Notes under the pieces: generated by a model | Told to the model about the DNA's origin: nothing | The model's input: the letters and a program-made list of their open reading frames with translations, nothing else | Databases searched by the model: none | Assembly (NCBI GenBank): GCA_030524175.1 | Contig: JAUNHC010000020.1 | Location: forward strand, 1 to 64,000 | From: Eubacteriales bacterium | GTDB taxonomy: Bacteria; Bacillota; Clostridia; Lachnospirales; Lachnospiraceae | Direction of reading: 5' to 3' | Length of the DNA stretch: 64,000 bases | Program-made: the position numbers and the translations under genes | Shown: positions 1-64,000 of the stretch, piece after piece | Layout of the letters: each line of letters begins with the position of its first letter | Numbering within the stretch: position 1 is the first letter of the stretch

Positions 1-238
1 GGTTTCCTACCCCTGATTCTCTTGTATCCCCCCTGGATTCTCGCGGAAGCATCTCGGATAATACTTCTATTGCCTGATTTATAGATTTATTATCAACAAA
101 ATACTTCCACCTGATCTTTTTAAATATCTTTCAAACATATATCAAGCAGGGATTTAAAATTATCGGCATTATAATTGGGTCTTACAGCTTTCACCCTATT
201 ATCCTCATTGACCTTAATAATTTTCTTTAAGACACTTC
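1..238 (-). pseudogene. Remnant of an unidentified gene, frameshifted and cut by the window edge
   Basis: On the reverse strand two protein-like stretches lie end to end in different frames. One (about 238 down to 119) reads ...KVNEDNRVKAVRPNYNAD... and stops at CLKDI. The other, open from about 127 to the window edge, reads KIRWKYFVDNKSINQ. Their composition is protein-like and they abut, so a single shift near base 120 would join them. I do not recognise the family. The surroundings are AT-rich and contain another broken gene, which fits local decay. It could equally be two unrelated open stretches. Confidence 0.28.
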
Positions 239-241
239 CCT

Positions 242-727
242 TCAAAGGTCATGTAAATTTATTATTTTGCAGCCTTTACTCTCATAATAACCCAGCATTT
301 CATCAATTTTCCTTTTATCATAGCTTGTAATACAGTCTGATAAAACATTAACTCTATAATTTGCTTTACGTAAATTGTAACAGGTTGATTTAACACAAGC
401 AACAGCATCTGCTCCTGCTATATAGAAATCGCATATTTTATTTTTATTTATAAAGTCTGCAAACTCTTCACTGCTTAATGCATTCCCTTTGTATTTTGTG
501 AAAATATTTTTTGACATTATTTTCAAATCCGAAGCTAATTCAGCCCCGCGTGTATTGGGTTTAAAAGTCCTGGTTCCCTTTGACAGATTTTCATGTCTCA
601 TATAAACAATATGAATGTCTTTTTCTGCTGCCCAATCTATGGATCTGTTTATATTATCAATTATTTCCTTGTAATTCTTTGTTATGTCATTTTGTATATC
701 TATGATTACTAATGCTTGTTTCAGCAT
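242..727 (-). CDS. Isochorismatase-family cysteine hydrolase
   Basis: Predicted cytosolic hydrolase of 161 residues in the isochorismatase/nicotinamidase fold. The family triad is visible: Asp in VIIDIQND (about residue 10), Lys in FTKYKGNA (about 78) and Cys in AVACVKST (about 115). The start at 727 is chosen because an AGGAGG box lies 6-7 bases upstream; a longer frame from 787 has no such site and adds an unlike leader. The substrate cannot be told; family members act on nicotinamide, isochorismate, ureido acids and others. It lies 70 bases downstream of the WYL regulator on the same strand, so the two may be co-transcribed. Local base composition is AT-rich. Confidence 0.8.
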   Translation of the reverse strand: MLKQALVIIDIQNDITKNYKEIIDNINRSIDWAAEKDIHIVYMRHENLSKGTRTFKPNTRGAELASDLKIMSKNIFTKYKGNALSSEEFADFINKNKICDFYIAGADAVACVKSTCYNLRKANYRVNVLSDCITSYDKRKIDEMLGYYESKGCKIINLHDL

Positions 728-797
728 AGCGGCTCCTCCTGATAATGTGATTTGTTTACCGCTATTATAGCTGAACATTAACGACAACAGTATGTCA

Positions 798-1721
798 CTA
801 ATCTCTGTAAAGATTTTGAATCTGCAAAGTTTTTTCTTTTATTTTATCAATAATCTCACGGGGTTCCAGCACCTCAACTGAATCCCCCAATCCCAGGAGC
901 ATAGAGAACCATATTCGCTCATTTTCTATTACGTAAGTATCCATAACAAAATCACCGTTCTCACGTTCCTCCACGATTTTTCCTTTCATATATTCCATAA
1001 CAGGAACCCGTGCTTCCGCTTTACACAGTAATTTCATGGGAATATACCGGCGGGTATCATTGCTCCATTGTTTTTCCAGCAGCTCCGGGACATTTCCATG
1101 TTCATAGTTTATGGGTTTATCTGTAACAATTAAATCATTTAATCGGTTAAGCTTAAAGAGACGGTAATCATTTTTACAGGTACAATATGCCAGCAGATAC
1201 CAGGCATACCAGCGGTAATTTAATGCCAGCGGTTCAACCGCTCTATGGCTTTTCTGTCCTGTGCTGTCTGTATAGTCAAACTCAACTATGCTTTTATTAT
1301 GGATTGCTTCTTCAATCTCGCGTACAAATCCAGGGATATTCTTACCCTCACTTACAACACCAAAGTCAATAAATACCCGCTGTTCCTCATCTTTGTAATG
1401 CCCTGCAGTCAACAATTTTTCCAGAGTTGTATTGATTTTTTTATTGTCATAAGCGGAACACATACCTTTTAGTGCAGTGATGATAAAAAGATAATCTTCC
1501 ATCGTGGTTATCTGCTTATTCAACTTGAAAGTGTCAAGTATTTCATATCCGCCTGATGCTCCGGTCGATGAGGATACAGGTATCCCGGCAATGGAGAGAG
1601 TCTCCATATCACGCACGATCGTGCGGACCGACACCTCAAACCGCTCAGCAAGTTCCCTGGCCGAAACCACATTTCGATTTAACAAATACATTGTAATTCC
1701 AATAAGACGGTCAATTTTCAA
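798..1721 (-). CDS. WYL-domain transcriptional regulator (HTH_11 + WYL)
   Basis: Protein of 307 residues with an N-terminal winged helix (about 1-60, ARELAERFEVSVRTIVRDMETL as the helix-turn-helix) and a WYL domain from about 140 carrying the signature RWYAWYLLAY. The family comprises DNA-binding regulators, several of which respond to nucleotide or nucleic-acid ligands. The start is TTG at 1721, with a GGTGAT-like site just upstream; no better ATG precedes the helix-turn-helix. It is divergent from the alcohol dehydrogenase gene at 1972 and upstream of the cysteine hydrolase, so either may be its target. The ligand is unknown. Confidence 0.85.
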   Translation of the reverse strand: MKIDRLIGITMYLLNRNVVSARELAERFEVSVRTIVRDMETLSIAGIPVSSSTGASGGYEILDTFKLNKQITTMEDYLFIITALKGMCSAYDNKKINTTLEKLLTAGHYKDEEQRVFIDFGVVSEGKNIPGFVREIEEAIHNKSIVEFDYTDSTGQKSHRAVEPLALNYRWYAWYLLAYCTCKNDYRLFKLNRLNDLIVTDKPINYEHGNVPELLEKQWSNDTRRYIPMKLLCKAEARVPVMEYMKGKIVEERENGDFVMDTYVIENERIWFSMLLGLGDSVEVLEPREIIDKIKEKTLQIQNLYRD

Positions 1722-1905
1722 GTATGATCACCCGCTTTCTTTCTTATTTCTTTTTCATGGCATTAGTTCCGGAAAAAACAGAACATGCACAGCCAAGTTC
1801 AGTTTACTATATTTAAGGTTAGGCGTCTATCACATGAGAGATTGTCTGGCCAATTTTTTCAGTTTCCAGGAAGCAGTTAGAAATCATTTCAATTATCCTC
1901 CATAA

Positions 1906-1920
1906 CTATACTCGGTATAG
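1906..1920. promoter_or_regulatory. Dyad in the divergent intergenic region, possible operator
   Basis: CTATAC-TCG-GTATAG is a perfect 6-bp inverted repeat with a 3-base spacer. It lies about 50 bases before the alcohol dehydrogenase start and about 185 bases from the regulator start. The placement suits a regulator binding site, perhaps for the WYL protein, but a 6-bp dyad in AT-rich DNA can occur by chance. Confidence 0.35.
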
Positions 1921-1971
1921 ATTTACTTCAACTACAGATAATATTTTTAATATTGACAGGAGGTATGAACA

Positions 1972-3099
1972 ATGAAAGCTATCGTGTATGATGGATTACA
2001 GAAAGTTGAATGCAGAACCGTGGAATATCCCAGGATTGAAAAAGAAGACGACATTATAGTAAAAGTCACTTCCACTGCTATTTGCGGATCAGATTTACAT
2101 TTAGTGCATGGTTTAGTAAAAGGAATGTATGACGGATATGTATTAGGTCATGAAACAATGGGCATTGTGGAGGAAGTTGGAAAGGGAGTTAAAAATCTGA
2201 ATAAAGGCGACAGGGTTGTAATCCCTTTTCCTGTCGCATGCGGACATTGCGGATTCTGTAATAAAGGAGAATTCAGTCAGTGCGATAATTCAAATGATTA
2301 TGGGGAATCGGGCGGATTATTCGGTTATAGTAAATATCATGGAAATTATGCCGGCGGACAAGCAGAATATATACGGGTCCCCTTTGCCAATGTAGGGCCT
2401 AAAAAAGTACCGGATGAATTGACAGATGAACAGGTCTTATTTGTAACAGACGTTCTGCCAACCTCCTATTGGGGTACGGAAATAGCGAATGTAAAAGCCG
2501 GGGATACGGTTGTGGTTTTAGGCTGCGGGCCTATAGGATTGATGACAATCAAGTGGTGTATTCAAAAAGGAGCCGGCAGGATCATTGCAGTGGATAATGT
2601 AAACTATCGCTTAGAACATGCAAAAGGCTATGGAGTGGAAGCCTTAAATTTTGAAAAATATGAACAGGTAGGGGAGCATATAAAAGAGATCACACATGGA
2701 GGAGCACATTGTGTAATTGATTGTGTGGGGCTGGATGGAAAAACCTCAGTAATGGAAAAAATAGAAACTGCACTCAAATTACAGGGAGGATCAAAATCAG
2801 CTATAGAAATAGCTTCCCAATGTATCAGAAAAGCCGGTACAGTAGCTTTAGTTGGAGTATACGGCAATAAATATAATAATTTTCCCCTTGGGAACTTCTT
2901 TTCCAAGAATATCACCTTAAAAATGGGACAATGCCCTGCCACCAGATACGTTGATCTGATGTTACAAAAAATCCAAAAAGGTGAATTTGACGCAACAGAT
3001 ATCATAACCCATAAGCTTTCTTTAGAAGAAGGCAGCCATGCTTATAGTATTTTTGATAAAAAGGAAGATAACTGTATTAAAGTAATATTAAAACCGTAA
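1972..3099 (+). CDS. Zinc-dependent alcohol dehydrogenase (medium-chain family)
   Basis: NAD(P)-dependent medium-chain dehydrogenase of 375 residues. It has the catalytic zinc ligands (Cys in AICGSDLH near residue 38, His-Glu in GHET near 61), the four-cysteine structural zinc loop CGHCGFCNKGEFSQCD (about 91-106), and the Rossmann motif VVLGCGPIGL near 185. The segment near 270 (SKSAIEIASQCIRKAG) fits the subgroup often annotated as glutathione-dependent formaldehyde dehydrogenase-like; the substrate is not determinable here. The start has a strong AGGAGG site. It is monocistronic and divergent from the WYL regulator. Confidence 0.88.
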   Translation: MKAIVYDGLQKVECRTVEYPRIEKEDDIIVKVTSTAICGSDLHLVHGLVKGMYDGYVLGHETMGIVEEVGKGVKNLNKGDRVVIPFPVACGHCGFCNKGEFSQCDNSNDYGESGGLFGYSKYHGNYAGGQAEYIRVPFANVGPKKVPDELTDEQVLFVTDVLPTSYWGTEIANVKAGDTVVVLGCGPIGLMTIKWCIQKGAGRIIAVDNVNYRLEHAKGYGVEALNFEKYEQVGEHIKEITHGGAHCVIDCVGLDGKTSVMEKIETALKLQGGSKSAIEIASQCIRKAGTVALVGVYGNKYNNFPLGNFFSKNITLKMGQCPATRYVDLMLQKIQKGEFDATDIITHKLSLEEGSHAYSIFDKKEDNCIKVILKP

Positions 3100-3225
3100 G
3101 GTGATGAGCCATTACGGAAGATTCATGGAACTTTTGGGATGCCCTGGGCGTTTCTTAAGGAGAGCGTAAATACGTATCTTCTATGAATCGGAATTGCTTT
3201 AAAAGTCCGCACTCCCATTTGTAAA

Positions 3226-3258
3226 AGCCAATCTTCAAATATTTAATGGAGATTGGCT
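3226..3258 (-). terminator. Hairpin terminator at the end of the exporter remnant
   Basis: A 9-bp perfect stem, AGCCAATCT / AGATTGGCT, with a 15-base loop. On the reverse strand it is followed by TTTTA, so it suits the reverse-strand remnant. It may also slow forward transcription from the dehydrogenase, about 130 bases away. Confidence 0.55.
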
Positions 3259-3726
3259 ATTTGTATTAGTTTCCGCACCTTGGTTTCAAACACCTCCCTT
3301 GTTACAGGCAATTCCTCCGACTTCATACACAAAAATATCTCATTTAATTTCTCCATTTGTGGAGAAGGTATATTAAGCTCAACAACGTAATCCATCATAT
3401 ACAGCATATAATCGGCAATGATTTTTGCCTGCTCAAACCATCACCAAGATAAAAACAAAGATACCATATGCCACCCATTCATTGCTGATATGGAAGAACA
3501 AAACTCCGGCAAGAAGTATCGTAAGCAAAGGTGTGGACTGACTGTACAAAGAGAGCCTTATTGTTTCCCACTTTGTCGTTACAACCGTCAGTAATGTAAT
3601 GGTACCTGCCGATATCGCATAGTCCAGATGAAAAGTTTTAGCCATAAAGATAGCCATACTGCTCCCTACTGCAATCTTTACTGCTTTCAGCAGTTTTTTC
3701 CTACTATTTAGCTTTTTATTCACCAT
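3243..3726 (-). pseudogene. Aromatic-acid-exporter-like membrane protein, internally deleted
   Basis: The first 97 codons (from ATG at 3726, with GGAG upstream) encode an N-terminal membrane region typical of the aromatic acid exporter (ArAE/FUSC-like) family: VKIAVGSSMAIFMAKTFHLDYA followed by further hydrophobic helices. After FILVMV the frame stops at TGA. In the next frame, directly after, 63 codons read FEQAKIIADYMLYMMDYVVE and end in VRKLIQIANLH, which resembles the family's C-terminal tail. Family members are about 300 residues or more, so roughly half is missing together with a frame change. I infer an internal deletion; product function is probably lost. Confidence 0.65.
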
Positions 3727-3738
3727 TCTATGTCTCCA

Positions 3739-3866
3739 TTAGTCAAGACCACCGGCTTAGCCGGTGGTCTTGACTAATACTGTTTACAAAATCTTTATAT
3801 TCCAACGTATGGATTATGTCATTCATAACGTCCCTTTCTAATTCTGCCACCAACGGTGGCAGAATT
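3739..3866. mobile_element. Two-hairpin remnant, possibly IS200/IS605-type ends
   Basis: A 39-base palindrome (3739-3777, 19-bp perfect arms around a single T) and a second hairpin (3840-3866, AATTCTGCCACC / GGTGGCAGAATT, loop AAC) bracket about 60 bases. The reverse strand between them has an AAAGGG site and a start MNDIIHTLEYK that runs into the big palindrome and stops. Strong GC-rich hairpins at both ends are the style of IS200/IS605-type single-strand transposons and their small derivatives. No transposase is present. Alternatively these are simply two terminators: the first lies just before the exporter remnant, the second just after the 3875-4144 gene. Confidence 0.4.
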
Positions 3867-3874
3867 TAAACTAT

Positions 3875-4144
3875 CTATTCATCCCACATTTCTCGATAAT
3901 ACAAAATATAGTCGTGTACTAATCCTGGATGTTTTAAATATAGCCCTCTGCATACCCGTTTAAACAGTAATAACATTTCGTCAAATTGACAAAAATCCAA
4001 CATTCCGTCCAAAATACATGCTATTTCCTGCTCATCTGTAATCTTTTCATCTAAAATATCATTGACTATATTTGTATATTGCAAAACTGCCACATTAGAC
4101 AGAGTCTTTAATTGCTCTGCCATCTTCATAATTTCTTTAGCCAT
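3875..4144 (-). CDS. Small hypothetical protein, 89 residues
   Basis: Acidic, soluble, probably all-helical protein (MAKEIMKMAEQLKTL ... YYREMWDE) with no signal peptide, membrane segment or motif that I recognise. Its composition is protein-like throughout. The start region is odd: 24 bases upstream lies a near-copy of the first codons (ATGGCTAAAGGAATCATTGG), giving a seven-codon frame MAKGIIG whose TGA sits directly before the real ATG. No strong ribosome site is visible, so initiation may rely on that upstream mini-frame. It could be a plasmid- or element-derived cargo gene beside the hairpin pair. Confidence 0.5.
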   Translation of the reverse strand: MAKEIMKMAEQLKTLSNVAVLQYTNIVNDILDEKITDEQEIACILDGMLDFCQFDEMLLLFKRVCRGLYLKHPGLVHDYILYYREMWDE

Positions 4145-4539
4145 TCATCCAATGATTCCTTTAGCCATTTTTAATCTATTATTACAGATTTATCTTTGTT
4201 CATACGGTTCATTATACTTCACTGCTTGCAACAAGTTCAAATTTTCATTAAGTTATATTTACTATATTTATGAGAACGCGTCTATAATAGGAACCACCTT
4301 GAGTCTAAAATAAATGCCTAATAGTAGTTCTACCGAATTGTATCTATTTTTACCTGATTGTTTACCTATTGCCAAATAGTATAAAGTTATGCCAGATTGT
4401 ATATATTATCTTGCGTAACCTTCATTCTTGAACTACCCGGCGTTATCCCCGTCCCCCTATCTGCGAAAACTTATCCATCTCACTTTCCGTAAAAACACAA
4501 CCCCATTTTCCTCAAATAATCTCACAAACCCGCGTAGAA
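4145..4539. other. Intergenic, about 395 bases, no gene recognised
   Basis: AT-rich sequence with stops in all frames on both strands beyond short stretches. Apart from the duplicated start next to 4145, I see no hairpin terminator, RNA motif or remnant here. Base composition changes to the GC-richer housekeeping level at about 4440, which may mark the right edge of the accessory segment. Confidence 0.5.
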
Positions 4540-5904
4540 TCAAGCTTTTCGGGTGAGAAGCGTGACGGTTTCCACATGCACCGTCCCCCCAAACTGATCC
4601 ACCGCACACACTCTCTCCATCTCATACCCTTTCCCGCACAGATACTTCAAATCCCTTGCCAGGGTAGCGCTGTCACAGCTGACGTAGACAATCCTTTTGG
4701 GCTGCATCTGGATCATGGTTTCCAGGAGTTTCTCCTCACAGCCTTTCCGGGGAGGATCCACCACGATCACGTCTGCGTAGACCCCATTTTTGTCATACTC
4801 TTCAGGCAGAACCTCTTCTGCCTTGCCCACAAAGAACTCCACGTTTTCAATTCCGTTGATACGTGCATTTTCCCGTGCATCCCCAATTGCTGCAGGAACA
4901 ATCTCCACACCTCTCACGAATCTGGCCTGCTGTGCCAGAAAGAGGGAGATTGTCCCAATCCCGCAATAGAGATCCCACACAGTCTCCTCACCGGTAAGCT
5001 GGGCATATTCCAGTGCTTTGGCATAAAGTTTCTGCGTCTGGCGGGGATTCACCTGGTAGAACGACAAAGGAGAAATCCGATATGTCACATCTCCTATCTT
5101 ATCTGTAATATATGTCTGTCCCCAGAGGAGCCGCAGTTCGTCTCCCAGTATCACATTGGTGCGCTTCTTGTTGACGTTTACAGTAATGCTGGTAATCCCG
5201 GGGATTTCCCTGAGGGATGCAATCAGCTTTTCTTCTGCGGGAAGTTTCTTTCCGTTTAGGATCAGGCACACCATCAATTCTCCGGTAAAAAAGCCGTAGC
5301 GGATGAGGATGTGGCGCACCAGGCCTTTGCCGGTAGTTTCATCGTAAGGGTCTGCCCCATATTTTTCCATATAGGAAATAACCCGGTCCAGGACTTCTTT
5401 GTTCTGTTTTACACCCAGGGCGCAGTCTCTGTTATCTATGATCGTATGTGTTCTCCCTGCGTAAAAACCGGTGACGATTTTTCCTTCTTTATTTCTTCCT
5501 ACCGGAAATTGGGCTTTATTCCGGTAGTGGTAGGGTTCGTCCATTCCAATTATTGGCTCCATGGGAATGTGAGTGAAGCCGCCGATTCTTTCCAGATGTC
5601 CGCGGACCTTGCGTTCTTTGAAGGCAAGCTGCTGTTGGTAGCTCAGTGCCTGAAGCTGGCAGCCGCCGCACTGGCGGGCAAAGGCGCATTTGGGTTCTAC
5701 CCGGTAGGGGGATGGGGTGAGCACTTCCATCAGTCTTCCATAGCCGTAGTTTTTCTTGGCTTTGATGATTTTGACTTTTACAGTGTCTCCGATTACTGCA
5801 TCTTTCACAAAGACGGTGAAGCCATCGGCTTTGCCGATACCTTCACCGTCGATTCCACAATCTTCTATCTTTAAAGTGACTATGTCATTCTTGCGGTATT
5901 CCAT
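4540..5904 (-). CDS. rlmD: 23S rRNA (uracil-5-)-methyltransferase, RlmD/RumA family
   Basis: SAM-dependent RNA m5U methyltransferase of 454 residues. An N-terminal TRAM domain (about 1-60) is followed by iron-sulfur cluster cysteines (Cys73, Cys79, Cys82 in CAFARQCGGC, and a fourth in NRDCALG near 161). The methyltransferase core has the SAM motif DLYCGIGTISLFLA and the catalytic loop YVSCDSATLARDL with the nucleophilic cysteine near 410. The specific base is inferred from the family; paralogues RlmCD and TrmA are close alternatives. The start lies 5 bases after the yhaM-like gene, in a three-gene reverse operon. Confidence 0.88.
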   Translation of the reverse strand: MEYRKNDIVTLKIEDCGIDGEGIGKADGFTVFVKDAVIGDTVKVKIIKAKKNYGYGRLMEVLTPSPYRVEPKCAFARQCGGCQLQALSYQQQLAFKERKVRGHLERIGGFTHIPMEPIIGMDEPYHYRNKAQFPVGRNKEGKIVTGFYAGRTHTIIDNRDCALGVKQNKEVLDRVISYMEKYGADPYDETTGKGLVRHILIRYGFFTGELMVCLILNGKKLPAEEKLIASLREIPGITSITVNVNKKRTNVILGDELRLLWGQTYITDKIGDVTYRISPLSFYQVNPRQTQKLYAKALEYAQLTGEETVWDLYCGIGTISLFLAQQARFVRGVEIVPAAIGDARENARINGIENVEFFVGKAEEVLPEEYDKNGVYADVIVVDPPRKGCEEKLLETMIQMQPKRIVYVSCDSATLARDLKYLCGKGYEMERVCAVDQFGGTVHVETVTLLTRKA

Positions 5905-5909
5905 AGGGA

Positions 5910-6857
5910 TTACAGGTCTCCTGTTCTTCTGAGATTAGATTCAAATATTCTGTTGAAGCCCAGCCATTCTTTTTTGCCTTTGTCTGCGGCAAAGATTTCG
6001 GTGAGGGTCTCCATTCTGGCATCTGTATTGTCGGCTAAGTTCAGTGCAACTGCCTCTGCCAGGGCCGGTTTTTTCGGTGATCCGTATTCTAACTCTCCGT
6101 GGTGGGCCAGGATACAGTGGATCAGTTCGTGTTCCAGTTTCTCCGGGAAATCCGGTATTTCTCTTGCAAGGTCATGAATCATCTGGGCGCCTATGACAAT
6201 ATGGCCCAGGAGCTGTCCCTGATCTGTGTAATCATTCAGGGGGAAGGCTGAGAGTTCTCTTGTTTTGCCAACATCGTGAAGAAGAGCTGCTGCGATCAGC
6301 AGGTCTCTCTTAAGGATTGGGTAGGCTCCGGCCATATAATCGCAGAGACGTGCCACGCTTAAGGTATGCTCCATCAATCCGCCTATGAAGCCGTGATGTA
6401 CCGTCTTGGCGGCTGAGTGGCCTTCAAAGGACTGGAGGAATTCTTTATCTTCTTTGAACAATTTCTCCAGAAGGGCGGATAAATATGTATTCTGTACGCT
6501 GTCTACAAAGGAGACAAGCTGGCTGTACATGTAATCTGTGCTGTTCTCACTTACCGGAAGGTAGTCCGCAGGATCATATTCTCCTTCTCCTGCCTTGCGC
6601 ACCCGTTTAACATTGAGCTGCATGGCTCCGGCAAAGCTTGTGACGTCTCCCATGATTTCAATGTAATCCAGGGTGTCAAAGTCATCGATCCCCAAGGAAT
6701 TGGGATCCCAGATTTTGCCGTCCAGAACTCCTGTTTTGTCCTGGATGATGATGTTTTCGTAGGGCTTGCCGTTTTTGGTAACTGCTGCCTGTCTCTGTTT
6801 GCACAGGTAAATTCCGTTAATTCTGTCGCCTTCGTGTAATTCGTTTATAAAACGCAT
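5910..6857 (-). CDS. yhaM: 3'-5' exoribonuclease, YhaM family (OB fold + HD domain)
   Basis: Protein of 315 residues with an N-terminal OB-type nucleic-acid-binding domain (about 10-90) and an HD phosphohydrolase domain (about 155-290). The metal-binding residues are visible as HGFIGGLMEHTLSVARLC, LLHDVGK near 195 and ILAHHGE. YhaM trims RNA and DNA from the 3' end in Firmicutes. It is 5 bases upstream of rlmD and 16 bases after the HtrA-like gene, so the three are very likely one transcript. ATG start in a tightly packed context. Confidence 0.85.
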   Translation of the reverse strand: MRFINELHEGDRINGIYLCKQRQAAVTKNGKPYENIIIQDKTGVLDGKIWDPNSLGIDDFDTLDYIEIMGDVTSFAGAMQLNVKRVRKAGEGEYDPADYLPVSENSTDYMYSQLVSFVDSVQNTYLSALLEKLFKEDKEFLQSFEGHSAAKTVHHGFIGGLMEHTLSVARLCDYMAGAYPILKRDLLIAAALLHDVGKTRELSAFPLNDYTDQGQLLGHIVIGAQMIHDLAREIPDFPEKLEHELIHCILAHHGELEYGSPKKPALAEAVALNLADNTDARMETLTEIFAADKGKKEWLGFNRIFESNLRRTGDL

Positions 6858-6873
6858 GTTTTTTTCTGCCTCT

Positions 6874-8166
6874 CTATCTCTCTTCTATTGTCACTTGAAA
6901 ATCCATTTCCACATACAGGTCATCTGCGCTCTTGCGCGCAATGGTGATCGTCACCCTTTCTCCTGTTTCCAGCTTTTGGAGGCGGGTGGTATAGGACTGC
7001 ATATTTTTCAAGGTATTTCCATTGAGGGCTCTTATTATGTCCCCGTTTTGTATTCCTGCCACCATGGCAGGGGAATCACTGTCTACACTGTCTACAAATA
7101 TTCCTTTCGGTATGCCCCTGGTCACTGCCTGGGTGTCGGTGATGCTGATGCCGTGTATTCCCAGATATTTCACAGGCTCACTGTTGGACAGCATCTCTAT
7201 CAAGGGACGAAGCTGGGAAATAGACAATGCACGTATAATATTTGTGGTTTCTGCTTCCTGTTTGACGATAAAACCAATGACCTTTCCTGCTGTGTCAAGG
7301 AGGATGCCGCTGCCATCAGGACTTCCCTGCATATCTGTGGCCATCAGATTATATTCCGCATCTGAAACGGTCAGTCTTCCTGAAACAGATGTAACCATAC
7401 CGTAAACCACTGCATCCCGGTCACCTGCCGGACTTCCGATGGCGATCACAGGCTTTGCCTGAAGAAGACTGTATGAATTTCCAAGCATTGCCACGGAGAT
7501 GGAATCTCTTGTATTACTGTCAAGGCTTGACACAGGTACACGCACCACCGCTATCCCCGTATCATCGTCTGCCTTACACAACTGTGCATCAGCGGTGGTT
7601 CCGTCTGAAAATGTAACCTGAAGCCTGTTTGCTTCCCTCAGACCGTCTTCATAAGTGAGAATATACAGATTCGAATTATTTTCCAAAAAAATAATTCCCT
7701 CGGAACTGCCGCATCTAAGGAAGGAATTATCCAGAAGATTCGCATCTCCTGTGATACCTGAAACTGTCACCAGGGCTTTTCTCGGTTCCTCGGACACCTT
7801 CAGTACCTCACTGTATATTTCTTCATAGTCGTCCAACGGCGTCAAAGATGCAGCCGTATCCTGCAAAGCAGGTGTGGCTGCAGGCTCTGCCTGGCCCGTG
7901 GGGGCTGCTGCCTGATTCATCTCGGGCGGAGGTGTGGTCAGCTTCACATCCCCCTGCTGTCCTGCCTCTGTTCCGAAGCGCTGTAAAAGAGCCGGTGCCG
8001 TACTTGCAATAGCTGCAGCCGCACAGATTCCGAAGAGTACGCCGCCTCCGATAATAGCTGCAATTCTGCCCGCCAGGGCACGTTTATCCACCGGCTTTCT
8101 CTTTATGGTTTCTTTTATGAAATGGTAGTCTTGTTCATCTGGTCTTTTGTCCATGCCATCTCCCAT
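6874..8166 (-). CDS. HtrA-like membrane protein with PDZ domain, catalytic triad lost
   Basis: Protein of 430 residues: a short cytoplasmic N-terminus, one membrane helix (about 30-55, AAIIGGGVLFGICAAAAIAS), a Pro/Thr/Ala-rich linker, a trypsin-like domain (about 130-315) and a PDZ domain (about 325-425). The fold of S1C proteases is recognisable (LQVTFSDGTTADAQL, VIAIGSPAGD). But the His segment ILTNxHVV is ILTYEDGL, the Asp segment TDLAV is TGIAV, and the Ser segment GNSGG is SPDGSG, so all three catalytic residues appear replaced. A scaffold or sensing role outside the membrane is my inference. A second in-frame ATG five codons in is an alternative start. Confidence 0.8.
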   Translation of the reverse strand: MGDGMDKRPDEQDYHFIKETIKRKPVDKRALAGRIAAIIGGGVLFGICAAAAIASTAPALLQRFGTEAGQQGDVKLTTPPPEMNQAAAPTGQAEPAATPALQDTAASLTPLDDYEEIYSEVLKVSEEPRKALVTVSGITGDANLLDNSFLRCGSSEGIIFLENNSNLYILTYEDGLREANRLQVTFSDGTTADAQLCKADDDTGIAVVRVPVSSLDSNTRDSISVAMLGNSYSLLQAKPVIAIGSPAGDRDAVVYGMVTSVSGRLTVSDAEYNLMATDMQGSPDGSGILLDTAGKVIGFIVKQEAETTNIIRALSISQLRPLIEMLSNSEPVKYLGIHGISITDTQAVTRGIPKGIFVDSVDSDSPAMVAGIQNGDIIRALNGNTLKNMQSYTTRLQKLETGERVTITIARKSADDLYVEMDFQVTIEER

Positions 8167-8349
8167 AACACTTCTCCCATACTTTGCTATAACAAACTGA
8201 TAGTCTGGAAACTATTCTACCAAACACTTATGAACTTTTTATGAATAAAAAGGCATTTTTTCCTTTTCATTACCGCCAAAATATTGTAGAATGGAAACTA
8301 GGAAATTATGACCATTTTGAATTACTTGTAAATAACTACAGGAGATATT

Positions 8350-10731
8350 ATGAATCAGAAAGCATACAAAGCATTAGAATATTATAAAATCATTGACATG
8401 TTGACAGAAAAAGCCTCCTCGCCTATGGGTAAAGAGCTTTGCCAGAACCTTGAGCCTTCTATTAATATTGAGGAGATCCGTCTTATGCAGACTCAGACCA
8501 AGGATGCTTTAAGCCGGATTTTTCACAAGGGAAGCATCTCTTTCGGAAGCGTGAAGGATATCCGCGGCTCGCTGAAACGGCTGGAAATAGGAAGTACCCT
8601 TGGAATCCCTGAGCTGTTGGCCGTCTGTGCCCTTTTGGAGAATACCAACCGGGTAAAAGCCTATTCCCGCAGTGACAGAGGAGATTCCGCGCCTGACTCC
8701 CTTGACGGGATGTTTGAAGCACTGGAGCCTCTTACACCTCTTTCTACTGAAATACGCCGCTGTATTGTATCTGAGGATGAGATCAGCGATGACGCCAGCA
8801 GCACCTTAAGGCAGATCCGCAGAAGCATGAAGCTGACCAATGACAGAATACATACTCAGCTCTCCTCCCTGGTGAGCGGCAGCGCCCGGAATTATCTTCA
8901 GGATGCGGTCATTACCATGCGGAACGGAAGATACTGTATTCCTGTAAAATCAGAATATAAGGGACAGGTTCCGGGGATGATCCATGACCAGTCCTCCACA
9001 GGCTCCACCTTGTTTATCGAGCCTATGGCCATTGTCAAGCTGAACAACGACATCCGTGAGCTGGAGCTTAAGGAGCAGAAAGAAATTGAAGTTATCCTTG
9101 CTTCCTTAAGCGAGCAGACAGCGCTGGAGCAGGAATCTATCCGGGCAGACCTGGATATTATGGTACAGCTTGACTTTATTTTTGCCAGGGCTTCTCTGGC
9201 AATGGATATGAATGCCACGGAACCTGTCTTTAACGAGGAAGGACGTATCCGGTTAAAAAAAGCCCGCCATCCTCTCATCGGGAAGAAAAAAGTCGTTCCT
9301 ATTGATATCCGCATAGGAGATGATTTTGACCTGTTGGTGGTCACAGGCCCCAACACAGGCGGCAAGACTGTATCCCTGAAAACAGTAGGACTTCTCACTC
9401 TTCTCGGACAGTCAGGCCTTCATATCCCTGCCCTTGACCGTTCAGAGCTTGCCCTCTTCCATCAGGTCTATGCAGATATCGGTGACGAGCAGAGTATTGA
9501 GCAGTCTCTAAGTACCTTTTCCTCCCATATGACAAACGTTGTATCCTTTTTAAAGGAAGCAGACAGTCATTCCCTTGTACTTTTTGATGAGCTTGGGGCA
9601 GGTACTGACCCTACTGAAGGTGCTGCCCTTGCCATTTCCATCCTCTCTCACCTTCATGAGAAGGGAATCAGGACAATGGCCACTACCCATTACAGCGAGC
9701 TGAAGGTTTATGCTCTGTCCACTCCCGGAGTGGAGAATGCCTGCTGTGAATTTGATGTGGAGACACTTCGTCCCACCTACCGCCTGCTCATCGGTGTTCC
9801 CGGAAAGAGTAATGCCTTCGCCATCTCTTCCAAGCTTGGACTTCCTGATTTTATTATTGAAAAAGCCAGGGAACAGATCAGCGAGCAGGATGAATCCTTT
9901 GAGGATGTCATCTCTTCTCTTGAGCAGAACCGGGTGACGATCGAGAATGAACGTGCAGAAATCCAGCGGTACAAAATGGAGATCGAGACTCTGAAAAACC
10001 AGCTGGAATCCAAGCAGGAGAAGCTGGAGGAACGCAAAGACCGTATTCTGCGCCAGGCCAACGAGGAGGCTCATGCAATCCTCCGTGAAGCCAAAGAATA
10101 CGCAGACCAGACTATGAAAATGTTCCATAAATTCCAGAAGGACCATGTGGATACAGCCGCAGTGGAAAAGGAACGCCAGAACCTTCGTCAGCGTATGTCA
10201 AACACTGAAAAGAATCTCACACTGAAGCCGGACACCAAGAAGCCGAAGAAGGAATTGACTGCAAAGGATCTCTCTTTGGGCGAAACCGTAAAGGTGCTGA
10301 GCATGAATCTTAAGGGTACTGTCAGCAGCCGGCCGGATCCTAAAGGATATCTTTTTGTCCAGATGGGAATCATCCGTTCCAAAGTGCACATTTCAGATTT
10401 GGAACTGGTGGACGAGCCGGTGATCACAACTTCCGCCCTGTCGCGTACAGGATCCGGAAAGATCCGCATGTCCAAATCTGCAAATATCTCCACAGAGATC
10501 AACCTTCTGGGAAAAACTGTGGATGAAGCGATCGCAGAGCTGGATAAGTATCTGGATGATGCTTATATCGCCCATCTTAAGAGTGTCCGTATCGTCCACG
10601 GAAAAGGCACCGGAGCCCTGAGAAAGGGTGTGCACAATTATCTGAAACGCCAGAAGCATGTGGATTCCTACCGCCTTGGTGAATTCGGAGAAGGCGACGC
10701 GGGAGTGACCATTGTTGAGTTCAAAAAATAA
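8350..10731 (+). CDS. mutS2: MutS2 family ATPase/endonuclease
   Basis: Protein of 793 residues with the MutS2 layout: an N-terminal core (1-290), an ABC-type ATPase with Walker A GPNTGGKTVSLKT near 335 and the signature SLSTFSSHM followed by Walker B LVLFDELGAGTDPTEGAAL, a long charged coiled coil (about 510-620), and a C-terminal Smr domain (about 715-793, VRIVHGKGTGALRKGV). MutS2 lacks mismatch recognition domains; family members act on branched DNA or on collided ribosomes. Start ATG with GGAGAT 5 bases upstream. It is divergent from the HtrA-like operon. Confidence 0.93.
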   Translation: MNQKAYKALEYYKIIDMLTEKASSPMGKELCQNLEPSINIEEIRLMQTQTKDALSRIFHKGSISFGSVKDIRGSLKRLEIGSTLGIPELLAVCALLENTNRVKAYSRSDRGDSAPDSLDGMFEALEPLTPLSTEIRRCIVSEDEISDDASSTLRQIRRSMKLTNDRIHTQLSSLVSGSARNYLQDAVITMRNGRYCIPVKSEYKGQVPGMIHDQSSTGSTLFIEPMAIVKLNNDIRELELKEQKEIEVILASLSEQTALEQESIRADLDIMVQLDFIFARASLAMDMNATEPVFNEEGRIRLKKARHPLIGKKKVVPIDIRIGDDFDLLVVTGPNTGGKTVSLKTVGLLTLLGQSGLHIPALDRSELALFHQVYADIGDEQSIEQSLSTFSSHMTNVVSFLKEADSHSLVLFDELGAGTDPTEGAALAISILSHLHEKGIRTMATTHYSELKVYALSTPGVENACCEFDVETLRPTYRLLIGVPGKSNAFAISSKLGLPDFIIEKAREQISEQDESFEDVISSLEQNRVTIENERAEIQRYKMEIETLKNQLESKQEKLEERKDRILRQANEEAHAILREAKEYADQTMKMFHKFQKDHVDTAAVEKERQNLRQRMSNTEKNLTLKPDTKKPKKELTAKDLSLGETVKVLSMNLKGTVSSRPDPKGYLFVQMGIIRSKVHISDLELVDEPVITTSALSRTGSGKIRMSKSANISTEINLLGKTVDEAIAELDKYLDDAYIAHLKSVRIVHGKGTGALRKGVHNYLKRQKHVDSYRLGEFGEGDAGVTIVEFKK

Positions 10732-10733
10732 AA

Positions 10734-10747
10734 ACGGGTATACCCGT
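10734..10747. promoter_or_regulatory. 14-bp palindrome between mutS2 and the response regulator
   Basis: ACGGGTATACCCGT is a perfect palindrome starting two bases after the mutS2 stop codon. It is followed by a small hairpin GCCGCA-gccaa-TGCGGC just before the AGGGAGG ribosome site of the response regulator. There is no T tract, so it is not a normal terminator. It may be an operator for the two-component system or a processing site. Confidence 0.3.
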
Positions 10748-10788
10748 ATCAGAATGGAGCCGCAGCCAATGCGGCAAGGGAGGTAAAT

Positions 10789-11490
10789 ATGGTTGCAAAA
10801 CAGAAAATCCTCGTTGTAGACGACGACAATAATATAGCAGAACTGATATCCCTGTATCTCACAAAGGAATGCTTTGAGACTAAAATCGTTAATGACGGTG
10901 AACAGGCTCTTCGGGAGTTCAATCTTTTTCATCCTGACCTTATCCTGCTGGATCTGATGCTGCCGGGTATAGACGGGTATCAGGTATGCCGTGAGATAAG
11001 GCATCTTTCTGATGTGCCGATCATCATGCTTTCCGCTAAGGGTGAGACCTTTGACAAGGTACTTGGCCTGGAGCTGGGTGCTGACGACTATATGATCAAG
11101 CCCTTTGACTCAAAAGAGCTGGTGGCCAGGGTACGGGCGGTACTCCGCCGGTTCCAGGTGAAACAGCCTGTTGTGTCCTCCAACGAAAAGAGTGTAAGCT
11201 ATCCCGACCTGACCATCAATCTTACCAACTATGCGGTAACTTATATGGGAAGGCAGATTGACATGCCGCCCAAGGAGCTGGAACTTCTGTATTTCCTGGC
11301 TTCTTCCCCCAACCAGGTATTTACCAGGGAACAGCTTCTGGACCATATCTGGGGATATGAATATATCGGGGATACCCGGACTGTTGACGTACATATCAAA
11401 CGCCTCCGGGAGAAAATCAAGGATCATCCCCGCTGGTCCCTTGCCACGGTATGGGGCATCGGCTATAAATTCGAGGTGAAGAACGAATGA
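10789..11490 (+). CDS. OmpR/PhoB-type response regulator
   Basis: Response regulator of 233 residues: a receiver domain (about 4-118, acidic DDD pair near the start, phospho-acceptor Asp in DLILLDLMLPG near 53, Lys in YMIKPFD near 103) and a winged-helix output domain (about 135-230, VFTREQLLDHIWG and RTVDVHIKRLREKI). It probably activates or represses promoters on signals from the kinase that follows; their reading frames overlap by 4 bases. It starts 57 bases after mutS2 with an AGGGAGG site. Target genes are not evident. Confidence 0.9.
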   Translation: MVAKQKILVVDDDNNIAELISLYLTKECFETKIVNDGEQALREFNLFHPDLILLDLMLPGIDGYQVCREIRHLSDVPIIMLSAKGETFDKVLGLELGADDYMIKPFDSKELVARVRAVLRRFQVKQPVVSSNEKSVSYPDLTINLTNYAVTYMGRQIDMPPKELELLYFLASSPNQVFTREQLLDHIWGYEYIGDTRTVDVHIKRLREKIKDHPRWSLATVWGIGYKFEVKNE

Positions 11491-12896
11491 GACGTCCCCT
11501 GTATATTAAATTTCTCATCGGATATATAGCCATCGGCATCTTCAGTTTTTTCCTGGTGACTGCCGCTGGCTCCTATCTGGTAGAAAAGCATCTGGAACGC
11601 TCCATAAGCGAGGACCTTTACAGGGAAGCGCACAATATTGCTTCTGATGATATGGTGAAGTACAATATATCCTCCACAAATCTGGAAACCATCCGGCAGA
11701 ACCTGAATACTGTTGCAACTTATCAGCAGGCTGCCATCTGGATCATCAACAGCAAAGGCCAGATCATCATGAGTACCCGCCGGGATATTTCCCCCACCTC
11801 CCCTGTTACCATAAATAATTTTGACCCTGCGGCCTGGGGCAGCAATTATTACCAGGTTGGTGATTTCTACGGATATTTTCCTGATAAGCGTTTAAGCGTC
11901 ATAGCCCCTATTACAGCGCAGATGTCAACTAAAGGATACGTTGCCCTGCATTACCAGATGAAAAACCTGTATCAGAACAGGAGCAGTATTCTCCTGATCA
12001 TGCAGATCATATTTGCTGTGATGTATGGGACTACCTTCGTCATCCTTCTCATTTACCGCACTTATGTGCACCTTCCTCTGAAACAGATCATCAAAGGTGC
12101 ATCTGAATATGCGGGCGGAAATCTTTCTTATAAGATTCCTGTCACCTCAGAGGACGAAATGGGATACCTGGCTAACACGCTGAACTATATGTCAGATGAA
12201 TTAAATAAAAACGGAGAATATCAGAGGAAATTCATTTCCAATGTATCTCACGATTTCCGTTCCCCCCTGACTTCCATCAAGGGATTTGTGGAAGCCATGC
12301 TGGACGGAACCATTCCGCCGGAAATGCAGGAAAAATATCTGAAGATCATTGCCTTTGAATCTGAGCGGCTGGAAAAGCTCACCCGAAGCCTTCTCACTCT
12401 TAATGACCTGGATGTGAAGAAGCGTATGATGAATATAAAAAAGTTCGATATCAATGAAACCATCAAAACCACTGCTGCTGTCTTTGAGGGAGTTTGCACA
12501 GAGAAAAAAATACTTCTTGAGCTTATACTAAGCGGAAAAGAGCTGTTTGTCCAGGCTGATATGGAACAGATCCAGCAGGTGCTGTACAATCTTCTGGACA
12601 ATGCGATCAAATTCAGCGGCAATAATTCTTCCATCATTCTTGAGACCACGGAAAAAAACGGAAAAGTTTTTGTGTCTGTGAAAGACCATGGAAGCGGAAT
12701 CCCGAAAGACAGCCTTCCTAAAATCTGGGACCGATTTTACAAAATTGATGCCTCCCGGGGAAAAGACCGCAAAGGCACCGGACTTGGGCTTTCTATTGTT
12801 AAGGAGATCATCAACGCACATAACCAGCATATTAATGTTATCAGTACAGAAGGTGTGGGAACTGAATTTATCTTCACACTGGAAAAAGCAAAATAG
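11487..12896 (+). CDS. Membrane sensor histidine kinase (HAMP + HisKA)
   Basis: Kinase of 469 residues paired with the preceding regulator through an ATGA overlap. Two membrane helices (about 8-30 and 168-192) flank an extracellular sensor loop of about 135 residues. They are followed by HAMP (about 193-245), HisKA with the phospho-accepting His in NVSHDFRSPLTSIKGF near 255, and the ATPase domain with N box NLLDNAIKFS, G1 DHGSGIP and G2 GTGLGLSIV. The sensed signal is unknown. Confidence 0.9.
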   Translation: MRRPLYIKFLIGYIAIGIFSFFLVTAAGSYLVEKHLERSISEDLYREAHNIASDDMVKYNISSTNLETIRQNLNTVATYQQAAIWIINSKGQIIMSTRRDISPTSPVTINNFDPAAWGSNYYQVGDFYGYFPDKRLSVIAPITAQMSTKGYVALHYQMKNLYQNRSSILLIMQIIFAVMYGTTFVILLIYRTYVHLPLKQIIKGASEYAGGNLSYKIPVTSEDEMGYLANTLNYMSDELNKNGEYQRKFISNVSHDFRSPLTSIKGFVEAMLDGTIPPEMQEKYLKIIAFESERLEKLTRSLLTLNDLDVKKRMMNIKKFDINETIKTTAAVFEGVCTEKKILLELILSGKELFVQADMEQIQQVLYNLLDNAIKFSGNNSSIILETTEKNGKVFVSVKDHGSGIPKDSLPKIWDRFYKIDASRGKDRKGTGLGLSIVKEIINAHNQHINVISTEGVGTEFIFTLEKAK

Positions 12897-12900
12897 CCCT

Positions 12901-12948
12901 AAAAAACAGCATGCCAAATTTTCAGATAATCCGGCCATGCTGTTTTTT
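12901..12948. terminator. Bidirectional terminator between the kinase and adenine deaminase
   Basis: AAAAAACAGCATG pairs with CATGCTGTTTTTT (13 bp). A U tract is present in both directions, as expected for two convergent genes ending at 12896 (+) and 12974 (-). Confidence 0.85.
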
Positions 12949-12973
12949 GTTATCCTTATTGTTTTTGCTGTCC

Positions 12974-14701
12974 TTATTTGTCAAAAGGCTGCTTCAGCAT
13001 CCTGTCTTCATTCACAAGATAAATGCCTCTGGGTGTGATCCTGATTTCAGGAATCACAGGAAGTGCCATAAAGGATAGGGTAATAAAAGGATCGAATCCC
13101 GGCTTTATTCCCATACTGTGTGCCTTGGGAATCATATGGGAAAGCGCCTCATTCACCTTCTCATATCCCTCATCGCTCATAAGCCCCATCACCGGCAGGG
13201 GCAGGGTTCCGTAGATTTCTCCCTCCTCCACCAGGATATAGCCTCCTTGAAGGCGCACAAGTTCCTGTACTGCCAGCACCATATCCCTGTCATTGTCCCC
13301 CACAACGATCAGATTATGGGAATCATGGGAAACACTGGAGGCAATTGCACCGTGGCGCAGCCCGAATCCTTTTACGATTCCTACACCAACCTTTCCGGTG
13401 TGTTTGTGACGCTCGATCACTGCAATTTTCTGATAAGTATCATCTGAAGTGAACAACCGCTCTCCTGCCTCTTCCCCGAACGGCACTTCCTCCAACAAAT
13501 CCTCTGTTGCAATCTGGCCCTGGAGCATATGTATGACATGGGCCTTATCCCCTGTATGACGCAGCCGGAGACGGTCCTCCCCAAAGTCTAAAAGATGGAC
13601 CGTGTTTTTAAGCTGAGGCGCACAGGGCTTGATTTTCACTTTCTCATCCTTTTGGATTTTCTCTCCTTTAAAGTATACCTCCAGAACATTTAAGTCCCTT
13701 GTATTGTCAAATACCACAAAATCTGCCTGATATCCAGGTGCAATGGCCCCCAGATGTTTCAGGCCGTAACATTGTGCCGCCTGGATGGTTGCCATCTTAA
13801 GGGCTTTCTCCACAGGCAGACCAAGCTCTACAGCTCTTTTCACATTATAATTGATATGGCCGTCTCTTCGTATCTCTTCTATGTGCTTATCATCTGTGCA
13901 GAAGCAAAAACCGGAGGTATCGGTGCCATGTTCCACAATTCCCTTCACGATGGCCTCCAGATTTCTGGCAGCGCTGCCTTCACGTATGAGAACCTGCATT
14001 CCCTTTTTGCACTCTTCCATGGCATATTCATAATCCACACATTCATGGTCTGTAGAGATACCTGCCAGTGCATAGGCTGAAAGATCCCCCGGCGTGAGAA
14101 ACGGCGCATGGCCGTCACGGACCCGCCCTTTAAAAAGATTTAACTTCTCATGCATGGAAACATTGCCGTTTATGACAGATACTGCGTCCATCACTTCCCC
14201 AAGACCCAGTATCCTGTTGTTCTCCAAATAGGCTTTCATTTTTCCCGCTGTAAGTACACATCCGTTGTCATCTACATGTGTGGCCGGTACACAAGAAGGC
14301 ATCATTACATATACGTTAGCCGGTGCATCCTCTGTCTGCTCTAATATATAGTCAATTCCTTCTGTCCCTGATACATTTGCCGATTCGTGAGGGTCAACAA
14401 TAAACGTAGTCGTCCCGCACTGGGCGGCCTGCCGTACAAGCTCCCCCGGAGAAACCAAAGTGGATTCCAGATGAAGATGGCTGTCAATAAGTCCCGGACA
14501 AAGACAACTTCCCTCCAGATCTATCTCCTTCTCCCCCTGGTATTTGCCAACACCCAGGACGATCCCCTCTGCAACAGCAACATCCCCTTCCACAAATTCT
14601 CCTGTATGGGCAAGAAATACATTTGCATTTTTAAAGACCAGTTCTGCCTTATCTATGCCTCTGGCCATTTTCGAAAGCCTGCGGTATTTTTCCAGCTCCA
14701 T
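12974..14701 (-). CDS. ade: Adenine deaminase
   Basis: Amidohydrolase-superfamily enzyme of 575 residues that converts adenine to hypoxanthine in purine salvage. The metal site is visible in LIDSHLHLESTLVSP (near 75) and FIVDPHESANVSG, with DHECV and the later HDSHNL segment typical of the two-domain Ade family. The start at 14701 (MELEKY) is chosen because AAGGAGG sits 7 bases upstream; a TTG two codons earlier would overlap that spacing. It is monocistronic. No purine riboswitch is visible in the leader. Confidence 0.92.
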   Translation of the reverse strand: MELEKYRRLSKMARGIDKAELVFKNANVFLAHTGEFVEGDVAVAEGIVLGVGKYQGEKEIDLEGSCLCPGLIDSHLHLESTLVSPGELVRQAAQCGTTTFIVDPHESANVSGTEGIDYILEQTEDAPANVYVMMPSCVPATHVDDNGCVLTAGKMKAYLENNRILGLGEVMDAVSVINGNVSMHEKLNLFKGRVRDGHAPFLTPGDLSAYALAGISTDHECVDYEYAMEECKKGMQVLIREGSAARNLEAIVKGIVEHGTDTSGFCFCTDDKHIEEIRRDGHINYNVKRAVELGLPVEKALKMATIQAAQCYGLKHLGAIAPGYQADFVVFDNTRDLNVLEVYFKGEKIQKDEKVKIKPCAPQLKNTVHLLDFGEDRLRLRHTGDKAHVIHMLQGQIATEDLLEEVPFGEEAGERLFTSDDTYQKIAVIERHKHTGKVGVGIVKGFGLRHGAIASSVSHDSHNLIVVGDNDRDMVLAVQELVRLQGGYILVEEGEIYGTLPLPVMGLMSDEGYEKVNEALSHMIPKAHSMGIKPGFDPFITLSFMALPVIPEIRITPRGIYLVNEDRMLKQPFDK

Positions 14702-14851
14702 AAACAACCTCCTTTTTCTGAAATTTTCTTAATACATTCTATAGTTTTCGCTGTTTATTGTATATAAGTATTATATTGTTTCATATATTATCACTAAATT
14801 CATTGCAGTGCAACTGTTTTTCATATAACAAAGTGGAATATTTTCATAATA

Positions 14852-14996
14852 GTTACTGTTCACTCCGTGACCAGCAACACGCTTCGCGATGTACAGAAAT
14901 TATGCATACTGCATAATTTCGCACGTTGTATGTCTCGGGATTTTCATGCATATATGCATGAAAACACCTCGCGGGATATTACCAGTGAAAAGTAAC
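14852..14996. repeat. 145-bp element with terminal inverted repeats and inner palindromes
   Basis: The ends GTTACTGTTCACT and AGTGAAAAGTAAC are inverted repeats with one mismatch. Inside are a GAAATTATGCA-tac-TGCATAATTTC hairpin (14896-14920) and a perfect 24-base palindrome (14941-14964). There is no open frame. The right-end sequence GGATATTACCAGTGAA recurs exactly at 45808-45823, and the terminal motif recurs at 56694-56747, so this is a dispersed repeat, probably a miniature transposon (MITE) or similar. Confidence 0.65.
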
Positions 14997-15013
14997 TCAT
15001 AATACACAAAAAG

Positions 15014-15048
15014 TCCGGGCTGTACCATAATATGGTATTCAGCCCGGA
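15014..15048 (-). terminator. Terminator of the trmL operon
   Basis: TCCGGGCTG pairs with CAGCCCGGA, and an inner TACCAT/ATGGTA extends the stem. On the reverse strand it is followed by CTTTTTG. It lies just after the trmL stop codon. Confidence 0.85.
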
Positions 15049-15054
15049 AGCTTT

Positions 15055-15555
15055 TTATTTCCATTCGTATTTCGTTAAATGGCCGTTAAGTCTCATATGG
15101 TCAAAATCATGCTGGCGCAATGCCTCATACAGGACGATCGCCACAGAATTGCTCAGATTCAAGGAACGGATCTCACCGATCATGGGAATCCTGATACAGG
15201 AGGCCTGGTTTTTCAGAAGTATCTCCTCGGGAATCCCTGCGCTCTCTTTTCCGAACATAATATAACAGTCATCTTCAAACTCAACATCTGTATAGGTCTG
15301 GGGAGCCTTCGTGGTGGCATAATAGATTTTCGCCTTTGGATTCTTCTTTAAGAAATCCTCATAATCCAGATATGTGGTCACATCCAGATCCTTCCAGTAG
15401 TCCATCCCCGCCCGCTTGATGGCTTTTTCGTTAAGCTTGAAACCTAAAGGTTCGATCAGGTGTAGCCTTGTCCCGGTAGCCACACAGGTACGTCCTATAT
15501 TCCCGGTATTCGCCGGTATTTCCGGCTCATGGAGCACTATATTCAGTCTTGCCAT
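15055..15555 (-). CDS. trmL: tRNA (cytidine/uridine-2'-O-)-methyltransferase TrmL
   Basis: SpoU-class (SPOUT) methyltransferase of 166 residues, the normal length for TrmL, which 2'-O-methylates the wobble base 34 of leucine tRNAs. Diagnostic segments are LHEPEIPANTGNIGRTCVATG at the N-terminus, IMFGKESAGIPEEIL (about 102) and the knot motif IPMIGEIRSLNLSNSVAIVLYEALRQ. Its start overlaps the 3' end of the AIR-synthase-like gene by 13 bases, indicating translational coupling. Confidence 0.92.
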   Translation of the reverse strand: MARLNIVLHEPEIPANTGNIGRTCVATGTRLHLIEPLGFKLNEKAIKRAGMDYWKDLDVTTYLDYEDFLKKNPKAKIYYATTKAPQTYTDVEFEDDCYIMFGKESAGIPEEILLKNQASCIRIPMIGEIRSLNLSNSVAIVLYEALRQHDFDHMRLNGHLTKYEWK

Positions 15556-16163
15556 AGTTCCATTACTCCTTTGATTTCATCTTCTGCCGGCCTGTCCAGA
15601 TATCGGACGTTTTCCCTGCTGTACAGGAGCCGGTCATTCTCTTCATTTGCATGGCCGATAACGGCAGCCGGTATTCCCATCCTTAAGAATTCCTCCACCA
15701 GTGCCTCCCCTGAAGGGATACCGATAAGTACAGAGCCTTCTGACAAAAGATAATAGGGATTGATATCCAGTACCTCACATATCTCGATGGTCTCCTGCCT
15801 TACAGGAACCTTCCGCAGATCTGCCCGAAGTCCTGTCTGAGAAGCTTCTGCCACTTTCCACAGAGCACTTAAGAATCCCCCTTCTCCCATGGCAAACCTC
15901 ACATTTGCCCCGGCTTCTCCTGCCATGCGCCACGGAACACTTTCCTTTGGGATCTCTCCTACCCCGTAATTCCGGCGCAGAGCCATTGCATCCCCAAGGA
16001 AACTTCCCGAAAAAACTTCCCTTAGAAGGTCATATTTATTCTCAGCGATCAGTGAGGTGCCTTTTAGTGCCACTGCACCTGCAACCACCAGCTCATCACC
16101 TGGCTTAAGCAATCCTCCCACCTCTGTCTTAAGGGCTTCCATCGCATCTTTTCCAAGTCTCAT
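15543..16163 (-). CDS. AIR synthase-related protein (C-terminal-domain-like)
   Basis: Protein of 206 residues resembling the C-terminal half of the AIR synthase/HypE/ThiL superfamily: GDELVVAGAVALKGTSLIAE, then SVPWRMAGEAGANVRFAMGEGG and LDINPYYLLSEGSVLIGIPSG, which matches the family's substrate-side loop. The N-terminal ATP-binding AIRS domain of the usual 320-350 residue proteins is missing, and no remnant of it lies upstream, where a small membrane protein gene sits. It may be a genuine short variant rather than a truncation, since the start is intact. Function unknown. Confidence 0.6.
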   Translation of the reverse strand: MRLGKDAMEALKTEVGGLLKPGDELVVAGAVALKGTSLIAENKYDLLREVFSGSFLGDAMALRRNYGVGEIPKESVPWRMAGEAGANVRFAMGEGGFLSALWKVAEASQTGLRADLRKVPVRQETIEICEVLDINPYYLLSEGSVLIGIPSGEALVEEFLRMGIPAAVIGHANEENDRLLYSRENVRYLDRPAEDEIKGVMELWQD

Positions 16164-16177
16164 CTTCTTACCTTCCC

Positions 16178-16291
16178 TTACAAAATAAAGGACAATATTC
16201 CCGGAACTACCATTGCAAGCACTAAAATGATCGCAATTACAGCTGTGACGATTTTTCTTTTCTTAGGATCAAACATACCCATACCTGCCAT
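16178..16291 (-). CDS. Small single-pass membrane protein, 37 residues
   Basis: Short frame with an AGAGGTGA ribosome site ending 6 bases before the ATG. It encodes MAGMGMFDPKKRK, then a hydrophobic stretch (about 14-36, TAVIAIILVLAMVVPGIL) and a stop. A positively charged cytoplasmic end followed by one membrane helix is typical of real small membrane proteins. It ends 14 bases before the AIR-synthase-like gene and likely belongs to the same operon. No family is assigned; the size and layout recall Firmicute mini-proteins such as Prli42, without clear identity. Confidence 0.6.
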   Translation of the reverse strand: MAGMGMFDPKKRKIVTAVIAIILVLAMVVPGILSFIL

Positions 16292-16345
16292 AATTTTCAC
16301 CTCTTTTATTATTTATGCAGTCTTACGCCCTTTTGGACGCCTGGT

Positions 16346-18007
16346 TTAAAGGCTGATTTCCGCTGTTGAAGCGTTGTTTGTCAGATAGTCTCTTTCTGTG
16401 TAATCAAACAGAACTGTCCTTCCATCCCGGAATACCTCAATATGAGCTGTCTTTGGTATCCTCTCACGGCGGCGGTATTCCCATACTGCCTTCTCATAGG
16501 GCTTCTGTGAAAAAGCAAAACCAGGGCGGCTCTTTAAGTTCTCCCTGAGATAAAGGTCCATGATCATCTTATCCGCTGCTGTCTCCCGGGAAATCATGGA
16601 ATATCTTTCCGCAAATTCCAGCAGGATTTCATAGCGGCGGATCCTTGAATGGGATATTTCCCCATATCCTTTTTCATCATAGAACCTGCCCAATGCTTCA
16701 AAGAAAGAAAACGCATCTGAAAAATATGGCTCCATATACTCTAAGGTATTATGGAACTGTCCACTATTATAATACACTTCCACCATATTTTCCACAGTTT
16801 TCAGCTTTAAAACTTCTCTGTAAGACAACCATTTCGTGGACAGGACCTCATAAGGCTCCTTATTTTTGTGGATTATGCCATATTCCTTTACTTTTTCCAT
16901 CATAAGAGAGCCCTTCAGCACTTTAAGGAAACCAAGCTGAAGCTGCTGGGGCTTTAAGCTGTACACATCATTGAAAGATTTCCGGAAGCTTTCATATCCT
17001 TCATAGGGAAGGCCTGCGATCAAGTCCAGATGCTGATGGATGTTATGAAAGCTTTGGATCCTTCTCACAATATGTGAAAGCTTCTGAAAATCCATTGTGC
17101 GCCTGATAGCCTGTATGGTACGGGGATTGGTTGACTGTACGCCGATTTCAAGCTGGATCAGGCCCGGACGCATAGTCTTCATCAGTTCAAGCTCTTCCTC
17201 CCGCAGAAGGTCAGCAGAAATTTCAAAATGGAAATTCGTGACGCCGTTATCCTTTTCTTTGATGAACTGCCATACAGCCATTGCATGGTCATGTCTGCAG
17301 TTAAAGGTACGGTCCACAAATTTCACCTGAGGAACCTTGTTGTCTATGAAAAATTGTAGTTCTTTTTTCACAAGTCCTATGTCCCGGAACCTCAGTTTCT
17401 TATCCACAGAGGAAAGACAGTAGCTGCAGTTAAAAGGACAGCCTCTGCTGCTTTCATAATAAATAATCCTGTTTGCAAATTCATCCAGATGGTGATAGGC
17501 AAAGGGAACCCTGCTTAAATCCATAATCTCACGCCAGCCGTTATGATGTACAGAAGAGCTGCCTTCCTCTGCAGTCTCCCTGTAGACAATCCCGGTGATC
17601 TCCCGGAGGCTTCCTGTTCCCTCAACATAGTATTTCACCAGCTCCAGGAAGGTCTCTTCCCCTTCCCCTGTCATCACCCCTGTGAAATACTGATTTTCCT
17701 CCAGAAATGCTTGTGCATCAAAGGAAACTTCCGGGCCGCCAGCCCAGAAGGAGGTGCCCGGAAGTATCTGAGCCAGATCACAGAAAAGTTCTTTTACAAA
17801 TGAAATATTCCAGATGTAACAGGAAACACATACAACATCAGGGCTTTCCAGATAAATATCTTTGAGGATATCATCTTTCAACTGGTTAATTGTATATTCC
17901 TTCAGAACAATATTCTGCTCATAGGCTTGTGCATAGGATTTCAGATTATAAACTGCAAGGTTGGAATGAATATATTTGGCATTACATGCCGCTAATAAAA
18001 TCTTCAT
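16346..18007 (-). CDS. Radical SAM protein with B12-binding-like and DUF4080 domains
   Basis: Protein of 553 residues. The N-terminal 130 residues form a cobalamin-binding-like Rossmann domain (NAKYIHSNLAVYNLKSYA, VVCVSCYIWN, AGGPEVSF). The radical SAM core has the cluster motif CPFNCSYC near 196 and runs to about 400. The C-terminal region matches the DUF4080 type found in many anaerobes. The reaction is unknown. The B12 domain lacks an obvious DxHxxG lower-ligand motif, as is common in this group. It is separated by 54 bases from the small membrane gene downstream and may lead that operon. Confidence 0.85.
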   Translation of the reverse strand: MKILLAACNAKYIHSNLAVYNLKSYAQAYEQNIVLKEYTINQLKDDILKDIYLESPDVVCVSCYIWNISFVKELFCDLAQILPGTSFWAGGPEVSFDAQAFLEENQYFTGVMTGEGEETFLELVKYYVEGTGSLREITGIVYRETAEEGSSSVHHNGWREIMDLSRVPFAYHHLDEFANRIIYYESSRGCPFNCSYCLSSVDKKLRFRDIGLVKKELQFFIDNKVPQVKFVDRTFNCRHDHAMAVWQFIKEKDNGVTNFHFEISADLLREEELELMKTMRPGLIQLEIGVQSTNPRTIQAIRRTMDFQKLSHIVRRIQSFHNIHQHLDLIAGLPYEGYESFRKSFNDVYSLKPQQLQLGFLKVLKGSLMMEKVKEYGIIHKNKEPYEVLSTKWLSYREVLKLKTVENMVEVYYNSGQFHNTLEYMEPYFSDAFSFFEALGRFYDEKGYGEISHSRIRRYEILLEFAERYSMISRETAADKMIMDLYLRENLKSRPGFAFSQKPYEKAVWEYRRRERIPKTAHIEVFRDGRTVLFDYTERDYLTNNASTAEISL

Positions 18008-18031
18008 AATGAACTCCTTGTATTATTCCAT

Positions 18032-20029
18032 CTAGAACAGCAGGCTTCCCGCCTGGAAAACCAACACCGCTGCCCCATAAGCCAGGACAAGCTGGAATAA
18101 TACTATTTTCAGGGTAAATCCCCATGAATTACTCTCTTTTTTAATGGTTGCCACAGTAGCCATACAAGGTGTATAAAGCAGGCAGAATACCATAAGGGCA
18201 TATGCATTCACGGCACCGAAGCCGTACTGCCCCAGAGCTGATGTCATTGTTGTCATGCCCGCCGCGGAATTAATATTACTGATTCCAAACAATACCGCCA
18301 TGCTGGATACTACCACTTCCTTTGCAGAAAGACCTGCAATGAGCGCCACGCCTACCTGCCATAACCCCAGGCCTGCGGGAGCCAGAAGGGGCTCCATCCA
18401 ATGCCCCAGAACTGCGCCGAAGCTCTCCTGCACATCGGCTACCATTCCGTGTATGCCGAAATTCAGGATGAACCAGATCACGATAGACGCAACAAAAATC
18501 GTGGTACCGGCTTTGCTGAGATAATCTTTTACTTTCTCCCATACATAAATGGCAATGGTGCGGGCGTTTGGCATTTTGTACTCAGGAAGCTCCATCAAAA
18601 GACTGCCTGCGCTGTCTCCCTTCTTGACCTTTCCCATGATAAGGGCCAGTATAACAGCCATTACCAGACCCAGCACATAAAGGGAAAATGCAGCTATAGC
18701 CGCATATTCTTCAAAAAACATGGATGAAAACAATACATAGATCGGCAGCCTTGCAGAACATGACATAAAGGGTGTTAGGAAAATCGTCCTCTTCCTGTCT
18801 GCCTCCTTCTCAAGTGTCCTGGTAGCCATCACTGCCGGTACTGTACATCCAAATCCCAGCACCATAGGCAGGAATGCTTTGCCGGAAAGCCCTACTCGGC
18901 CCATAATGCCGTCCATGACATAAGCTACCCTGGCCATATATCCGCTGTCTTCCAAAATCCCAAGTGCCAGGAACAAAATGAATATATTCGGCAAAAAGGT
19001 AAGAATGCCGCCAACACCGGCGATCACACCATCCACTACAAGTGAAATGACCCAATCTGAGGCGTGAAGGCTTGTGAGAAAAGCTGTGGAGCCGTTTAAT
19101 AAGGCATCCAGGCCAATTTCAAACACTCCTTTCAGAGCATCTCCTATGGTAAAAGTAAGGAAAAATACAAAAGCCATAATACCCAGAAAGACTGGTACAC
19201 CCCAGAACTGATGGGTAAGAAGCCTGTCAACCTTATCTGTTTTTCCTTCTTTAGAAGAGTCCTTGTAAAACAGCACTTCCTCCACAATCTCTTCTATGTA
19301 ATCGTATTTCTGGTTAATGATCTCTTTCTCATAACTCCGGTCCAGGATATCCGGGGCATCCAGATTATATTCCTTAATTGTTTCTTCATCGTTCTCAAGA
19401 AGCTTCACGGCTGTCCAGCGCAGATACACAAGCGAGGGATATTTCTCTTTAAGTCTCTCCTTGAGCACTGATATTTTTTCTTCGATGTCTTCCGTATAGG
19501 CCACTACCGTCTCCGGCATTTCTTCCTCATAGTGATGCTTTACTGCGTGGAGAAGGACATTCAGCCCTGTACGTTTCCTGGCGGAAACAGGTACAACAGG
19601 AATGTGCCCCAGCATTTCAGGAAGGCGGTGATTGTCAATCTCCATTCCTCTCTCTTTCACAACATCCATCATATTCATAGCCAGGATCACCGGCTTGCCC
19701 AGTTCCAGAAGCTGCATGGTAAGATAAAGATTCCGTTCCAGAGAAGAGGCATCCACCACATTTACAATCACATCTATGTCATCTTCCATCACGCATCTGC
19801 GTGATACTTTTTCTTCAATAGAGTATGAGGTAAGACTGTAAATACCGGGAAGATCCACAAGATTTATCTTCTGTCCCTTATATGAGGTCAGACCCTCTTT
19901 TTTCTCAACAGTTACCCCAGGCCAGTTTGCCACCTTTAAATTAGCGCCTGTAAGGGCATTAAAAAGCGTCGTCTTTCCGCAGTTGGGATTTCCTACAAAA
20001 GCTACCTGTATCACGTGTTCCTTACTCAT
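18032..20029 (-). CDS. feoB: Ferrous iron transporter FeoB
   Basis: Inner-membrane Fe(II) permease of 665 residues. The cytoplasmic G domain has G1 GNPNCGKTTLFN (near 12), G3 DLPGIYSL and G4 NMMD. About eight membrane helices follow with two Gate-type regions (LGFGCTVPAVMATRTL and the C-terminal FCLLYTPCMATVATIK). The start is placed at 20029: GGAGG lies 6 bases upstream, and the frame overlaps feoA by 8 bases. An ATG one codon earlier is possible. The feoAB unit is divergent from a Crp/Fnr-type regulator. Confidence 0.93.
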   Translation of the reverse strand: MSKEHVIQVAFVGNPNCGKTTLFNALTGANLKVANWPGVTVEKKEGLTSYKGQKINLVDLPGIYSLTSYSIEEKVSRRCVMEDDIDVIVNVVDASSLERNLYLTMQLLELGKPVILAMNMMDVVKERGMEIDNHRLPEMLGHIPVVPVSARKRTGLNVLLHAVKHHYEEEMPETVVAYTEDIEEKISVLKERLKEKYPSLVYLRWTAVKLLENDEETIKEYNLDAPDILDRSYEKEIINQKYDYIEEIVEEVLFYKDSSKEGKTDKVDRLLTHQFWGVPVFLGIMAFVFFLTFTIGDALKGVFEIGLDALLNGSTAFLTSLHASDWVISLVVDGVIAGVGGILTFLPNIFILFLALGILEDSGYMARVAYVMDGIMGRVGLSGKAFLPMVLGFGCTVPAVMATRTLEKEADRKRTIFLTPFMSCSARLPIYVLFSSMFFEEYAAIAAFSLYVLGLVMAVILALIMGKVKKGDSAGSLLMELPEYKMPNARTIAIYVWEKVKDYLSKAGTTIFVASIVIWFILNFGIHGMVADVQESFGAVLGHWMEPLLAPAGLGLWQVGVALIAGLSAKEVVVSSMAVLFGISNINSAAGMTTMTSALGQYGFGAVNAYALMVFCLLYTPCMATVATIKKESNSWGFTLKIVLFQLVLAYGAAVLVFQAGSLLF

Positions 20030-20249
20030 CATACCCCTCCACCTGTATTCCTCCTGCAATGTCCCGTCCCAATGCCCAACGGGTTCCTCTCACACGGATG
20101 ATAGTAGAGCCGCTTTTCTTCTGGTTAAGTACCTTTATGCGGGTACCCTCCAGGATTCCCAACGCCTCCAGCCGGCGCTGTACATTCTCCTGCTCCATTA
20201 TATTCTTAACACGATAGGACTCTCCCTTCTGCGTTTCCAAAAGCGTCAT
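20022..20249 (-). CDS. feoA: Ferrous iron transport accessory protein FeoA
   Basis: SH3-like protein of 75 residues, the normal FeoA size, with a core such as RLEALGILEGTRIKVLNQKK and STIIRVRGTRWALGRDIAGGI. FeoA supports Fe(II) uptake by FeoB, encoded directly downstream with an 8-base overlap. Start ATG with AAGGAGG about 6 bases upstream. No clear Fur box is seen in the short leader, though the region has AT-rich dyads. Confidence 0.9.
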   Translation of the reverse strand: MTLLETQKGESYRVKNIMEQENVQRRLEALGILEGTRIKVLNQKKSGSTIIRVRGTRWALGRDIAGGIQVEGYDE

Positions 20250-20407
20250 ATCTGCCTCCTTATCAATGTTCTTTTCTCATAAGTTAATTCTGTCTAAGTC
20301 GATTATATTCCAGGACAGTGTAAACGTCAACGAAATTTTGCCTCACCTGAAAAGACGATTGTTTTTTTCTTTTTTATAGACTACAATAGTTTTAGGAGGA
20401 TATTACT

Positions 20408-21088
20408 ATGAAACAGACAGAATATTTAGAACATTTCCGGACTTTTTCTTTTTGGGAGCATATGAGCACCCAGGAACAGGAACTTCTCTTATCCAATATA
20501 CGTGAAATCCATTATCCTGCCGGTACTGCCGTACAGACCGGCGACTGTCACTGCCTGGGAACACTCTTTCTTCTCAAGGGCATTCTCCGTGTTTATCTTC
20601 TGTCTGCCCAGGGAAAAGAGGCTACCCTATACAGACTCAGAGACGGGGATACTTGTACACTTTCCGGCTCCTGTATGCTGTCGGCCATAACCTTTGATGT
20701 GCAGATCGACGCAGAGACAGACTGCGATGTACTTCTGATTCCCACAGCCGTTTTTTCCAAGCTGATGGATAAAAATATTTATGTGGAAAATTTTGTATAT
20801 AAAATGACAACTGAACATTTCTCTGATGTGATATCAGGAATTGAGCGCACCTTTTTCCTCAATCTGCCCCAGCGGATCGCAGCCTTCCTTCTGGATGAAT
20901 CCGCCCAGGAGGAGTCTGACACGCTTTCCATAACACAAGAAAACCTGGCACGTTCCATCGGAAGTGCCAGGGAAGCTGTCAGCCGTGCCCTGAAGCAGTT
21001 AAGCAGCGAGGGCTGTATTGAGGTCTCCAGAGGCGGGATCCACCTGCTGGATAAGAGCCGTCTTTATCAAATGTTAAATACCTTTTAA
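20408..21088 (+). CDS. Crp/Fnr-family transcriptional regulator
   Basis: Regulator of 226 residues: a cNMP-type sensor barrel (about 10-140) and a C-terminal Crp-type helix-turn-helix (about 170-215, SITQENLARSIGSAREAVSRALKQL). Several cysteines cluster in the barrel (CHC near 36, then Cys78, Cys84 and Cys101 approximately), which could allow redox or iron-sulfur sensing; I cannot assign a cluster motif. Start ATG with an AGGAGGA site. It is divergent from feoAB and convergent with trxA, so iron or redox control of these neighbours is plausible inference. Confidence 0.88.
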   Translation: MKQTEYLEHFRTFSFWEHMSTQEQELLLSNIREIHYPAGTAVQTGDCHCLGTLFLLKGILRVYLLSAQGKEATLYRLRDGDTCTLSGSCMLSAITFDVQIDAETDCDVLLIPTAVFSKLMDKNIYVENFVYKMTTEHFSDVISGIERTFFLNLPQRIAAFLLDESAQEESDTLSITQENLARSIGSAREAVSRALKQLSSEGCIEVSRGGIHLLDKSRLYQMLNTF

Positions 21089-21093
21089 TCCTC

Positions 21094-21123
21094 AGGGCTG
21101 ATGTAAAAGAAGGCATCAGCCCT
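21094..21123. terminator. Hairpin between the Crp/Fnr gene and trxA
   Basis: AGGGCTGATG pairs with CATCAGCCCT (10 bp), overlapping the trxA stop codon. It sits between convergent genes, but no good U tract follows on either strand. Confidence 0.4.
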
Positions 21124-21418
21124 CCAGAAGTGCTTTCAGTGTGTCCTTGGGAGTAAGGCCTACAAGTCGGTTGACTTCCTTACCATTCTTGAACAACAGC
21201 AGAGTAGGAATACTCATAACCTGATACTGCTGTGCCAGGGCCGGCTGTTCGTCCACATCCACCTTACCCACGGCATAGCCTTCCTGTGCCAATTCATCAA
21301 TGATCGGTCCCTGGCGTTTACACGGTCCGCACCATGTTGCCCAGAAATCTACCAATACCGGTTTGTCTGATTTTAATACCTCTGCTTCAAAATTTTGTGT
21401 TGTAAATGCTTTTGCCAT
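21116..21418 (-). CDS. trxA: Thioredoxin
   Basis: Thioredoxin of 100 residues with the redox motif WATWCGPCK near residue 28 and the cis-proline segment VMSIPTLLLFKNG. It reduces disulfides in cytosolic proteins. The start at 21418 (MAKAFTTQ) has AAGGAG 7 bases upstream; an extended frame from 21436 does not. It follows trxB on the same strand with 157 bases between, so it probably has its own promoter in the AT-rich spacer. Confidence 0.93.
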   Translation of the reverse strand: MAKAFTTQNFEAEVLKSDKPVLVDFWATWCGPCKRQGPIIDELAQEGYAVGKVDVDEQPALAQQYQVMSIPTLLLFKNGKEVNRLVGLTPKDTLKALLEG

Positions 21419-21575
21419 AATTATTCTCCTTTTCAATTTCTGTTATATGATAATGCCAGGTTCAAAAGATCATACAATAAAGGTTTTTACTCCTGTCATC
21501 ATTATATTAAGTATATTTTATATAAAATATGCATTAATACCAATATCAATCCCTTTCACCATTTTTCCGAAAGTT

Positions 21576-22490
21576 TCAGGAACCGCTCTGCAGTCTTCTC
21601 ACATATTTTCCTGCCTGGATTCCGGCCTGGGCGCCTTCATACACTGCCTTTGCCACCTGAAGCAGACCGCCTGTACAGTCGCCTGCCGCAAAAAGTCCGG
21701 GGACTGTTGTCTGCATATCAGGTCCTACCTTCACATGCCCCTTTTCCGTGAGTTCAGCCCCTATCTGCCTGGCAATTTCTGTACTTCCGGCAGTCCCCAG
21801 GGCCACAAAAACGCCGTCAGCAGGCATGAAAGACGATTGATTGGCTTCGGCGTCCTGGGTCTGCATATCACTTTTCAGCCGGATGCCTGACACCTTATCT
21901 TCACCCTCAATAGCCTGTATTTTCATTGTATTTACTGTGATGGGATGTTCTTTAGAGAAACGTGGTTCTCTGCCGTCTGTATAAATGGTAACTCCGGAAG
22001 CCAGATTGGCCAGTTCTTCAGCCTCATGGAGGGCAAAATCACTGTCTCCCAGTACCGCTACTTCCTTTCCGCGGTAGAAGAAGGCGTCACACACTGCACA
22101 GTAACTCACACCTTTTCCTTCAAATTCTTTCACTCCGGGGATCTTGGGCGCAGCCCTCTTACTTCCGGTAGCCAGGATAACACTCTGACTCTCAAAGTCT
22201 CCCGCTGTAGTATGAACCTCAAAGGTGTCGAAGCCGCCCATCCCCAGAACCTGGGCATCCAGGACACGTACTCCTAAAGCCTTGGCCTGCATGATCCCTG
22301 TCTCAAATAATTCCTTGCCCGACAGGGGATGGTCCAGTCCATAATAGTTCTCTATTTTTTCTGCTTTCTCTAAAGCACCGATGCCGTTATTGATGACCAG
22401 GGGATTCATGTTTGACCTGGCCGCATATAACGCAGCTGAAATACCTGCCGGTCCGGCACCGATAATTATCATCTTTTCCAAAAATATCAC
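21576..22490 (-). CDS. trxB: Thioredoxin reductase (FAD/NAD(P)H)
   Basis: Flavoprotein of 304 residues: FAD-binding motif IIIGAGPAGISAALYAAR at the N-terminus, redox-active CAVC near 133, a nucleotide-binding motif VAVLGDSDFALHEAEEL (the usual GGGxSA is GDSDFA), and the C-terminal FAD motif LFAAGDCTGG. It reduces thioredoxin encoded downstream. The start is uncertain: GTG at 22490, TTG at 22481 (better placed AGGTGAT site) or ATG at 22472 are all in frame. Confidence 0.88.
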   Translation of the reverse strand: MIFLEKMIIIGAGPAGISAALYAARSNMNPLVINNGIGALEKAEKIENYYGLDHPLSGKELFETGIMQAKALGVRVLDAQVLGMGGFDTFEVHTTAGDFESQSVILATGSKRAAPKIPGVKEFEGKGVSYCAVCDAFFYRGKEVAVLGDSDFALHEAEELANLASGVTIYTDGREPRFSKEHPITVNTMKIQAIEGEDKVSGIRLKSDMQTQDAEANQSSFMPADGVFVALGTAGSTEIARQIGAELTEKGHVKVGPDMQTTVPGLFAAGDCTGGLLQVAKAVYEGAQAGIQAGKYVRRLQSGS

Positions 22491-22598
22491 CTGCTTTCCT
22501 TCGTTAGTCTATAATATACAGTTAATTCCCCTATATTTCCGTGATTTAGTCACGAACCTTTTTCTGCCGGTTAAGACAGTCTTGTGCATAACAAAAGA

Positions 22599-22620
22599 TG
22601 CCCCGCAAAACCGCGGGGCA
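22599..22620 (-). terminator. Terminator of glyA
   Basis: TGCCCCGC pairs with GCGGGGCA around a 6-base loop, followed on the reverse strand by TCTTTTG. It lies 14 bases past the glyA stop. Confidence 0.85.
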
Positions 22621-22633
22621 CCGAAAAAACATA

Positions 22634-23872
22634 TCAACCTATTAAAGGATATTTGTCTGTCAATTCTTTTACAAGTGCCATTGCCTGCTCCTTGTGGCTG
22701 CGGTCCTTCAATGTAATGGCTATAGCTTCTGCTATCTTATCCATATCCTCAGGAACCATACCCCTGGAAGTAACTGCGGCAGTACCAAGGCGGACACCGC
22801 TTGTCACGAATGGGGACTGCGGGTCATTGGGAATGGCATTCTTATTACAGGTAATATTTACTTCATCCAGAAGATTCTCCATTTCTTTTCCTGTGACTCC
22901 CAGATTTCTCAGGTCCACAAGCATCAGATGGTTGTCTGTGCCTCCTGATACAATGTCTACTCCCCGTTTCTTAAGACCCTCGCTCAATGCCTTGGCATTC
23001 TCCACTACAAGGCGTGCATATTCCTTGAATTCAGGCTGAAGAGCTTCTTTAAAGCAGACTGCCTTGGATGCGATGACATGCATCAGAGGGCCGCCTTGGA
23101 TTCCCGGGAACACTGCTTTGTTGAAATTAAATTTCTTGGCATTCTCCGCACTGCACAGAATCAGGCCGCCGCGGGGTCCGCGGAGTGTCTTATGGGTTGT
23201 GGTTGTCACTACATCCGCATAAGGAATCGGGCTTGGATGCTGTCCTCCTGCCACAAGTCCTGCTATATGAGCCATATCCACCATGAGATAAGCCCCAACC
23301 TCATCTGCGATCTCACGGAACTTCTTAAAATCAATGGTTCTCGCATATGCACTGGCACCGGCTACGATGAGCTTCGGTCTGCACTCCTTTGCAATCCTGC
23401 GGACTTCCTCATAATCTATGATACCGTCATCATTTACACCGTAGGGAACTGCATTGAAATAGCTTCCTGACATGTTAGCGGGGCTTCCGTGTGTCAGATG
23501 GCCCCCATGGTTCAGGTTCATACCAAGAACAGTATCTCCCGGCTTCAGCATGGCAAAAAATACTGCCATATTCGCCTGTGCTCCGGAATGAGGCTGCACA
23601 TTGGCATATTCACAGTCAAATAATTCTTTTGCCCTTTCAATGGCTAATCTCTCTACCTCGTCCACACAGCCGCAGCCGCCGTAGAATCTCTTTCCCGGAT
23701 AACCTTCTGCGTATTTATTTGTAAGAGGACTTCCCATGGAAGCCATCACTGCTTTGCTGACCCAGTTCTCAGAAGCGATCAATTCGATATGTGAATTCTG
23801 ACGGGCTACCTCAGCCTCGATCAGCTCCGCAATCTCCTTGTCCACCTGCCCGATTTCCTCTAATGAATACAT
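22634..23872 (-). CDS. glyA: Serine hydroxymethyltransferase
   Basis: PLP enzyme of 412 residues that interconverts serine and glycine and feeds one-carbon units to tetrahydrofolate. The PLP lysine lies in [17 protein letters not shown] near 228. Other family blocks are [26 protein letters not shown] and [14 protein letters not shown]. Length is normal. Start ATG with AGGAGGAT just upstream. It ends in a clear terminator and is monocistronic. No glycine riboswitch is visible in the short leader. Confidence 0.95.
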
Positions 23873-24000
23873 AATTCATCCTCCTTAAATATCTTCAGTT
23901 ACTGACTATACCAGATTATACCTGATTCATTGCCTCGTGTCAATGAGAAAAAGACATCTGTCCGCGCCAGAAAAATTTGCAGGTAAACTAACAATTTTTT

Positions 24001-24029
24001 TTGACTAATTGCTCTATATTTGATTTAAT
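24001..24029 (+). promoter_or_regulatory. SigmaA-type promoter of the iron alcohol dehydrogenase
   Basis: TTGACT (24001-24006), 17 bases, then TTTAAT (24024-24029), located 38 bases before the ATG at 24067. Confidence 0.6.
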
Positions 24030-24066
24030 AGGAGTAATGAAAAGTATGCGCGAAGGAGTGTGCAAT

Positions 24067-25251
24067 ATGAGAAGTTTTGAATATTATACCCCTACCAAGG
24101 TGATTTTCGGAAAAGACACTCACCTTAAGACAGGGGCTTTGCTTAAAGAGAAGAATTATAAAAAGGTACTTATCCATTATGGCGGCAACAGTGCCGTCAG
24201 CTCAGGACTTCTGGATGAGATCAAAAGCAGCCTGGAAGATGCCGGAGTTTCTTACATAACTCTTGGGGGTGTTGTTCCTAATCCCCGTCTTTCCAAAGTA
24301 AGAGAAGGAATCGAACTGTGCCGAAAAGAAAATGTGGATTTTCTCCTGGCTGTAGGAGGCGGCAGTGTCATTGATTCCTGCAAGGCGATCGGCTACGGTG
24401 TGGCGAATCCATGGACAGACGTGTGGAACTTTTTTCTGAAAACAGAAACGCCGAAGGCCTGTCTTCCAATAGGCACAGTTCTCACCATCGCTGCTTCCGG
24501 CAGTGAAATGAGCAACTCCTGTGTTATCACCAATGAGGACGGGTGGCTGAAACGCGGCAGCGTAAAATCAGACTTGTGCCGCCCTGTTTTTGCAATATTA
24601 AATCCCAGACTCACCTATACTCTTCCACAGTATCAGACAGAGAGCGGCTGCGTAGATATATTAATGCATACCATGGAAAGATACTTCGTAAATATAGAGA
24701 CCATGGAGATAACAGACAGTATCAGTGAGGCTCTCATGCAGACAGTGATCTACAATGCAAGGATCCTCATGAAAGACCCGGGCAACTATAATGCCAGGGC
24801 TGAGGTCATGTGGGCAGGAAGTCTTTCCCACAACGGACTTACCGGCTGCGGAACTGCCGGAGGCGACTGGGCCTGCCATCAGCTTGAGCATGAGCTTGGA
24901 GGTCTGTACGATGTGGCCCACGGTGCCGGCCTTGCCGCCTTATGGGGAAGCTGGGCAAGATATGTATATAAAGAAAATCCTGAGCGCTTTGCACAGTTTG
25001 CAACTAATCTCTTTGATGTTCCCTGGAGCGCGGATATTGAAAAAACAGCACTGGCAGGCATAGAAGCAATGGAGGAGTTCTTCCGTTCAGTGGAAATGCC
25101 TACAAATCTTCGGGAACTTGGGCTTAATCTTTCTGATGAACAGATCCATGAACTGGCCTTCCGGTGCAGCTTTGAGGATACACGGACTATTGGGGTGTTT
25201 AAACAGCTTAATATGAAGGATATGGAGAAGATTTATCTTGCGGCTAGGTGA
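24067..25251 (+). CDS. Iron-containing alcohol dehydrogenase (butanol dehydrogenase type)
   Basis: Group III metal-dependent dehydrogenase of 394 residues. It shows the nucleotide-binding GGGSVIDSCKAIGYG (near 95), metal ligands in GCVDILMHTMERY (Asp and His near 196-200), and later histidines in CHQLEHELGGLYDVAHGAGLAAL. It resembles BdhA/YqhD-like NAD(P)H-dependent aldehyde reductases of clostridia, which dispose of fermentation aldehydes. The start at 24067 has AAGGAG 8 bases upstream; an in-frame TTG at 24001 is the promoter -35 box rather than a start. It is monocistronic. Confidence 0.88.
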   Translation: MRSFEYYTPTKVIFGKDTHLKTGALLKEKNYKKVLIHYGGNSAVSSGLLDEIKSSLEDAGVSYITLGGVVPNPRLSKVREGIELCRKENVDFLLAVGGGSVIDSCKAIGYGVANPWTDVWNFFLKTETPKACLPIGTVLTIAASGSEMSNSCVITNEDGWLKRGSVKSDLCRPVFAILNPRLTYTLPQYQTESGCVDILMHTMERYFVNIETMEITDSISEALMQTVIYNARILMKDPGNYNARAEVMWAGSLSHNGLTGCGTAGGDWACHQLEHELGGLYDVAHGAGLAALWGSWARYVYKENPERFAQFATNLFDVPWSADIEKTALAGIEAMEEFFRSVEMPTNLRELGLNLSDEQIHELAFRCSFEDTRTIGVFKQLNMKDMEKIYLAAR

Positions 25252-25286
25252 TTGTTGAGGGGAGGCCCGGAAGGTGGTCGAACGGC

Positions 25287-25519
25287 GAGGAGAAGGGAAA
25301 CCGGTGCGGGGACATCGCTTGCGGCGGACAAATCTAAGCTTTCAGTTGTCTCTTGGGGACGGAAAAGGTGTGCGGCAACTCGCAGCGTTTGCTGATGCAA
25401 ACGCTGCTCAGACAGGCCTTACTCCGTGCCAGGGCACGGCTTTTCCTGATCGTTCCAACTGAAAGCCAAGATCTGTCTCGTCCTCGCTCAAAGCCCCCGC
25501 ACCGGGTTCCCTTCCCCTC
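25287..25519 (+). repeat. Large imperfect palindrome E1, candidate structured RNA element
   Basis: About 233 bases between the alcohol dehydrogenase and E2. Outer arms pair over about 65 bases with scattered mismatches (GAGGAGAAGGG with CCCTTCCCCTC; AATCTAAGCTTTCAGTTG with CAACTGAAAGCCAAGAT). The centre has a perfect 11-bp hairpin GCAGCGTTTGC-TGAT-GCAAACGCTGC (25382-25407) and a second, CCGTGCC-AG-GGCACGG (25424-25439). Islands CAACTCG before and CTCAGACAGG after the first hairpin recur in E2 on the opposite strand, with different but still paired stems. Open frames here are by-products of the palindromes. Confidence 0.65.
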
Positions 25520-25661
25520 TCCTTCCTCTACGTTTTCACCCCTCTGCTGCGTTTGCGTTGATTCCGGAAGATTATTTGAAGGCGTAAAGTAACTTAGTCG
25601 TACGTTCGTTGTTGTTAATAAATTAACGGTTATATCATTTAACTCCCGCCTTGAAACGCCA

Positions 25662-25954
25662 GCTTCCGGGGAAGGGTGCGGTTGGGGCGTGCTGGGGGAG
25701 AAGAGACGGCGGTGCTTTGAGTGAGCATTTGGAATCACTTAGCGGGTGAGGCGGCCTGCGCCGAGGTGATTTTGTGCCTCACGCACAAAATCAAGGGAGC
25801 CCTGTCTGAGGAAAATTCTCTGATGAGAATTTTCCGAGTTGGCGACCGATCCGACAAAGCAGGACGCTTCAGCCGCTTAGTGATTCCATGTGAAACGAAC
25901 GTACCGCCGCCTCTTCTCCCCCAGCACGCCCCAGCCGCACCCTTCCCCGGAAGC
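25662..25954 (-). repeat. Large near-perfect palindrome E2, candidate structured RNA element
   Basis: About 293 bases. The outer 52 bases of each arm pair with only two mismatches (left arm 25662-25713, right arm 25903-25954). After 17 unlike bases a second block, TGGAATCACTTAGCGG, pairs with CCGCTTAGTGATTCCA. The centre has hairpins GATTTTGTGC-ctcac-GCACAAAATC (25768-25792) and GAAAATTCTC-tgat-GAGAATTTTC (25811-25834). Read on the reverse strand it shares CAACTCG, CTCAGACAGG and AATC..TAAGC islands with E1. It ends 108 bases before tRNA-Phe. Confidence 0.7.
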
Positions 25955-26005
25955 GTCCCTTCTATCCCTCCCCAAAAAACAACATCGTCTTTCAATATTT
26001 TTTTG

Positions 26006-26034
26006 TTGCAAACCGCCAGAAAATATGGTAATAT
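26006..26034 (+). promoter_or_regulatory. Promoter of tRNA-Phe
   Basis: TTGCAA (26006-26011), 17 bases, TAATAT (26029-26034), 27 bases before the tRNA. Confidence 0.65.
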
Positions 26035-26061
26035 CTTTCATGTGGCAATTTTGCCATATAA

Positions 26062-26134
<73 letters not shown>

Positions 26135-26180
26135 TTTTACTTAAGGAATTAAGTTATCAGAAATCCTGAGATCAGAAACC

Positions 26181-26209
26181 CCCATGACACTTAAGTTATG
26201 GGCTTTTTT
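26181..26209 (+). terminator. Terminator after tRNA-Phe
   Basis: CCCATGAC pairs with GTTATGGG (one mismatch), followed by CTTTTTT. Confidence 0.7.
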
Positions 26210-26268
26210 ATTATAAGAATACTGGGCGGAAAAGGTCTGTACCAGCCTGTTCTGTCCCAATATTATTT

Positions 26269-26342
26269 TATGATGCAGGTTCAAAAGAGAGCCGGAGCAG
26301 GCAACTGTTCTCTCTAAACTCCTTTTTGACTCCTACATCATA
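26269..26342 (+). promoter_or_regulatory. Long structured leader of metY, no known class recognised
   Basis: Nested pairing just before the gene: TATGATG with CATCATA, AGG with CCT, TCAAAAG with CTTTTTGA, and an inner AGAGA/TCTCT hairpin with GCCGGAGCAGGCAACTG in its loop. It lies between the tRNA terminator and the metY ribosome site. It is not a SAM-I riboswitch or T-box by eye. It may be an attenuator, a new regulatory RNA or a decayed repeat. Confidence 0.45.
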
Positions 26343-26368
26343 CATATATAAAGAAAGGATGCGTAACA

Positions 26369-27649
26369 ATGAGTGATTTTAAATTAGAAACAAAATGCCT
26401 GCACGCAGGTTACACCCCGGCTAAGGGTGAGCCGTGTGCCCTTCCCATCTGCCAGAGTACTACCTTTAAATATGATACCACTGATGAGATGGGACAGCTT
26501 TTTGATTTAAAGGCTGAAGGTTATTTCTATACCCGCCTTCAGAACCCTACCAACGATGCTGTCGCTGCAAAAATAGCCGCACTGGAAGGCGGTGTCGCAG
26601 CAATTCTCACATCCTCTGGACAAGCTGCAAATTTCTATGCTGTATTTAATATTTGTGAGGCCGGCGACCATATTGTGGCTGCTTCCACTATTTACGGCGG
26701 TACCTTTAATCTGCTCGGTGTGACCTTTAAGAAACTTGGAATTGACTGTACTTTTGTGGACACCGATGCAAGCGCTGAAGAAATTTCTGCCGCATTCCGT
26801 CCAAACACCAAGGTTGTACTGGCAGAAACAATTGCCAATCCGGCACTTGTAGTGCTTGATATCGAGAAATTTGCCAAGGTGGCTCACGAGCACAATGTAC
26901 CTCTTATTGTAGACAACACCTTCGCCACACCTGTGAACTGCCGCCCCTTTGAGTGGGGAGCTGACATTGTCACCCATTCTACCACCAAATATATGGACGG
27001 TCACGGTGTACAGGTAGGAGGGGCTATTGTGGACAGCGGCAACTTTGACTGGGAGGCTTATGGAAGTAAGTACCATGGTCTGACTGAACCGGATGAATCC
27101 TATCATGGTGTCATATACACGAAACAGTTTGGGAAAAAGGCTTATATCATGAAAGCAACCTCCCAGCTTATGAGGGATTTAGGCTCCATTCCGTCCCCCA
27201 ACAACTGTTTCCTTCTGAACATCGGTCTGGAGACTCTGCCCCTTCGTATGGAACGTCACTGCAGCAATGCACAGAAGGCAGCTGAATACCTTAATGCCCA
27301 CGAAAAAGTGTCTTCCGTAAACTTCGCAGGACTTCCCGGCGATAAATATCATGACATTGCCAAAAAATATCTTCCTGACGGCACCTGCGGCGTTATCTCT
27401 TTTGAATTAAAGGGCGGCAGGGATGCTGCAGTACGGTTTATGGACAGCCTGGAAATGATCAATATCGCTACTCATGTGGCAGCCTCCAAAACCATGGTGT
27501 TGCATCCTGCAAGCCACACACACAGACAGATGAATGACCAGCAGCTTATGGAGGCCGGAGTTTCACCCGGAATGATCCGCCTTTCCATAGGAATCGAACA
27601 TATTGATGACATAATCGCAGATTTAAGCAAGGCATTGGAAAAATCCTGA
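26369..27649 (+). CDS. metY: O-acetylhomoserine sulfhydrylase (aminocarboxypropyltransferase)
   Basis: PLP-dependent Cys/Met metabolism enzyme of 426 residues, the normal MetY length. It shows SGQAANFYAVFNICEAGDHIVAAS (cofactor phosphate region near 80), DNTFATPVNCRPFEWGADIVTHSTTKYMDGHG with the Schiff-base lysine near 209, and a C-terminal SHTHRQM...GVSPGMIRLSIGIE block. It forms homocysteine from O-acetylhomoserine and sulfide in methionine synthesis. Start ATG with AAAGGATG upstream. It is monocistronic, with a structured leader before it and a strong terminator after it. Confidence 0.92.
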   Translation: MSDFKLETKCLHAGYTPAKGEPCALPICQSTTFKYDTTDEMGQLFDLKAEGYFYTRLQNPTNDAVAAKIAALEGGVAAILTSSGQAANFYAVFNICEAGDHIVAASTIYGGTFNLLGVTFKKLGIDCTFVDTDASAEEISAAFRPNTKVVLAETIANPALVVLDIEKFAKVAHEHNVPLIVDNTFATPVNCRPFEWGADIVTHSTTKYMDGHGVQVGGAIVDSGNFDWEAYGSKYHGLTEPDESYHGVIYTKQFGKKAYIMKATSQLMRDLGSIPSPNNCFLLNIGLETLPLRMERHCSNAQKAAEYLNAHEKVSSVNFAGLPGDKYHDIAKKYLPDGTCGVISFELKGGRDAAVRFMDSLEMINIATHVAASKTMVLHPASHTHRQMNDQQLMEAGVSPGMIRLSIGIEHIDDIIADLSKALEKS

Positions 27650-27679
27650 CAGGCATTTTATGTTTTGAGTATAAAATTT

Positions 27680-27724
27680 CCCCGGTAATTCTGAATTGGA
27701 TTTTCCCTATCAGAATTACCGGGG
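27680..27724 (+). terminator. Terminator of metY
   Basis: CCCCGGTAATTCTGA pairs perfectly with TCAGAATTACCGGGG (15 bp) around 15 bases, followed by ATTTTCTGTTT. Confidence 0.85.
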
Positions 27725-27800
27725 ATTTTCTGTTTACACACTTTTCACATCTGAAATAATTGTGTGTATACTCATCATCACATAACCGGCATTTACTTTT

Positions 27801-28889
27801 CTATTCCTGAAGAAGATAAACATCCGTGTAATACACACCTTTGCTCTCGCCTTCATCATGAGTCGCCACATAGATGTCAATACAGTTTGTCTTAATGGCG
27901 CCTCCGCAGTCCTCTGCCACATAAACCTGACCATTGATCACAACCTTAGAGCCATAAGGAATCTGGGTGGGGTCTACAGCAATGGTACGGTTGGTGGTTG
28001 CGGTCACACCTGTGGAAGTGATACCGTTGGCCCATGAGCCGCAGCAGATACTGCACTGGCAATAATGGGTAATGCGGAAATTTCCCAGCGGCTTCAGAAC
28101 TGCATCTGAAGAGGCGGAAACAGGGGTGCCTACCTGTACTCCTGCCACAGACGAGCTTCCGTTTACAGCAGTCACACCGTCCACGGCTTCGGCAAAGATT
28201 CCTTTTCCTTTACTCTTATGGATGACTCCTGCCTCTTCTTCTGTGTCCACAGTGGTATCGGCTTTTGCCACTTGTTTCGTATTTTCCTGGCCTTCTAATA
28301 CATTGGTGGGAATATAGCCCACCTGGCTTACTCCTCTCTCATCCTCATATAAGATCCTGCTCCAGATTTCATTGACGATTCCTGTACGGTTCACCTGGTC
28401 CTCCTGGATGACTTCACCTACAACCTCCCCGTCCTTTCTGCCGGGAAAATCCAAAATATCGCTGTCCTTCGCCACCTTGACTGTATCATTAAACTTCTTC
28501 ATCTGAGTGGTATCACTTAACACACTGTCCGGGACATAACCTATGATCTTATTTTCACCTTTTTTCTGGAAGGTGACTTTGCTCCAGCCATTGTCACATA
28601 CAGCAACCCGCTGCAGCTTCGTCCCCAATAAAACCTTCCGAAGCTCCCTCCCCTTCTCACCGGGGTTAGAACGGATCATAATGTCTTTCGCCGTCACATA
28701 CAGGGTATCTGCCTTGGCAACTGCATGAACCTCCTTGCCGGCTCCATCGTTTATGAGAAAAATATAAGGTGTCTTGCTGTCCTGTTTATATGTGTTGATC
28801 GTTGCTTCATAATTTAAAACATCAGCCGAAACGGTTGACGGAAATAAAATCATGGCACATAAGAATAATGCAAAAACTCTTTTCTTCAT
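27801..28889 (-). CDS. Secreted 3D-domain protein with SH3-like modules
   Basis: Exported protein of 362 residues. The signal peptide (KKRVFALFLCAMILFPSTVSA) is followed by bacterial SH3-like repeats (about 55-215; DIMIRSNPGEKGRE, KIIGYVPDSVL, QVGYIPTNVL) and a C-terminal 3D domain (about 275-362) with GSWANGITSTGVTATT, IAVDPTQIPYGS and the aspartates of VAEDCGGAIKTNCIDIYV. The 3D domain resembles the MltA lytic transglycosylase barrel and is typical of resuscitation/cell-wall-lysis proteins. The start at 28889 follows GAGGAGAT; a frame starting at 28919 is less well placed. Confidence 0.85.
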   Translation of the reverse strand: MKKRVFALFLCAMILFPSTVSADVLNYEATINTYKQDSKTPYIFLINDGAGKEVHAVAKADTLYVTAKDIMIRSNPGEKGRELRKVLLGTKLQRVAVCDNGWSKVTFQKKGENKIIGYVPDSVLSDTTQMKKFNDTVKVAKDSDILDFPGRKDGEVVGEVIQEDQVNRTGIVNEIWSRILYEDERGVSQVGYIPTNVLEGQENTKQVAKADTTVDTEEEAGVIHKSKGKGIFAEAVDGVTAVNGSSSVAGVQVGTPVSASSDAVLKPLGNFRITHYCQCSICCGSWANGITSTGVTATTNRTIAVDPTQIPYGSKVVINGQVYVAEDCGGAIKTNCIDIYVATHDEGESKGVYYTDVYLLQE

Positions 28890-29054
28890 GGACTGATCTC
28901 CTCTTTTGGATTTCATCATTTCCTCTGTTGATAAACCCTATCATAGCACAGGACTTATGATTTTGCAATTTTGCCCTCTTGTTTTTACTCTTTTTTAAGA
29001 ATTATAAACTCTCTTTTTCTTTTCAAACAGTCTTGCTCAGGTTACAATGGTACT

Positions 29055-29741
29055 ATGAAAAAGAAAAATACATCCAACAGACAACTGACAAAAGAACAGC
29101 GTCTTGCACGCAGACAGGCCCAGGTACGGAAGCAGAAAATACTGCTTGTCTTTCTGGTTTTCTCCATGGTGCTGCTGGGAATTATCCTTGCTGTGCTTCT
29201 TAACAGAAGGGGACCAAACCCTTTGGAGATCAATGCTGCCTGTGAGGCTTACCGCCCCCAGGTGGAAGAGGCCGCGGCTCAATACGGAATGTCCGAATAT
29301 GTGGATTTAATCCTTGCACTGATGATGCAGGAGAGTTCGGGTATCGGCCCTGATGTGCTGCAGTCCTCTGAGGGTGCCTATAATACTGAATATCCCCAGG
29401 TTCCCGGAGGAATCACAGATCCCTCCTACTCCATCCAGTGCGGTATCCAGGAGCTTAAATATGCCATGGAAAAGGCCGGTGTCCAGAGCCCCACAGATAT
29501 GGAGAATATCAGGCTTGCACTCCAGGCATATAATTTCGGTGCTGATGTTTACTTTTCTTATATGAATGAAAATGGAAACAGCATATGGACTGAGGAGAGT
29601 TCAGAAGCCTTTGCACAGATGGCCAGCGGAGGAAAGCAGCGGGATGAGGATAATCCCCTCCGGGATCCGGCAGGCCCTTGGGATTACGGCGATCAGAAAT
29701 ACCCGGAACACGTACTGCGCTATTATCATCCTGAAGAATAA
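29055..29741 (+). CDS. Membrane-anchored lysozyme-like transglycosylase (CwlT-type N-domain)
   Basis: Protein of 228 residues: a basic cytoplasmic N-terminus (KKKNTSNRQLTKEQRLARR), one membrane helix (about 30-50, ILLVFLVFSMVLLGIILAVLL) and a lysozyme-like domain with the catalytic glutamate in LALMMQESSGIGPDVLQSSEG, then YSIQCGIQELKYAM and LQAYNFGADVYFSYM. It probably cleaves peptidoglycan glycan strands at the cell surface. The start at 29055 is chosen since upstream sequence is not protein-like; the ribosome site is weak. It is divergent from the 3D-domain gene. Confidence 0.82.
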   Translation: MKKKNTSNRQLTKEQRLARRQAQVRKQKILLVFLVFSMVLLGIILAVLLNRRGPNPLEINAACEAYRPQVEEAAAQYGMSEYVDLILALMMQESSGIGPDVLQSSEGAYNTEYPQVPGGITDPSYSIQCGIQELKYAMEKAGVQSPTDMENIRLALQAYNFGADVYFSYMNENGNSIWTEESSEAFAQMASGGKQRDEDNPLRDPAGPWDYGDQKYPEHVLRYYHPEE

Positions 29742-29863
29742 CAGAAGAAAATAAAATGCCGTACCGCTTTGCACAGCAGTACAGCAAATGATATCAACAT
29801 ATTTTTTCTCTGCCGGGCAGGGATGCCGGAGTCTGACCAGACCGCTTTCAGTCAGACAGCGTA

Positions 29864-31288
29864 CTAGCAGCTTTCCAATGGCACTCTGCTGGTCTCTTGA
29901 TCCTGTGTTTCCCGTATCTTCCGGTTCAGTTTTTTTATGGAAGGAACGACGAAGCAGGCCACAATCACCGCAGAACCAATATCTGCAACAGGTCCGGCAT
30001 AGAGGATCCCATCCAGTCCGAAAAACAGGGGCAGAATCAGCAACAGAGGAATCAGAAGGATCAACTGACGCATCATTGAAAGAATGGATGCCTTAAACGG
30101 CTGCCCTGTTGCCTGGAAGTAGTTGGTTGATACAATCTGGAAACCGGCGCAGAAAAGCCCGCCCAGATAAATCCTCATACACTTCACTGCGAACTGGGTA
30201 AACTGTGCGTTGCCGCTTCCGAACAGCCGCAGGATCACATGGGGCATTGTCTGGCAGATCAGCCATCCAACGGAGATAGACACAGTGGCATATGTAATCG
30301 CTTTGAAATAGGTTGCCCGTATCCGTTTATAGTTTTGCGCCCCATAGTTAAATCCCAGGATAGGCTGGGAACCAACACCGATCCCAATGCAGAAGGAACC
30401 CAGGATCATCACAATCTTCATGACAATACCCATGGCGCTGAGCGCCACATCCCCGGTCACTTCGCTCTGGTTTCCGTAATAAACCAGGGAATTATTCATC
30501 ACTACCTGCATTGCACAGGCCACAAGCTGGGAAATACCTGATGAGGCCCCCAGGGTAAGGGATTTTTTACATACACGCGGGACCAGCTTCATGAGCTTTA
30601 ACCGGAAGCGCATATTGCCCCGTTTCTGGAAATAGCGGCACAGAATCCCTGCTGACAGGATTTGTGATGTTATGGTTGCAATGGCTGCACCTTTCACTCC
30701 CCAATGGAAAACAAAAATATAAAGGGGATCCAGAACCGTGTTGAGGGCTGCCCCAATTAAAATCCCATACATAGAAAGACGGGGATTTCCGTCCGTCCTG
30801 GCCATATTGGACATGGTGATCCCCAATACGCTGAACGGTACTCCAATCAATACGATAGAGGTATAATCCTTTGCATAAGGCATAACCGTATCCGTGGCTC
30901 CAAACATTCTAAGCAGCGGCTCCAGAAAGATCAGACCCACTACAGAGATGATCATCCCCATGATAAGAGACATGGTAAACAAGTTATTGAGGGTGAGGTT
31001 AGCCTCCTGGTCATCCTTTTCCCCCAGCTTGATAGCTGCGTAAGCACCTCCTCCTGAGCCTGCCAGAGTGGCAAATGCCATGACGATCGTCATCATCGGA
31101 AAAGAAACCGTCGTCGCGGCATTTCCCACATAACCCACTCCCTGCCCAATAAATATCTGATCCACAATGTTATACACTGAATTGACCAGACAAGAAATAA
31201 TTGACGGTACAGAGAAAGACAGCAATAATTTGCCGATGGGCTCCGTACCCAGCGGATTTTTTTTATGTACTATTGATGTTTCACTCAT
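29864..31288 (-). CDS. MATE-family multidrug efflux transporter
   Basis: Membrane antiporter of 474 residues with about twelve helices in two MatE halves. The N-terminal block KLLLSFSVPSIISCLVNSVYNIVDQIFIGQGVGYVG and the internal repeat SLTLGASSGISQLVACAMQVVMNNSLVYYG are typical of the DinF/NorM-like group common in Clostridia. Drug range is unknown. It lies 6 bases downstream of a MarR regulator gene whose promoter has two operator-like dyads, so it is probably derepressed by a drug-like ligand of MarR. Confidence 0.9.
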   Translation of the reverse strand: MSETSIVHKKNPLGTEPIGKLLLSFSVPSIISCLVNSVYNIVDQIFIGQGVGYVGNAATTVSFPMMTIVMAFATLAGSGGGAYAAIKLGEKDDQEANLTLNNLFTMSLIMGMIISVVGLIFLEPLLRMFGATDTVMPYAKDYTSIVLIGVPFSVLGITMSNMARTDGNPRLSMYGILIGAALNTVLDPLYIFVFHWGVKGAAIATITSQILSAGILCRYFQKRGNMRFRLKLMKLVPRVCKKSLTLGASSGISQLVACAMQVVMNNSLVYYGNQSEVTGDVALSAMGIVMKIVMILGSFCIGIGVGSQPILGFNYGAQNYKRIRATYFKAITYATVSISVGWLICQTMPHVILRLFGSGNAQFTQFAVKCMRIYLGGLFCAGFQIVSTNYFQATGQPFKASILSMMRQLILLIPLLLILPLFFGLDGILYAGPVADIGSAVIVACFVVPSIKKLNRKIRETQDQETSRVPLESC

Positions 31289-31294
31289 TCTTAT

Positions 31295-31732
31295 TTAACT
31301 CCTTTCATTCATATACCTCCACGCATTTTGTGCCATTATCTCCAGTAATCGCTCTGCCTCGGCAGCTTCCTCCGGTGTCAGGCCATCCACCAGGATTTCA
31401 TTCCACTCTTGCCTGATATCATAGAGCTGTTCTATGATCAATAAAGCTTTCTCTGTGGTATATAGACGGCGGAGTCTCTTATCTGCCTTATCTGTCTCCA
31501 CCCGGATATATTCCTGTTCTTCCAGCTTCCGTATACCCTTTGTAACAGTTGCTTTGTCGAAATGTCCCAAACGTGCCAGTTCATACATACTGATTCCTTC
31601 GTGTTCATGAATGCATACGAGGAAAGATAGCTGCCCGCTGCCGATATTGTATTCTGCCAGCTTTTTGTCATAAAACCTATGTACCTGCCGATACATCATA
31701 GATACATGGCTCATTATGGTATTGTTTTTCAT
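31295..31732 (-). CDS. MarR-family transcriptional regulator
   Basis: Regulator of 145 residues with the MarR winged helix (about 30-105: ISMYELARLGHFDKATVTKGIRKLEEQEYIRVETDKADKR), the wing being followed by RLYTTEKALLII and the C-terminal dimer helices. It is co-transcribed with the MATE pump 6 bases downstream. Two GTTG-N6-CAAC dyads lie over its promoter, fitting autorepression. Start ATG at 31732. Confidence 0.9.
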   Translation of the reverse strand: MKNNTIMSHVSMMYRQVHRFYDKKLAEYNIGSGQLSFLVCIHEHEGISMYELARLGHFDKATVTKGIRKLEEQEYIRVETDKADKRLRRLYTTEKALLIIEQLYDIRQEWNEILVDGLTPEEAAEAERLLEIMAQNAWRYMNERS

Positions 31733-31759
31733 TATAATCCACCATTCACGGTATAATTA

Positions 31760-31810
31760 GTTGGATAGTCAACGAGATAAAATATATCACAAACTCGTTG
31801 GTCAGTCAAC
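31760..31810 (-). promoter_or_regulatory. Promoter with paired MarR-type operators
   Basis: Two dyads of the same form, GTTGGATAGTCAAC (31760-31773) and GTTGGTCAGTCAAC (31797-31810), lie 37 bases apart. On the reverse strand TTGACT (31808-31803) and TATATT (31786-31781), spaced by 16 bases, form a promoter whose -35 box lies inside the distal dyad, with the proximal dyad just past the -10. This is the classic repressor layout. Confidence 0.7.
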
Positions 31811-31984
31811 TATTTTTTGTTCAGTATGAATTCTCAAACAGACTCTAGCGTGGCAGTTTCTGGGCGCAAATTTCCGTGCAGATTTATAAACAGCAGGGAT
31901 TTTTTTATATTGTAAAAGCATTATTGACCTAAAGTGTGATATAATTAATCTATTGCAGATATAAAGAAAGGATTTGCTGCCTTT

Positions 31985-33085
31985 ATGAATACTGACCGTA
32001 AAATAGACGCTGGCAGTAATGCCATGTTTATAAAAGATAAAAATACTTATGCGCTGTATAAAACTGACATCCAAAAGCGCAACTATAAAATGTTGTTTTA
32101 TGTAAGCCTTAGCCTGGTATTTTTAGGGATATTATTCTCAATTGTGAATTCACTTTTCCATATATTTAACAGCGGCACAAAATATATCTATCTCTACTGG
32201 GCTGGTTCCTCCTGCTGTGCCCTTGCTCTGTGTCTTTGGAAGAAGCAGTGGGTACTCAACTATGCTATCGCAGTATTTTACATATATTTAGCCGGCATAA
32301 TGATTTCCATGATCATTTCAGGTACTTATTTTTATAAAGATGGTGCTTCCGCAATCATGATCGGATGCATAGCCAGCATGCCTATCCTTCTGTTTGATAA
32401 GCAATGGCGCTTCTGTGTCTTTGACATAAGCATCTGTCTCCTTTTTATTATTTTTTCCTTTATGGCCAAGGATTCTTCCGTTGCTTTGATCGACTGCGTT
32501 AATGCTCTTAGCTTCTGCTTTATTTCCTGTCTGATCGGAATGTATACCATACGATTAAAGTTCCTGGATATCCGGACAAAATATATTATCCTGGAACAAC
32601 TGGAAACAGATTCACTCACAGGGCTTATGAGCAGAAATGCCGCTATCAGGGAAATAGAAAAATACTACAGTTCTCCCAATTCCGGCACAGGTGCATTGTT
32701 TATCATTGATATTGACCATTTTAAGGAAATCAATGACACCTATGGTCATCTGGAAGGGGATCATATTCTCATTGAGGTGGCACATATTATCAGGGACAGC
32801 TTCCGTAATGCGGACTTAAAGGCCAGGCTTGGCGGGGATGAATTTCTGGTTTTTATGAAAAATGTGGATGATACTGCCCGTATACATGAATATGCAGAAT
32901 ATCTAAACCGGAATGTTCGGGAAGGCTCCTTCTCTTTAAATGAGGACCTTTATCTAACTGTCAGCATCGGGATTTCACTCTGCCGGGAATGTGCAAACTT
33001 TGAGGAATTATATGTCCAGGCTGATACAATGCTTTATGAAGTAAAGAATGAAAATAGAAACGGATACAAAATATACGAAAACTGA
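31985..33085 (+). CDS. Membrane diguanylate cyclase (GGDEF)
   Basis: Protein of 366 residues: about six membrane helices in the N-terminal 200 residues (from LFYVSLSLVFLGILFSIVN to LSFCFISCLIGMYTIRL), then a GGDEF domain (about 205-364). The active-site motif is RLGGDEFLVF. An inhibitory I-site RNAD lies five residues before GGDEF, and the metal/base region IIDIDHFKEINDTYGH is intact, so an active, feedback-inhibited c-di-GMP synthase is predicted. No EAL domain. The ribosome site is weakly placed (AAAGGA about 13 bases before ATG). Confidence 0.9.
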   Translation: MNTDRKIDAGSNAMFIKDKNTYALYKTDIQKRNYKMLFYVSLSLVFLGILFSIVNSLFHIFNSGTKYIYLYWAGSSCCALALCLWKKQWVLNYAIAVFYIYLAGIMISMIISGTYFYKDGASAIMIGCIASMPILLFDKQWRFCVFDISICLLFIIFSFMAKDSSVALIDCVNALSFCFISCLIGMYTIRLKFLDIRTKYIILEQLETDSLTGLMSRNAAIREIEKYYSSPNSGTGALFIIDIDHFKEINDTYGHLEGDHILIEVAHIIRDSFRNADLKARLGGDEFLVFMKNVDDTARIHEYAEYLNRNVREGSFSLNEDLYLTVSIGISLCRECANFEELYVQADTMLYEVKNENRNGYKIYEN

Positions 33086-33142
33086 CAATAGAATGGATGT
33101 AAATTTTCCGAAAAAAATTTTGAAAAAAATTCAAAAAAGGGT

Positions 33143-33171
33143 TTGACAAACCTTTTATTTTATAGTAGAAT
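33143..33171 (+). promoter_or_regulatory. Promoter of tRNA-Gly
   Basis: TTGACA (33143-33148), 17 bases, TAGAAT (33166-33171): near-consensus, 42 bases before the tRNA. Confidence 0.8.
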
Positions 33172-33213
33172 ACATCTTGTCGCTGAGGAAAACACCTCAT
33201 AAAACGACAAGAT

Positions 33214-33286
33214 GCGATAGTGGCGTAGTTGGTAACGCGCGACCTTGCCAAGGTCGAGACCGCGGGTTCGAGCCCCGTCTATCGCT
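33214..33286 (+). tRNA. tRNA-Gly (GCC)
   Basis: Complete cloverleaf: acceptor GCGATAG / CTATCGC with discriminator T, D arm GGCGTAGTTGGTAACGC, anticodon stem CGACC/GGTCG with anticodon GCC at 33247-33249, and T arm CGGGTTCGAGCCCCG. CCA is not encoded. Confidence 0.96.
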
Positions 33287-33294
33287 CTGATCCG

Positions 33295-33322
33295 AAGCTC
33301 TTGCTGATGCAGGAGCTTTTTT
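33295..33322 (+). terminator. Terminator after tRNA-Gly
   Basis: AAGCTCTTGC pairs with GCAGGAGCTT around TGAT, followed by a T run. Confidence 0.85.
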
Positions 33323-33403
33323 GTATGCAAAACTTCCGGGGGATGCACACAATGTGCAGAGGAAGGCTGCTTCCCAGCCGTATATTGGCACGAAAAGATA
33401 GAC

Positions 33404-33450
33404 AGGCCCGGCTCCACACCAGGAAAATTCCAGGGTGCAGGGCCGGGCCT
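33404..33450 (-). terminator. Likely terminator of the sugar catabolic operon
   Basis: AGGCCCGGC pairs with GCCGGGCCT, with further inner pairing around CACACC. It sits 30 bases past the isomerase stop. The following reverse-strand sequence is only moderately T-rich (TGTCTATCTTTTC). Confidence 0.55.
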
Positions 33451-33480
33451 CTTATAATATCAGTACAGGATCTATGAGAT

Positions 33481-34473
33481 TCAGTCACTCTTTATCGCAT
33501 CGTCAAATTTCACATCTGAAGGTGCAAAATCCACCTTCCGCACAAAGGCTGCTGCTTCTGAAGCGCCGTAAATACGTTCCATACCACTGTCCTCCCATTC
33601 CACTGAAAGAGGTCCTTGGTAATCAGCCGCATTAAGTACACGGATAATATTTTCAAAATCCACATCACCGTGTCCTAAAGAACGGAAGTTCCATCCCCTC
33701 CTCAGATCACCGAAATCAATATGAGAGCCTAATAAACCGCTTCTTCCGTCAAGAGTCACAGCCGCATCCTTCATGTGGACATGGTATACCCTGTCCATGA
33801 AATCCTGAAGGAAAATATGAGGTGTCACACCCTGCCAAAGAAGATGGCTTGGATCAAAATTCAGGCCAAATTCCGGTCTGTCGGCAAATTTTTCCAAGAG
33901 ACGTTTTGTGGAATAATAATCAAAGGCAATCTCTCCCGGATGGACTTCCAGTGCAAAAAGGATTCCATTCTCTTTAAACACATCGAGGATCGGGCACCAT
34001 AAGTCATAAATCTCCTGATATCCCGCTTCTATCATCTCCTCTGTTGTCTGAGGGAAGGAATATAAGTATTTCCAAATAGGCGAGCCGGTAAATCCGGTGA
34101 CTACTTTACAGCCAAGCTTTCTGGCTGCCACAGCCGTTGCCTTCATTGTTTCAATAGCCCAGGCACGGATTTCATCTTTCTTTCCGGCAAGGGAGGAAGG
34201 TGCAAAATTGTCAAGTCTGGGATCATCGTAATCTCCCACGCACTGTCCGATAATGTGTGCTGCCAGTGCCTCCATCTTCAGCCCGTATTTGTCCAGGGTA
34301 TCCAGGATATATTTGCAGTAATCGTCATCCTCTGCAGCCTTCACCGGGTCCAGATGAGCACCCCAGCAGGCAAGCTCTACCCCGTCATATCCCATCTCTT
34401 TTACAGTTTTACAAAGTGTTTCAAACTCCATATCTGCCCACTGGCAGGTAGTTAAAGTCAATAATCGTCCCAT
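33481..34473 (-). CDS. Sugar phosphate isomerase/epimerase-type TIM-barrel protein
   Basis: Protein of 330 residues in the xylose-isomerase-like TIM-barrel family (AP endonuclease 2 fold). Metal-binding positions are suggested by FALEVHPGEIAFD (Glu, His), LNFDPSHLLWQG (Asp, His), HVHMKDA (His) and LSVEWEDSGM (Glu). Family members isomerise, epimerise or eliminate sugars and inositols, often paired with MocA-type oxidoreductases as here (33 bases upstream). Substrate unknown; a 3-keto-sugar or inosose intermediate is inference. Last gene of the operon. Confidence 0.82.
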   Translation of the reverse strand: MGRLLTLTTCQWADMEFETLCKTVKEMGYDGVELACWGAHLDPVKAAEDDDYCKYILDTLDKYGLKMEALAAHIIGQCVGDYDDPRLDNFAPSSLAGKKDEIRAWAIETMKATAVAARKLGCKVVTGFTGSPIWKYLYSFPQTTEEMIEAGYQEIYDLWCPILDVFKENGILFALEVHPGEIAFDYYSTKRLLEKFADRPEFGLNFDPSHLLWQGVTPHIFLQDFMDRVYHVHMKDAAVTLDGRSGLLGSHIDFGDLRRGWNFRSLGHGDVDFENIIRVLNAADYQGPLSVEWEDSGMERIYGASEAAAFVRKVDFAPSDVKFDDAIKSD

Positions 34474-34506
34474 GTTATACCTCCTCTTTGTTTTTAAGAA
34501 ATAGAT

Positions 34507-35652
34507 TTATTCCTCCATGTCCTTCCACACATTTCCTTCTTCTGAACTTGCAAGGCAGGCTTCCAGGAATGCAAGGCCTTCCACACCATCCAAAACAGTA
34601 GGATAATCGATCATATCCTCTGTAAATGTTCCGTCTTCTTTTGCAGATATACAGGCCGTAAAGCTGCGGTACAGATTTCCCATAGCCTCAAACCACCCTT
34701 CCGGATGCCCGGAAGGAAGCCTTGTATATTTTGCTGCTTCCGGATAAATACAGTCATGTCCTCTGTGGATTTCCGTGACAGTTCCGTCCTCGTTGGCAAC
34801 CTGGATCTTTTCCGGTTCTTCCTGGAACCAGGAAATAGAACCCTTAGTTCCATAAATACGCACTCTAAGGCTGTTGTCGCTTCCTATTGTTATCTGGGAT
34901 GACCAGTAAAGGCCTGAAGCGCCATTGTCATATTTCACCATGACCATATCATTGTCGTCCAGGACACGGGAAGGCACCTTTATTTCCATGTTTGCCAGTA
35001 CCTTTTTGATCTTCAGACCTGTCATCCGGGCCACTGTATTCTCAATATGGGTTCCAATATCCCCAAGGCAGTTGCTTTTCCCGGAAAGCTTAGGGTCTGT
35101 GCGCCATTCCCCCTGCTTGTTTCCTGTAATGTCATCTCCTGCCAGCCAGCCCTGGATATATTCCCCGGCAACCATCCTTACTTCTCCGATATCCCCTCTC
35201 TCGATCATCTGGCGGATATGCTTGCAGGCAATATGCCCGGAATATCCGTAAGTGACCATAAAAAGAAGGCCTTTTTTCTTGGCAAGCTCCTCCAGCTCTC
35301 TTGCTTCTTCTAAAGTTGTGGTCAGCGGCTTATCGCACGACACATGGATCCCCGCTTCCAAAAAAGCTTTACAAGCTCCATAATGGGCATAGTTGGGCGT
35401 AACAATGCATACAAAGTCAATACCGTCTTCCCTGGCAGATTCTTTCTCAGCCATTTCCTCATAGGTGTGGTACAGACGCTCCTTCTCCACATGCAGCTCT
35501 TCCCCTGTGGCACAGGTATTCTCATAAGAGCGCGAAAAACATCCTGCCACCAGCTTTGCGGAACGGTCTAAGGATATGGCCCTTCTGTGGGCATCTCCGA
35601 TAAAAGCGTTCTGTCCTCCGCCTACCATACCATATCTCAATATTCTGCTCAT
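34507..35652 (-). CDS. Gfo/Idh/MocA-family oxidoreductase
   Basis: NAD(P)-dependent sugar dehydrogenase of 381 residues. The N-terminal Rossmann domain (about 1-145) has YGMVGGGQNAFIGDAHRRA and the family motif CDKPLTTTLEEA with the catalytic Lys. The C-terminal alpha/beta domain includes WRTDPKLSGKSNCLGDIGTHIENT with the conserved Asp and His. It oxidises or reduces a sugar or cyclitol hydroxyl; the exact substrate is not clear. Neighbours are an ABC sugar permease upstream (30 bases) and a TIM-barrel isomerase downstream. Confidence 0.85.
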   Translation of the reverse strand: MSRILRYGMVGGGQNAFIGDAHRRAISLDRSAKLVAGCFSRSYENTCATGEELHVEKERLYHTYEEMAEKESAREDGIDFVCIVTPNYAHYGACKAFLEAGIHVSCDKPLTTTLEEARELEELAKKKGLLFMVTYGYSGHIACKHIRQMIERGDIGEVRMVAGEYIQGWLAGDDITGNKQGEWRTDPKLSGKSNCLGDIGTHIENTVARMTGLKIKKVLANMEIKVPSRVLDDNDMVMVKYDNGASGLYWSSQITIGSDNSLRVRIYGTKGSISWFQEEPEKIQVANEDGTVTEIHRGHDCIYPEAAKYTRLPSGHPEGWFEAMGNLYRSFTACISAKEDGTFTEDMIDYPTVLDGVEGLAFLEACLASSEEGNVWKDMEE

Positions 35653-35682
35653 TCTATCCCTTCCTTTCTTTCATCTTGTGAT

Positions 35683-36648
35683 TTAATTGGAACGTTTGCG
35701 GATCATCTGCATACCTACTGCTATCAGTAGGATCAATCCCTTTACCGTATCATTAAGCAGTGCGTTCATTCCCAGCGCTGTGATGATCTTGTCAATGAGG
35801 GTAAAGGACATGGTACCGAAAACAATCCCGATAATATTTCCCTTTCCACCGGACATACTGATGCCGCCTATGACAACTGCCGCGATAGAATACAACTCAA
35901 AATTCTTTCCTGAGGTAGCTGGGTCAAAGGAGGTGTCCTTGGCTATCTTAAGGAAAGATGCAAGACCGGTGAGGGCTCCGCAGATCACAAACACAAAGAT
36001 CCTCGTCCACACAACATTGACTCCTGCAAGCTTCGCTGCTTTCTCATTACTGCCAAGGGCATATATCCTCTTTCCGAATTTGGTGGAGGTTGTCATATAC
36101 ACCATAAGGGCTGCCATAGCCAAAAAAACAAGTACAATATAGGCAATGGTAAGAAAGCTGCCGTTTCCGAAATTGAATAAAGCCTGATAGCTGGACTTTG
36201 TTGCGTCAATCCTGTATCTGGTCTCCCCCATCTCATTCATCATATACTGGGAAACAGAGCGGAAGATCAGCATTGTTGCCAGTGTTACGATAAATGGGGG
36301 CATCTTGATTTTTCCCACCAGGACACCGTTTATAAAACCACACAGACAGCCCAGGAGGATCCCGCACAAAGCAGTAAGCAAAATACTTCCTGTCTTGTTA
36401 TAGAATATAATGGTAATACCGCCCACCAGCACAAAGGATGATCCCACAGACAGATCAATATCCCCTGTAAGCACAACAAGCCCCATACCCAAAGCTATGG
36501 TTCCTAAAATGGCACTGTGCAAAAAGATGTTGGTTACACTTGTCCAGGTAGTCTGGGAGCCGTTTACTGCCAGGAAGGCAATAAAAATACCTAAAAATAC
36601 AATAATAAAATTATAATTATGCCAGAAGTTCTTTAACCTTTTAGCCAT
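35683..36648 (-). CDS. Sugar ABC transporter permease (RbsC/XylH family)
   Basis: Membrane permease of 321 residues with about nine or ten helices. The BPD_transp_2 family blocks are visible: ALGMGLVVLTGDIDLSVGSSFVLVGG, GFINGVLVGKIKMPPFIVTLATM and AAVVIGGISMSGGKGNIIG. The start at 36648 (MAKRLKNF) has GGAGG 6 bases upstream and overlaps the ATPase gene by 8 bases; a longer frame from 36696 runs through the ATPase end. It takes up a monosaccharide-like ligand with the two proteins encoded upstream. Confidence 0.92.
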   Translation of the reverse strand: MAKRLKNFWHNYNFIIVFLGIFIAFLAVNGSQTTWTSVTNIFLHSAILGTIALGMGLVVLTGDIDLSVGSSFVLVGGITIIFYNKTGSILLTALCGILLGCLCGFINGVLVGKIKMPPFIVTLATMLIFRSVSQYMMNEMGETRYRIDATKSSYQALFNFGNGSFLTIAYIVLVFLAMAALMVYMTTSTKFGKRIYALGSNEKAAKLAGVNVVWTRIFVFVICGALTGLASFLKIAKDTSFDPATSGKNFELYSIAAVVIGGISMSGGKGNIIGIVFGTMSFTLIDKIITALGMNALLNDTVKGLILLIAVGMQMIRKRSN

Positions 36649-38158
36649 GTGCTTCCTCCGTCCTGCCTTGCGTTTGATAAACTGCATTAGTGGCATACAG
36701 CATTACTGTCTCTTCGTTGATTTCCTGCCTGGCCAGCCTGGCTGCTATCCTACCGTGGTAAAATACAATGCAGCGGTCAGCGATTTTCTGGATTTCTGGT
36801 ATTTCCAGGGTGTTGACAATGATGGTTTTCCCTTCATTGGCCAGCTTCAGGATCAGTCTGTATATCTCTGCTTTTGCCCCTACATCAATACCTTGGGTGG
36901 GATTGTCAAAGAGCAGTATTTCAGCCTCCGTATTCAGCCATCTTGCCAGAATTACCTTCTGCTGGTTTCCTCCTGACAGACTGGTTATATAATCCTTGTG
37001 AGTGTTCGCTTTTATATTCAGTAATTGTCTGTACTTTTCAAATTTTTCAATTTCTTTCTTTTTCTGTATATGAGGGTTTTTACTTTCAATGGCATGCTGG
37101 GAAACGTACATGTTCTCAAGAATGGTCATATCCGGAAGTACGGAGTTTTCCTTTCTGTTTGAGGCTACCATAGCAATTTTCCCCTTCATGGCCTGATGGA
37201 TACTTCCTGTGTGCAGCTCTTCTCCAAAAACCCTGATACTGCCTGACTTTATGGGAATGACACCGAAAATCGCCTGCATGACCTGAGACGCCCCTGCACC
37301 TGCAAGTCCGGTAAAACCTATGATCTCTCCTTTTCTCATCTCAAAATCCACATCTTCAAATGCTTCTCCGCTGATATTCTGAACCTGGAAAATCACATCC
37401 CCCAGCTGTCTGGGCTCATATAAATCCGAACTTACATAACTGTCCCCCACCATATATCTGGTGACCTCTTCTGCTGTCACCTTAGAAATCTCACCGCAGT
37501 GTATAAAGCGGCTGTTCCTTAGAACTGTATAGCGGTCTGCAATCTGAAAAATCTCAGGCATCTTGTGGGAAATAAATACAAAGGAAGTCCCTTTTTCCTT
37601 CAGCCGCCGGATAATATCAAACAGGTGGGCGATTTCTTCATTGTTAAGAGCAGTGGTTGGCTCATCCAGGATAATAAGCTTTGCGTTGGAGTGAAGAGCC
37701 TTGGCGATTTCCAAAAGCTGTTTTTTGCCTGTGTCAAGATTCCCTGCCTGTTCCACCGGATTCAGCTCTACTCCCATTTCCTCCAGAAGCTTCCCTGCCT
37801 CCTGGATCATTTCTTTCTTTTTAAGCTTTCCGATCCCATTTGTTTTTTCTTTACCCAGAAAAAGATTCTCAAACACTTTTAAATCATTAAAAATATTTAA
37901 TTCCTGGTGCACAAAAGCAATACCTGCATGTTCCGCATCAGAGATGGATCCGTCCGCCAGTTCTCTTCCCTCAAAAGTCACGGTTCCCCCGTCTTTCGTG
38001 TATACTCCTGCCAGAATATTCATCAGGGTTGATTTTCCGGCGCCGTTTTCACCAAGCAATGCATGGACCTCGCCGGTTTTCACACAAAAGGAGACATCAT
38101 CCAGCACCGTCACACCAAAAAAGGCTTTTTGTATATGTTCCATTTTCAATAATTCCAC
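36641..38158 (-). CDS. Sugar ABC transporter ATPase (RbsA/XylG family)
   Basis: Double ATPase of 505 residues with two ABC domains. The first has Walker A GENGAGKSTLMN and Walker B LIILDEPTTAL. The second has a degenerate Walker A GLAGAGASQVMQ, normal for RbsA-like proteins, signature LSGGNQQK and LFDNPTQGID. It powers import of the sugar bound by the protein at 38254-39321. A hairpin between the two genes probably lowers expression of this one relative to the binding protein. Confidence 0.92.
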   Translation of the reverse strand: MELLKMEHIQKAFFGVTVLDDVSFCVKTGEVHALLGENGAGKSTLMNILAGVYTKDGGTVTFEGRELADGSISDAEHAGIAFVHQELNIFNDLKVFENLFLGKEKTNGIGKLKKKEMIQEAGKLLEEMGVELNPVEQAGNLDTGKKQLLEIAKALHSNAKLIILDEPTTALNNEEIAHLFDIIRRLKEKGTSFVFISHKMPEIFQIADRYTVLRNSRFIHCGEISKVTAEEVTRYMVGDSYVSSDLYEPRQLGDVIFQVQNISGEAFEDVDFEMRKGEIIGFTGLAGAGASQVMQAIFGVIPIKSGSIRVFGEELHTGSIHQAMKGKIAMVASNRKENSVLPDMTILENMYVSQHAIESKNPHIQKKKEIEKFEKYRQLLNIKANTHKDYITSLSGGNQQKVILARWLNTEAEILLFDNPTQGIDVGAKAEIYRLILKLANEGKTIIVNTLEIPEIQKIADRCIVFYHGRIAARLARQEINEETVMLYATNAVYQTQGRTEEAHG

Positions 38159-38184
38159 TGTGATTCTCCTTTACTTATTCCTTT

Positions 38185-38227
38185 CAAAAGAGAGAGAAGG
38201 CGGCCTGGCCGCCCTTTCTCTCTTTTG
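38185..38227 (-). terminator. Intra-operon hairpin between binding protein and ATPase
   Basis: A 21-bp almost perfect stem: CAAAAGAGAG..GGCGGCC pairs with GGCCGCC..CTCTCTTTTG. It lies between the binding-protein stop and the ATPase start, a usual place for partial termination or 3'-end protection that keeps binding-protein mRNA abundant. Confidence 0.75.
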
Positions 38228-38253
38228 TTTCCATATCCGGTGTCAGCCGGAAA

Positions 38254-39321
38254 TTATTCTTTTTCCTCATAGGTGCCAAATGCCTGATATTCAGCTACAT
38301 TTTCAGAATCCACAACATGTACGGGAATTACGTAATTCTGCTCAATGTCTGTTTCGCCGTTGGTATGTTTCACCATAACGTCGATTGCCTCTTTGATCAT
38401 GGCAGGATCATAGGTTACGGAGAATAAATCATAGGAATCCGGAAGTGTGATGGTCTGGTGTTTGTCCTTCAGCACTGCATAAATCTCGGCAAGTCCTGAG
38501 GAAGCGCCTAAAGCCTTGAAGTTTTTCAGGAATTCTTCTTTTTTGCTCTCGTCAAGAGCTGCACCGTTTAAGGATTCCATAATACCCATGGCAATTTCAT
38601 CATCATGAGTGAAGATCCAGTTGTTTTTAGCCGGGTCACACTGAGTAGAACCAAACCAGGACTCAAACAATTCTTTTCCTGTGTCACGGCTCCATCCGGT
38701 AGCTGCAGATTTCACAACAACTGCATCAATTTCTTCGTCTGACCATCCCTGCTCCTGAAGATAAGTACGGAAGCCCTTAGAACGAAGCTCCGGCACTGAG
38801 GAGTTATCACCGATCATTTCGTACACATAATCATCTTTTGTAAGGCCATCTTCAATAAATCTCTTGGCTGTCTCATAGCCGATTCCTTCATTGTCACCTT
38901 TAACGTTAGCTATAACTTTTGCATCGATCACATCGCTGTTGATCACACGGTCAAACTGTACAAAAGGTACATCTGCAGCGGCAATCTTTTCCAGTGTGGA
39001 CTGAAGGCCGTTGTCATAAGGAAGAATAACTATGCCTGCCAGATTTCCTGTGTTAGACAATAAATCGTCTACCTGCTGAATCTGGTTTTCCACATCTGTT
39101 GCTGCATACACTTTTGCAGAGTAAGTTCCCTCATCGTTGATTTCATCCACTTTTTCCTGTGCATAAGTAAGAACAGCGCCTGTCCAGCCATGGTCAGCAC
39201 TTGGCACCATTACCGCGATTTCCTTCGCGTCATCTGCATATACGGTCACTCCGGTTCCCAACAATGTGGATGCAAGCATGGATGCTGCCAATAATGTGGT
39301 AGTGATTTTCTTAAACTTCAT
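38254..39321 (-). CDS. Sugar ABC transporter substrate-binding protein (RbsB/XylF type)
   Basis: Exported binding protein of 355 residues. The signal peptide ends ...LLGTGVTVYADD with no lipobox cysteine, so it appears to be cleaved by signal peptidase I rather than lipid-anchored, which is odd for a Gram-positive transporter. The mature part is Peripla_BP_4-like (VMVPSADHGWTGAVLTYAQ). It shares VKGDN-GIG-ETAK-F, THDDEIA-GI and other blocks with the lipoprotein at 44653-45672, so both probably bind the same sugar. It has a 240-base upstream gap and an AAGGAGGAG site, hence probably its own promoter. Confidence 0.88.
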   Translation of the reverse strand: MKFKKITTTLLAASMLASTLLGTGVTVYADDAKEIAVMVPSADHGWTGAVLTYAQEKVDEINDEGTYSAKVYAATDVENQIQQVDDLLSNTGNLAGIVILPYDNGLQSTLEKIAAADVPFVQFDRVINSDVIDAKVIANVKGDNEGIGYETAKRFIEDGLTKDDYVYEMIGDNSSVPELRSKGFRTYLQEQGWSDEEIDAVVVKSAATGWSRDTGKELFESWFGSTQCDPAKNNWIFTHDDEIAMGIMESLNGAALDESKKEEFLKNFKALGASSGLAEIYAVLKDKHQTITLPDSYDLFSVTYDPAMIKEAIDVMVKHTNGETDIEQNYVIPVHVVDSENVAEYQAFGTYEEKE

Positions 39322-39491
39322 ATGTGCTCCTCCTTTTTCGTGCTGTTTTACGCACGTTTCTTTATAGTCTTACTATATCATTTCCCTCTCTGGAATTGAG
39401 GTGCATCTTTATGATTATGGTGCTGTATCATGACAGATGATTTTTGCCTGCATGGTATCTTATTTTTACATTCGTATCTTCTCATGCAAAA

Positions 39492-39551
39492 AGGCTGCCC
39501 CACAGGAACCGGGAGATACATCTGTGTCTCTCAGGCCTTTTGGGACAGCCT
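39492..39551 (-). terminator. Terminator after the orphan binding protein
   Basis: AGGCTGCCCCA pairs with TGGGACAGCCT (one mismatch), followed on the reverse strand by TTTTTG. It separates the sensor part of the locus from the transporter part. Confidence 0.75.
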
Positions 39552-39560
39552 CTTAATCTT

Positions 39561-41081
39561 TCATGCTCTTTTCATTTTCTGAAACTCGTCGATCTGCTTC
39601 TGCACTTCCTCAATGATTTTCTCAGATCCTGCGTTCCTCATTTCCCGGATAAATTCTTCATATAAGGCCTCCCAGTCCTGACTGGTTCCCTGGCACAGCT
39701 CTTCCTTATATTTCTCCACTACCAAATCCACTTTTGCCATTTCCAGGGCTATCATACGTGTGTCCAGATTAAAGCCCTGAAGGGGCGATCTCACTGCTTC
39801 CTCATTATATACCTCGATCTGGCGGAATTCCCCTTCCACAGTCTCAAAATTGCGGAACACGTTTCCTATTACATTTTGGGACACCTGATATAAATAGGAT
39901 TTATCATTGTCAGACATCCTGGCGATCACATTTCCTTCCACAATGATATAATGCTTCTTCTCCACCCCGTTTGCCAGTAGTCTGTACAGCTCTTTGCCTT
40001 TCTCTGAGTTCAGCAGGTTTACAAGCTCCATTGCCTGCTGAGGGTACAAAGCGCTTTTAGGTATGACAAGGGAATTTCTGCACCCGTCATAAGGAATATA
40101 ACGATAACCGTCCAGTTCTCCCCGCACAGCATCATACTCTGTTTTTACCATATCTGTCACAGTGCCTTTCTCCCCGTATTCATCCAGAAAGAGGATACTC
40201 CCTTTAAGCTTCCCGTCTTCACTTCCAGGGTCCAGAAGATTTTTCACATCCTCTCTGATATATCCCTTTTGGTACCATCTTGCCATAGTTTCAAAACAGG
40301 CACGGTATGACTCCAATTCATACTTGTTATATACCTTTAAATTTTTTTCAAAAATAGGAATTACAAAAGGAGAGTCGGAACCGTAAATCCCTTCGTAGCC
40401 CTTATCCGCCAGAGTGCACATGCTTCTGTAAGAAACGCCTGTGCCAATGGCATTATTTTCCTTGGCCTTCTGAAGAAAGTCTTCAAATGACCGGAAACAC
40501 GCCTCTGTTGTATAACGGTTCTCCTGATTCATACGAACCATCTCGTCTAAATCCCCGAACCGGTTCATCAGCACTTCGTTTGCCACCAGAACATAATTCC
40601 GGCGGTAAAGAGGCCCCAGGACAGGCATTCCGTAAATATTCCCCTCCCTGCGCTGAAGCTCCCAAAGCTCTGCCGGCACATCCTTCTGCAAATCCTTTCC
40701 TGAAGTTTCTAAAAGATAATCAATGGCCATGAGGGAACCTTTTTTCACCTCTTCTGTATAGTTAAGGACTTCATTTCCAAACCAGGCAAGGTCCAGGCGC
40801 TCATTGGTAGCCATTTTCATATCCCATTTTTCTTTATAGTCATCCTTATTCACCAATTCAAATTCCACCTGAACCCCGGGAAGATATTCCCCCAGCAGTT
40901 CATTAAATCCGGAAAATACTTCGTCAGATTCCTTATATTTCTCACCGTAGATCATCCACTTTAAAGTCACATTTTCTTCCCGGGGTACATTTACAGGTAC
41001 CGTACTGTGTGATACCTGTAACATATAGATCCCTGCACCTGCAAGCAGACAAAGAGTGACTGCAATTATCCATTTTTTCAT
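39561..41081 (-). CDS. Orphan extracellular solute-binding protein (family 1), membrane-anchored
   Basis: Protein of 506 residues: an N-terminal hydrophobic segment (about 4-22, WIIAVTLCLLAGAGIYML), then a large binding-protein fold of the carbohydrate/peptide cluster, visible as TLKWMIYGEKYKESDEVF, LDLAWFGNEVLNYTEEVKKGSLMAIDYLL and EGNIYGMPVL, with a C-terminal half like the DUF3502 group. No cognate permease is adjacent; the neighbouring ABC system belongs to a different class. Its place right after the kinase gene suggests an accessory sensing role (inference). It lacks a lipobox and may stay anchored by its uncleaved signal. Confidence 0.78.
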   Translation of the reverse strand: MKKWIIAVTLCLLAGAGIYMLQVSHSTVPVNVPREENVTLKWMIYGEKYKESDEVFSGFNELLGEYLPGVQVEFELVNKDDYKEKWDMKMATNERLDLAWFGNEVLNYTEEVKKGSLMAIDYLLETSGKDLQKDVPAELWELQRREGNIYGMPVLGPLYRRNYVLVANEVLMNRFGDLDEMVRMNQENRYTTEACFRSFEDFLQKAKENNAIGTGVSYRSMCTLADKGYEGIYGSDSPFVIPIFEKNLKVYNKYELESYRACFETMARWYQKGYIREDVKNLLDPGSEDGKLKGSILFLDEYGEKGTVTDMVKTEYDAVRGELDGYRYIPYDGCRNSLVIPKSALYPQQAMELVNLLNSEKGKELYRLLANGVEKKHYIIVEGNVIARMSDNDKSYLYQVSQNVIGNVFRNFETVEGEFRQIEVYNEEAVRSPLQGFNLDTRMIALEMAKVDLVVEKYKEELCQGTSQDWEALYEEFIREMRNAGSEKIIEEVQKQIDEFQKMKRA

Positions 41082-41136
41082 TTTTCCCCCGAATGTTCCG
41101 GCTCTGTGCCGTATCTTCTGCTATTCATCCCACTAT

Positions 41137-42945
41137 TTAAACCGTCGTCTCATAATTCTCCATAAAGCGCAGCGGCAGGTCTATGGTGACTGTGGTTCCT
41201 TCTCCCGGATTACTTTCTAAAAACAGAACTGCGTCATCACCCAGAATAAGTTTAAGTCTCTGTCCCACATTTCGCACCCCGATATGGCCCTCCTTAAGCT
41301 GGTAAACACCCTGCAGATCCTCATTCAGCTGCCTGCACTCCTCATTTGGCATACCCACTCCATTATCATGGACCTGAATCTTCACCCTGTCCTTGTCTTT
41401 AAAAGCAAGGATTCGGATGATCCCTTTTCCTCTCATGGGTTTAATCCCGTGATACACTGCATTCTCAATGAGAGGCTGAAGGCTCACCTTCACAATCTGG
41501 CAGTTCTCCAGGCCTTCTTCCACCTTCCACTCCACCTTGATTTTGTCAGCATAACGAAGCTGGAGGATTTCTATGTACAACCGTGCATTCTTTATTTCAT
41601 CAGCAAGAGAAATGATCTGCTGGCTGTTGTCTAGGCTGACTCTTAACATTTCAGAAAGATTGAGAATGATCTGGGAAACCTCATTGTCTCCCTTACAGAT
41701 GGCAATGGCCCTCCACCTGAGATTTTCCAGTGTGTTGAAAAGAAAATGAGGACTGATCTGAGCCTGAAGCGCTGTGATCTGGGCTTTGTTTACCAGGTTC
41801 AGATAATCTTCCAGCTCCTTCTGCATCTGTTTGTTGGAATAAAAATTCCGAACAATATTCCCTGTGATCTCATGGATTTCATCCTGCCGGAACTCCTGCT
41901 CCATGTCTATCTTTGAATCGAACAGATCTGGATTTTTGAGAAGATTCAGTATGTTTTTTACAGGATTATAGCTGTATACGGAGATCACCACTGCCGCCAC
42001 CACTGACAACACAAGGATCAGCACTGCCATCAGCATATAAAAATTCCTGAAATCTCTTTGATATTCCTTATACTTATCCAAAGGAACCACTGACACATAA
42101 CGCCATTTAAAATCCGTGGAATGAAGGGATGTAAGCACTAAGTCCCGCTCACCCACATGGACTGTCTGGGCCCCCGTATCCTCTTCTCTGTCCAGCAGAG
42201 GATAGATGGAAAGCTCTGTCCATTTCTTCATAAGATAATCCTGCCGGGTGCTGAAAATCACATTATCCCTGTCATCCACAATGAGGAGCGTATCAGAGTC
42301 ATCTGTGGCAATCTGTTCATCCATTTTATCCACATCAATATTGACAATAATGCCCCCTAAAAACTGCATCTGAGTGAGCCGTATGGGCTGGATATAAGAC
42401 AAAAGATAAGGATATCCCTGCTTCTTCTGCCTGCTTATCATCCTGGCCGGCTCATAAATCCGCTCTGTCAGGTTTGCATACCAGGTAAGGTCATCAAACT
42501 CTCCCAGAGGGTCTCCCCCGTCACTGGTGACAACATAACGGCTTTTGCTGGAATAGAGGTAGATGGAATCAATATAGTCAAAAATTCCCGAATACATCTT
42601 AATCCGTTCTTTTGCCTGAAAGGTGGCCTCCTGGTTTCTGGTCCCGTCACCCTCCGGCAATAGAAACATCATGATATCCTGGTCAAGAGACATCTGCCCG
42701 GAGATCTGCACCACCTCGTTCATCAGCGTGTCCATGCGTTCCTTTGTCTGATTCAGGGAATTCTGGCTCATGGTAGCCACCTCTGTTTCAATAACCTCAT
42801 CCATTTTTCTGGATACCTGCCAGATCAACACTGCAAAAATACAAAGAAGAACAAACAGAATGCTGAAAAAATTCTTTACCAGGATGCTGTTAAACCGATA
42901 GTCTCCTAAAAACTGGAAGAGTATATTTTTCTTCTTTTCCTTCAT
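41137..42945 (-). CDS. YesM/LytS-type sensor histidine kinase
   Basis: Kinase of 602 residues with two membrane helices (about 22-44 and 300-325) around a large extracellular Cache-like sensor domain. A HAMP-like linker, the His_kinase domain (ITALQAQISPHFLFNTLENLRW, phospho-accepting His near 400) and an ATPase domain (LQPLIENAVYHGIK, VHDNGVGMPNEE) follow. The partner regulator is encoded 48 bases upstream. With the binding-protein gene before that, the set resembles the XylFII-LytS-YesN sugar-sensing arrangement known in clostridia. Confidence 0.9.
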   Translation of the reverse strand: MKEKKKNILFQFLGDYRFNSILVKNFFSILFVLLCIFAVLIWQVSRKMDEVIETEVATMSQNSLNQTKERMDTLMNEVVQISGQMSLDQDIMMFLLPEGDGTRNQEATFQAKERIKMYSGIFDYIDSIYLYSSKSRYVVTSDGGDPLGEFDDLTWYANLTERIYEPARMISRQKKQGYPYLLSYIQPIRLTQMQFLGGIIVNIDVDKMDEQIATDDSDTLLIVDDRDNVIFSTRQDYLMKKWTELSIYPLLDREEDTGAQTVHVGERDLVLTSLHSTDFKWRYVSVVPLDKYKEYQRDFRNFYMLMAVLILVLSVVAAVVISVYSYNPVKNILNLLKNPDLFDSKIDMEQEFRQDEIHEITGNIVRNFYSNKQMQKELEDYLNLVNKAQITALQAQISPHFLFNTLENLRWRAIAICKGDNEVSQIILNLSEMLRVSLDNSQQIISLADEIKNARLYIEILQLRYADKIKVEWKVEEGLENCQIVKVSLQPLIENAVYHGIKPMRGKGIIRILAFKDKDRVKIQVHDNGVGMPNEECRQLNEDLQGVYQLKEGHIGVRNVGQRLKLILGDDAVLFLESNPGEGTTVTIDLPLRFMENYETTV

Positions 42946-42993
42946 AGTATCCTCCGCCCTGTGCCCGGCTCTCTCCCACAGAAAAGCTTATCC

Positions 42994-44577
42994 CTAATCA
43001 TCTTTTCTGCTTCTGCTGTATTCTGTAGGTGACTGCCCTGTAAACTGTTTAAACACACGGCAGAAATACTTGTCACTGGTATATCCCACTTTCCTGCTAA
43101 CCTCGTATACCTTATATTTTCCCTGCTCCAACAGTTCTTTGGCTTTTTCCATACGGATCTCAATAAGATAATCTGTAAAGGTGACTCCCATATACTGCCG
43201 GAACATTCGGCTGAAATATGTAGGGTTCAGATAATAATGGTCTGCCAGGGACTCCAGGGACAAAGAAGAAGCATAGTTTTTCTTCATATAATCGGATGCT
43301 TTGTCAATAATATTCCTGGAAACCTCATTCTGCCTTTGTGCCATAATTTCTATCACTTGCTTAAGCATGGCAAGGCACACATCTTTCATGATCTTCTTAT
43401 CCTTGGCTTCCATGATTTTCTGGTAATCCATGATCTCCTTCACATCCTGCCACAAGGCCCCGCTCATTTTCATAAGCTTATGGGAGAGCATGGAAAACAT
43501 ATCCACCATCAGCTGTTTTACCTGCTCCAGAGGAAATCCCCGGAATTCAAAAAGCAGATTCTCCACCAATGCCTCCAGTTCTTCAAAATCCCCGTCACTG
43601 ATGGTTTCCATAAGAAACCTGTATTTCTGCTGAAGCCTGTCATAATCCTCCTGCACCAGCCTGATTTTCTCTGCATTTTTCTCCTGGATATGCATCTGGA
43701 GGGAATATTTATATTCTGCCAGATCAGTGATGGTGGGAAAACAAGCTTCTACCTCTGCTTCCATATCAAGAGTCAGAAGCATGGATACTGCCTGCTTTTT
43801 CTCCTCTAGCTGTGTCCTCAGCCTGTCTTCAAACTCTTTCATATCACACATTTCACTGGTAGTTACGATCACCTTCAAAATATCTGCTGTAAGATACACC
43901 GAATGATAAGAAAGCCCCTGGTTATGGCTTCCGAAAATATTATTGAGCAGATTGTATCTGTTATCCCTCTGCTGATAATACATTTGATTTGCATCCGGAT
44001 TGATCTCCAGAGAAACATTTACAATAGCACAGGGCGTTCTTGTGCTGAAGTCTAGTGAAAGAAGCTCTCTCTTACGGATGATATTATCCTTATATCTCAG
44101 ACCGCCCACTAAAAGCCCAACCCAAAACTGCTCCTGAAGTTCCGGCAGGATCTCCTTAAATTCTTTTTCCCGTCCCTTTCGCTGCTCCTGTGCCCTGGCA
44201 GATTCATCCAGATTCTCCTTTATATTGGAAAAAACCTTCTGAAGTTCATCCATGCGGATAGGCTTAAGTATATAATGCTCCACATTGTATTCAATGGCCT
44301 TTCTGGCATATTCAAATTCCTTATAGCCGCTTAAGATCACCACCTTACAGGCAAGCTGATTCTCGTGGATATATTTTGCCAGGTCAAGGCCGGAAATCTC
44401 CGCCATTTCTATATCTGTAAGAACTACATCCACCTTATGCTCCTTCAGATATTCAATGGTCTCCTTCCCGTCTTCAAAATCCGCTGCCACATGAAATCCC
44501 ATGGCTTCCCAGTCAATATAATTACACATACCTGCGCGGATGGTATACTCATCATCCACCACCACCAACTGATACAT
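42994..44577 (-). CDS. YesN-type response regulator with AraC output
   Basis: Regulator of 527 residues: receiver domain (about 1-122; DDE near 9, phospho-acceptor Asp in VDVVLTDIEM near 55, Lys in HYILKPIRM), a long middle region (about 130-420, partly coiled coil) and a C-terminal AraC pair of helix-turn-helices (about 425-525; LSLESLADHYYLNPTYFSRMFRQYMG and VYEVSRKVGYTSDKYFCRVFKQFTG). It likely activates the sugar transporter promoter upstream of 39321. Direct partner of the kinase that follows. Confidence 0.92.
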   Translation of the reverse strand: MYQLVVVDDEYTIRAGMCNYIDWEAMGFHVAADFEDGKETIEYLKEHKVDVVLTDIEMAEISGLDLAKYIHENQLACKVVILSGYKEFEYARKAIEYNVEHYILKPIRMDELQKVFSNIKENLDESARAQEQRKGREKEFKEILPELQEQFWVGLLVGGLRYKDNIIRKRELLSLDFSTRTPCAIVNVSLEINPDANQMYYQQRDNRYNLLNNIFGSHNQGLSYHSVYLTADILKVIVTTSEMCDMKEFEDRLRTQLEEKKQAVSMLLTLDMEAEVEACFPTITDLAEYKYSLQMHIQEKNAEKIRLVQEDYDRLQQKYRFLMETISDGDFEELEALVENLLFEFRGFPLEQVKQLMVDMFSMLSHKLMKMSGALWQDVKEIMDYQKIMEAKDKKIMKDVCLAMLKQVIEIMAQRQNEVSRNIIDKASDYMKKNYASSLSLESLADHYYLNPTYFSRMFRQYMGVTFTDYLIEIRMEKAKELLEQGKYKVYEVSRKVGYTSDKYFCRVFKQFTGQSPTEYSRSRKDD

Positions 44578-44652
44578 CCCTCTTCTTCCTTTCTCCCCTT
44601 ACTCTTTCTGCCCTGAACTCTCTGTACTTACGGTGTCTGACCCGCTCCCATG

Positions 44653-45672
44653 TTAAAAAGGAAGTTTCTCATCAATATACTGCTCCACCTGGCTTTTCCC
44701 CACAAATATAGTGGGCACAATGGTCATTTCCTCGTAAGACTCACCTTTCAGAATACTTTCTCCTGTCCTGACGGCTCTTTTGATCATCTGAGGCCAGTAA
44801 CTCATGGAAAACAACACATAATCTTCCTCTGACTGGATCCGTCTGTACATTTCCTGTGATCCGGAAGACCCGGCTATCACCTTTAAATTTGGAAACATTC
44901 TCTTTTCCGTTCCCTTTTTCCTGTATTCATCCAGCACATCCAGAATCCCCAGGGCGATTTCATCATCGTGGGTAAAGACAGCTCCCACGCTTCTTCGAAG
45001 CTCAGCCGGCTGCTTCTTGATCCAATCCCTGAACATTTCCTGTGTGTCCTCTCTCTGCCATCCTGTATATCCCACTTGGATCTTCTCGAAATTATCATTG
45101 ATGGTTTCGTCAAAACCGTCTGTTCTCTGAAACGGTACTGTGGAGGTATCTCCCATCAGTTCCAATACCACAGTCCCATCAGGAAAATAATTGTTAAAAA
45201 ATTTCGCTGTTTCAATCCCGATTCCCGGATTATCCCCCTTTACTGTTGCTGACGGAGCAAAATCCGGAATCTCCCTGTCAAAGATCACCAGAGGAATATC
45301 TTCTCTCTGAACAGCAATAGCCGCGGTCTTAAGCGACGCACCGTCCATAGGCAGCATGACAATACAGTCCACACCCTGCTCCACTAGCTCCACCACCTGC
45401 CTGGACTGCTCATTGGAATCATCCCCTGTGACACACACATAATCCCAGTCATTCTCCTCTGCCACCTGTTTCAGCTCTTCCTGGGCATAATAAAGCACAC
45501 CCTCAGCCCATGCATGGGTAGGACCAATGGTGCTCACTGCTATTGTCATTTTCTTCTCCTTGGGTTCCCCGCCGCAGCCAGCCAAAGCAGTCCCCAGAAC
45601 CAGTGCCGCAGCCCCCGCCGCAGCTAATTTCACAGCCAGTTCACGTCCTGACTTTCTTCTAACTGCCTTCAT
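44653..45672 (-). CDS. Sugar-binding lipoprotein, likely sensor subunit
   Basis: Protein of 339 residues with a lipoprotein signal (AAALVLGTALAGCGG, lipobox cysteine) and a Peripla_BP_4-like binding domain. It is a paralogue of the transporter's binding protein 38254-39321: shared blocks include VKGDN-GIG-ETAKFF, ELMGD, GWQREDTQEMF and GAVFTHDDEIALGI. First gene of the locus, 75 bases before the YesN-type regulator; by analogy with XylFII it would present sugar to the kinase. The start at 45672 precedes the signal peptide directly; a GTG at 45729 in frame has no ribosome site. Confidence 0.85.
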   Translation of the reverse strand: MKAVRRKSGRELAVKLAAAGAAALVLGTALAGCGGEPKEKKMTIAVSTIGPTHAWAEGVLYYAQEELKQVAEENDWDYVCVTGDDSNEQSRQVVELVEQGVDCIVMLPMDGASLKTAAIAVQREDIPLVIFDREIPDFAPSATVKGDNPGIGIETAKFFNNYFPDGTVVLELMGDTSTVPFQRTDGFDETINDNFEKIQVGYTGWQREDTQEMFRDWIKKQPAELRRSVGAVFTHDDEIALGILDVLDEYRKKGTEKRMFPNLKVIAGSSGSQEMYRRIQSEEDYVLFSMSYWPQMIKRAVRTGESILKGESYEEMTIVPTIFVGKSQVEQYIDEKLPF

Positions 45673-45729
45673 ATTCTGTCTCTGCTCCCTGTAATCACAT
45701 TCCGCTCCTTCTCCAATTTCACCGCTCAC

Positions 45730-45880
45730 TATTTTGTTGAATTATACCATGATGCCTTGTAACTGACAATAATTTTCATGCAATTTGCCAGACCTGCTGG
45801 TCAGGCAGGATATTACCAGTGAACAATAATCTCGTGTTTATCCGGTCTGCTGCCTGCATGGCAATATCTTATGACAACAA
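45730..45880. repeat. Intergenic region with a decayed copy of the 14852 element
   Basis: The 16 bases GGATATTACCAGTGAA at 45808-45823 are identical to 14974-14989, and TTTTCATGCA nearby also occurs in that element. Terminal inverted repeats are no longer clear. The region also has to contain the promoter of the sugar-sensing operon, which I cannot place with confidence. Confidence 0.5.
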
Positions 45881-45926
45881 AAAACAGCTCTGCACTTCGC
45901 ATCATCACACGCTGCAGAGCTGTTTT
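45881..45926 (-). terminator. Terminator of the purine genes
   Basis: AAAACAGCTCTGCA pairs perfectly with TGCAGAGCTGTTTT (14 bp), followed on the reverse strand by TTGTTGTCAT after an in-stem T run. Confidence 0.85.
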
Positions 45927-45964
45927 CATTTCTGATTTATAATATTTTTTGCATTAACTGCTTT

Positions 45965-47149
45965 TTAGTGGTGGAACAGTCTTATTCCTGTAAATGCCAT
46001 CACCATGTTATATTTATTACAAGTTGCAATGACTGCATCATCACGTACAGAACCGCCAGGCTCTGCGATATATTTGACACCGCTCTTGTTGGCGCGTTCA
46101 ATATTGTCGCTGAATGGGAAGAATGCATCAGAGCCTAAGGTTACACCGTCCATATTATCAATCCATGCCCGTTTCTCTTCCCGGGTAAATACTTCCGGCT
46201 TCTCTGTGAAGATATTCTCCCACGCGCCGTCTGCCAGTACGTCCATATATTCCTCACCGATGTAAACATCAATGGCATTGTCCCTCTCTGCACGGGTGAT
46301 CGTATCTTTGAACGGAAGGTTTAATACCTTCGGACACTGGCGGAGGAACCAGTTGTCAGCCTTCTGGCCTGCAAGGCGTGTACAGTGTACACGGGACTGC
46401 TGGCCTGCACCTACACCGATGGCCTGTCCGTCTTTTACGAAGCAAACAGAATTGGACTGTGTATATTTCAGTACGATCAAAGAAATCTTCATATCCCGCT
46501 TTGCTTCTTCGGAAAGCTCTTTATTGTCTGTCACAATGTTGGAGATCAATGCATCATCAATGGCAAGCTCCTGACGTCCCTGCTCGAAGGTGATGCCGTA
46601 AACCTCTTTATGCTCAAGAGGAGCCGGTACGTAATCCGGGTCGATTTCAATCACATTGTAGTTGCCTTTCTTCTTCTGCTTCAGGATTTCCAGTGCCTCA
46701 TCCGTGTACCCGGGAGCGATCACACCGTCAGATACTTCTCTCTTGATCAGGAGGGCTGTATCCTTGTCACACACGTCAGAAAGGGAAATGAAATCACCAA
46801 AGGAGGACATACGGTCTGCTCCTCTTGCCCTTGCATATGCACAGGCGATGGGTGAGAAGTTTTTCCAGTCCATATCATCAACCCAGTAAATTTTTGCCAG
46901 TGTTTCCGTGAGGGGAAGACCTACAGACGCCCCAGCCGGAGATACATGCTTAAAGGAGGTTGCAGCCGGAAGGCCTGTGGCATTTTTCAGATCACGTACA
47001 AGCTGCCAGCCGTTGAAGGCATCCAGGAAATTAATGTATCCCGGCTTGCCGCTTAATACCTTGATAGGAAGCTCTGCTCCGTCTGCAAGATAAATTTTAG
47101 ATGGTTTCTGGTTTGGGTTACAGCCATATTTTAACTCTAATTCTTTCAT
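45965..47149 (-). CDS. AICAR formyltransferase (PurH transformylase domain only)
   Basis: Enzyme of 394 residues corresponding to the formyltransferase part of bifunctional PurH, without the N-terminal IMP cyclohydrolase domain. Key blocks are the AICAR-site Lys-His in AATSFKHVSPAGASVG, LKYTQSNSVCFVKDGQAIGVGAGQQSRVHC, LGSDAFFPFSDNIERA and GGSVRDDAVIATCNKY. It formylates AICAR with 10-formyl-THF in the penultimate step of IMP synthesis. The cyclohydrolase is the next gene upstream. The start at 47149 has GGAGG 7 bases upstream; an in-frame start at 47200 does not. Confidence 0.9.
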   Translation of the reverse strand: MKELELKYGCNPNQKPSKIYLADGAELPIKVLSGKPGYINFLDAFNGWQLVRDLKNATGLPAATSFKHVSPAGASVGLPLTETLAKIYWVDDMDWKNFSPIACAYARARGADRMSSFGDFISLSDVCDKDTALLIKREVSDGVIAPGYTDEALEILKQKKKGNYNVIEIDPDYVPAPLEHKEVYGITFEQGRQELAIDDALISNIVTDNKELSEEAKRDMKISLIVLKYTQSNSVCFVKDGQAIGVGAGQQSRVHCTRLAGQKADNWFLRQCPKVLNLPFKDTITRAERDNAIDVYIGEEYMDVLADGAWENIFTEKPEVFTREEKRAWIDNMDGVTLGSDAFFPFSDNIERANKSGVKYIAEPGGSVRDDAVIATCNKYNMVMAFTGIRLFHH

Positions 47150-47251
47150 AATATAGTCCTCCGTTTTTATATGCGGTAAAATCCGCATCACTGTCATCAT
47201 GTGCTTGATATAAAATATACGCCATAGTCTGTATAAGCTGAACAGGGGTAT

Positions 47252-47965
47252 TTACTGGTTTTTGTTCACAATTTTAGTCTCGTAGGTTCCTGCTTCAATG
47301 TCAATATATCTCACAAAAAGAGAAACCTTATTGTCTTCATTCAAACTGTTCCAGAGCATATCTGTGAATTCGTCCATATCATCCGGGATTGCTACAAGCT
47401 TAGGCTCTCCTTCAAAGCTTGGAAGGGGATTACCGTCACATTTGTAAGTATGGATAAAATGGCCTTCCCCGGCCGCAGCGTTTTCGTATGCAAAGGTATA
47501 ACGGCTGCAAGCATCCGGGCTTCCGTTATTGCTCTTCAAGATAGACATTGCATAGTTAAACTTGTCGTTTTCCACATGGAGGACTCCGGAGATACGAGGT
47601 GTGTAATTTGGTCCGTCCGGTTCAAATTCTCTGCTTCTTAAGGACTGCTCGAAGGTAAGCTGCTTGTCCATTCCTTCATAAATAGTATCGGTCTGGTCGC
47701 CGTTGGTGACAATAGTCTTGTTGCCCAGTACGCGTACCGGTGCGTAAATAATAAGACTTGGGTCGGTGAGCTTGGAAGGGTCGAACGCCTGGGTGCGGAT
47801 ACCTTCCCCATCCTCCACAAATACACGGTTTCTGCTGTTCTCGCTTCTGCCCATGATGAAATAAGCTGTCACTGCTTTCGTTCCGTCCTTGGAACGTCCG
47901 ATGATGATTCCTCTTCCGGGATAGGAATTCTCTTTTAATTCTTTCTCCAGTGATAACATTTCCAT
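47252..47965 (-). CDS. IMP cyclohydrolase, PurO-like
   Basis: Protein of 237 residues of the stand-alone IMP cyclohydrolase family best known from archaeal PurO: NSYPGRGIIIGRSKDGTKAVTAYFIMGRSENSRNRVF at the N-terminus and GPNYTPRISGVLH in the middle. It closes the purine ring of FAICAR to IMP. Placed directly upstream of the AICAR formyltransferase and directly downstream of a ZTP riboswitch, so the two final IMP steps are controlled together. ATG start preceded by an AAGGAGAG site. Confidence 0.88.
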   Translation of the reverse strand: MEMLSLEKELKENSYPGRGIIIGRSKDGTKAVTAYFIMGRSENSRNRVFVEDGEGIRTQAFDPSKLTDPSLIIYAPVRVLGNKTIVTNGDQTDTIYEGMDKQLTFEQSLRSREFEPDGPNYTPRISGVLHVENDKFNYAMSILKSNNGSPDACSRYTFAYENAAAGEGHFIHTYKCDGNPLPSFEGEPKLVAIPDDMDEFTDMLWNSLNEDNKVSLFVRYIDIEAGTYETKIVNKNQ

Positions 47966-48038
47966 AATCTGCTCTCCTTTTCATTTGGTGGTCTGCCGGA
48001 GACTTAAGGCTATCTGCCCTGTCCGGCTGTTAAGGGGT

Positions 48039-48145
48039 AAAAAAACGCCTGGGAAGCCTTTCTCCAGGCTGCCCAGGCGGTCGGCACGATACTTCTGCTG
48101 CACTCCCTGTAGGTGACCCTACTTCCGCCAGTCATGCAGCCGTTA
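48039..48145 (-). promoter_or_regulatory. ZTP/ZMP (pfl) riboswitch with terminator
   Basis: Reverse-strand leader with the pfl hallmarks: ACTGGCGGAAGTAGGG, ACCTACAGGGAGTGCA and, after a spacer, GTGCCGACCGCCTGGGC. The last segment can instead pair into GCCTGGG...CCCAGGCG followed by seven T (48039-48079), an intrinsic terminator. This is the usual ON-switch design: ZTP/ZMP, which build up when AICAR is not consumed, would prevent termination and turn on the IMP cyclohydrolase and AICAR formyltransferase genes downstream. Confidence 0.92.
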
Positions 48146-48243
48146 GCTTTATACTACAATACTTTCTTCGAATTTTCAAGCTATAAAATCATTTGTTTTT
48201 ACATCTTATTTTGTGCATTTCTCACAAAAAATTCTATCCGCTT

Positions 48244-51200
48244 TTATTTCACAATCACTTTCTTCTGATTAGACCATGGACTAAACACCTTCTTTTGGTC
48301 CTCACTGCTCCTGTTCCAGGCATGAACTCCGGCAAAATAAGTTCCTTTTTCCACATTCTTAAATGTGACAGTCACCTTGTCCCGGCCCTTTTCTTTTATT
48401 ACATACGGAGAATAATCAACAGGACGCATTTCCCCATTTACCTTCTTCCTCTCCCTGCCAAGTATAACGTCATATCCTGAAGCATTTTTGCAGCGGGTAA
48501 AGGTAACCTGTACTGTATTCCCCTTCCGTGACACGCTGACAATCCTGGGAGTATCAGGGGTCTCGGCTGTTACATTGAAAAGATAAGGTTCTGACCAGAT
48601 ACTGAATTTCTTCTTTCCGTTTTCATCTCTTATCCATGAATGGCAGTATGCATAGTAAGTACCTTTCTGTACATAGTAGAAATCTGTCTTTGTCAAAAGG
48701 ATGTTTTTCTTTACCTGTAGATAATCTTTATCTACAATGCAATTTATATTTTCACTGATAACGAAATCATAGCCCTGAGCCCCTGCACTTTCCCCTTCAA
48801 GGATAGCTGCCGCTTTGTTGCCCGTTACATTTACTGTCTTGATCACCGGAGCGGCCGGACGTATAACAGTTCCATCCTTTCCGATAATACTTCCGTCAGC
48901 ACCGTGTATTGTACCATCGGGCTGTACCGTTGTGCCATCAGGATAAGTGACTGTCCCATCGGGCTGTACCACGGAACCTGCAGGCGGCTGTACTTTATTG
49001 CCGTCCGGCTGTACTACTGTATTTCCTTCTGCAGTAGTTACAGTTCCCGTTTCCGGATCATACTTGGGCCGTTCCCCGTTATCTCCTTTGTTTATCTCAG
49101 TGTGCCCCTGGTCAGGGTCTGTATTAGGCAAAGTGACATTTCCTTCACTGTCTATCACTGTTCCATTTACATCCGTAACATTCTCCTGCTTGTCAATAGA
49201 TGGTTTCTTTCCGTCCTCGCCAGGTGAAAGAACAGTTTCATCCGGGAGAATAATTGTTCCGTCCGGCTTTATGACCGTTCCGTTGGGGGTCTGTATACTT
49301 CCGTCCGGAAGTAAAATGGAACCTGGAGGCATATTGTCTAATGGGGACGGTACAGGGACATAAATAACAAGACCTTTATAATCCTCTTCCAAAAGCTTCA
49401 CATAATCATCTACTAATGACTGCTGTTTTAGGGGCAGTTTTCGATAAGCATCCAATAATCTAAACCGCTCTTGCAGAGATTTTTTTGACTGGTTATCTAT
49501 ATATTTATCAAGCGATCCTATTTTAATCAGCACAGCATCTAATTCTGTAAAGTCGGCCGGATATACAGTGATGCTATGATCGATATCCATGTCCTCATTG
49601 ACGGTAACTGTCAAAGTCCATGTATCCTTTGAACCGGAGTCCAACGTTATCTCTTCTATAGGGTCAGTTGTCCCTTTTTTTAATGCTGTAAGGCTGCTTA
49701 TCTCGCCGTAATTAATCCAGTTATTTTTTAAAGCAGCAGTTACTATAATTTCGCTTCCGCTTTTATAGTAGTCAAGTTTTCCTTGAGTAGTCTTGTCCCC
49801 TCCGGTCACCTTGACTGTATACTCCGCGCCCTCCGGTGCTGTAGTTACCTGATGATAAGTCCCGTCTTTCAAGAATATTTTTAATGTAATATCATATGGG
49901 GGAGCATCTGTATCAATGGTCAGTATTGTTTTCCCGTTTTCCTCTGAATACGTAAAATCACCTGCCCAAAACGGTAAATTAGCCTCCCAGCCACCAGCAG
50001 AATAGTAGTACCGCACTTCCTCAATCAGCCTTCCCAATGGAAGTTCGATTTTAATTTTTAATTTGCCGCCTTCAACCATTGTTTGAGGAATTTCAAGGAT
50101 TTTTACTCCGTCAGGAAGCTCGCTGTCATCAGGCGGTGTGATCGTATGTAATATCGGTTCAGGTACTACCACGGTTGCATCCGGACTTGGGTTCCAGGTA
50201 TCCGTTTCTGCAAGTCTTACCTTATAAGTGCCTGCAGTTAATCCTGCGATTTCTTTGTCCCCCTTACTCGTCTTCTGATAGTCCTGTTCCCCGTCTTTTT
50301 TATATTCATATATTTTGCTTGTATCTAACCCTGTGATTTTACCGTCATTGCCGCCCATAGCTGTGGGAAATTCTCCTTTAAGTCCCTGAGGTGCTCCCGG
50401 ATTAAATTTCGGCCTTGTTATTGTGACACTGTAATAACTGGTTTTACTTTCGTCTTTCGATGTGACAGTAAAAGGAAAAGTATTGGTTCCATATGGAATA
50501 TCAAATGTACATTTACCGGTATATGACTTTCCTTCATAACTGATTACTGCCTGGGTATTGACGGTACGGACAGTAAATACCTTTAAATTCGTACCCACAT
50601 CTCCGCTTATAGTATAAACATCATTATCAGCACCCGTGCCGTTCCATGATCCGGGCCATCCGTCAATAAGTGCATCCGTATTGTCGTCAGCGGCAGACGC
50701 CTTCTTTGTCAACTCTAATGTATCCGTAGGTACATAGCTGTTGTTGGATGTAACTATTGCATCCTGCATCTCATAAAATGGATTATCCAAAAGCACAACT
50801 TTATAGTCTTTTATTTCATTGCCCACGTAATTGAAATCAATTTTGTATACATTATAACCTAGAGCAAAACTGCTGACAGCCGTTGTTTTTTGAACCCAGG
50901 CTCCTGGATCATTGCTGTCCTTTTCATACAACACAAAGCTCAGTCCGCTGAGATCTGCCTGATCGTCATACTGACCTGGCTGTCCCTCAAGGGGCAGTCT
51001 AAGTCTCAATACCACGTACTGTGCCGCAGACAGCAGCGCACCCTCTTCGGCTTCCTCTACTCCACCCCCGGCATTCCTACTTCTCCCATCTGTAAAGTCT
51101 CCTGCTTCCTGTACTTGTTCAGACAGTGGCTCTTGTGCACTAAACTCTGCCTGTTGGTTCAAATTCTCCTCCGGCATTTGTACTTCTGTCTCAGAACTGC

Positions 51201-51303
51201 TGAAAACTGCAGTATCTTCCATACCCACGGCTGACGCCATTGCCGGTACGGATGTCAGCATCATTGTAAATGCCAGCATACACGCCAGTAATCTTTTCTT
51301 CAT
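48244..51303 (-). CDS. Large secreted repeat protein with cadherin-like and Fn3-like domains
   Basis: Exported protein of 1019 residues. The signal peptide ends near SVPAMASA. A Gln/Glu-rich low-complexity stretch follows, then a cadherin-like beta-sandwich (about 218-298, VYTISGDVGTNLKVFTV ... SYYSVTITRP), other beta domains, and a Pro/Asp/Gly repeat track (about 650-815) of roughly ten-residue units like PDGTIILPDETVL and QPDGTVTYPDG. Two Fn3-like domains (about 820-1019) close the protein. No LPXTG or C-terminal helix is seen, so its attachment is unclear. An adhesin/surface role is inferred. It lies next to a two-component system that may control it. Confidence 0.75.
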   Translation of the reverse strand: MKKRLLACMLAFTMMLTSVPAMASAVGMEDTAVFSSSETEVQMPEENLNQQAEFSAQEPLSEQVQEAGDFTDGRSRNAGGGVEEAEEGALLSAAQYVVLRLRLPLEGQPGQYDDQADLSGLSFVLYEKDSNDPGAWVQKTTAVSSFALGYNVYKIDFNYVGNEIKDYKVVLLDNPFYEMQDAIVTSNNSYVPTDTLELTKKASAADDNTDALIDGWPGSWNGTGADNDVYTISGDVGTNLKVFTVRTVNTQAVISYEGKSYTGKCTFDIPYGTNTFPFTVTSKDESKTSYYSVTITRPKFNPGAPQGLKGEFPTAMGGNDGKITGLDTSKIYEYKKDGEQDYQKTSKGDKEIAGLTAGTYKVRLAETDTWNPSPDATVVVPEPILHTITPPDDSELPDGVKILEIPQTMVEGGKLKIKIELPLGRLIEEVRYYYSAGGWEANLPFWAGDFTYSEENGKTILTIDTDAPPYDITLKIFLKDGTYHQVTTAPEGAEYTVKVTGGDKTTQGKLDYYKSGSEIIVTAALKNNWINYGEISSLTALKKGTTDPIEEITLDSGSKDTWTLTVTVNEDMDIDHSITVYPADFTELDAVLIKIGSLDKYIDNQSKKSLQERFRLLDAYRKLPLKQQSLVDDYVKLLEEDYKGLVIYVPVPSPLDNMPPGSILLPDGSIQTPNGTVIKPDGTIILPDETVLSPGEDGKKPSIDKQENVTDVNGTVIDSEGNVTLPNTDPDQGHTEINKGDNGERPKYDPETGTVTTAEGNTVVQPDGNKVQPPAGSVVQPDGTVTYPDGTTVQPDGTIHGADGSIIGKDGTVIRPAAPVIKTVNVTGNKAAAILEGESAGAQGYDFVISENINCIVDKDYLQVKKNILLTKTDFYYVQKGTYYAYCHSWIRDENGKKKFSIWSEPYLFNVTAETPDTPRIVSVSRKGNTVQVTFTRCKNASGYDVILGRERKKVNGEMRPVDYSPYVIKEKGRDKVTVTFKNVEKGTYFAGVHAWNRSSEDQKKVFSPWSNQKKVIVK

Positions 51304-51387
51304 TTTTACACCCTTCCTTTCTCTTTTTTACAGGGATGTCTAAAACCATCCCTTGAACATTGGCTGTATATGTTCAGCCATATATGC

Positions 51388-51419
51388 AAAAACAGAAAGC
51401 CAAATTGACTTTCTGTTTT
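51388..51419 (-). terminator. Terminator of the two-component operon
   Basis: AAAACAGAAAG pairs with CTTTCTGTTTT (11 bp); on the reverse strand TTTTTGC follows. It lies between the response regulator stop and the secreted protein start, so the latter has its own promoter or depends on read-through. Smaller hairpins (51334-51353, 51361-51380) follow. Confidence 0.8.
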
Positions 51420-51494
51420 ACGGGGGCTTATCCCCTGCCTACAGTATACTGTAAAAAAGAGAGAAAATGGGAAAGATTGCAGATTTGTAACCTT

Positions 51495-52181
51495 TTATTC
51501 TTCCTTGCCGAAACAATATCCGCTTCCCCAGCCGGAAGTGATTGTATATTCACTGCCTTCCAGTTTTCTGCGCAAACGTGACACAGTGGTGCGTACTGCT
51601 CTGGCATCTCCGTGCATGGGCAGTTTCCATACTGCTTCATATAAAGATTTCGGGGATATCCCCTGTCCTTCGTGCTGTATCAGATACAGAAGGGCAGTGT
51701 ACTCCCTGGGATTCAGCAGCATGTCCTGCCCCTTAAGATACGCTCTGTATGCCACCAGATCCAGTTCTATCGGCCCGCATACCAGCCTGGAAGGCACCTT
51801 CATATGTCTTCTGGCCAGAAGAGCTACAATACGTGCCTGGAGCTCTTCAATGCGGTAAGGCTTTGTCATATAATCATCGGCACCTCCAGTGAGACCTTTG
51901 ACCATATCCTCATAGTCCCGTCTGCTGGTAAGCATGAGTACGGAGGCGGCACAGATCTGTCTTAATTCAGGGATAAATTCCAGTCCATTCCCATCAGGCA
52001 GCAAAATATCCAGTACCGCAATATCCACTGCAGGATGCTCTTCCAATATCTTCCTTGTGTCTTCTAAAGTTCCGGCAGTGAGTACATGGAAATTCTTACG
52101 CTTTAAAACTGCTTCATTTAGTTTCAGGACATGTTCGTTATCCTCAACCAGCAGGATCACAGGGCTTTTATTTTCACTCAT
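51495..52181 (-). CDS. OmpR/PhoB-type response regulator
   Basis: Regulator of 228 residues: receiver (about 7-120; LVEDN, phospho-acceptor Asp in DIAVLDILLPDGNG near 56, Lys in YMTKPYR) and winged-helix output (about 130-225; PKSLYEAVWKLPMHGDARAVRTTVSRLRRKLEG). Its start overlaps the end of the split kinase gene by 8 bases, so they are one operon. If the kinase is out of frame, this regulator may lack its signal. The secreted repeat protein 190 bases downstream is a possible target. Confidence 0.9.
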   Translation of the reverse strand: MSENKSPVILLVEDNEHVLKLNEAVLKRKNFHVLTAGTLEDTRKILEEHPAVDIAVLDILLPDGNGLEFIPELRQICAASVLMLTSRRDYEDMVKGLTGGADDYMTKPYRIEELQARIVALLARRHMKVPSRLVCGPIELDLVAYRAYLKGQDMLLNPREYTALLYLIQHEGQGISPKSLYEAVWKLPMHGDARAVRTTVSRLRRKLEGSEYTITSGWGSGYCFGKEE

Positions 52182-54160
52182 AACTACCTTCCTCTCCTAT
52201 GGGTATTGTAAACCGGACTACAGTGCCTTTTCCCACAACGCTGTCAGCATTTATATTTCCGCCGTGGGCCTCTATGATCCGGGCAGTGATATACAAGCCA
52301 AGACCATTACCTCCGGCATCCCGGTTCTTAGGATAACGTTTAAACAGATGGGACAGAAGTTCCGGCTGGATTCCGTCACCTGTGTCTTCTACAGTGACTG
52401 TTATCTCCTTACCTTCCGCCTGAACTCTTAAGGTGATCGTGCCGTCATGGGTATGCTTTGATGAATTTGACAACAGATTGATCATTACCTGCAAAAGTCT
52501 CTCTTTGTCCCCGTATATGACAGGCAGGTCAGCACCCTGCAACACCCTAATGGTGTTATTTCCTCTGTCCATAATGGGAAAATGGACTCTGGAAACAGTA
52601 TCCAGCAGTTCTGTCATATCAAGCCATTCCTTTTTCAGGCTAAAGCTGCCGCTCTCTATGGCAGCTTCATCCAGAAGCTGTGTCACCAGCCGTTCCATCC
52701 GTCCTGCCTCACTGTCTACCCGTCTCATATTATCCTTCACAGCCTCCCGGTCCACTGCAGCATCGTCCATCATATCCCCTGTAAGCTGGGCAAAACCTGT
52801 TACTACAGTTATAGGTATCTGCAGTTCATGAGAAAGATTATGTAAAAATTCCTCCTTTAGTTTGTTTGCCCTGCGAAGAGCCTCTGCCTCAAACCGCCTG
52901 TCCTGTTCTGACTGCCGTGCTAAAGCCACCTCCCGCATAGTGCCGTAAAAGGAAGCAGTCATCTGGAACAGAATGAATACCAGTGCAGCAAAATCCATCA
53001 TACTGTCATAGATTACCGGAAAAATCCTGATATCCCCATGATAGAACATTTCCCTGAGAGCAAGATACACAAAAAGTACAAGACCGCATAGTACAATGAC
53101 ATGCTGGACATCCATACCTGCCGTTGTCTGTGTGAAAAAGCACTTAAACACATATAGTGCGCACAACAGCACCATTACGTACACAGCAGGCAGTATCTGA
53201 GTCATTAAAACAGTGGGTATAAAAGAAAATAGAAGTACCGCCGCGGCATTCACTGATACGATAAAATATTTTGCCCCCCCCCCTGAAAATCCCTTCAAAC
53301 ATGGCATCCAGTGCCAGGATGATCAGAAGGCTTGCCAGGGGAATTGCAATATATTCCAGGCGGAAGGTGAGATACCAGGAGATTTCCGGGAACAGTGCAG
53401 TGATGACCTTCGGCCCTGTCACGCCTGTCCGCACCAGCCATACAAGACAAAATAATGCAAAGTACAGATTTGTCCGATAGCTTCTTAACTGCAGAAACAG
53501 TACAAGATGAATGATAAACAGAATCAGGCAGCCCCCCATGATCGCCGCAACAGTCAAGGTCTGCCGGGAGCATAAACGGCTGATACTCTCCACGGACCCG
53601 ATATCCAGTCCTACAGGATTACCGCCTTTTTTATGCACAAAGTTAGAAACCTGATGTACCACCTCAATCACTCCATTATCAGGAACAACTGTATAATATA
53701 CGGTTGTAGTCAAGGGGACTGTCTCTTTGGAATTTGTACCGGGCCGGCCCACATCCTGCATATGCTGACCATTGATATAAATAGTGTCGGCATAATCCAC
53801 ACTGGAAAAAGTGATCCCATATACACGCCCATCGGGCACAAGTATGCGGAAACGCGCCGTATAATACTGTGTTTCTTCTGCCTTTTCCGTCTTTACCACC
53901 TGAGCCTTGGGATTATTGTCAAATTCCTCCGGGGTTAAAAGAGCTTGTGGTACATATTCAACTTTATCCCCCTTCAGCCGGACATAATGCTTCTGCATTT
54001 CCACGCTTCTCAAATCCCATACCGGATCATCTGAATGTAATGTGATCATAGCAGAAGTGTCAGCCTTAAGCTGCCACACAAAAAAGCATAGCACAAAGAT
54101 ACAAGGAAGAAGCAGCGATAAACTCCACCATTCTTTATTTGTTATTTTCATCTTCTTCAT
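52174..54160 (-). pseudogene. 7TM (7TMR-DISM-type) histidine kinase, split by a G10 tract
   Basis: Two adjoining frames form one protein. The first (53144-54160) has a membrane helix, an extracellular beta-sandwich (about 50-200, ARFRILVPDGRVYGITFSSVDYADTIYINGQ) and helices 1-3 of a 7TM module. The second (52174-53307) has helices 4-7, HisKA (EEFLHNLSHELQIPITVVTGFAQL) and an intact ATPase domain. The frame changes at ten G (53274-53283) between helices 3 and 4. Nine or twelve G would give one continuous protein of about 660 residues. Because everything else is intact I read this as a phase-variable or sequencing-affected gene rather than a decayed one. It is followed by its response regulator. 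Confidence 0.8.
53274..53283 (-). repeat. G10 homopolymer tract inside the kinase gene
   Basis: Ten C on the plus strand (G on the coding strand). The upstream frame reads AGG GGG GGG GGC AAA; the kinase frame needs AGG GGG GGG GCA AAA, that is one G fewer (or two more). This is the longest homopolymer noticed inside a gene in the window and a classic site for slipped-strand mispairing. Confidence 0.9.
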
Positions 54161-54238
54161 ATCACGTCTCCTTCCTGACAGCTTATTGTATGATCAGCGA
54201 TGTCTGCGTCAGCTCACACGTCCGTTTTATAGTCAAAA

Positions 54239-54266
54239 CCGCGCTTCCTTTTACAGGAAAACGCGG
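54239..54266 (-). terminator. Terminator after the amidase gene
   Basis: CCGCG...TTTTCCT pairs with AGGAA..GCGCGG on the reverse strand, followed by TTTT. It separates the amidase gene from the kinase operon. Confidence 0.7.
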
Positions 54267-54297
54267 CTGAATCATCTATAAAGCTTATAATACTACA

Positions 54298-55095
54298 TCA
54301 TAAATTCTCCTGGAGCACATAATCCTCCTGGATCCGGCCGGCAATATCGGCTTTCATCTGAGTCCAGGCATCCGGGTTTTCCACATAGTATTTCGGACAG
54401 TTCTTACCGGTGACATCATAGTGCCGGATCACATTTTCTTCCGTCAGTCCGAACCTGGTACAGAGCCATGCTGTAAGCTTCACAACAGAATCATAGGTAG
54501 AATCATTAAAAAGCCCTGTTTCATCAGGATGACAGCATTCTATAGACAAAGTATCCACATTCCGCTCATTGGTGGCATAGGACATCTCAGATGTGGGAAT
54601 ACACTGTACCACTTCTCCATCCAGACCTACCACAAAGTGGCTGCTGGCTTTTGTCTGCTGAGTTACTGCCAGGTTCTCGAAATAATTTCTGTTGGCTATG
54701 GCTGTTGCGCCCGGATTGGCTGTGTAGTGGATGGCTATGTACTTAACACTGTCTATGGCTATCTGCGGCCTGGAATACTCATTGGGGGTGAGCAGTTCAA
54801 CATCAATGTAAGGAGCACCCTCCTGCTGCCAGAGCTCGGGGCCGCCTCCTGAATTCTTGATAACCGCTTCCCTCTGCTGCTGTTCTCTCTCCTGGGCCAC
54901 CTTAAGGGCCGCTGCAGCGATGATGAGAATGACAAGAAGAACACCTAGACAGGCTATGATAACGTGCAAGTTTCTCTGCCTGGTCCGGCTGCGGTGCCTG
55001 ACTGCCTTTGGTCTGTTACCAGCAGAAGCCTTCCCGGGATAGGAAGGCTTTGCGGAATTCTTTTTAAATTTATTTGTACCCTTCTTTTGTGCCAT
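54298..55095 (-). CDS. Membrane-anchored N-acetylmuramoyl-L-alanine amidase (Amidase_2)
   Basis: Protein of 265 residues: a basic cytoplasmic N-terminus (about 1-42), a membrane helix (about 43-66, HVIIACLGVLLVILIIAAAAL) and an Amidase_2/PGRP-type domain (about 110-260). Zinc ligands are visible as His in YIAIHYTANPGA, His in NVIRHYDVTGKNCP and the Cys of that segment. ASSHFVVGLDGEVVQ and LSIECCHPDETG are typical of the family. It would cut the stem peptide from muramic acid at the cell surface. ATG start; monocistronic. Confidence 0.88.
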   Translation of the reverse strand: MAQKKGTNKFKKNSAKPSYPGKASAGNRPKAVRHRSRTRQRNLHVIIACLGVLLVILIIAAAALKVAQEREQQQREAVIKNSGGGPELWQQEGAPYIDVELLTPNEYSRPQIAIDSVKYIAIHYTANPGATAIANRNYFENLAVTQQTKASSHFVVGLDGEVVQCIPTSEMSYATNERNVDTLSIECCHPDETGLFNDSTYDSVVKLTAWLCTRFGLTEENVIRHYDVTGKNCPKYYVENPDAWTQMKADIAGRIQEDYVLQENL

Positions 55096-55199
55096 AAGTT
55101 TTATCAGCCGCCCTTACGATACCGTCTGCAAAGCAGTGTCTGTGAATGGAAGCATTTCCTATTGCATCCGGTTATGAAATATGAGCTGCAGCCTTTTAT

Positions 55200-56681
<1,482 letters not shown>

Positions 56682-56693
56682 TTATCTTTTATT

Positions 56694-56747
56694 GTTACCG
56701 TTCAGGCGTTAGCAGTGCGTGCTGCTGTGACAGAGTGAACAGTTAAC
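56694..56747. repeat. 54-bp inverted-repeat element upstream of guaB
   Basis: Ends GTTACCGTTCA and TGAACAGTTAAC are near inverted repeats and match the terminal motif of the 14852-14996 element (GTTACTGTTCACT). The centre has AGCAG-tgcg-tGCTGCT. Probably a short relative of that family inside the guaB promoter region. Confidence 0.45.
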
Positions 56748-56797
56748 TTTGATTTTGTTCCCTAGTGTAACAAAAATAAGAATTTGTGTCAATACAA

Positions 56798-56821
56798 AAA
56801 ATGTGCCCGAAGGCACATTTT
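56798..56821 (-). terminator. Terminator of the 56833 membrane protein gene
   Basis: AAAATGTGCC pairs with GGCACATTTT around CGAA (UUCG-type tetraloop on the reverse strand), followed by TTTTGTATTG. Confidence 0.85.
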
Positions 56822-56832
56822 CTTTTCTTCCC

Positions 56833-57336
56833 TCAGTCTAAAAAAACTTTGCTGGGGGCTGAATTTCTCATAGTTTTAGCCAGGGCTTCGTCCGGCTCAA
56901 TGATGATCTTACAGGCTTCATTGCCGTCCCTGGTGATGATGGCATAGCGGTTATGCTCCGGATTTCCGGAGGAATAATCCAGCACCTTCATCTTCTGGTT
57001 TCCGTTATAATAATCTAATCTGTGGGATTTCATAGGGGCCATCAGATCCGCTTCAGAAAGATTGATGCTTTTCACTCTTTTCCTTTTGGTTTTGGCCATT
57101 ACCATGTCAATATCCATCTCCCCGTTCACAAACAGATATTCAAACTCCAAGTCTGTCTTAGGAATGACAAAATATGTAACCACGCCTAAAACAATAGCCA
57201 CGATCAGCAGAAGCGGGGTGACAAATAAACCTGCCAGCACAAAAAGCACTGTCAAGGTGATCAAACCGTATTTGATAATACTGTCTTTTGCCGTTTTTTC
57301 TTTTTTTACCAGTAATTCAGAATATAAATCGCTCAT
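56833..57336 (-). CDS. Hypothetical membrane protein (DUF6106-like)
   Basis: Protein of 167 residues with two membrane helices (about 22-60, YGLITLTVLFVLAGLFVTPLLLIVAIVLGVVTYFVI) and a cytoplasmic beta-rich domain (about 65-165; FEYLFVNGEMDIDMVMAKTKRKRVKSINLSE, NRYAIITRDGNEACKIIIEPDE). I believe it belongs to DUF6106, a group frequent in Lachnospiraceae, but that is from memory. The second half recalls PH-like folds. Function unknown; monocistronic between groEL and guaB. Start ATG with GGAGAGGA upstream. Confidence 0.7.
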   Translation of the reverse strand: MSDLYSELLVKKEKTAKDSIIKYGLITLTVLFVLAGLFVTPLLLIVAIVLGVVTYFVIPKTDLEFEYLFVNGEMDIDMVMAKTKRKRVKSINLSEADLMAPMKSHRLDYYNGNQKMKVLDYSSGNPEHNRYAIITRDGNEACKIIIEPDEALAKTMRNSAPSKVFLD

Positions 57337-57422
57337 AATGTCCTCTCCTTGTATTTCTTCTTGGCATGACCTTTTTTAATGCCAGTATGCCCATTCAGGG
57401 CGTTAACCATAGTATAGCACAA

Positions 57423-57455
57423 AACGGAACCAGCGTCTATGACGCCGGTTCCGTT
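57423..57455 (-). terminator. Terminator of groESL
   Basis: AACGGAACC..GCGTC pairs with GACGC..GGTTCCGTT (one mismatch), followed on the reverse strand by TTTG. Confidence 0.8.
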
Positions 57456-57482
57456 AAATTGTGAAACTTTATGGCAATTTTT

Positions 57483-59123
<1,641 letters not shown>

Positions 59124-59141
59124 TTAGTTTTTCATAAAAAA

Positions 59142-59429
<288 letters not shown>

Positions 59430-59466
59430 CTATAGTCCTCCTTTATTTTTTGAACTTTTTCGATTA

Positions 59467-59493
59467 CTAGCACTCATTTAAGTCGAGTGCTAA
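59467..59493 (-). promoter_or_regulatory. CIRCE element (HrcA operator) of groESL
   Basis: Reverse strand TTAGCACTC-N9-GAGTGCTAG: the consensus inverted repeat with only its last base different. It lies right after the -10 box, as expected for HrcA repression. Confidence 0.95.
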
Positions 59494-59504
59494 TCACTGT
59501 CCTT

Positions 59505-59533
59505 ATATTATTGAATTACTTCTTTTTCTGCAA
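59505..59533 (-). promoter_or_regulatory. groESL promoter
   Basis: Reverse strand TTGCAG (59533-59528), 17 bases, TAATAT (59510-59505), immediately upstream of CIRCE. Confidence 0.7.
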
Positions 59534-59716
59534 CTCCTTACAGCCTGGTATTTTTCTATTTATTCTCTTATTTACTTATTTATTCTATTATTATCTCTTG
59601 TTTTCTCACTTTCTAATTTTTCACAATTTCTTCTTACTTTAAAAAGAATATGCCAAACAGACTCAACAAAGCGGTGTACTTCCCTAGAGTGTGTTTGAAA
59701 TTGCTCTGGTATACAA

Positions 59717-59759
59717 GAAAAAGCTGCCTCCTGCAGCATCCTGCAAGAAACAGCTTTTT
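59717..59759 (-). terminator. Terminator of codY
   Basis: AAAAAGCTG pairs with CAGCTTTTT, with inner CTGCAG pairing; on the reverse strand TTTTTCTTG follows. The remaining 180 bases up to the groES promoter are AT-rich with no feature seen. Confidence 0.75.
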
Positions 59760-59818
59760 ACTCTTATCGTGCTTCCGGCGGCATAGCAACATATTCCTGC
59801 TGCTATTATATGCCCTGC

Positions 59819-60604
59819 CTACGCTTTTTTATTCCGCTGTGCCTTAATTTCTTCCAGTTCTTCAAAAATAACTTCATTCAGAACCTTGATATAGGTTCCT
59901 TTCATTCCTGAAGAGCGGGATTCGATCACACCTGCACTCTCAAATTTGCGAAGTGCATTTACGATAACAGACCTGGTGATCCCCACACGGTCTGCAATTT
60001 TGCTGGCTACCAAAATACCCTCATCTCCGTCTAATTCATCAAAGATGTGGATAATTGCTTCCAGTTCAGAGAAGGATAGAGTGTTGAATGCTGATTTTAC
60101 TACCTGCTGTTTTCTGTCCTCTTCTGCGTTTTCCTCATGTACGGCCCGCATCATTTCCAGCCCTACCACTGTGGTACCATATTCACTTACTATAATATCC
60201 TCGATGTCATATGCTTTATCGTCACGGTACATAAACAGGGTGCCCAGCCTCTCGCCTGCAATATCAATGGGATTGATGATCCCCTGAAAACTGCTGGATA
60301 CATGCTCAAATCCTAATGTCTGAAGGTTAACATTTTCTTTCGTAGACAAAACGCCCAAAAATCTTTCATTCAACAATGCATCCACATAGCCGCCGACCTT
60401 ATCCTCAATCAACTCTGTAATTTCTTCTACGCCGGGGCACAGGCTTACGCCCAGGACTTTTCCTTTCTTGCTGAGCACCAGAATGTTGGAACTCAGAGTT
60501 TCCATCAACACCTGGCAGATGTCATTAAATACAACCTTGCTGGAGCTGCTATTGTGTAAAAGCTTGTTAATTTTTCTTGTTTTATCTAGCAACTGAACGC
60601 TCAT
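59819..60604 (-). CDS. codY: Global regulator CodY
   Basis: Repressor of 261 residues, normal length, that senses GTP and branched-chain amino acids in low-GC Gram-positives. The N-terminal GAF domain (about 1-155) has LLDKTRKINKLLHN and SSFQGIINPIDIAGERLGTLF; the C-terminal winged helix (about 170-255) has ASKIADRVGITRSVIVNALRKFESAGVIESRSSGMKGTYIKVLN, a very conserved CodY signature. It follows topA in the usual order but with a likely terminator between. AGGAGG before ATG. Confidence 0.96.
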   Translation of the reverse strand: MSVQLLDKTRKINKLLHNSSSSKVVFNDICQVLMETLSSNILVLSKKGKVLGVSLCPGVEEITELIEDKVGGYVDALLNERFLGVLSTKENVNLQTLGFEHVSSSFQGIINPIDIAGERLGTLFMYRDDKAYDIEDIIVSEYGTTVVGLEMMRAVHEENAEEDRKQQVVKSAFNTLSFSELEAIIHIFDELDGDEGILVASKIADRVGITRSVIVNALRKFESAGVIESRSSGMKGTYIKVLNEVIFEELEEIKAQRNKKA

Positions 60605-60773
60605 ATTGTCCTCCTTTCGCCTTTGTTTTGTAAATTATAGATATTGCTAATCTAATACTACACTTTTTAAGTGAAAATTACAAGACATTTTTTACTATTT
60701 TTCTATTTTACTTGGCTTTTCAGAAAATACATTTCTTTACTATTTATTATGGAACAAATTATGGCACCAAAAA

Positions 60774-60813
60774 TGCAGGGAAAATGAGTGTTTCAGCGCC
60801 CTTTCTCCCTGCA
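60774..60813 (-). terminator. Terminator between topA and codY
   Basis: TGCAGGG..A pairs with CCCTGCA, with further A/T pairs inside; on the reverse strand TTTTTGG follows. Confidence 0.65.
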
Positions 60814-60853
60814 CTTTAAAATGTCTGAATACGAATATTTTTATGTCCTCAAA

Positions 60854-62923
60854 TTAGTCTTCTTTAGGTTTCGTCTCTACATATCCACAGGTTTCCGCGC
60901 TGCAGGCCAATTTGTTTCCTTTTTCTACCATATAGCTGCCGCAGACCGGGCATTTCTTATTGGAAGGCTTCTGCCAGGACATAAAATCGCATTCCGGATT
61001 ATCCTCGCAGCCATAATATCTGCGGCCCTTTTTCGTCTTCTTGAGCACAACTTCCTTTCCGCATTTCGGACATGGTACACCGATTTTCTCAAAATATGGC
61101 TTGGTATTCCTGCATTCCGGAAATCCGGGGCAGGCTAAGAACCTTCCGTGAGGACCATATTTGATCACCATATTACGTCCGCAGTTATCGCAGATGACAT
61201 CTGTGACTTCGTCCTGGATATCAACCTTCTCCAGTTCCTTTTCTGCCTCATCCACGTCTTTCTTCAAATCAGGATAGAAATTGCGCACCACAGTCTTCCA
61301 CTGCACTGTACCGCCTTCCACACAGTCGAGAAGGCCTTCCATCATTGCGGTGAAATTTACATCCACAATACTTGGGAATGCCTGCTTCATAATATTGTTC
61401 ACCACTTCCCCAAGCTCTGTGACATACAGATTCTTCTGCTCCTTAGCCACGTACCGGCGGCTTATGATGGTTGTAATGGTCGGGGCATAGGTACTGGGAC
61501 GTCCGATTCCCAGTTCCTCCATTGTTTTTACAAGGGATGCCTCCGTATAATGGGCCGGCGGCTGGGTAAAATGCTGTTCCGGCTTTAATTCCTTTAAAGT
61601 AAGCTTCATGCCCTTCTCCAGACTCTGGCTCAGCACATTTCCCTTCTTGCTGTCCTCCTCCTGGATATATACAGACATAAAACCGTCAAATATCACTTTT
61701 GACGCAGCCACTGTAAATACATAATCTCCGGCATTGATCTTCACAGAAGTCGTCTCATAGCGTGCCGGCGCCATACGGCTGGCTGCAAACCGTTTCCAGA
61801 TAAGCTGGTAAAGGCGGAACTGATCCCTGGAAAGGGATTCCTTAAGCATCACCGGAGTCCTGCTGATATCTGTGGGACGGATAGCCTCATGGGCATCCTG
61901 GATCTTCTGTCCCTTCTTAGCCGCCTTCTCCGTACCGGAAACATATTGTTCTCCGTACTGGGCTGAAATATATTCTCTTGCCGCAGTATCTGCTTCCTCT
62001 GAAATTCTTGTGGAATCGGTACGAAGGTAGGTGATGACACCCACTGTGCCGTTTCCTTTAATATCTATACCCTCATAAAGCTGCTGGGCAAGACGCATTG
62101 TCTTCTGGGTTGAAAAATTCAGAGTCTTGGATGCTTCCTGCTGCAGGGTACTGGTAGTAAAGGGCAGAGGCGCATTCTTGATACGTTCCCCTTTCTTGAC
62201 CTCATCTACCACAAAATCGCGTCCCTCCAGGTTTTTCAGGATTTCATCCATCTCCTGTTTATTGTGAATGGCCATTTTCTTATCTGTACCGTAGAATTTC
62301 GCCTCCAGGGGCTTCTTCTCCCCCTTAACCTGGAATTCCCCGTCCAGGCTCCAGTATTCCTCGGGAATAAATGAATTGATCTCATCCTCCCTGTCACAGA
62401 TAATACGCAGTGCCACAGACTGGACACGGCCCGCACTCAATCCCCGCTTTACCTTTGCCCAAAGAAGAGGACTGATGGTATATCCAACCATCCTGTCAAG
62501 CATACGCCGCGCCTGCTGGGCGTCAACCAGATCCATATCCAGTTCTCTTGCCTGTTTGATGGAATCCTTCACAGCCGTCTTGGTGATCTCGTTGAAGGTG
62601 ATTCTGTGCATTTTCTTCGGTTCTTCCTTAAGCGCCTGAAGCAAATGCCAGGAAATCGCCTCTCCCTCACGGTCGGGGTCAGTTGCGAGATAGATCTTAT
62701 CTGCCTTCTTTGCAGCCTTGCGAAGCTTGGCCAGCAATTCTCCTTTCCCCCGTATTGTAATATATTTGGGCTCGAAATCATTCTCTACATCAATTCCGAA
62801 CTGACTCTTGGGGAAATCACGCACGTGTCCGTTAGAAGCCTCAACCTCGTAATTTGCACCCAGGAATTTCTTGATCGTCTTCACTTTTGCAGGTGATTCC
62901 ACTATCACCAGATATTTCGCCAT
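60854..62923 (-). CDS. topA: DNA topoisomerase I
   Basis: Type IA topoisomerase of 689 residues that relaxes negative supercoils. The Toprim domain (about 1-115) has KYLVIVESPAKVKTIKKFLG and LATDPDREGEAISWH. The active-site Tyr lies in ITYLRTDSTRIS near 305. The C-terminus (about 565-689) carries three four-cysteine zinc ribbons (CDNCGRNM, CPKCGKEV, CPVCGSYM). The start at 62923 (MAKYLVIV) has GGAGAGG upstream; a frame from 62947 adds eight unlikely residues. Part of the comM-dprA-topA run. Confidence 0.95.
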   Translation of the reverse strand: MAKYLVIVESPAKVKTIKKFLGANYEVEASNGHVRDFPKSQFGIDVENDFEPKYITIRGKGELLAKLRKAAKKADKIYLATDPDREGEAISWHLLQALKEEPKKMHRITFNEITKTAVKDSIKQARELDMDLVDAQQARRMLDRMVGYTISPLLWAKVKRGLSAGRVQSVALRIICDREDEINSFIPEEYWSLDGEFQVKGEKKPLEAKFYGTDKKMAIHNKQEMDEILKNLEGRDFVVDEVKKGERIKNAPLPFTTSTLQQEASKTLNFSTQKTMRLAQQLYEGIDIKGNGTVGVITYLRTDSTRISEEADTAAREYISAQYGEQYVSGTEKAAKKGQKIQDAHEAIRPTDISRTPVMLKESLSRDQFRLYQLIWKRFAASRMAPARYETTSVKINAGDYVFTVAASKVIFDGFMSVYIQEEDSKKGNVLSQSLEKGMKLTLKELKPEQHFTQPPAHYTEASLVKTMEELGIGRPSTYAPTITTIISRRYVAKEQKNLYVTELGEVVNNIMKQAFPSIVDVNFTAMMEGLLDCVEGGTVQWKTVVRNFYPDLKKDVDEAEKELEKVDIQDEVTDVICDNCGRNMVIKYGPHGRFLACPGFPECRNTKPYFEKIGVPCPKCGKEVVLKKTKKGRRYYGCEDNPECDFMSWQKPSNKKCPVCGSYMVEKGNKLACSAETCGYVETKPKED

Positions 62924-62974
62924 GTTACCTCTCCTAGTCGTAATCATTCATTGTTTGTAACAGTGATCCTGACC

Positions 62975-63862
62975 TCACTCCTGTCTCACATAATAATGCC
63001 TGCCGATTTCCCTGGCAAGTCCCAGAACTTCCAGTTCCAGAAGAAGACTGCTGGTCTTCCCCGGCGGAAAACCTGTTTTATTGATAAAAAAGTCCAGGTT
63101 TTTTGGTCGTAAATCGAGACAACTATACACCAAATTTAAATCACTTGCAAGTCCTATCTCGTTTTTTTCCTCTGTTTCCTTCTCATTTTTTATGGAAATC
63201 CCCCACTCAGACAGAAGAATTTCAGGGCAGTAAGCTATTCCTGCACCGTCATAGATCAGCTTATGGCAGCCGTAGCTTAGCTCATCATTCACTGCTCCGG
63301 GCACTGCATACACAGCCTTTCCCTGTTCCATGGCATAGTTGGCAGTGATAAGGGAACCGCTGTTCTTCTTCGCCTCCACTACCAGCACCACATCAGCCAG
63401 AGCACTTATGATCCTGTTTCTGGCAGGAAAATAATACGGCATAGCCTGAGTCCCTTCCGGATATTCGCTGATGATCCCTCCGCCGTTTCTTAAAATGCGC
63501 TGATACAGTTGCCTGTTGGATGAAGGATAACAGATATCCACTCCGCTGCCCAGCACGGCGAAAGTAGGTGTATTACCCTCCATAGCGCCTTTATGCCCCT
63601 CAGAATCTATTCCAAGGGCCATGCCGCTGATCACCTGGACTCCTGCAGCGCTTAACACTCTTCCGAAGCGAAAGGCCTGGATACGCCCGTATACACTGCA
63701 CATACGAGCCCCTACAATTGCCACGGACGGCAGATTGCTGTCCGGCAGTGTACCTTTATAGTACAGCTGCTGGGGCATCCCCTGGTAATTCTTCAGTTTC
63801 TGCGGATATTCCGGGTTTTCTTTTCTGACACAAAAAATAGTTTCCTTCTGTGTTCCTTCCAT
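62975..63862 (-). CDS. dprA: DNA processing protein DprA/Smf
   Basis: Protein of 295 residues that binds incoming single-stranded DNA and loads RecA during transformation. The Rossmann-like core (about 25-235) shows VAIVGARMCSVYGR, VISGMALGIDSEGHKGAM, VLGSGVDICYP, ISEYPEGTQAMPYYFPARNRIISALAD and GSLITANYAMEQGKAVYAVPG. A C-terminal winged helix (about 250-295) follows. The N-terminal SAM-like domain of longer DprAs is absent. The start at 63862 has AGGAGG 8 bases upstream; an open frame to 63946 runs into the intergenic DNA. Follows comM/yifB. Confidence 0.93.
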   Translation of the reverse strand: MEGTQKETIFCVRKENPEYPQKLKNYQGMPQQLYYKGTLPDSNLPSVAIVGARMCSVYGRIQAFRFGRVLSAAGVQVISGMALGIDSEGHKGAMEGNTPTFAVLGSGVDICYPSSNRQLYQRILRNGGGIISEYPEGTQAMPYYFPARNRIISALADVVLVVEAKKNSGSLITANYAMEQGKAVYAVPGAVNDELSYGCHKLIYDGAGIAYCPEILLSEWGISIKNEKETEEKNEIGLASDLNLVYSCLDLRPKNLDFFINKTGFPPGKTSSLLLELEVLGLAREIGRHYYVRQE

Positions 63863-63954
63863 ATAGAATACCTCCTGTGATACTTTTTTATGACAAACTA
63901 CGAAAAAATGCTGATAACTATTCCGCAGACAATACTGTTTAAACACAGGCGGTC

Positions 63955-64000
63955 CTATCTCCAGTATTTTTTGTCAAAGGCCCTGAAGGAGAGGGCTTCG
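63955..64000 (-). CDS. C-terminal end of ComM/YifB-type Mg chelatase-like ATPase (partial)
   Basis: The last 14 codons of a gene entering from the right edge: EALSFRAFDKKYWR and stop TAG. The ending with a KYWR-type tail and its place just upstream of dprA match the ComM/YifB family. Only the tail is in the window, so the call rests on this tail and gene order. Confidence 0.7.
   Translation of the reverse strand, partial: EALSFRAFDKKYWR

Follow-up and report, generated by a model that had tools for sequence, protein, structure and literature searches.

A G10 tract at the frame junction of a 7TMR-DISM sensor kinase gene: a probable contingency locus in a Lachnospiraceae genome rich in long G-tracts

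In this work, we focus on a run of ten consecutive G residues that splits the gene of a membrane-bound sensor histidine kinase, found in a window of 64,000 nucleotides (the whole stretch of DNA that was analysed) from a draft Lachnospiraceae genome of 5.95 Mb in 119 contigs. We regard this tract as quite probably a contingency locus, with the sensor kinase caught in its OFF state in the assembly, and slippage at the tract would be expected to produce a mixture of ON and OFF cells within one culture. The original prediction that the kinase is phase-variable gains from a genome-wide excess of runs of 9 to 11 G, from the placement of such runs at frame junctions, from selection acting beyond a comparable break and from orthologues that are unbroken. 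At the kinase site itself, the comparison of the G run in relatives that had been proposed as a check revealed no length variant of the tract, which is absent from all eight sensor homologues that were inspected.

The tract reads as ten C on the forward strand, that is, as ten G on the coding strand, and it is the only C/G run longer than six in the window, where runs of 5 and 6 occur 50 and 4 times, respectively, and runs of 7 to 9 do not occur. Base composition alone would give about 0.05 G/C runs of at least ten per 64 kb (a hand calculation), and the window's own run spectrum makes the G10 rarer still than this estimate; the homopolymer thus stands far above its background. The first frame of the kinase gene extends over 292 codons from the ATG at 54160 to the tract and remains open for 46 codons past the tract's edge, up to a stop at 53144-53146. 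The second frame, whose mechanical open reading frame begins at the ATG at 53307, is open down to the stop at 52174 (Table 1). No other stop or frame change is present in the 1,987 bp of the gene, which is thus intact apart from the change of frame that falls exactly at the tract.

The two halves carry the complementary parts of a 7TMR-DISM sensor histidine kinase, namely the 7TMR-DISM_7TM domain and the kinase domains. The N-half matches 7TMR-DISM_7TM in Pfam (PF07695, E 9.9e-8, profile positions 2-82), and the HisKA and HATPase_c matches of the C-half score well over their cut-offs. The rest of the 7TM profile is unmatched in the C-half alone, and the full domain is present in the orthologues L028 and L109. 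The region of about 170 residues that precedes the helices has no Pfam match and none to a named extracellular DISM domain (E 0.01). In a hydropathy scan, the part upstream of the tract shows helices at residues 13-31, 204-222 and 270-288, and the part downstream shows four; helix 2 of the 7TM domain stays below the threshold. The original prediction had described a G10 between helices 3 and 4 of an otherwise intact 7TM histidine kinase, whose halves would be joined by nine or twelve G. It is borne out by the sequence, which is open on both sides with no other break, by the frame arithmetic at the tract and by the hydropathy profile, with three helices before the tract and four after.

Table 1. 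Features of the kinase locus in the window and tract-bearing genes elsewhere in the own genome and in relatives
Feature	Position	Strand	Description and basis
G10 homopolymer	53274..53283	-	kinase frame junction, loop after 7TM helix 3; sequence, frames
Kinase N-half	53285..54160	-	signal anchor, extracytoplasmic region of ~170 residues, first three 7TMR-DISM_7TM helices
Kinase C-half	52174..53272	-	other frame; remaining four helices, HisKA (PF00512), HATPase_c (PF02518)
Response regulator	51495..52181	-	Response_reg and Trans_reg_C; Pfam
Terminator-like hairpin with U-tail	51386..51421	-	between regulator and secreted-protein gene; folding
Secreted protein, 1019 residues	48244..51303	-	signal-peptide-like start, PDGT-type repeats; candidate regulatory target
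L017			signal-peptide-like start, tract after 98 codons, then BspA-type LRR protein
L018, L019			signal-peptide-like start; 35 and 57 codons up to the tract; frames of 1,180 and >1,300 codons beyond it
L022 (G000 C71)			signal-peptide-like start, tract ~28 codons in, then frame of ~2,950 codons
L024			acyltransferase before tract; 134 codons after, no Pfam match
L074 (relative)			split acyltransferase, halves match successive parts of one Pfam profile
L065 (G010)			split regulator; post-tract piece from Response_reg position 43, ends in LytTR
L085 (G015)			GHKL ATPase after tract; no Pfam match upstream of it

Unbroken orthologues of the kinase are found in other genera of the family, with N-half identities of 41% (L028), 44% (L029) and 41% (L030), and further ones are L109 (61%) and L106 (42%). 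Homology to L028-L030 crosses from the window's first frame into the second, and both halves align to L109 and L106. The longest G-run in the gene is of 4 to 7 in eight sensor homologues, which are these five kinases together with L104, L105 and L107, and the sole run of 7, in L109, lies near the gene start. Since unbroken homologues span the junction without a G-run, both halves belong to one gene, and its break sits at a slippery tract that was added in the loop. The window kinase resembles other 7TMR-DISM histidine kinases paired with OmpR-type regulators, in that 7TMR-DISM_7TM, HisKA and HATPase_c stand next to a Response_reg/Trans_reg_C gene, but it differs from the inspected homologues by its long G tract. 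No close orthologue was found in the 63 other genus genomes, three of which have matches at 30%, so that no second species supports the kinase site. One scan of genome contigs returned 12 loci, all from other organisms, and a search of viral contigs for the two kinase flanks, allowing a gap of variable length between them, found none.

The homologues L104 (19-1650), L105 (7947-9605) and L107 (3305-4972) combine the same type of sensor with Trans_reg_C and have no kinase match; they are apparent membrane-bound one-component regulators, judging from their domains, and these joins indicate that modules are exchanged in this family. The two halves of the window kinase differ in their conservation, the identity to L109 being 42.5% for the C-half vs 62.5% for the N-half. 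This gap is larger than in any of the ten orthologue pairs that do not include the window, in which the difference of C minus N lies between -12 and +9 points. With the remaining four orthologues, the window kinase has a gap of 2 to 7 points. The regulator, which is unbroken, is 45.8% identical to the regulator of L109. The lower conservation of the C-half relative to L109 may reflect a relaxed constraint on this half or an exchange of modules or domains.

The kinase had also been said to share an operon with a response regulator and to lie beside a 1019-residue secreted protein. The start of the regulator overlaps the stop of the kinase by 8 bases (52181/52174), in keeping with the operon, and the secreted protein is indeed adjacent, but it stands behind a terminator-like hairpin. 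The region of this hairpin folds with -24.6 kcal/mol over 66 nt (z -3.5), and the hairpin is missing from the list given by a simple terminator scan. Since a strong hairpin with a U-tail separates the two genes, the secreted protein is probably made from a transcript separate from that of the regulator, and it is likely a target of the kinase and regulator and not a member of their operon. The whole protein has weak Pfam matches and no NCBIfam match. Its C-terminal domain of 218 residues (48244-48900) has 21 matches in about 18 frames of the own genome and 29 matches in G015, and it is present in 20 of the 64 genus genomes. As regards the gene order, a large secreted protein directly follows the regulator in L057 and L109 and lies further downstream in L106, and in L104 and L105, the gene next to the fusion regulator on its downstream side encodes a protein whose start resembles a signal peptide. 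In L056, a small protein of this kind comes after the kinase, no large one is found near L058, and L107 is partly masked there. The sequence context thus suggests that the kinase may control the adjacent secreted protein, and the conserved gene order, together with the tracts found in other secreted proteins, suggests that switching would alter the cell surface.

The window tract is one of a whole set. In the own genome, G-runs of exactly 7, 8, 9, 10 and 11 number 23, 5, 6, 6 and 3, so that the 15 runs of 9 to 11 form a second mode in the spectrum. Runs of 5 and 6 number 137 and 15 in 204 kb of the genome, a background made up of the window, the surroundings of the tracts and 31 kb, and thus not a random sample. 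Between lengths 5 and 8, each added base lowers the number of runs by a factor of about 5 to 19, and with runs of 5 and 6 scaled up from these 204 kb and runs of 7 and 8 counted, about one run of at least 9 is predicted vs the 15 that are observed. The 64 genus genomes, including the own, hold 246 runs of at least 9 vs 127 of exactly 8, some of the 246 lying at contig ends, where they may be artefacts. This excess is unevenly distributed, with 32 vs 1 in G015, 12 vs 0 in G038 and no long run in 13 of the 64. Over 120 genomes of the family, again including the own, the excess is weak (366 vs 328) and is concentrated in the 13 genomes that carry at least 5 runs of at least 9 and more than twice as many of them as of exact 8s. 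Five genomes of other genera (G123, G092, G170, G139 and G147) have 15 to 33 such runs each, at least twice their exact 8s, and the tract repertoire extends beyond one genus. A literature search that covered a minority of the subscription journals turned up no account of phase variation through G-tracts in the group to which the window presumably belongs.

We then consider where these tracts lie. A tract was counted as split when it was entered by an open reading frame of at least 25 codons with a start codon and left in a different frame that stayed open for at least 100 codons. By this rule, 6 of the 15 tracts of the own genome are split and none is in frame, vs 3 split and 76 in frame among 153 control runs of 5 to 8 G (Fisher, 1.3e-5) and 112 split among 4000 random sites (2.3e-6); A/T runs of at least 7 gave 2 of 80. 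The other 9 of the 15 show no coding split. Of the 43 tracts examined in five further genus genomes, 11 are split and 5 are in frame, with 4 of 176 controls split (4e-6). In four other genera, the split tracts amount to 9 of 43 vs 6 of 227 shorter runs (7e-5) and 220 of 4000 random sites (5e-4), but there the in-frame tracts (12 of 43) outnumber the split ones, which counts against the switch reading. All six coding tracts of the own genome are broken, which would have a chance of about 0.09 if one frame in three were ON (hand calculation); this is compatible with switching, and it also fits inactive genes or a sizing bias.

Several features of these counts have to be kept in mind. All 15 own tracts were used, and the relatives were hand-picked and not drawn at random. 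Within the genus, they comprise 10 of 10 tracts from G010, 5 of 5 from G014 and 2 of 2 from G009, all three assembled in few contigs, 23 of 32 from G015, the richest genome, and the 3 longest of 7 from G003, the single-contig G017 with its 5 tracts being left out; in the other genera, they comprise 22 of 31 from G170, 12 of 15 from G139, 8 of 8 from G075 and 1 of 3 from G148, and tracts near contig ends were mostly left out. A first version of the test had given 5 of 15 own tracts vs 4 of 153 runs of 5 to 7 G (p 3e-4) and 10 of 43 vs 4 of 176 in relatives (2e-5); the second version reads from the tract's end, the first having missed L024, in which a stop codon lies across the tract's edge. The rule errs in both directions, and the control runs were judged alike. 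L090 and L103, both counted as split, look like tandem genes (two glycosyltransferase and two FdtA genes, respectively), since both pieces match the same domain. L079 was counted as split with an identity, GerA, for its post-tract piece only, and L089 was counted as split too; the second tract of L098 was counted as in frame, while the pieces on its two sides look like a single acyltransferase that changes frame. Pfam searches were run separately on the sequence upstream and downstream of the tracts, and signal peptides were judged by eye.

The six split genes of the own genome are the kinase, four genes with signal-peptide-like starts (L017, L018, L019 and L022) and the acyltransferase L024. 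L017 adjoins a paralogous 7TM kinase and regulator, and L018 and L019 share, in their post-tract frames, the C-terminal domain of the secreted protein that the window encodes. The long frame of L022 contains Malectin and F5/8 matches and a partial match to the lacto-N-biosidase LnbX (105.6 bits, with a cut-off of 2500). L023 and L024 (G000 C79) bear tracts 8.7 kb apart, the one beside a cytidylyltransferase and the other in the acyltransferase, in what are possibly surface-glycan genes. Two other own tracts occupy the place expected of a ribosome-binding site: a G11 at L015:3991-4001 precedes the ATG of a MerR-like gene by six bases, and a G10 at L027:4036-4045 lies at the same distance ahead of a TTG that may be the start codon of a regulator. 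In relatives, split genes include an acyltransferase, a LytTR regulator and a GHKL ATPase (Table 1). In L096 (G015 C8), a G9 lies at a frame junction and the piece after it matches part of a D12-type DNA adenine methylase, which makes this gene a candidate epigenetic switch. L182, split at a tract in another genus, is presumably flagellin-like, judging from its N-terminus.

The strongest argument that such tracts switch comes from L022 and L097, and not from the kinase. L022 (own genome, G11) and L097 (G015 C9, G10) are orthologues whose tracts occupy one and the same position behind nearly identical signal peptides, and in both, the signal-peptide frame ends shortly past the tract. Beyond the tract, 1,335 codons compare with 85% amino-acid identity, a dN of 0.089, a dS of 1.17 and a dN/dS of 0.076, which is a simple Nei-Gojobori estimate with dS near saturation. 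Such a value would hardly be maintained in a gene that had lost its signal peptide for good, so that L022 and L097 are hardly dead genes, and we propose them as a candidate phase-variable glycan-degrading enzyme.

The mechanism would be slipped-strand mispairing at replication, through which the run gains or loses G. In ON cells, a single frame would encode the whole protein, with its 7TM sensor and its HisKA and ATPase domains, while in OFF cells, the product would be limited to the anchor, the sensor region and three helices, since translation would stop no more than 46 codons past the tract. The partner regulator of OFF cells would then lack phosphorylation by its kinase, and the premature stop may also reduce the expression of the regulator through polarity. 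OFF cells would thus keep the regulator at best, and the adjacent secreted protein, and perhaps other targets, would change their expression.

The broken frame has other possible origins, and the assembly itself is one of them. The genome is a draft of 119 contigs, the length of G-tracts is difficult to determine, and each of the six coding tracts appears in its OFF state; moreover, one B. breve tract had, in culture, its annotated length in a minority of 37% (PMC9187656). The true tract could then be in frame in practically all cells while still being prone to slip. We consider such an error unlikely, since a missizing by one base does not create a tract of 9 to 11 G, so that the tract set and its placement remain, and since relatives assembled in one or two contigs (G014 and G010) also have genes split at tracts (L064, L065, L074 and L075).

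A break that is real need not be reversible. The kinase might be a pseudogene that was inactivated once and is decaying, with the tract as a relic, and the lower conservation of its C-half vs L109 and the lack of a close orthologue, with or without a tract, in the 63 other genus genomes would be in line with this. Against such a fate, which we hold to be quite improbable, stand the 1,987 bp without a second stop or frame change, the HisKA and HATPase_c scores well above the cut-offs, and the strong purifying selection on the comparable broken gene L022/L097. It is also conceivable that the tract is fixed out of frame and that transcriptional slippage or ribosomal frameshifting ensures a constant low expression, with no heritable switch: homopolymers of at least eight are a frequent site of programmed transcriptional realignment (PMC3711429), and every coding tract of the own genome is out of frame. 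We give this possibility a very slight probability, as the tract length differs between species at a conserved site (G11 in L022 and G10 in L097) and as 5 of 43 tracts in genus relatives are in frame, as slippage at the DNA level would give. The contingency locus thus remains the reading that we favor.

The kind of switch proposed here is already known, and the novelty, within the literature covered, lies in the host group and in how broad the tract set is. In gut commensals, phase variation has mostly been studied as DNA inversion; for G-tracts, we found the work on Bifidobacterium pili (PMC9187656). BvgS is a hybrid kinase with a periplasmic domain. In bvgS of Bordetella pertussis, a one-base change in a C6/C7 homopolymer truncates the kinase and shifts the phase of the cell through its regulon, as described in PMC1891110. 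The window locus is like bvgS in having a homopolymer inside a sensor-kinase gene. It is unlike it in that the tract is a G10 in the loop behind helix 3 of a 7TMR-DISM kinase, and in that the genome carries 15 runs of 9 to 11 in all. The BvgS order of domains was not found in the window kinase, whose Pfam domains are 7TM, HisKA and HATPase only; by analogy, it may work like bvgS without being a BvgS-type member.

Bifidobacterium breve, an Actinobacterium and gut commensal, offers another parallel. In its sortase-pilus genes, a G10/G11 run parts a signal-peptide ORF from a surface protein, the annotated frame is broken and slippage was measured, one G10 pilus tract being present as about 93.4% G10 and 6.5% G9 in one culture (PMC9187656). 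This layout is that of L017, L018, L019 and L022 in the own genome; unlike the B. breve pilin genes, the window tract lies in a regulator. The poly-G contingency loci of Campylobacter, such as cgtB, concern surface-glycan and other surface genes (PMC6437147 and the review PMC8355987). The own genome likewise has several G-tracts in surface genes, but it belongs to another bacterial group, and secreted repeat proteins and regulators are among its tract genes.

Finally, we consider, tentatively, what such a repertoire might serve. It is possible, though we would not yet put it above an even chance, that the tracts provide a bet-hedging at two levels, in which slippage strikes either an individual surface protein or a sensor that governs an entire programme, and that this is a general trait of the family. 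In the large family of secreted repeat proteins that share the C-terminal domain with its 21 matches, L018 and L019 are cut behind their signal peptides by their own tracts, and L017 is cut in a frame that precedes this type of domain; the member encoded in the window carries no tract, and it is its neighbouring sensor kinase that would switch. A clone would in this way randomise both its surface display and its sensing capacity, and in relatives, slippage would reach regulators as well as DNA adenine methylase-like, flagellin-like and lacto-N-biosidase-like secreted genes. If this is true, the annotation of single genomes misreads a number of surface genes as broken, and clonal populations would be functionally mixed, with a repertoire that spans sensors, regulators, secreted proteins, sugar-modifying enzymes and a methylase-like gene.
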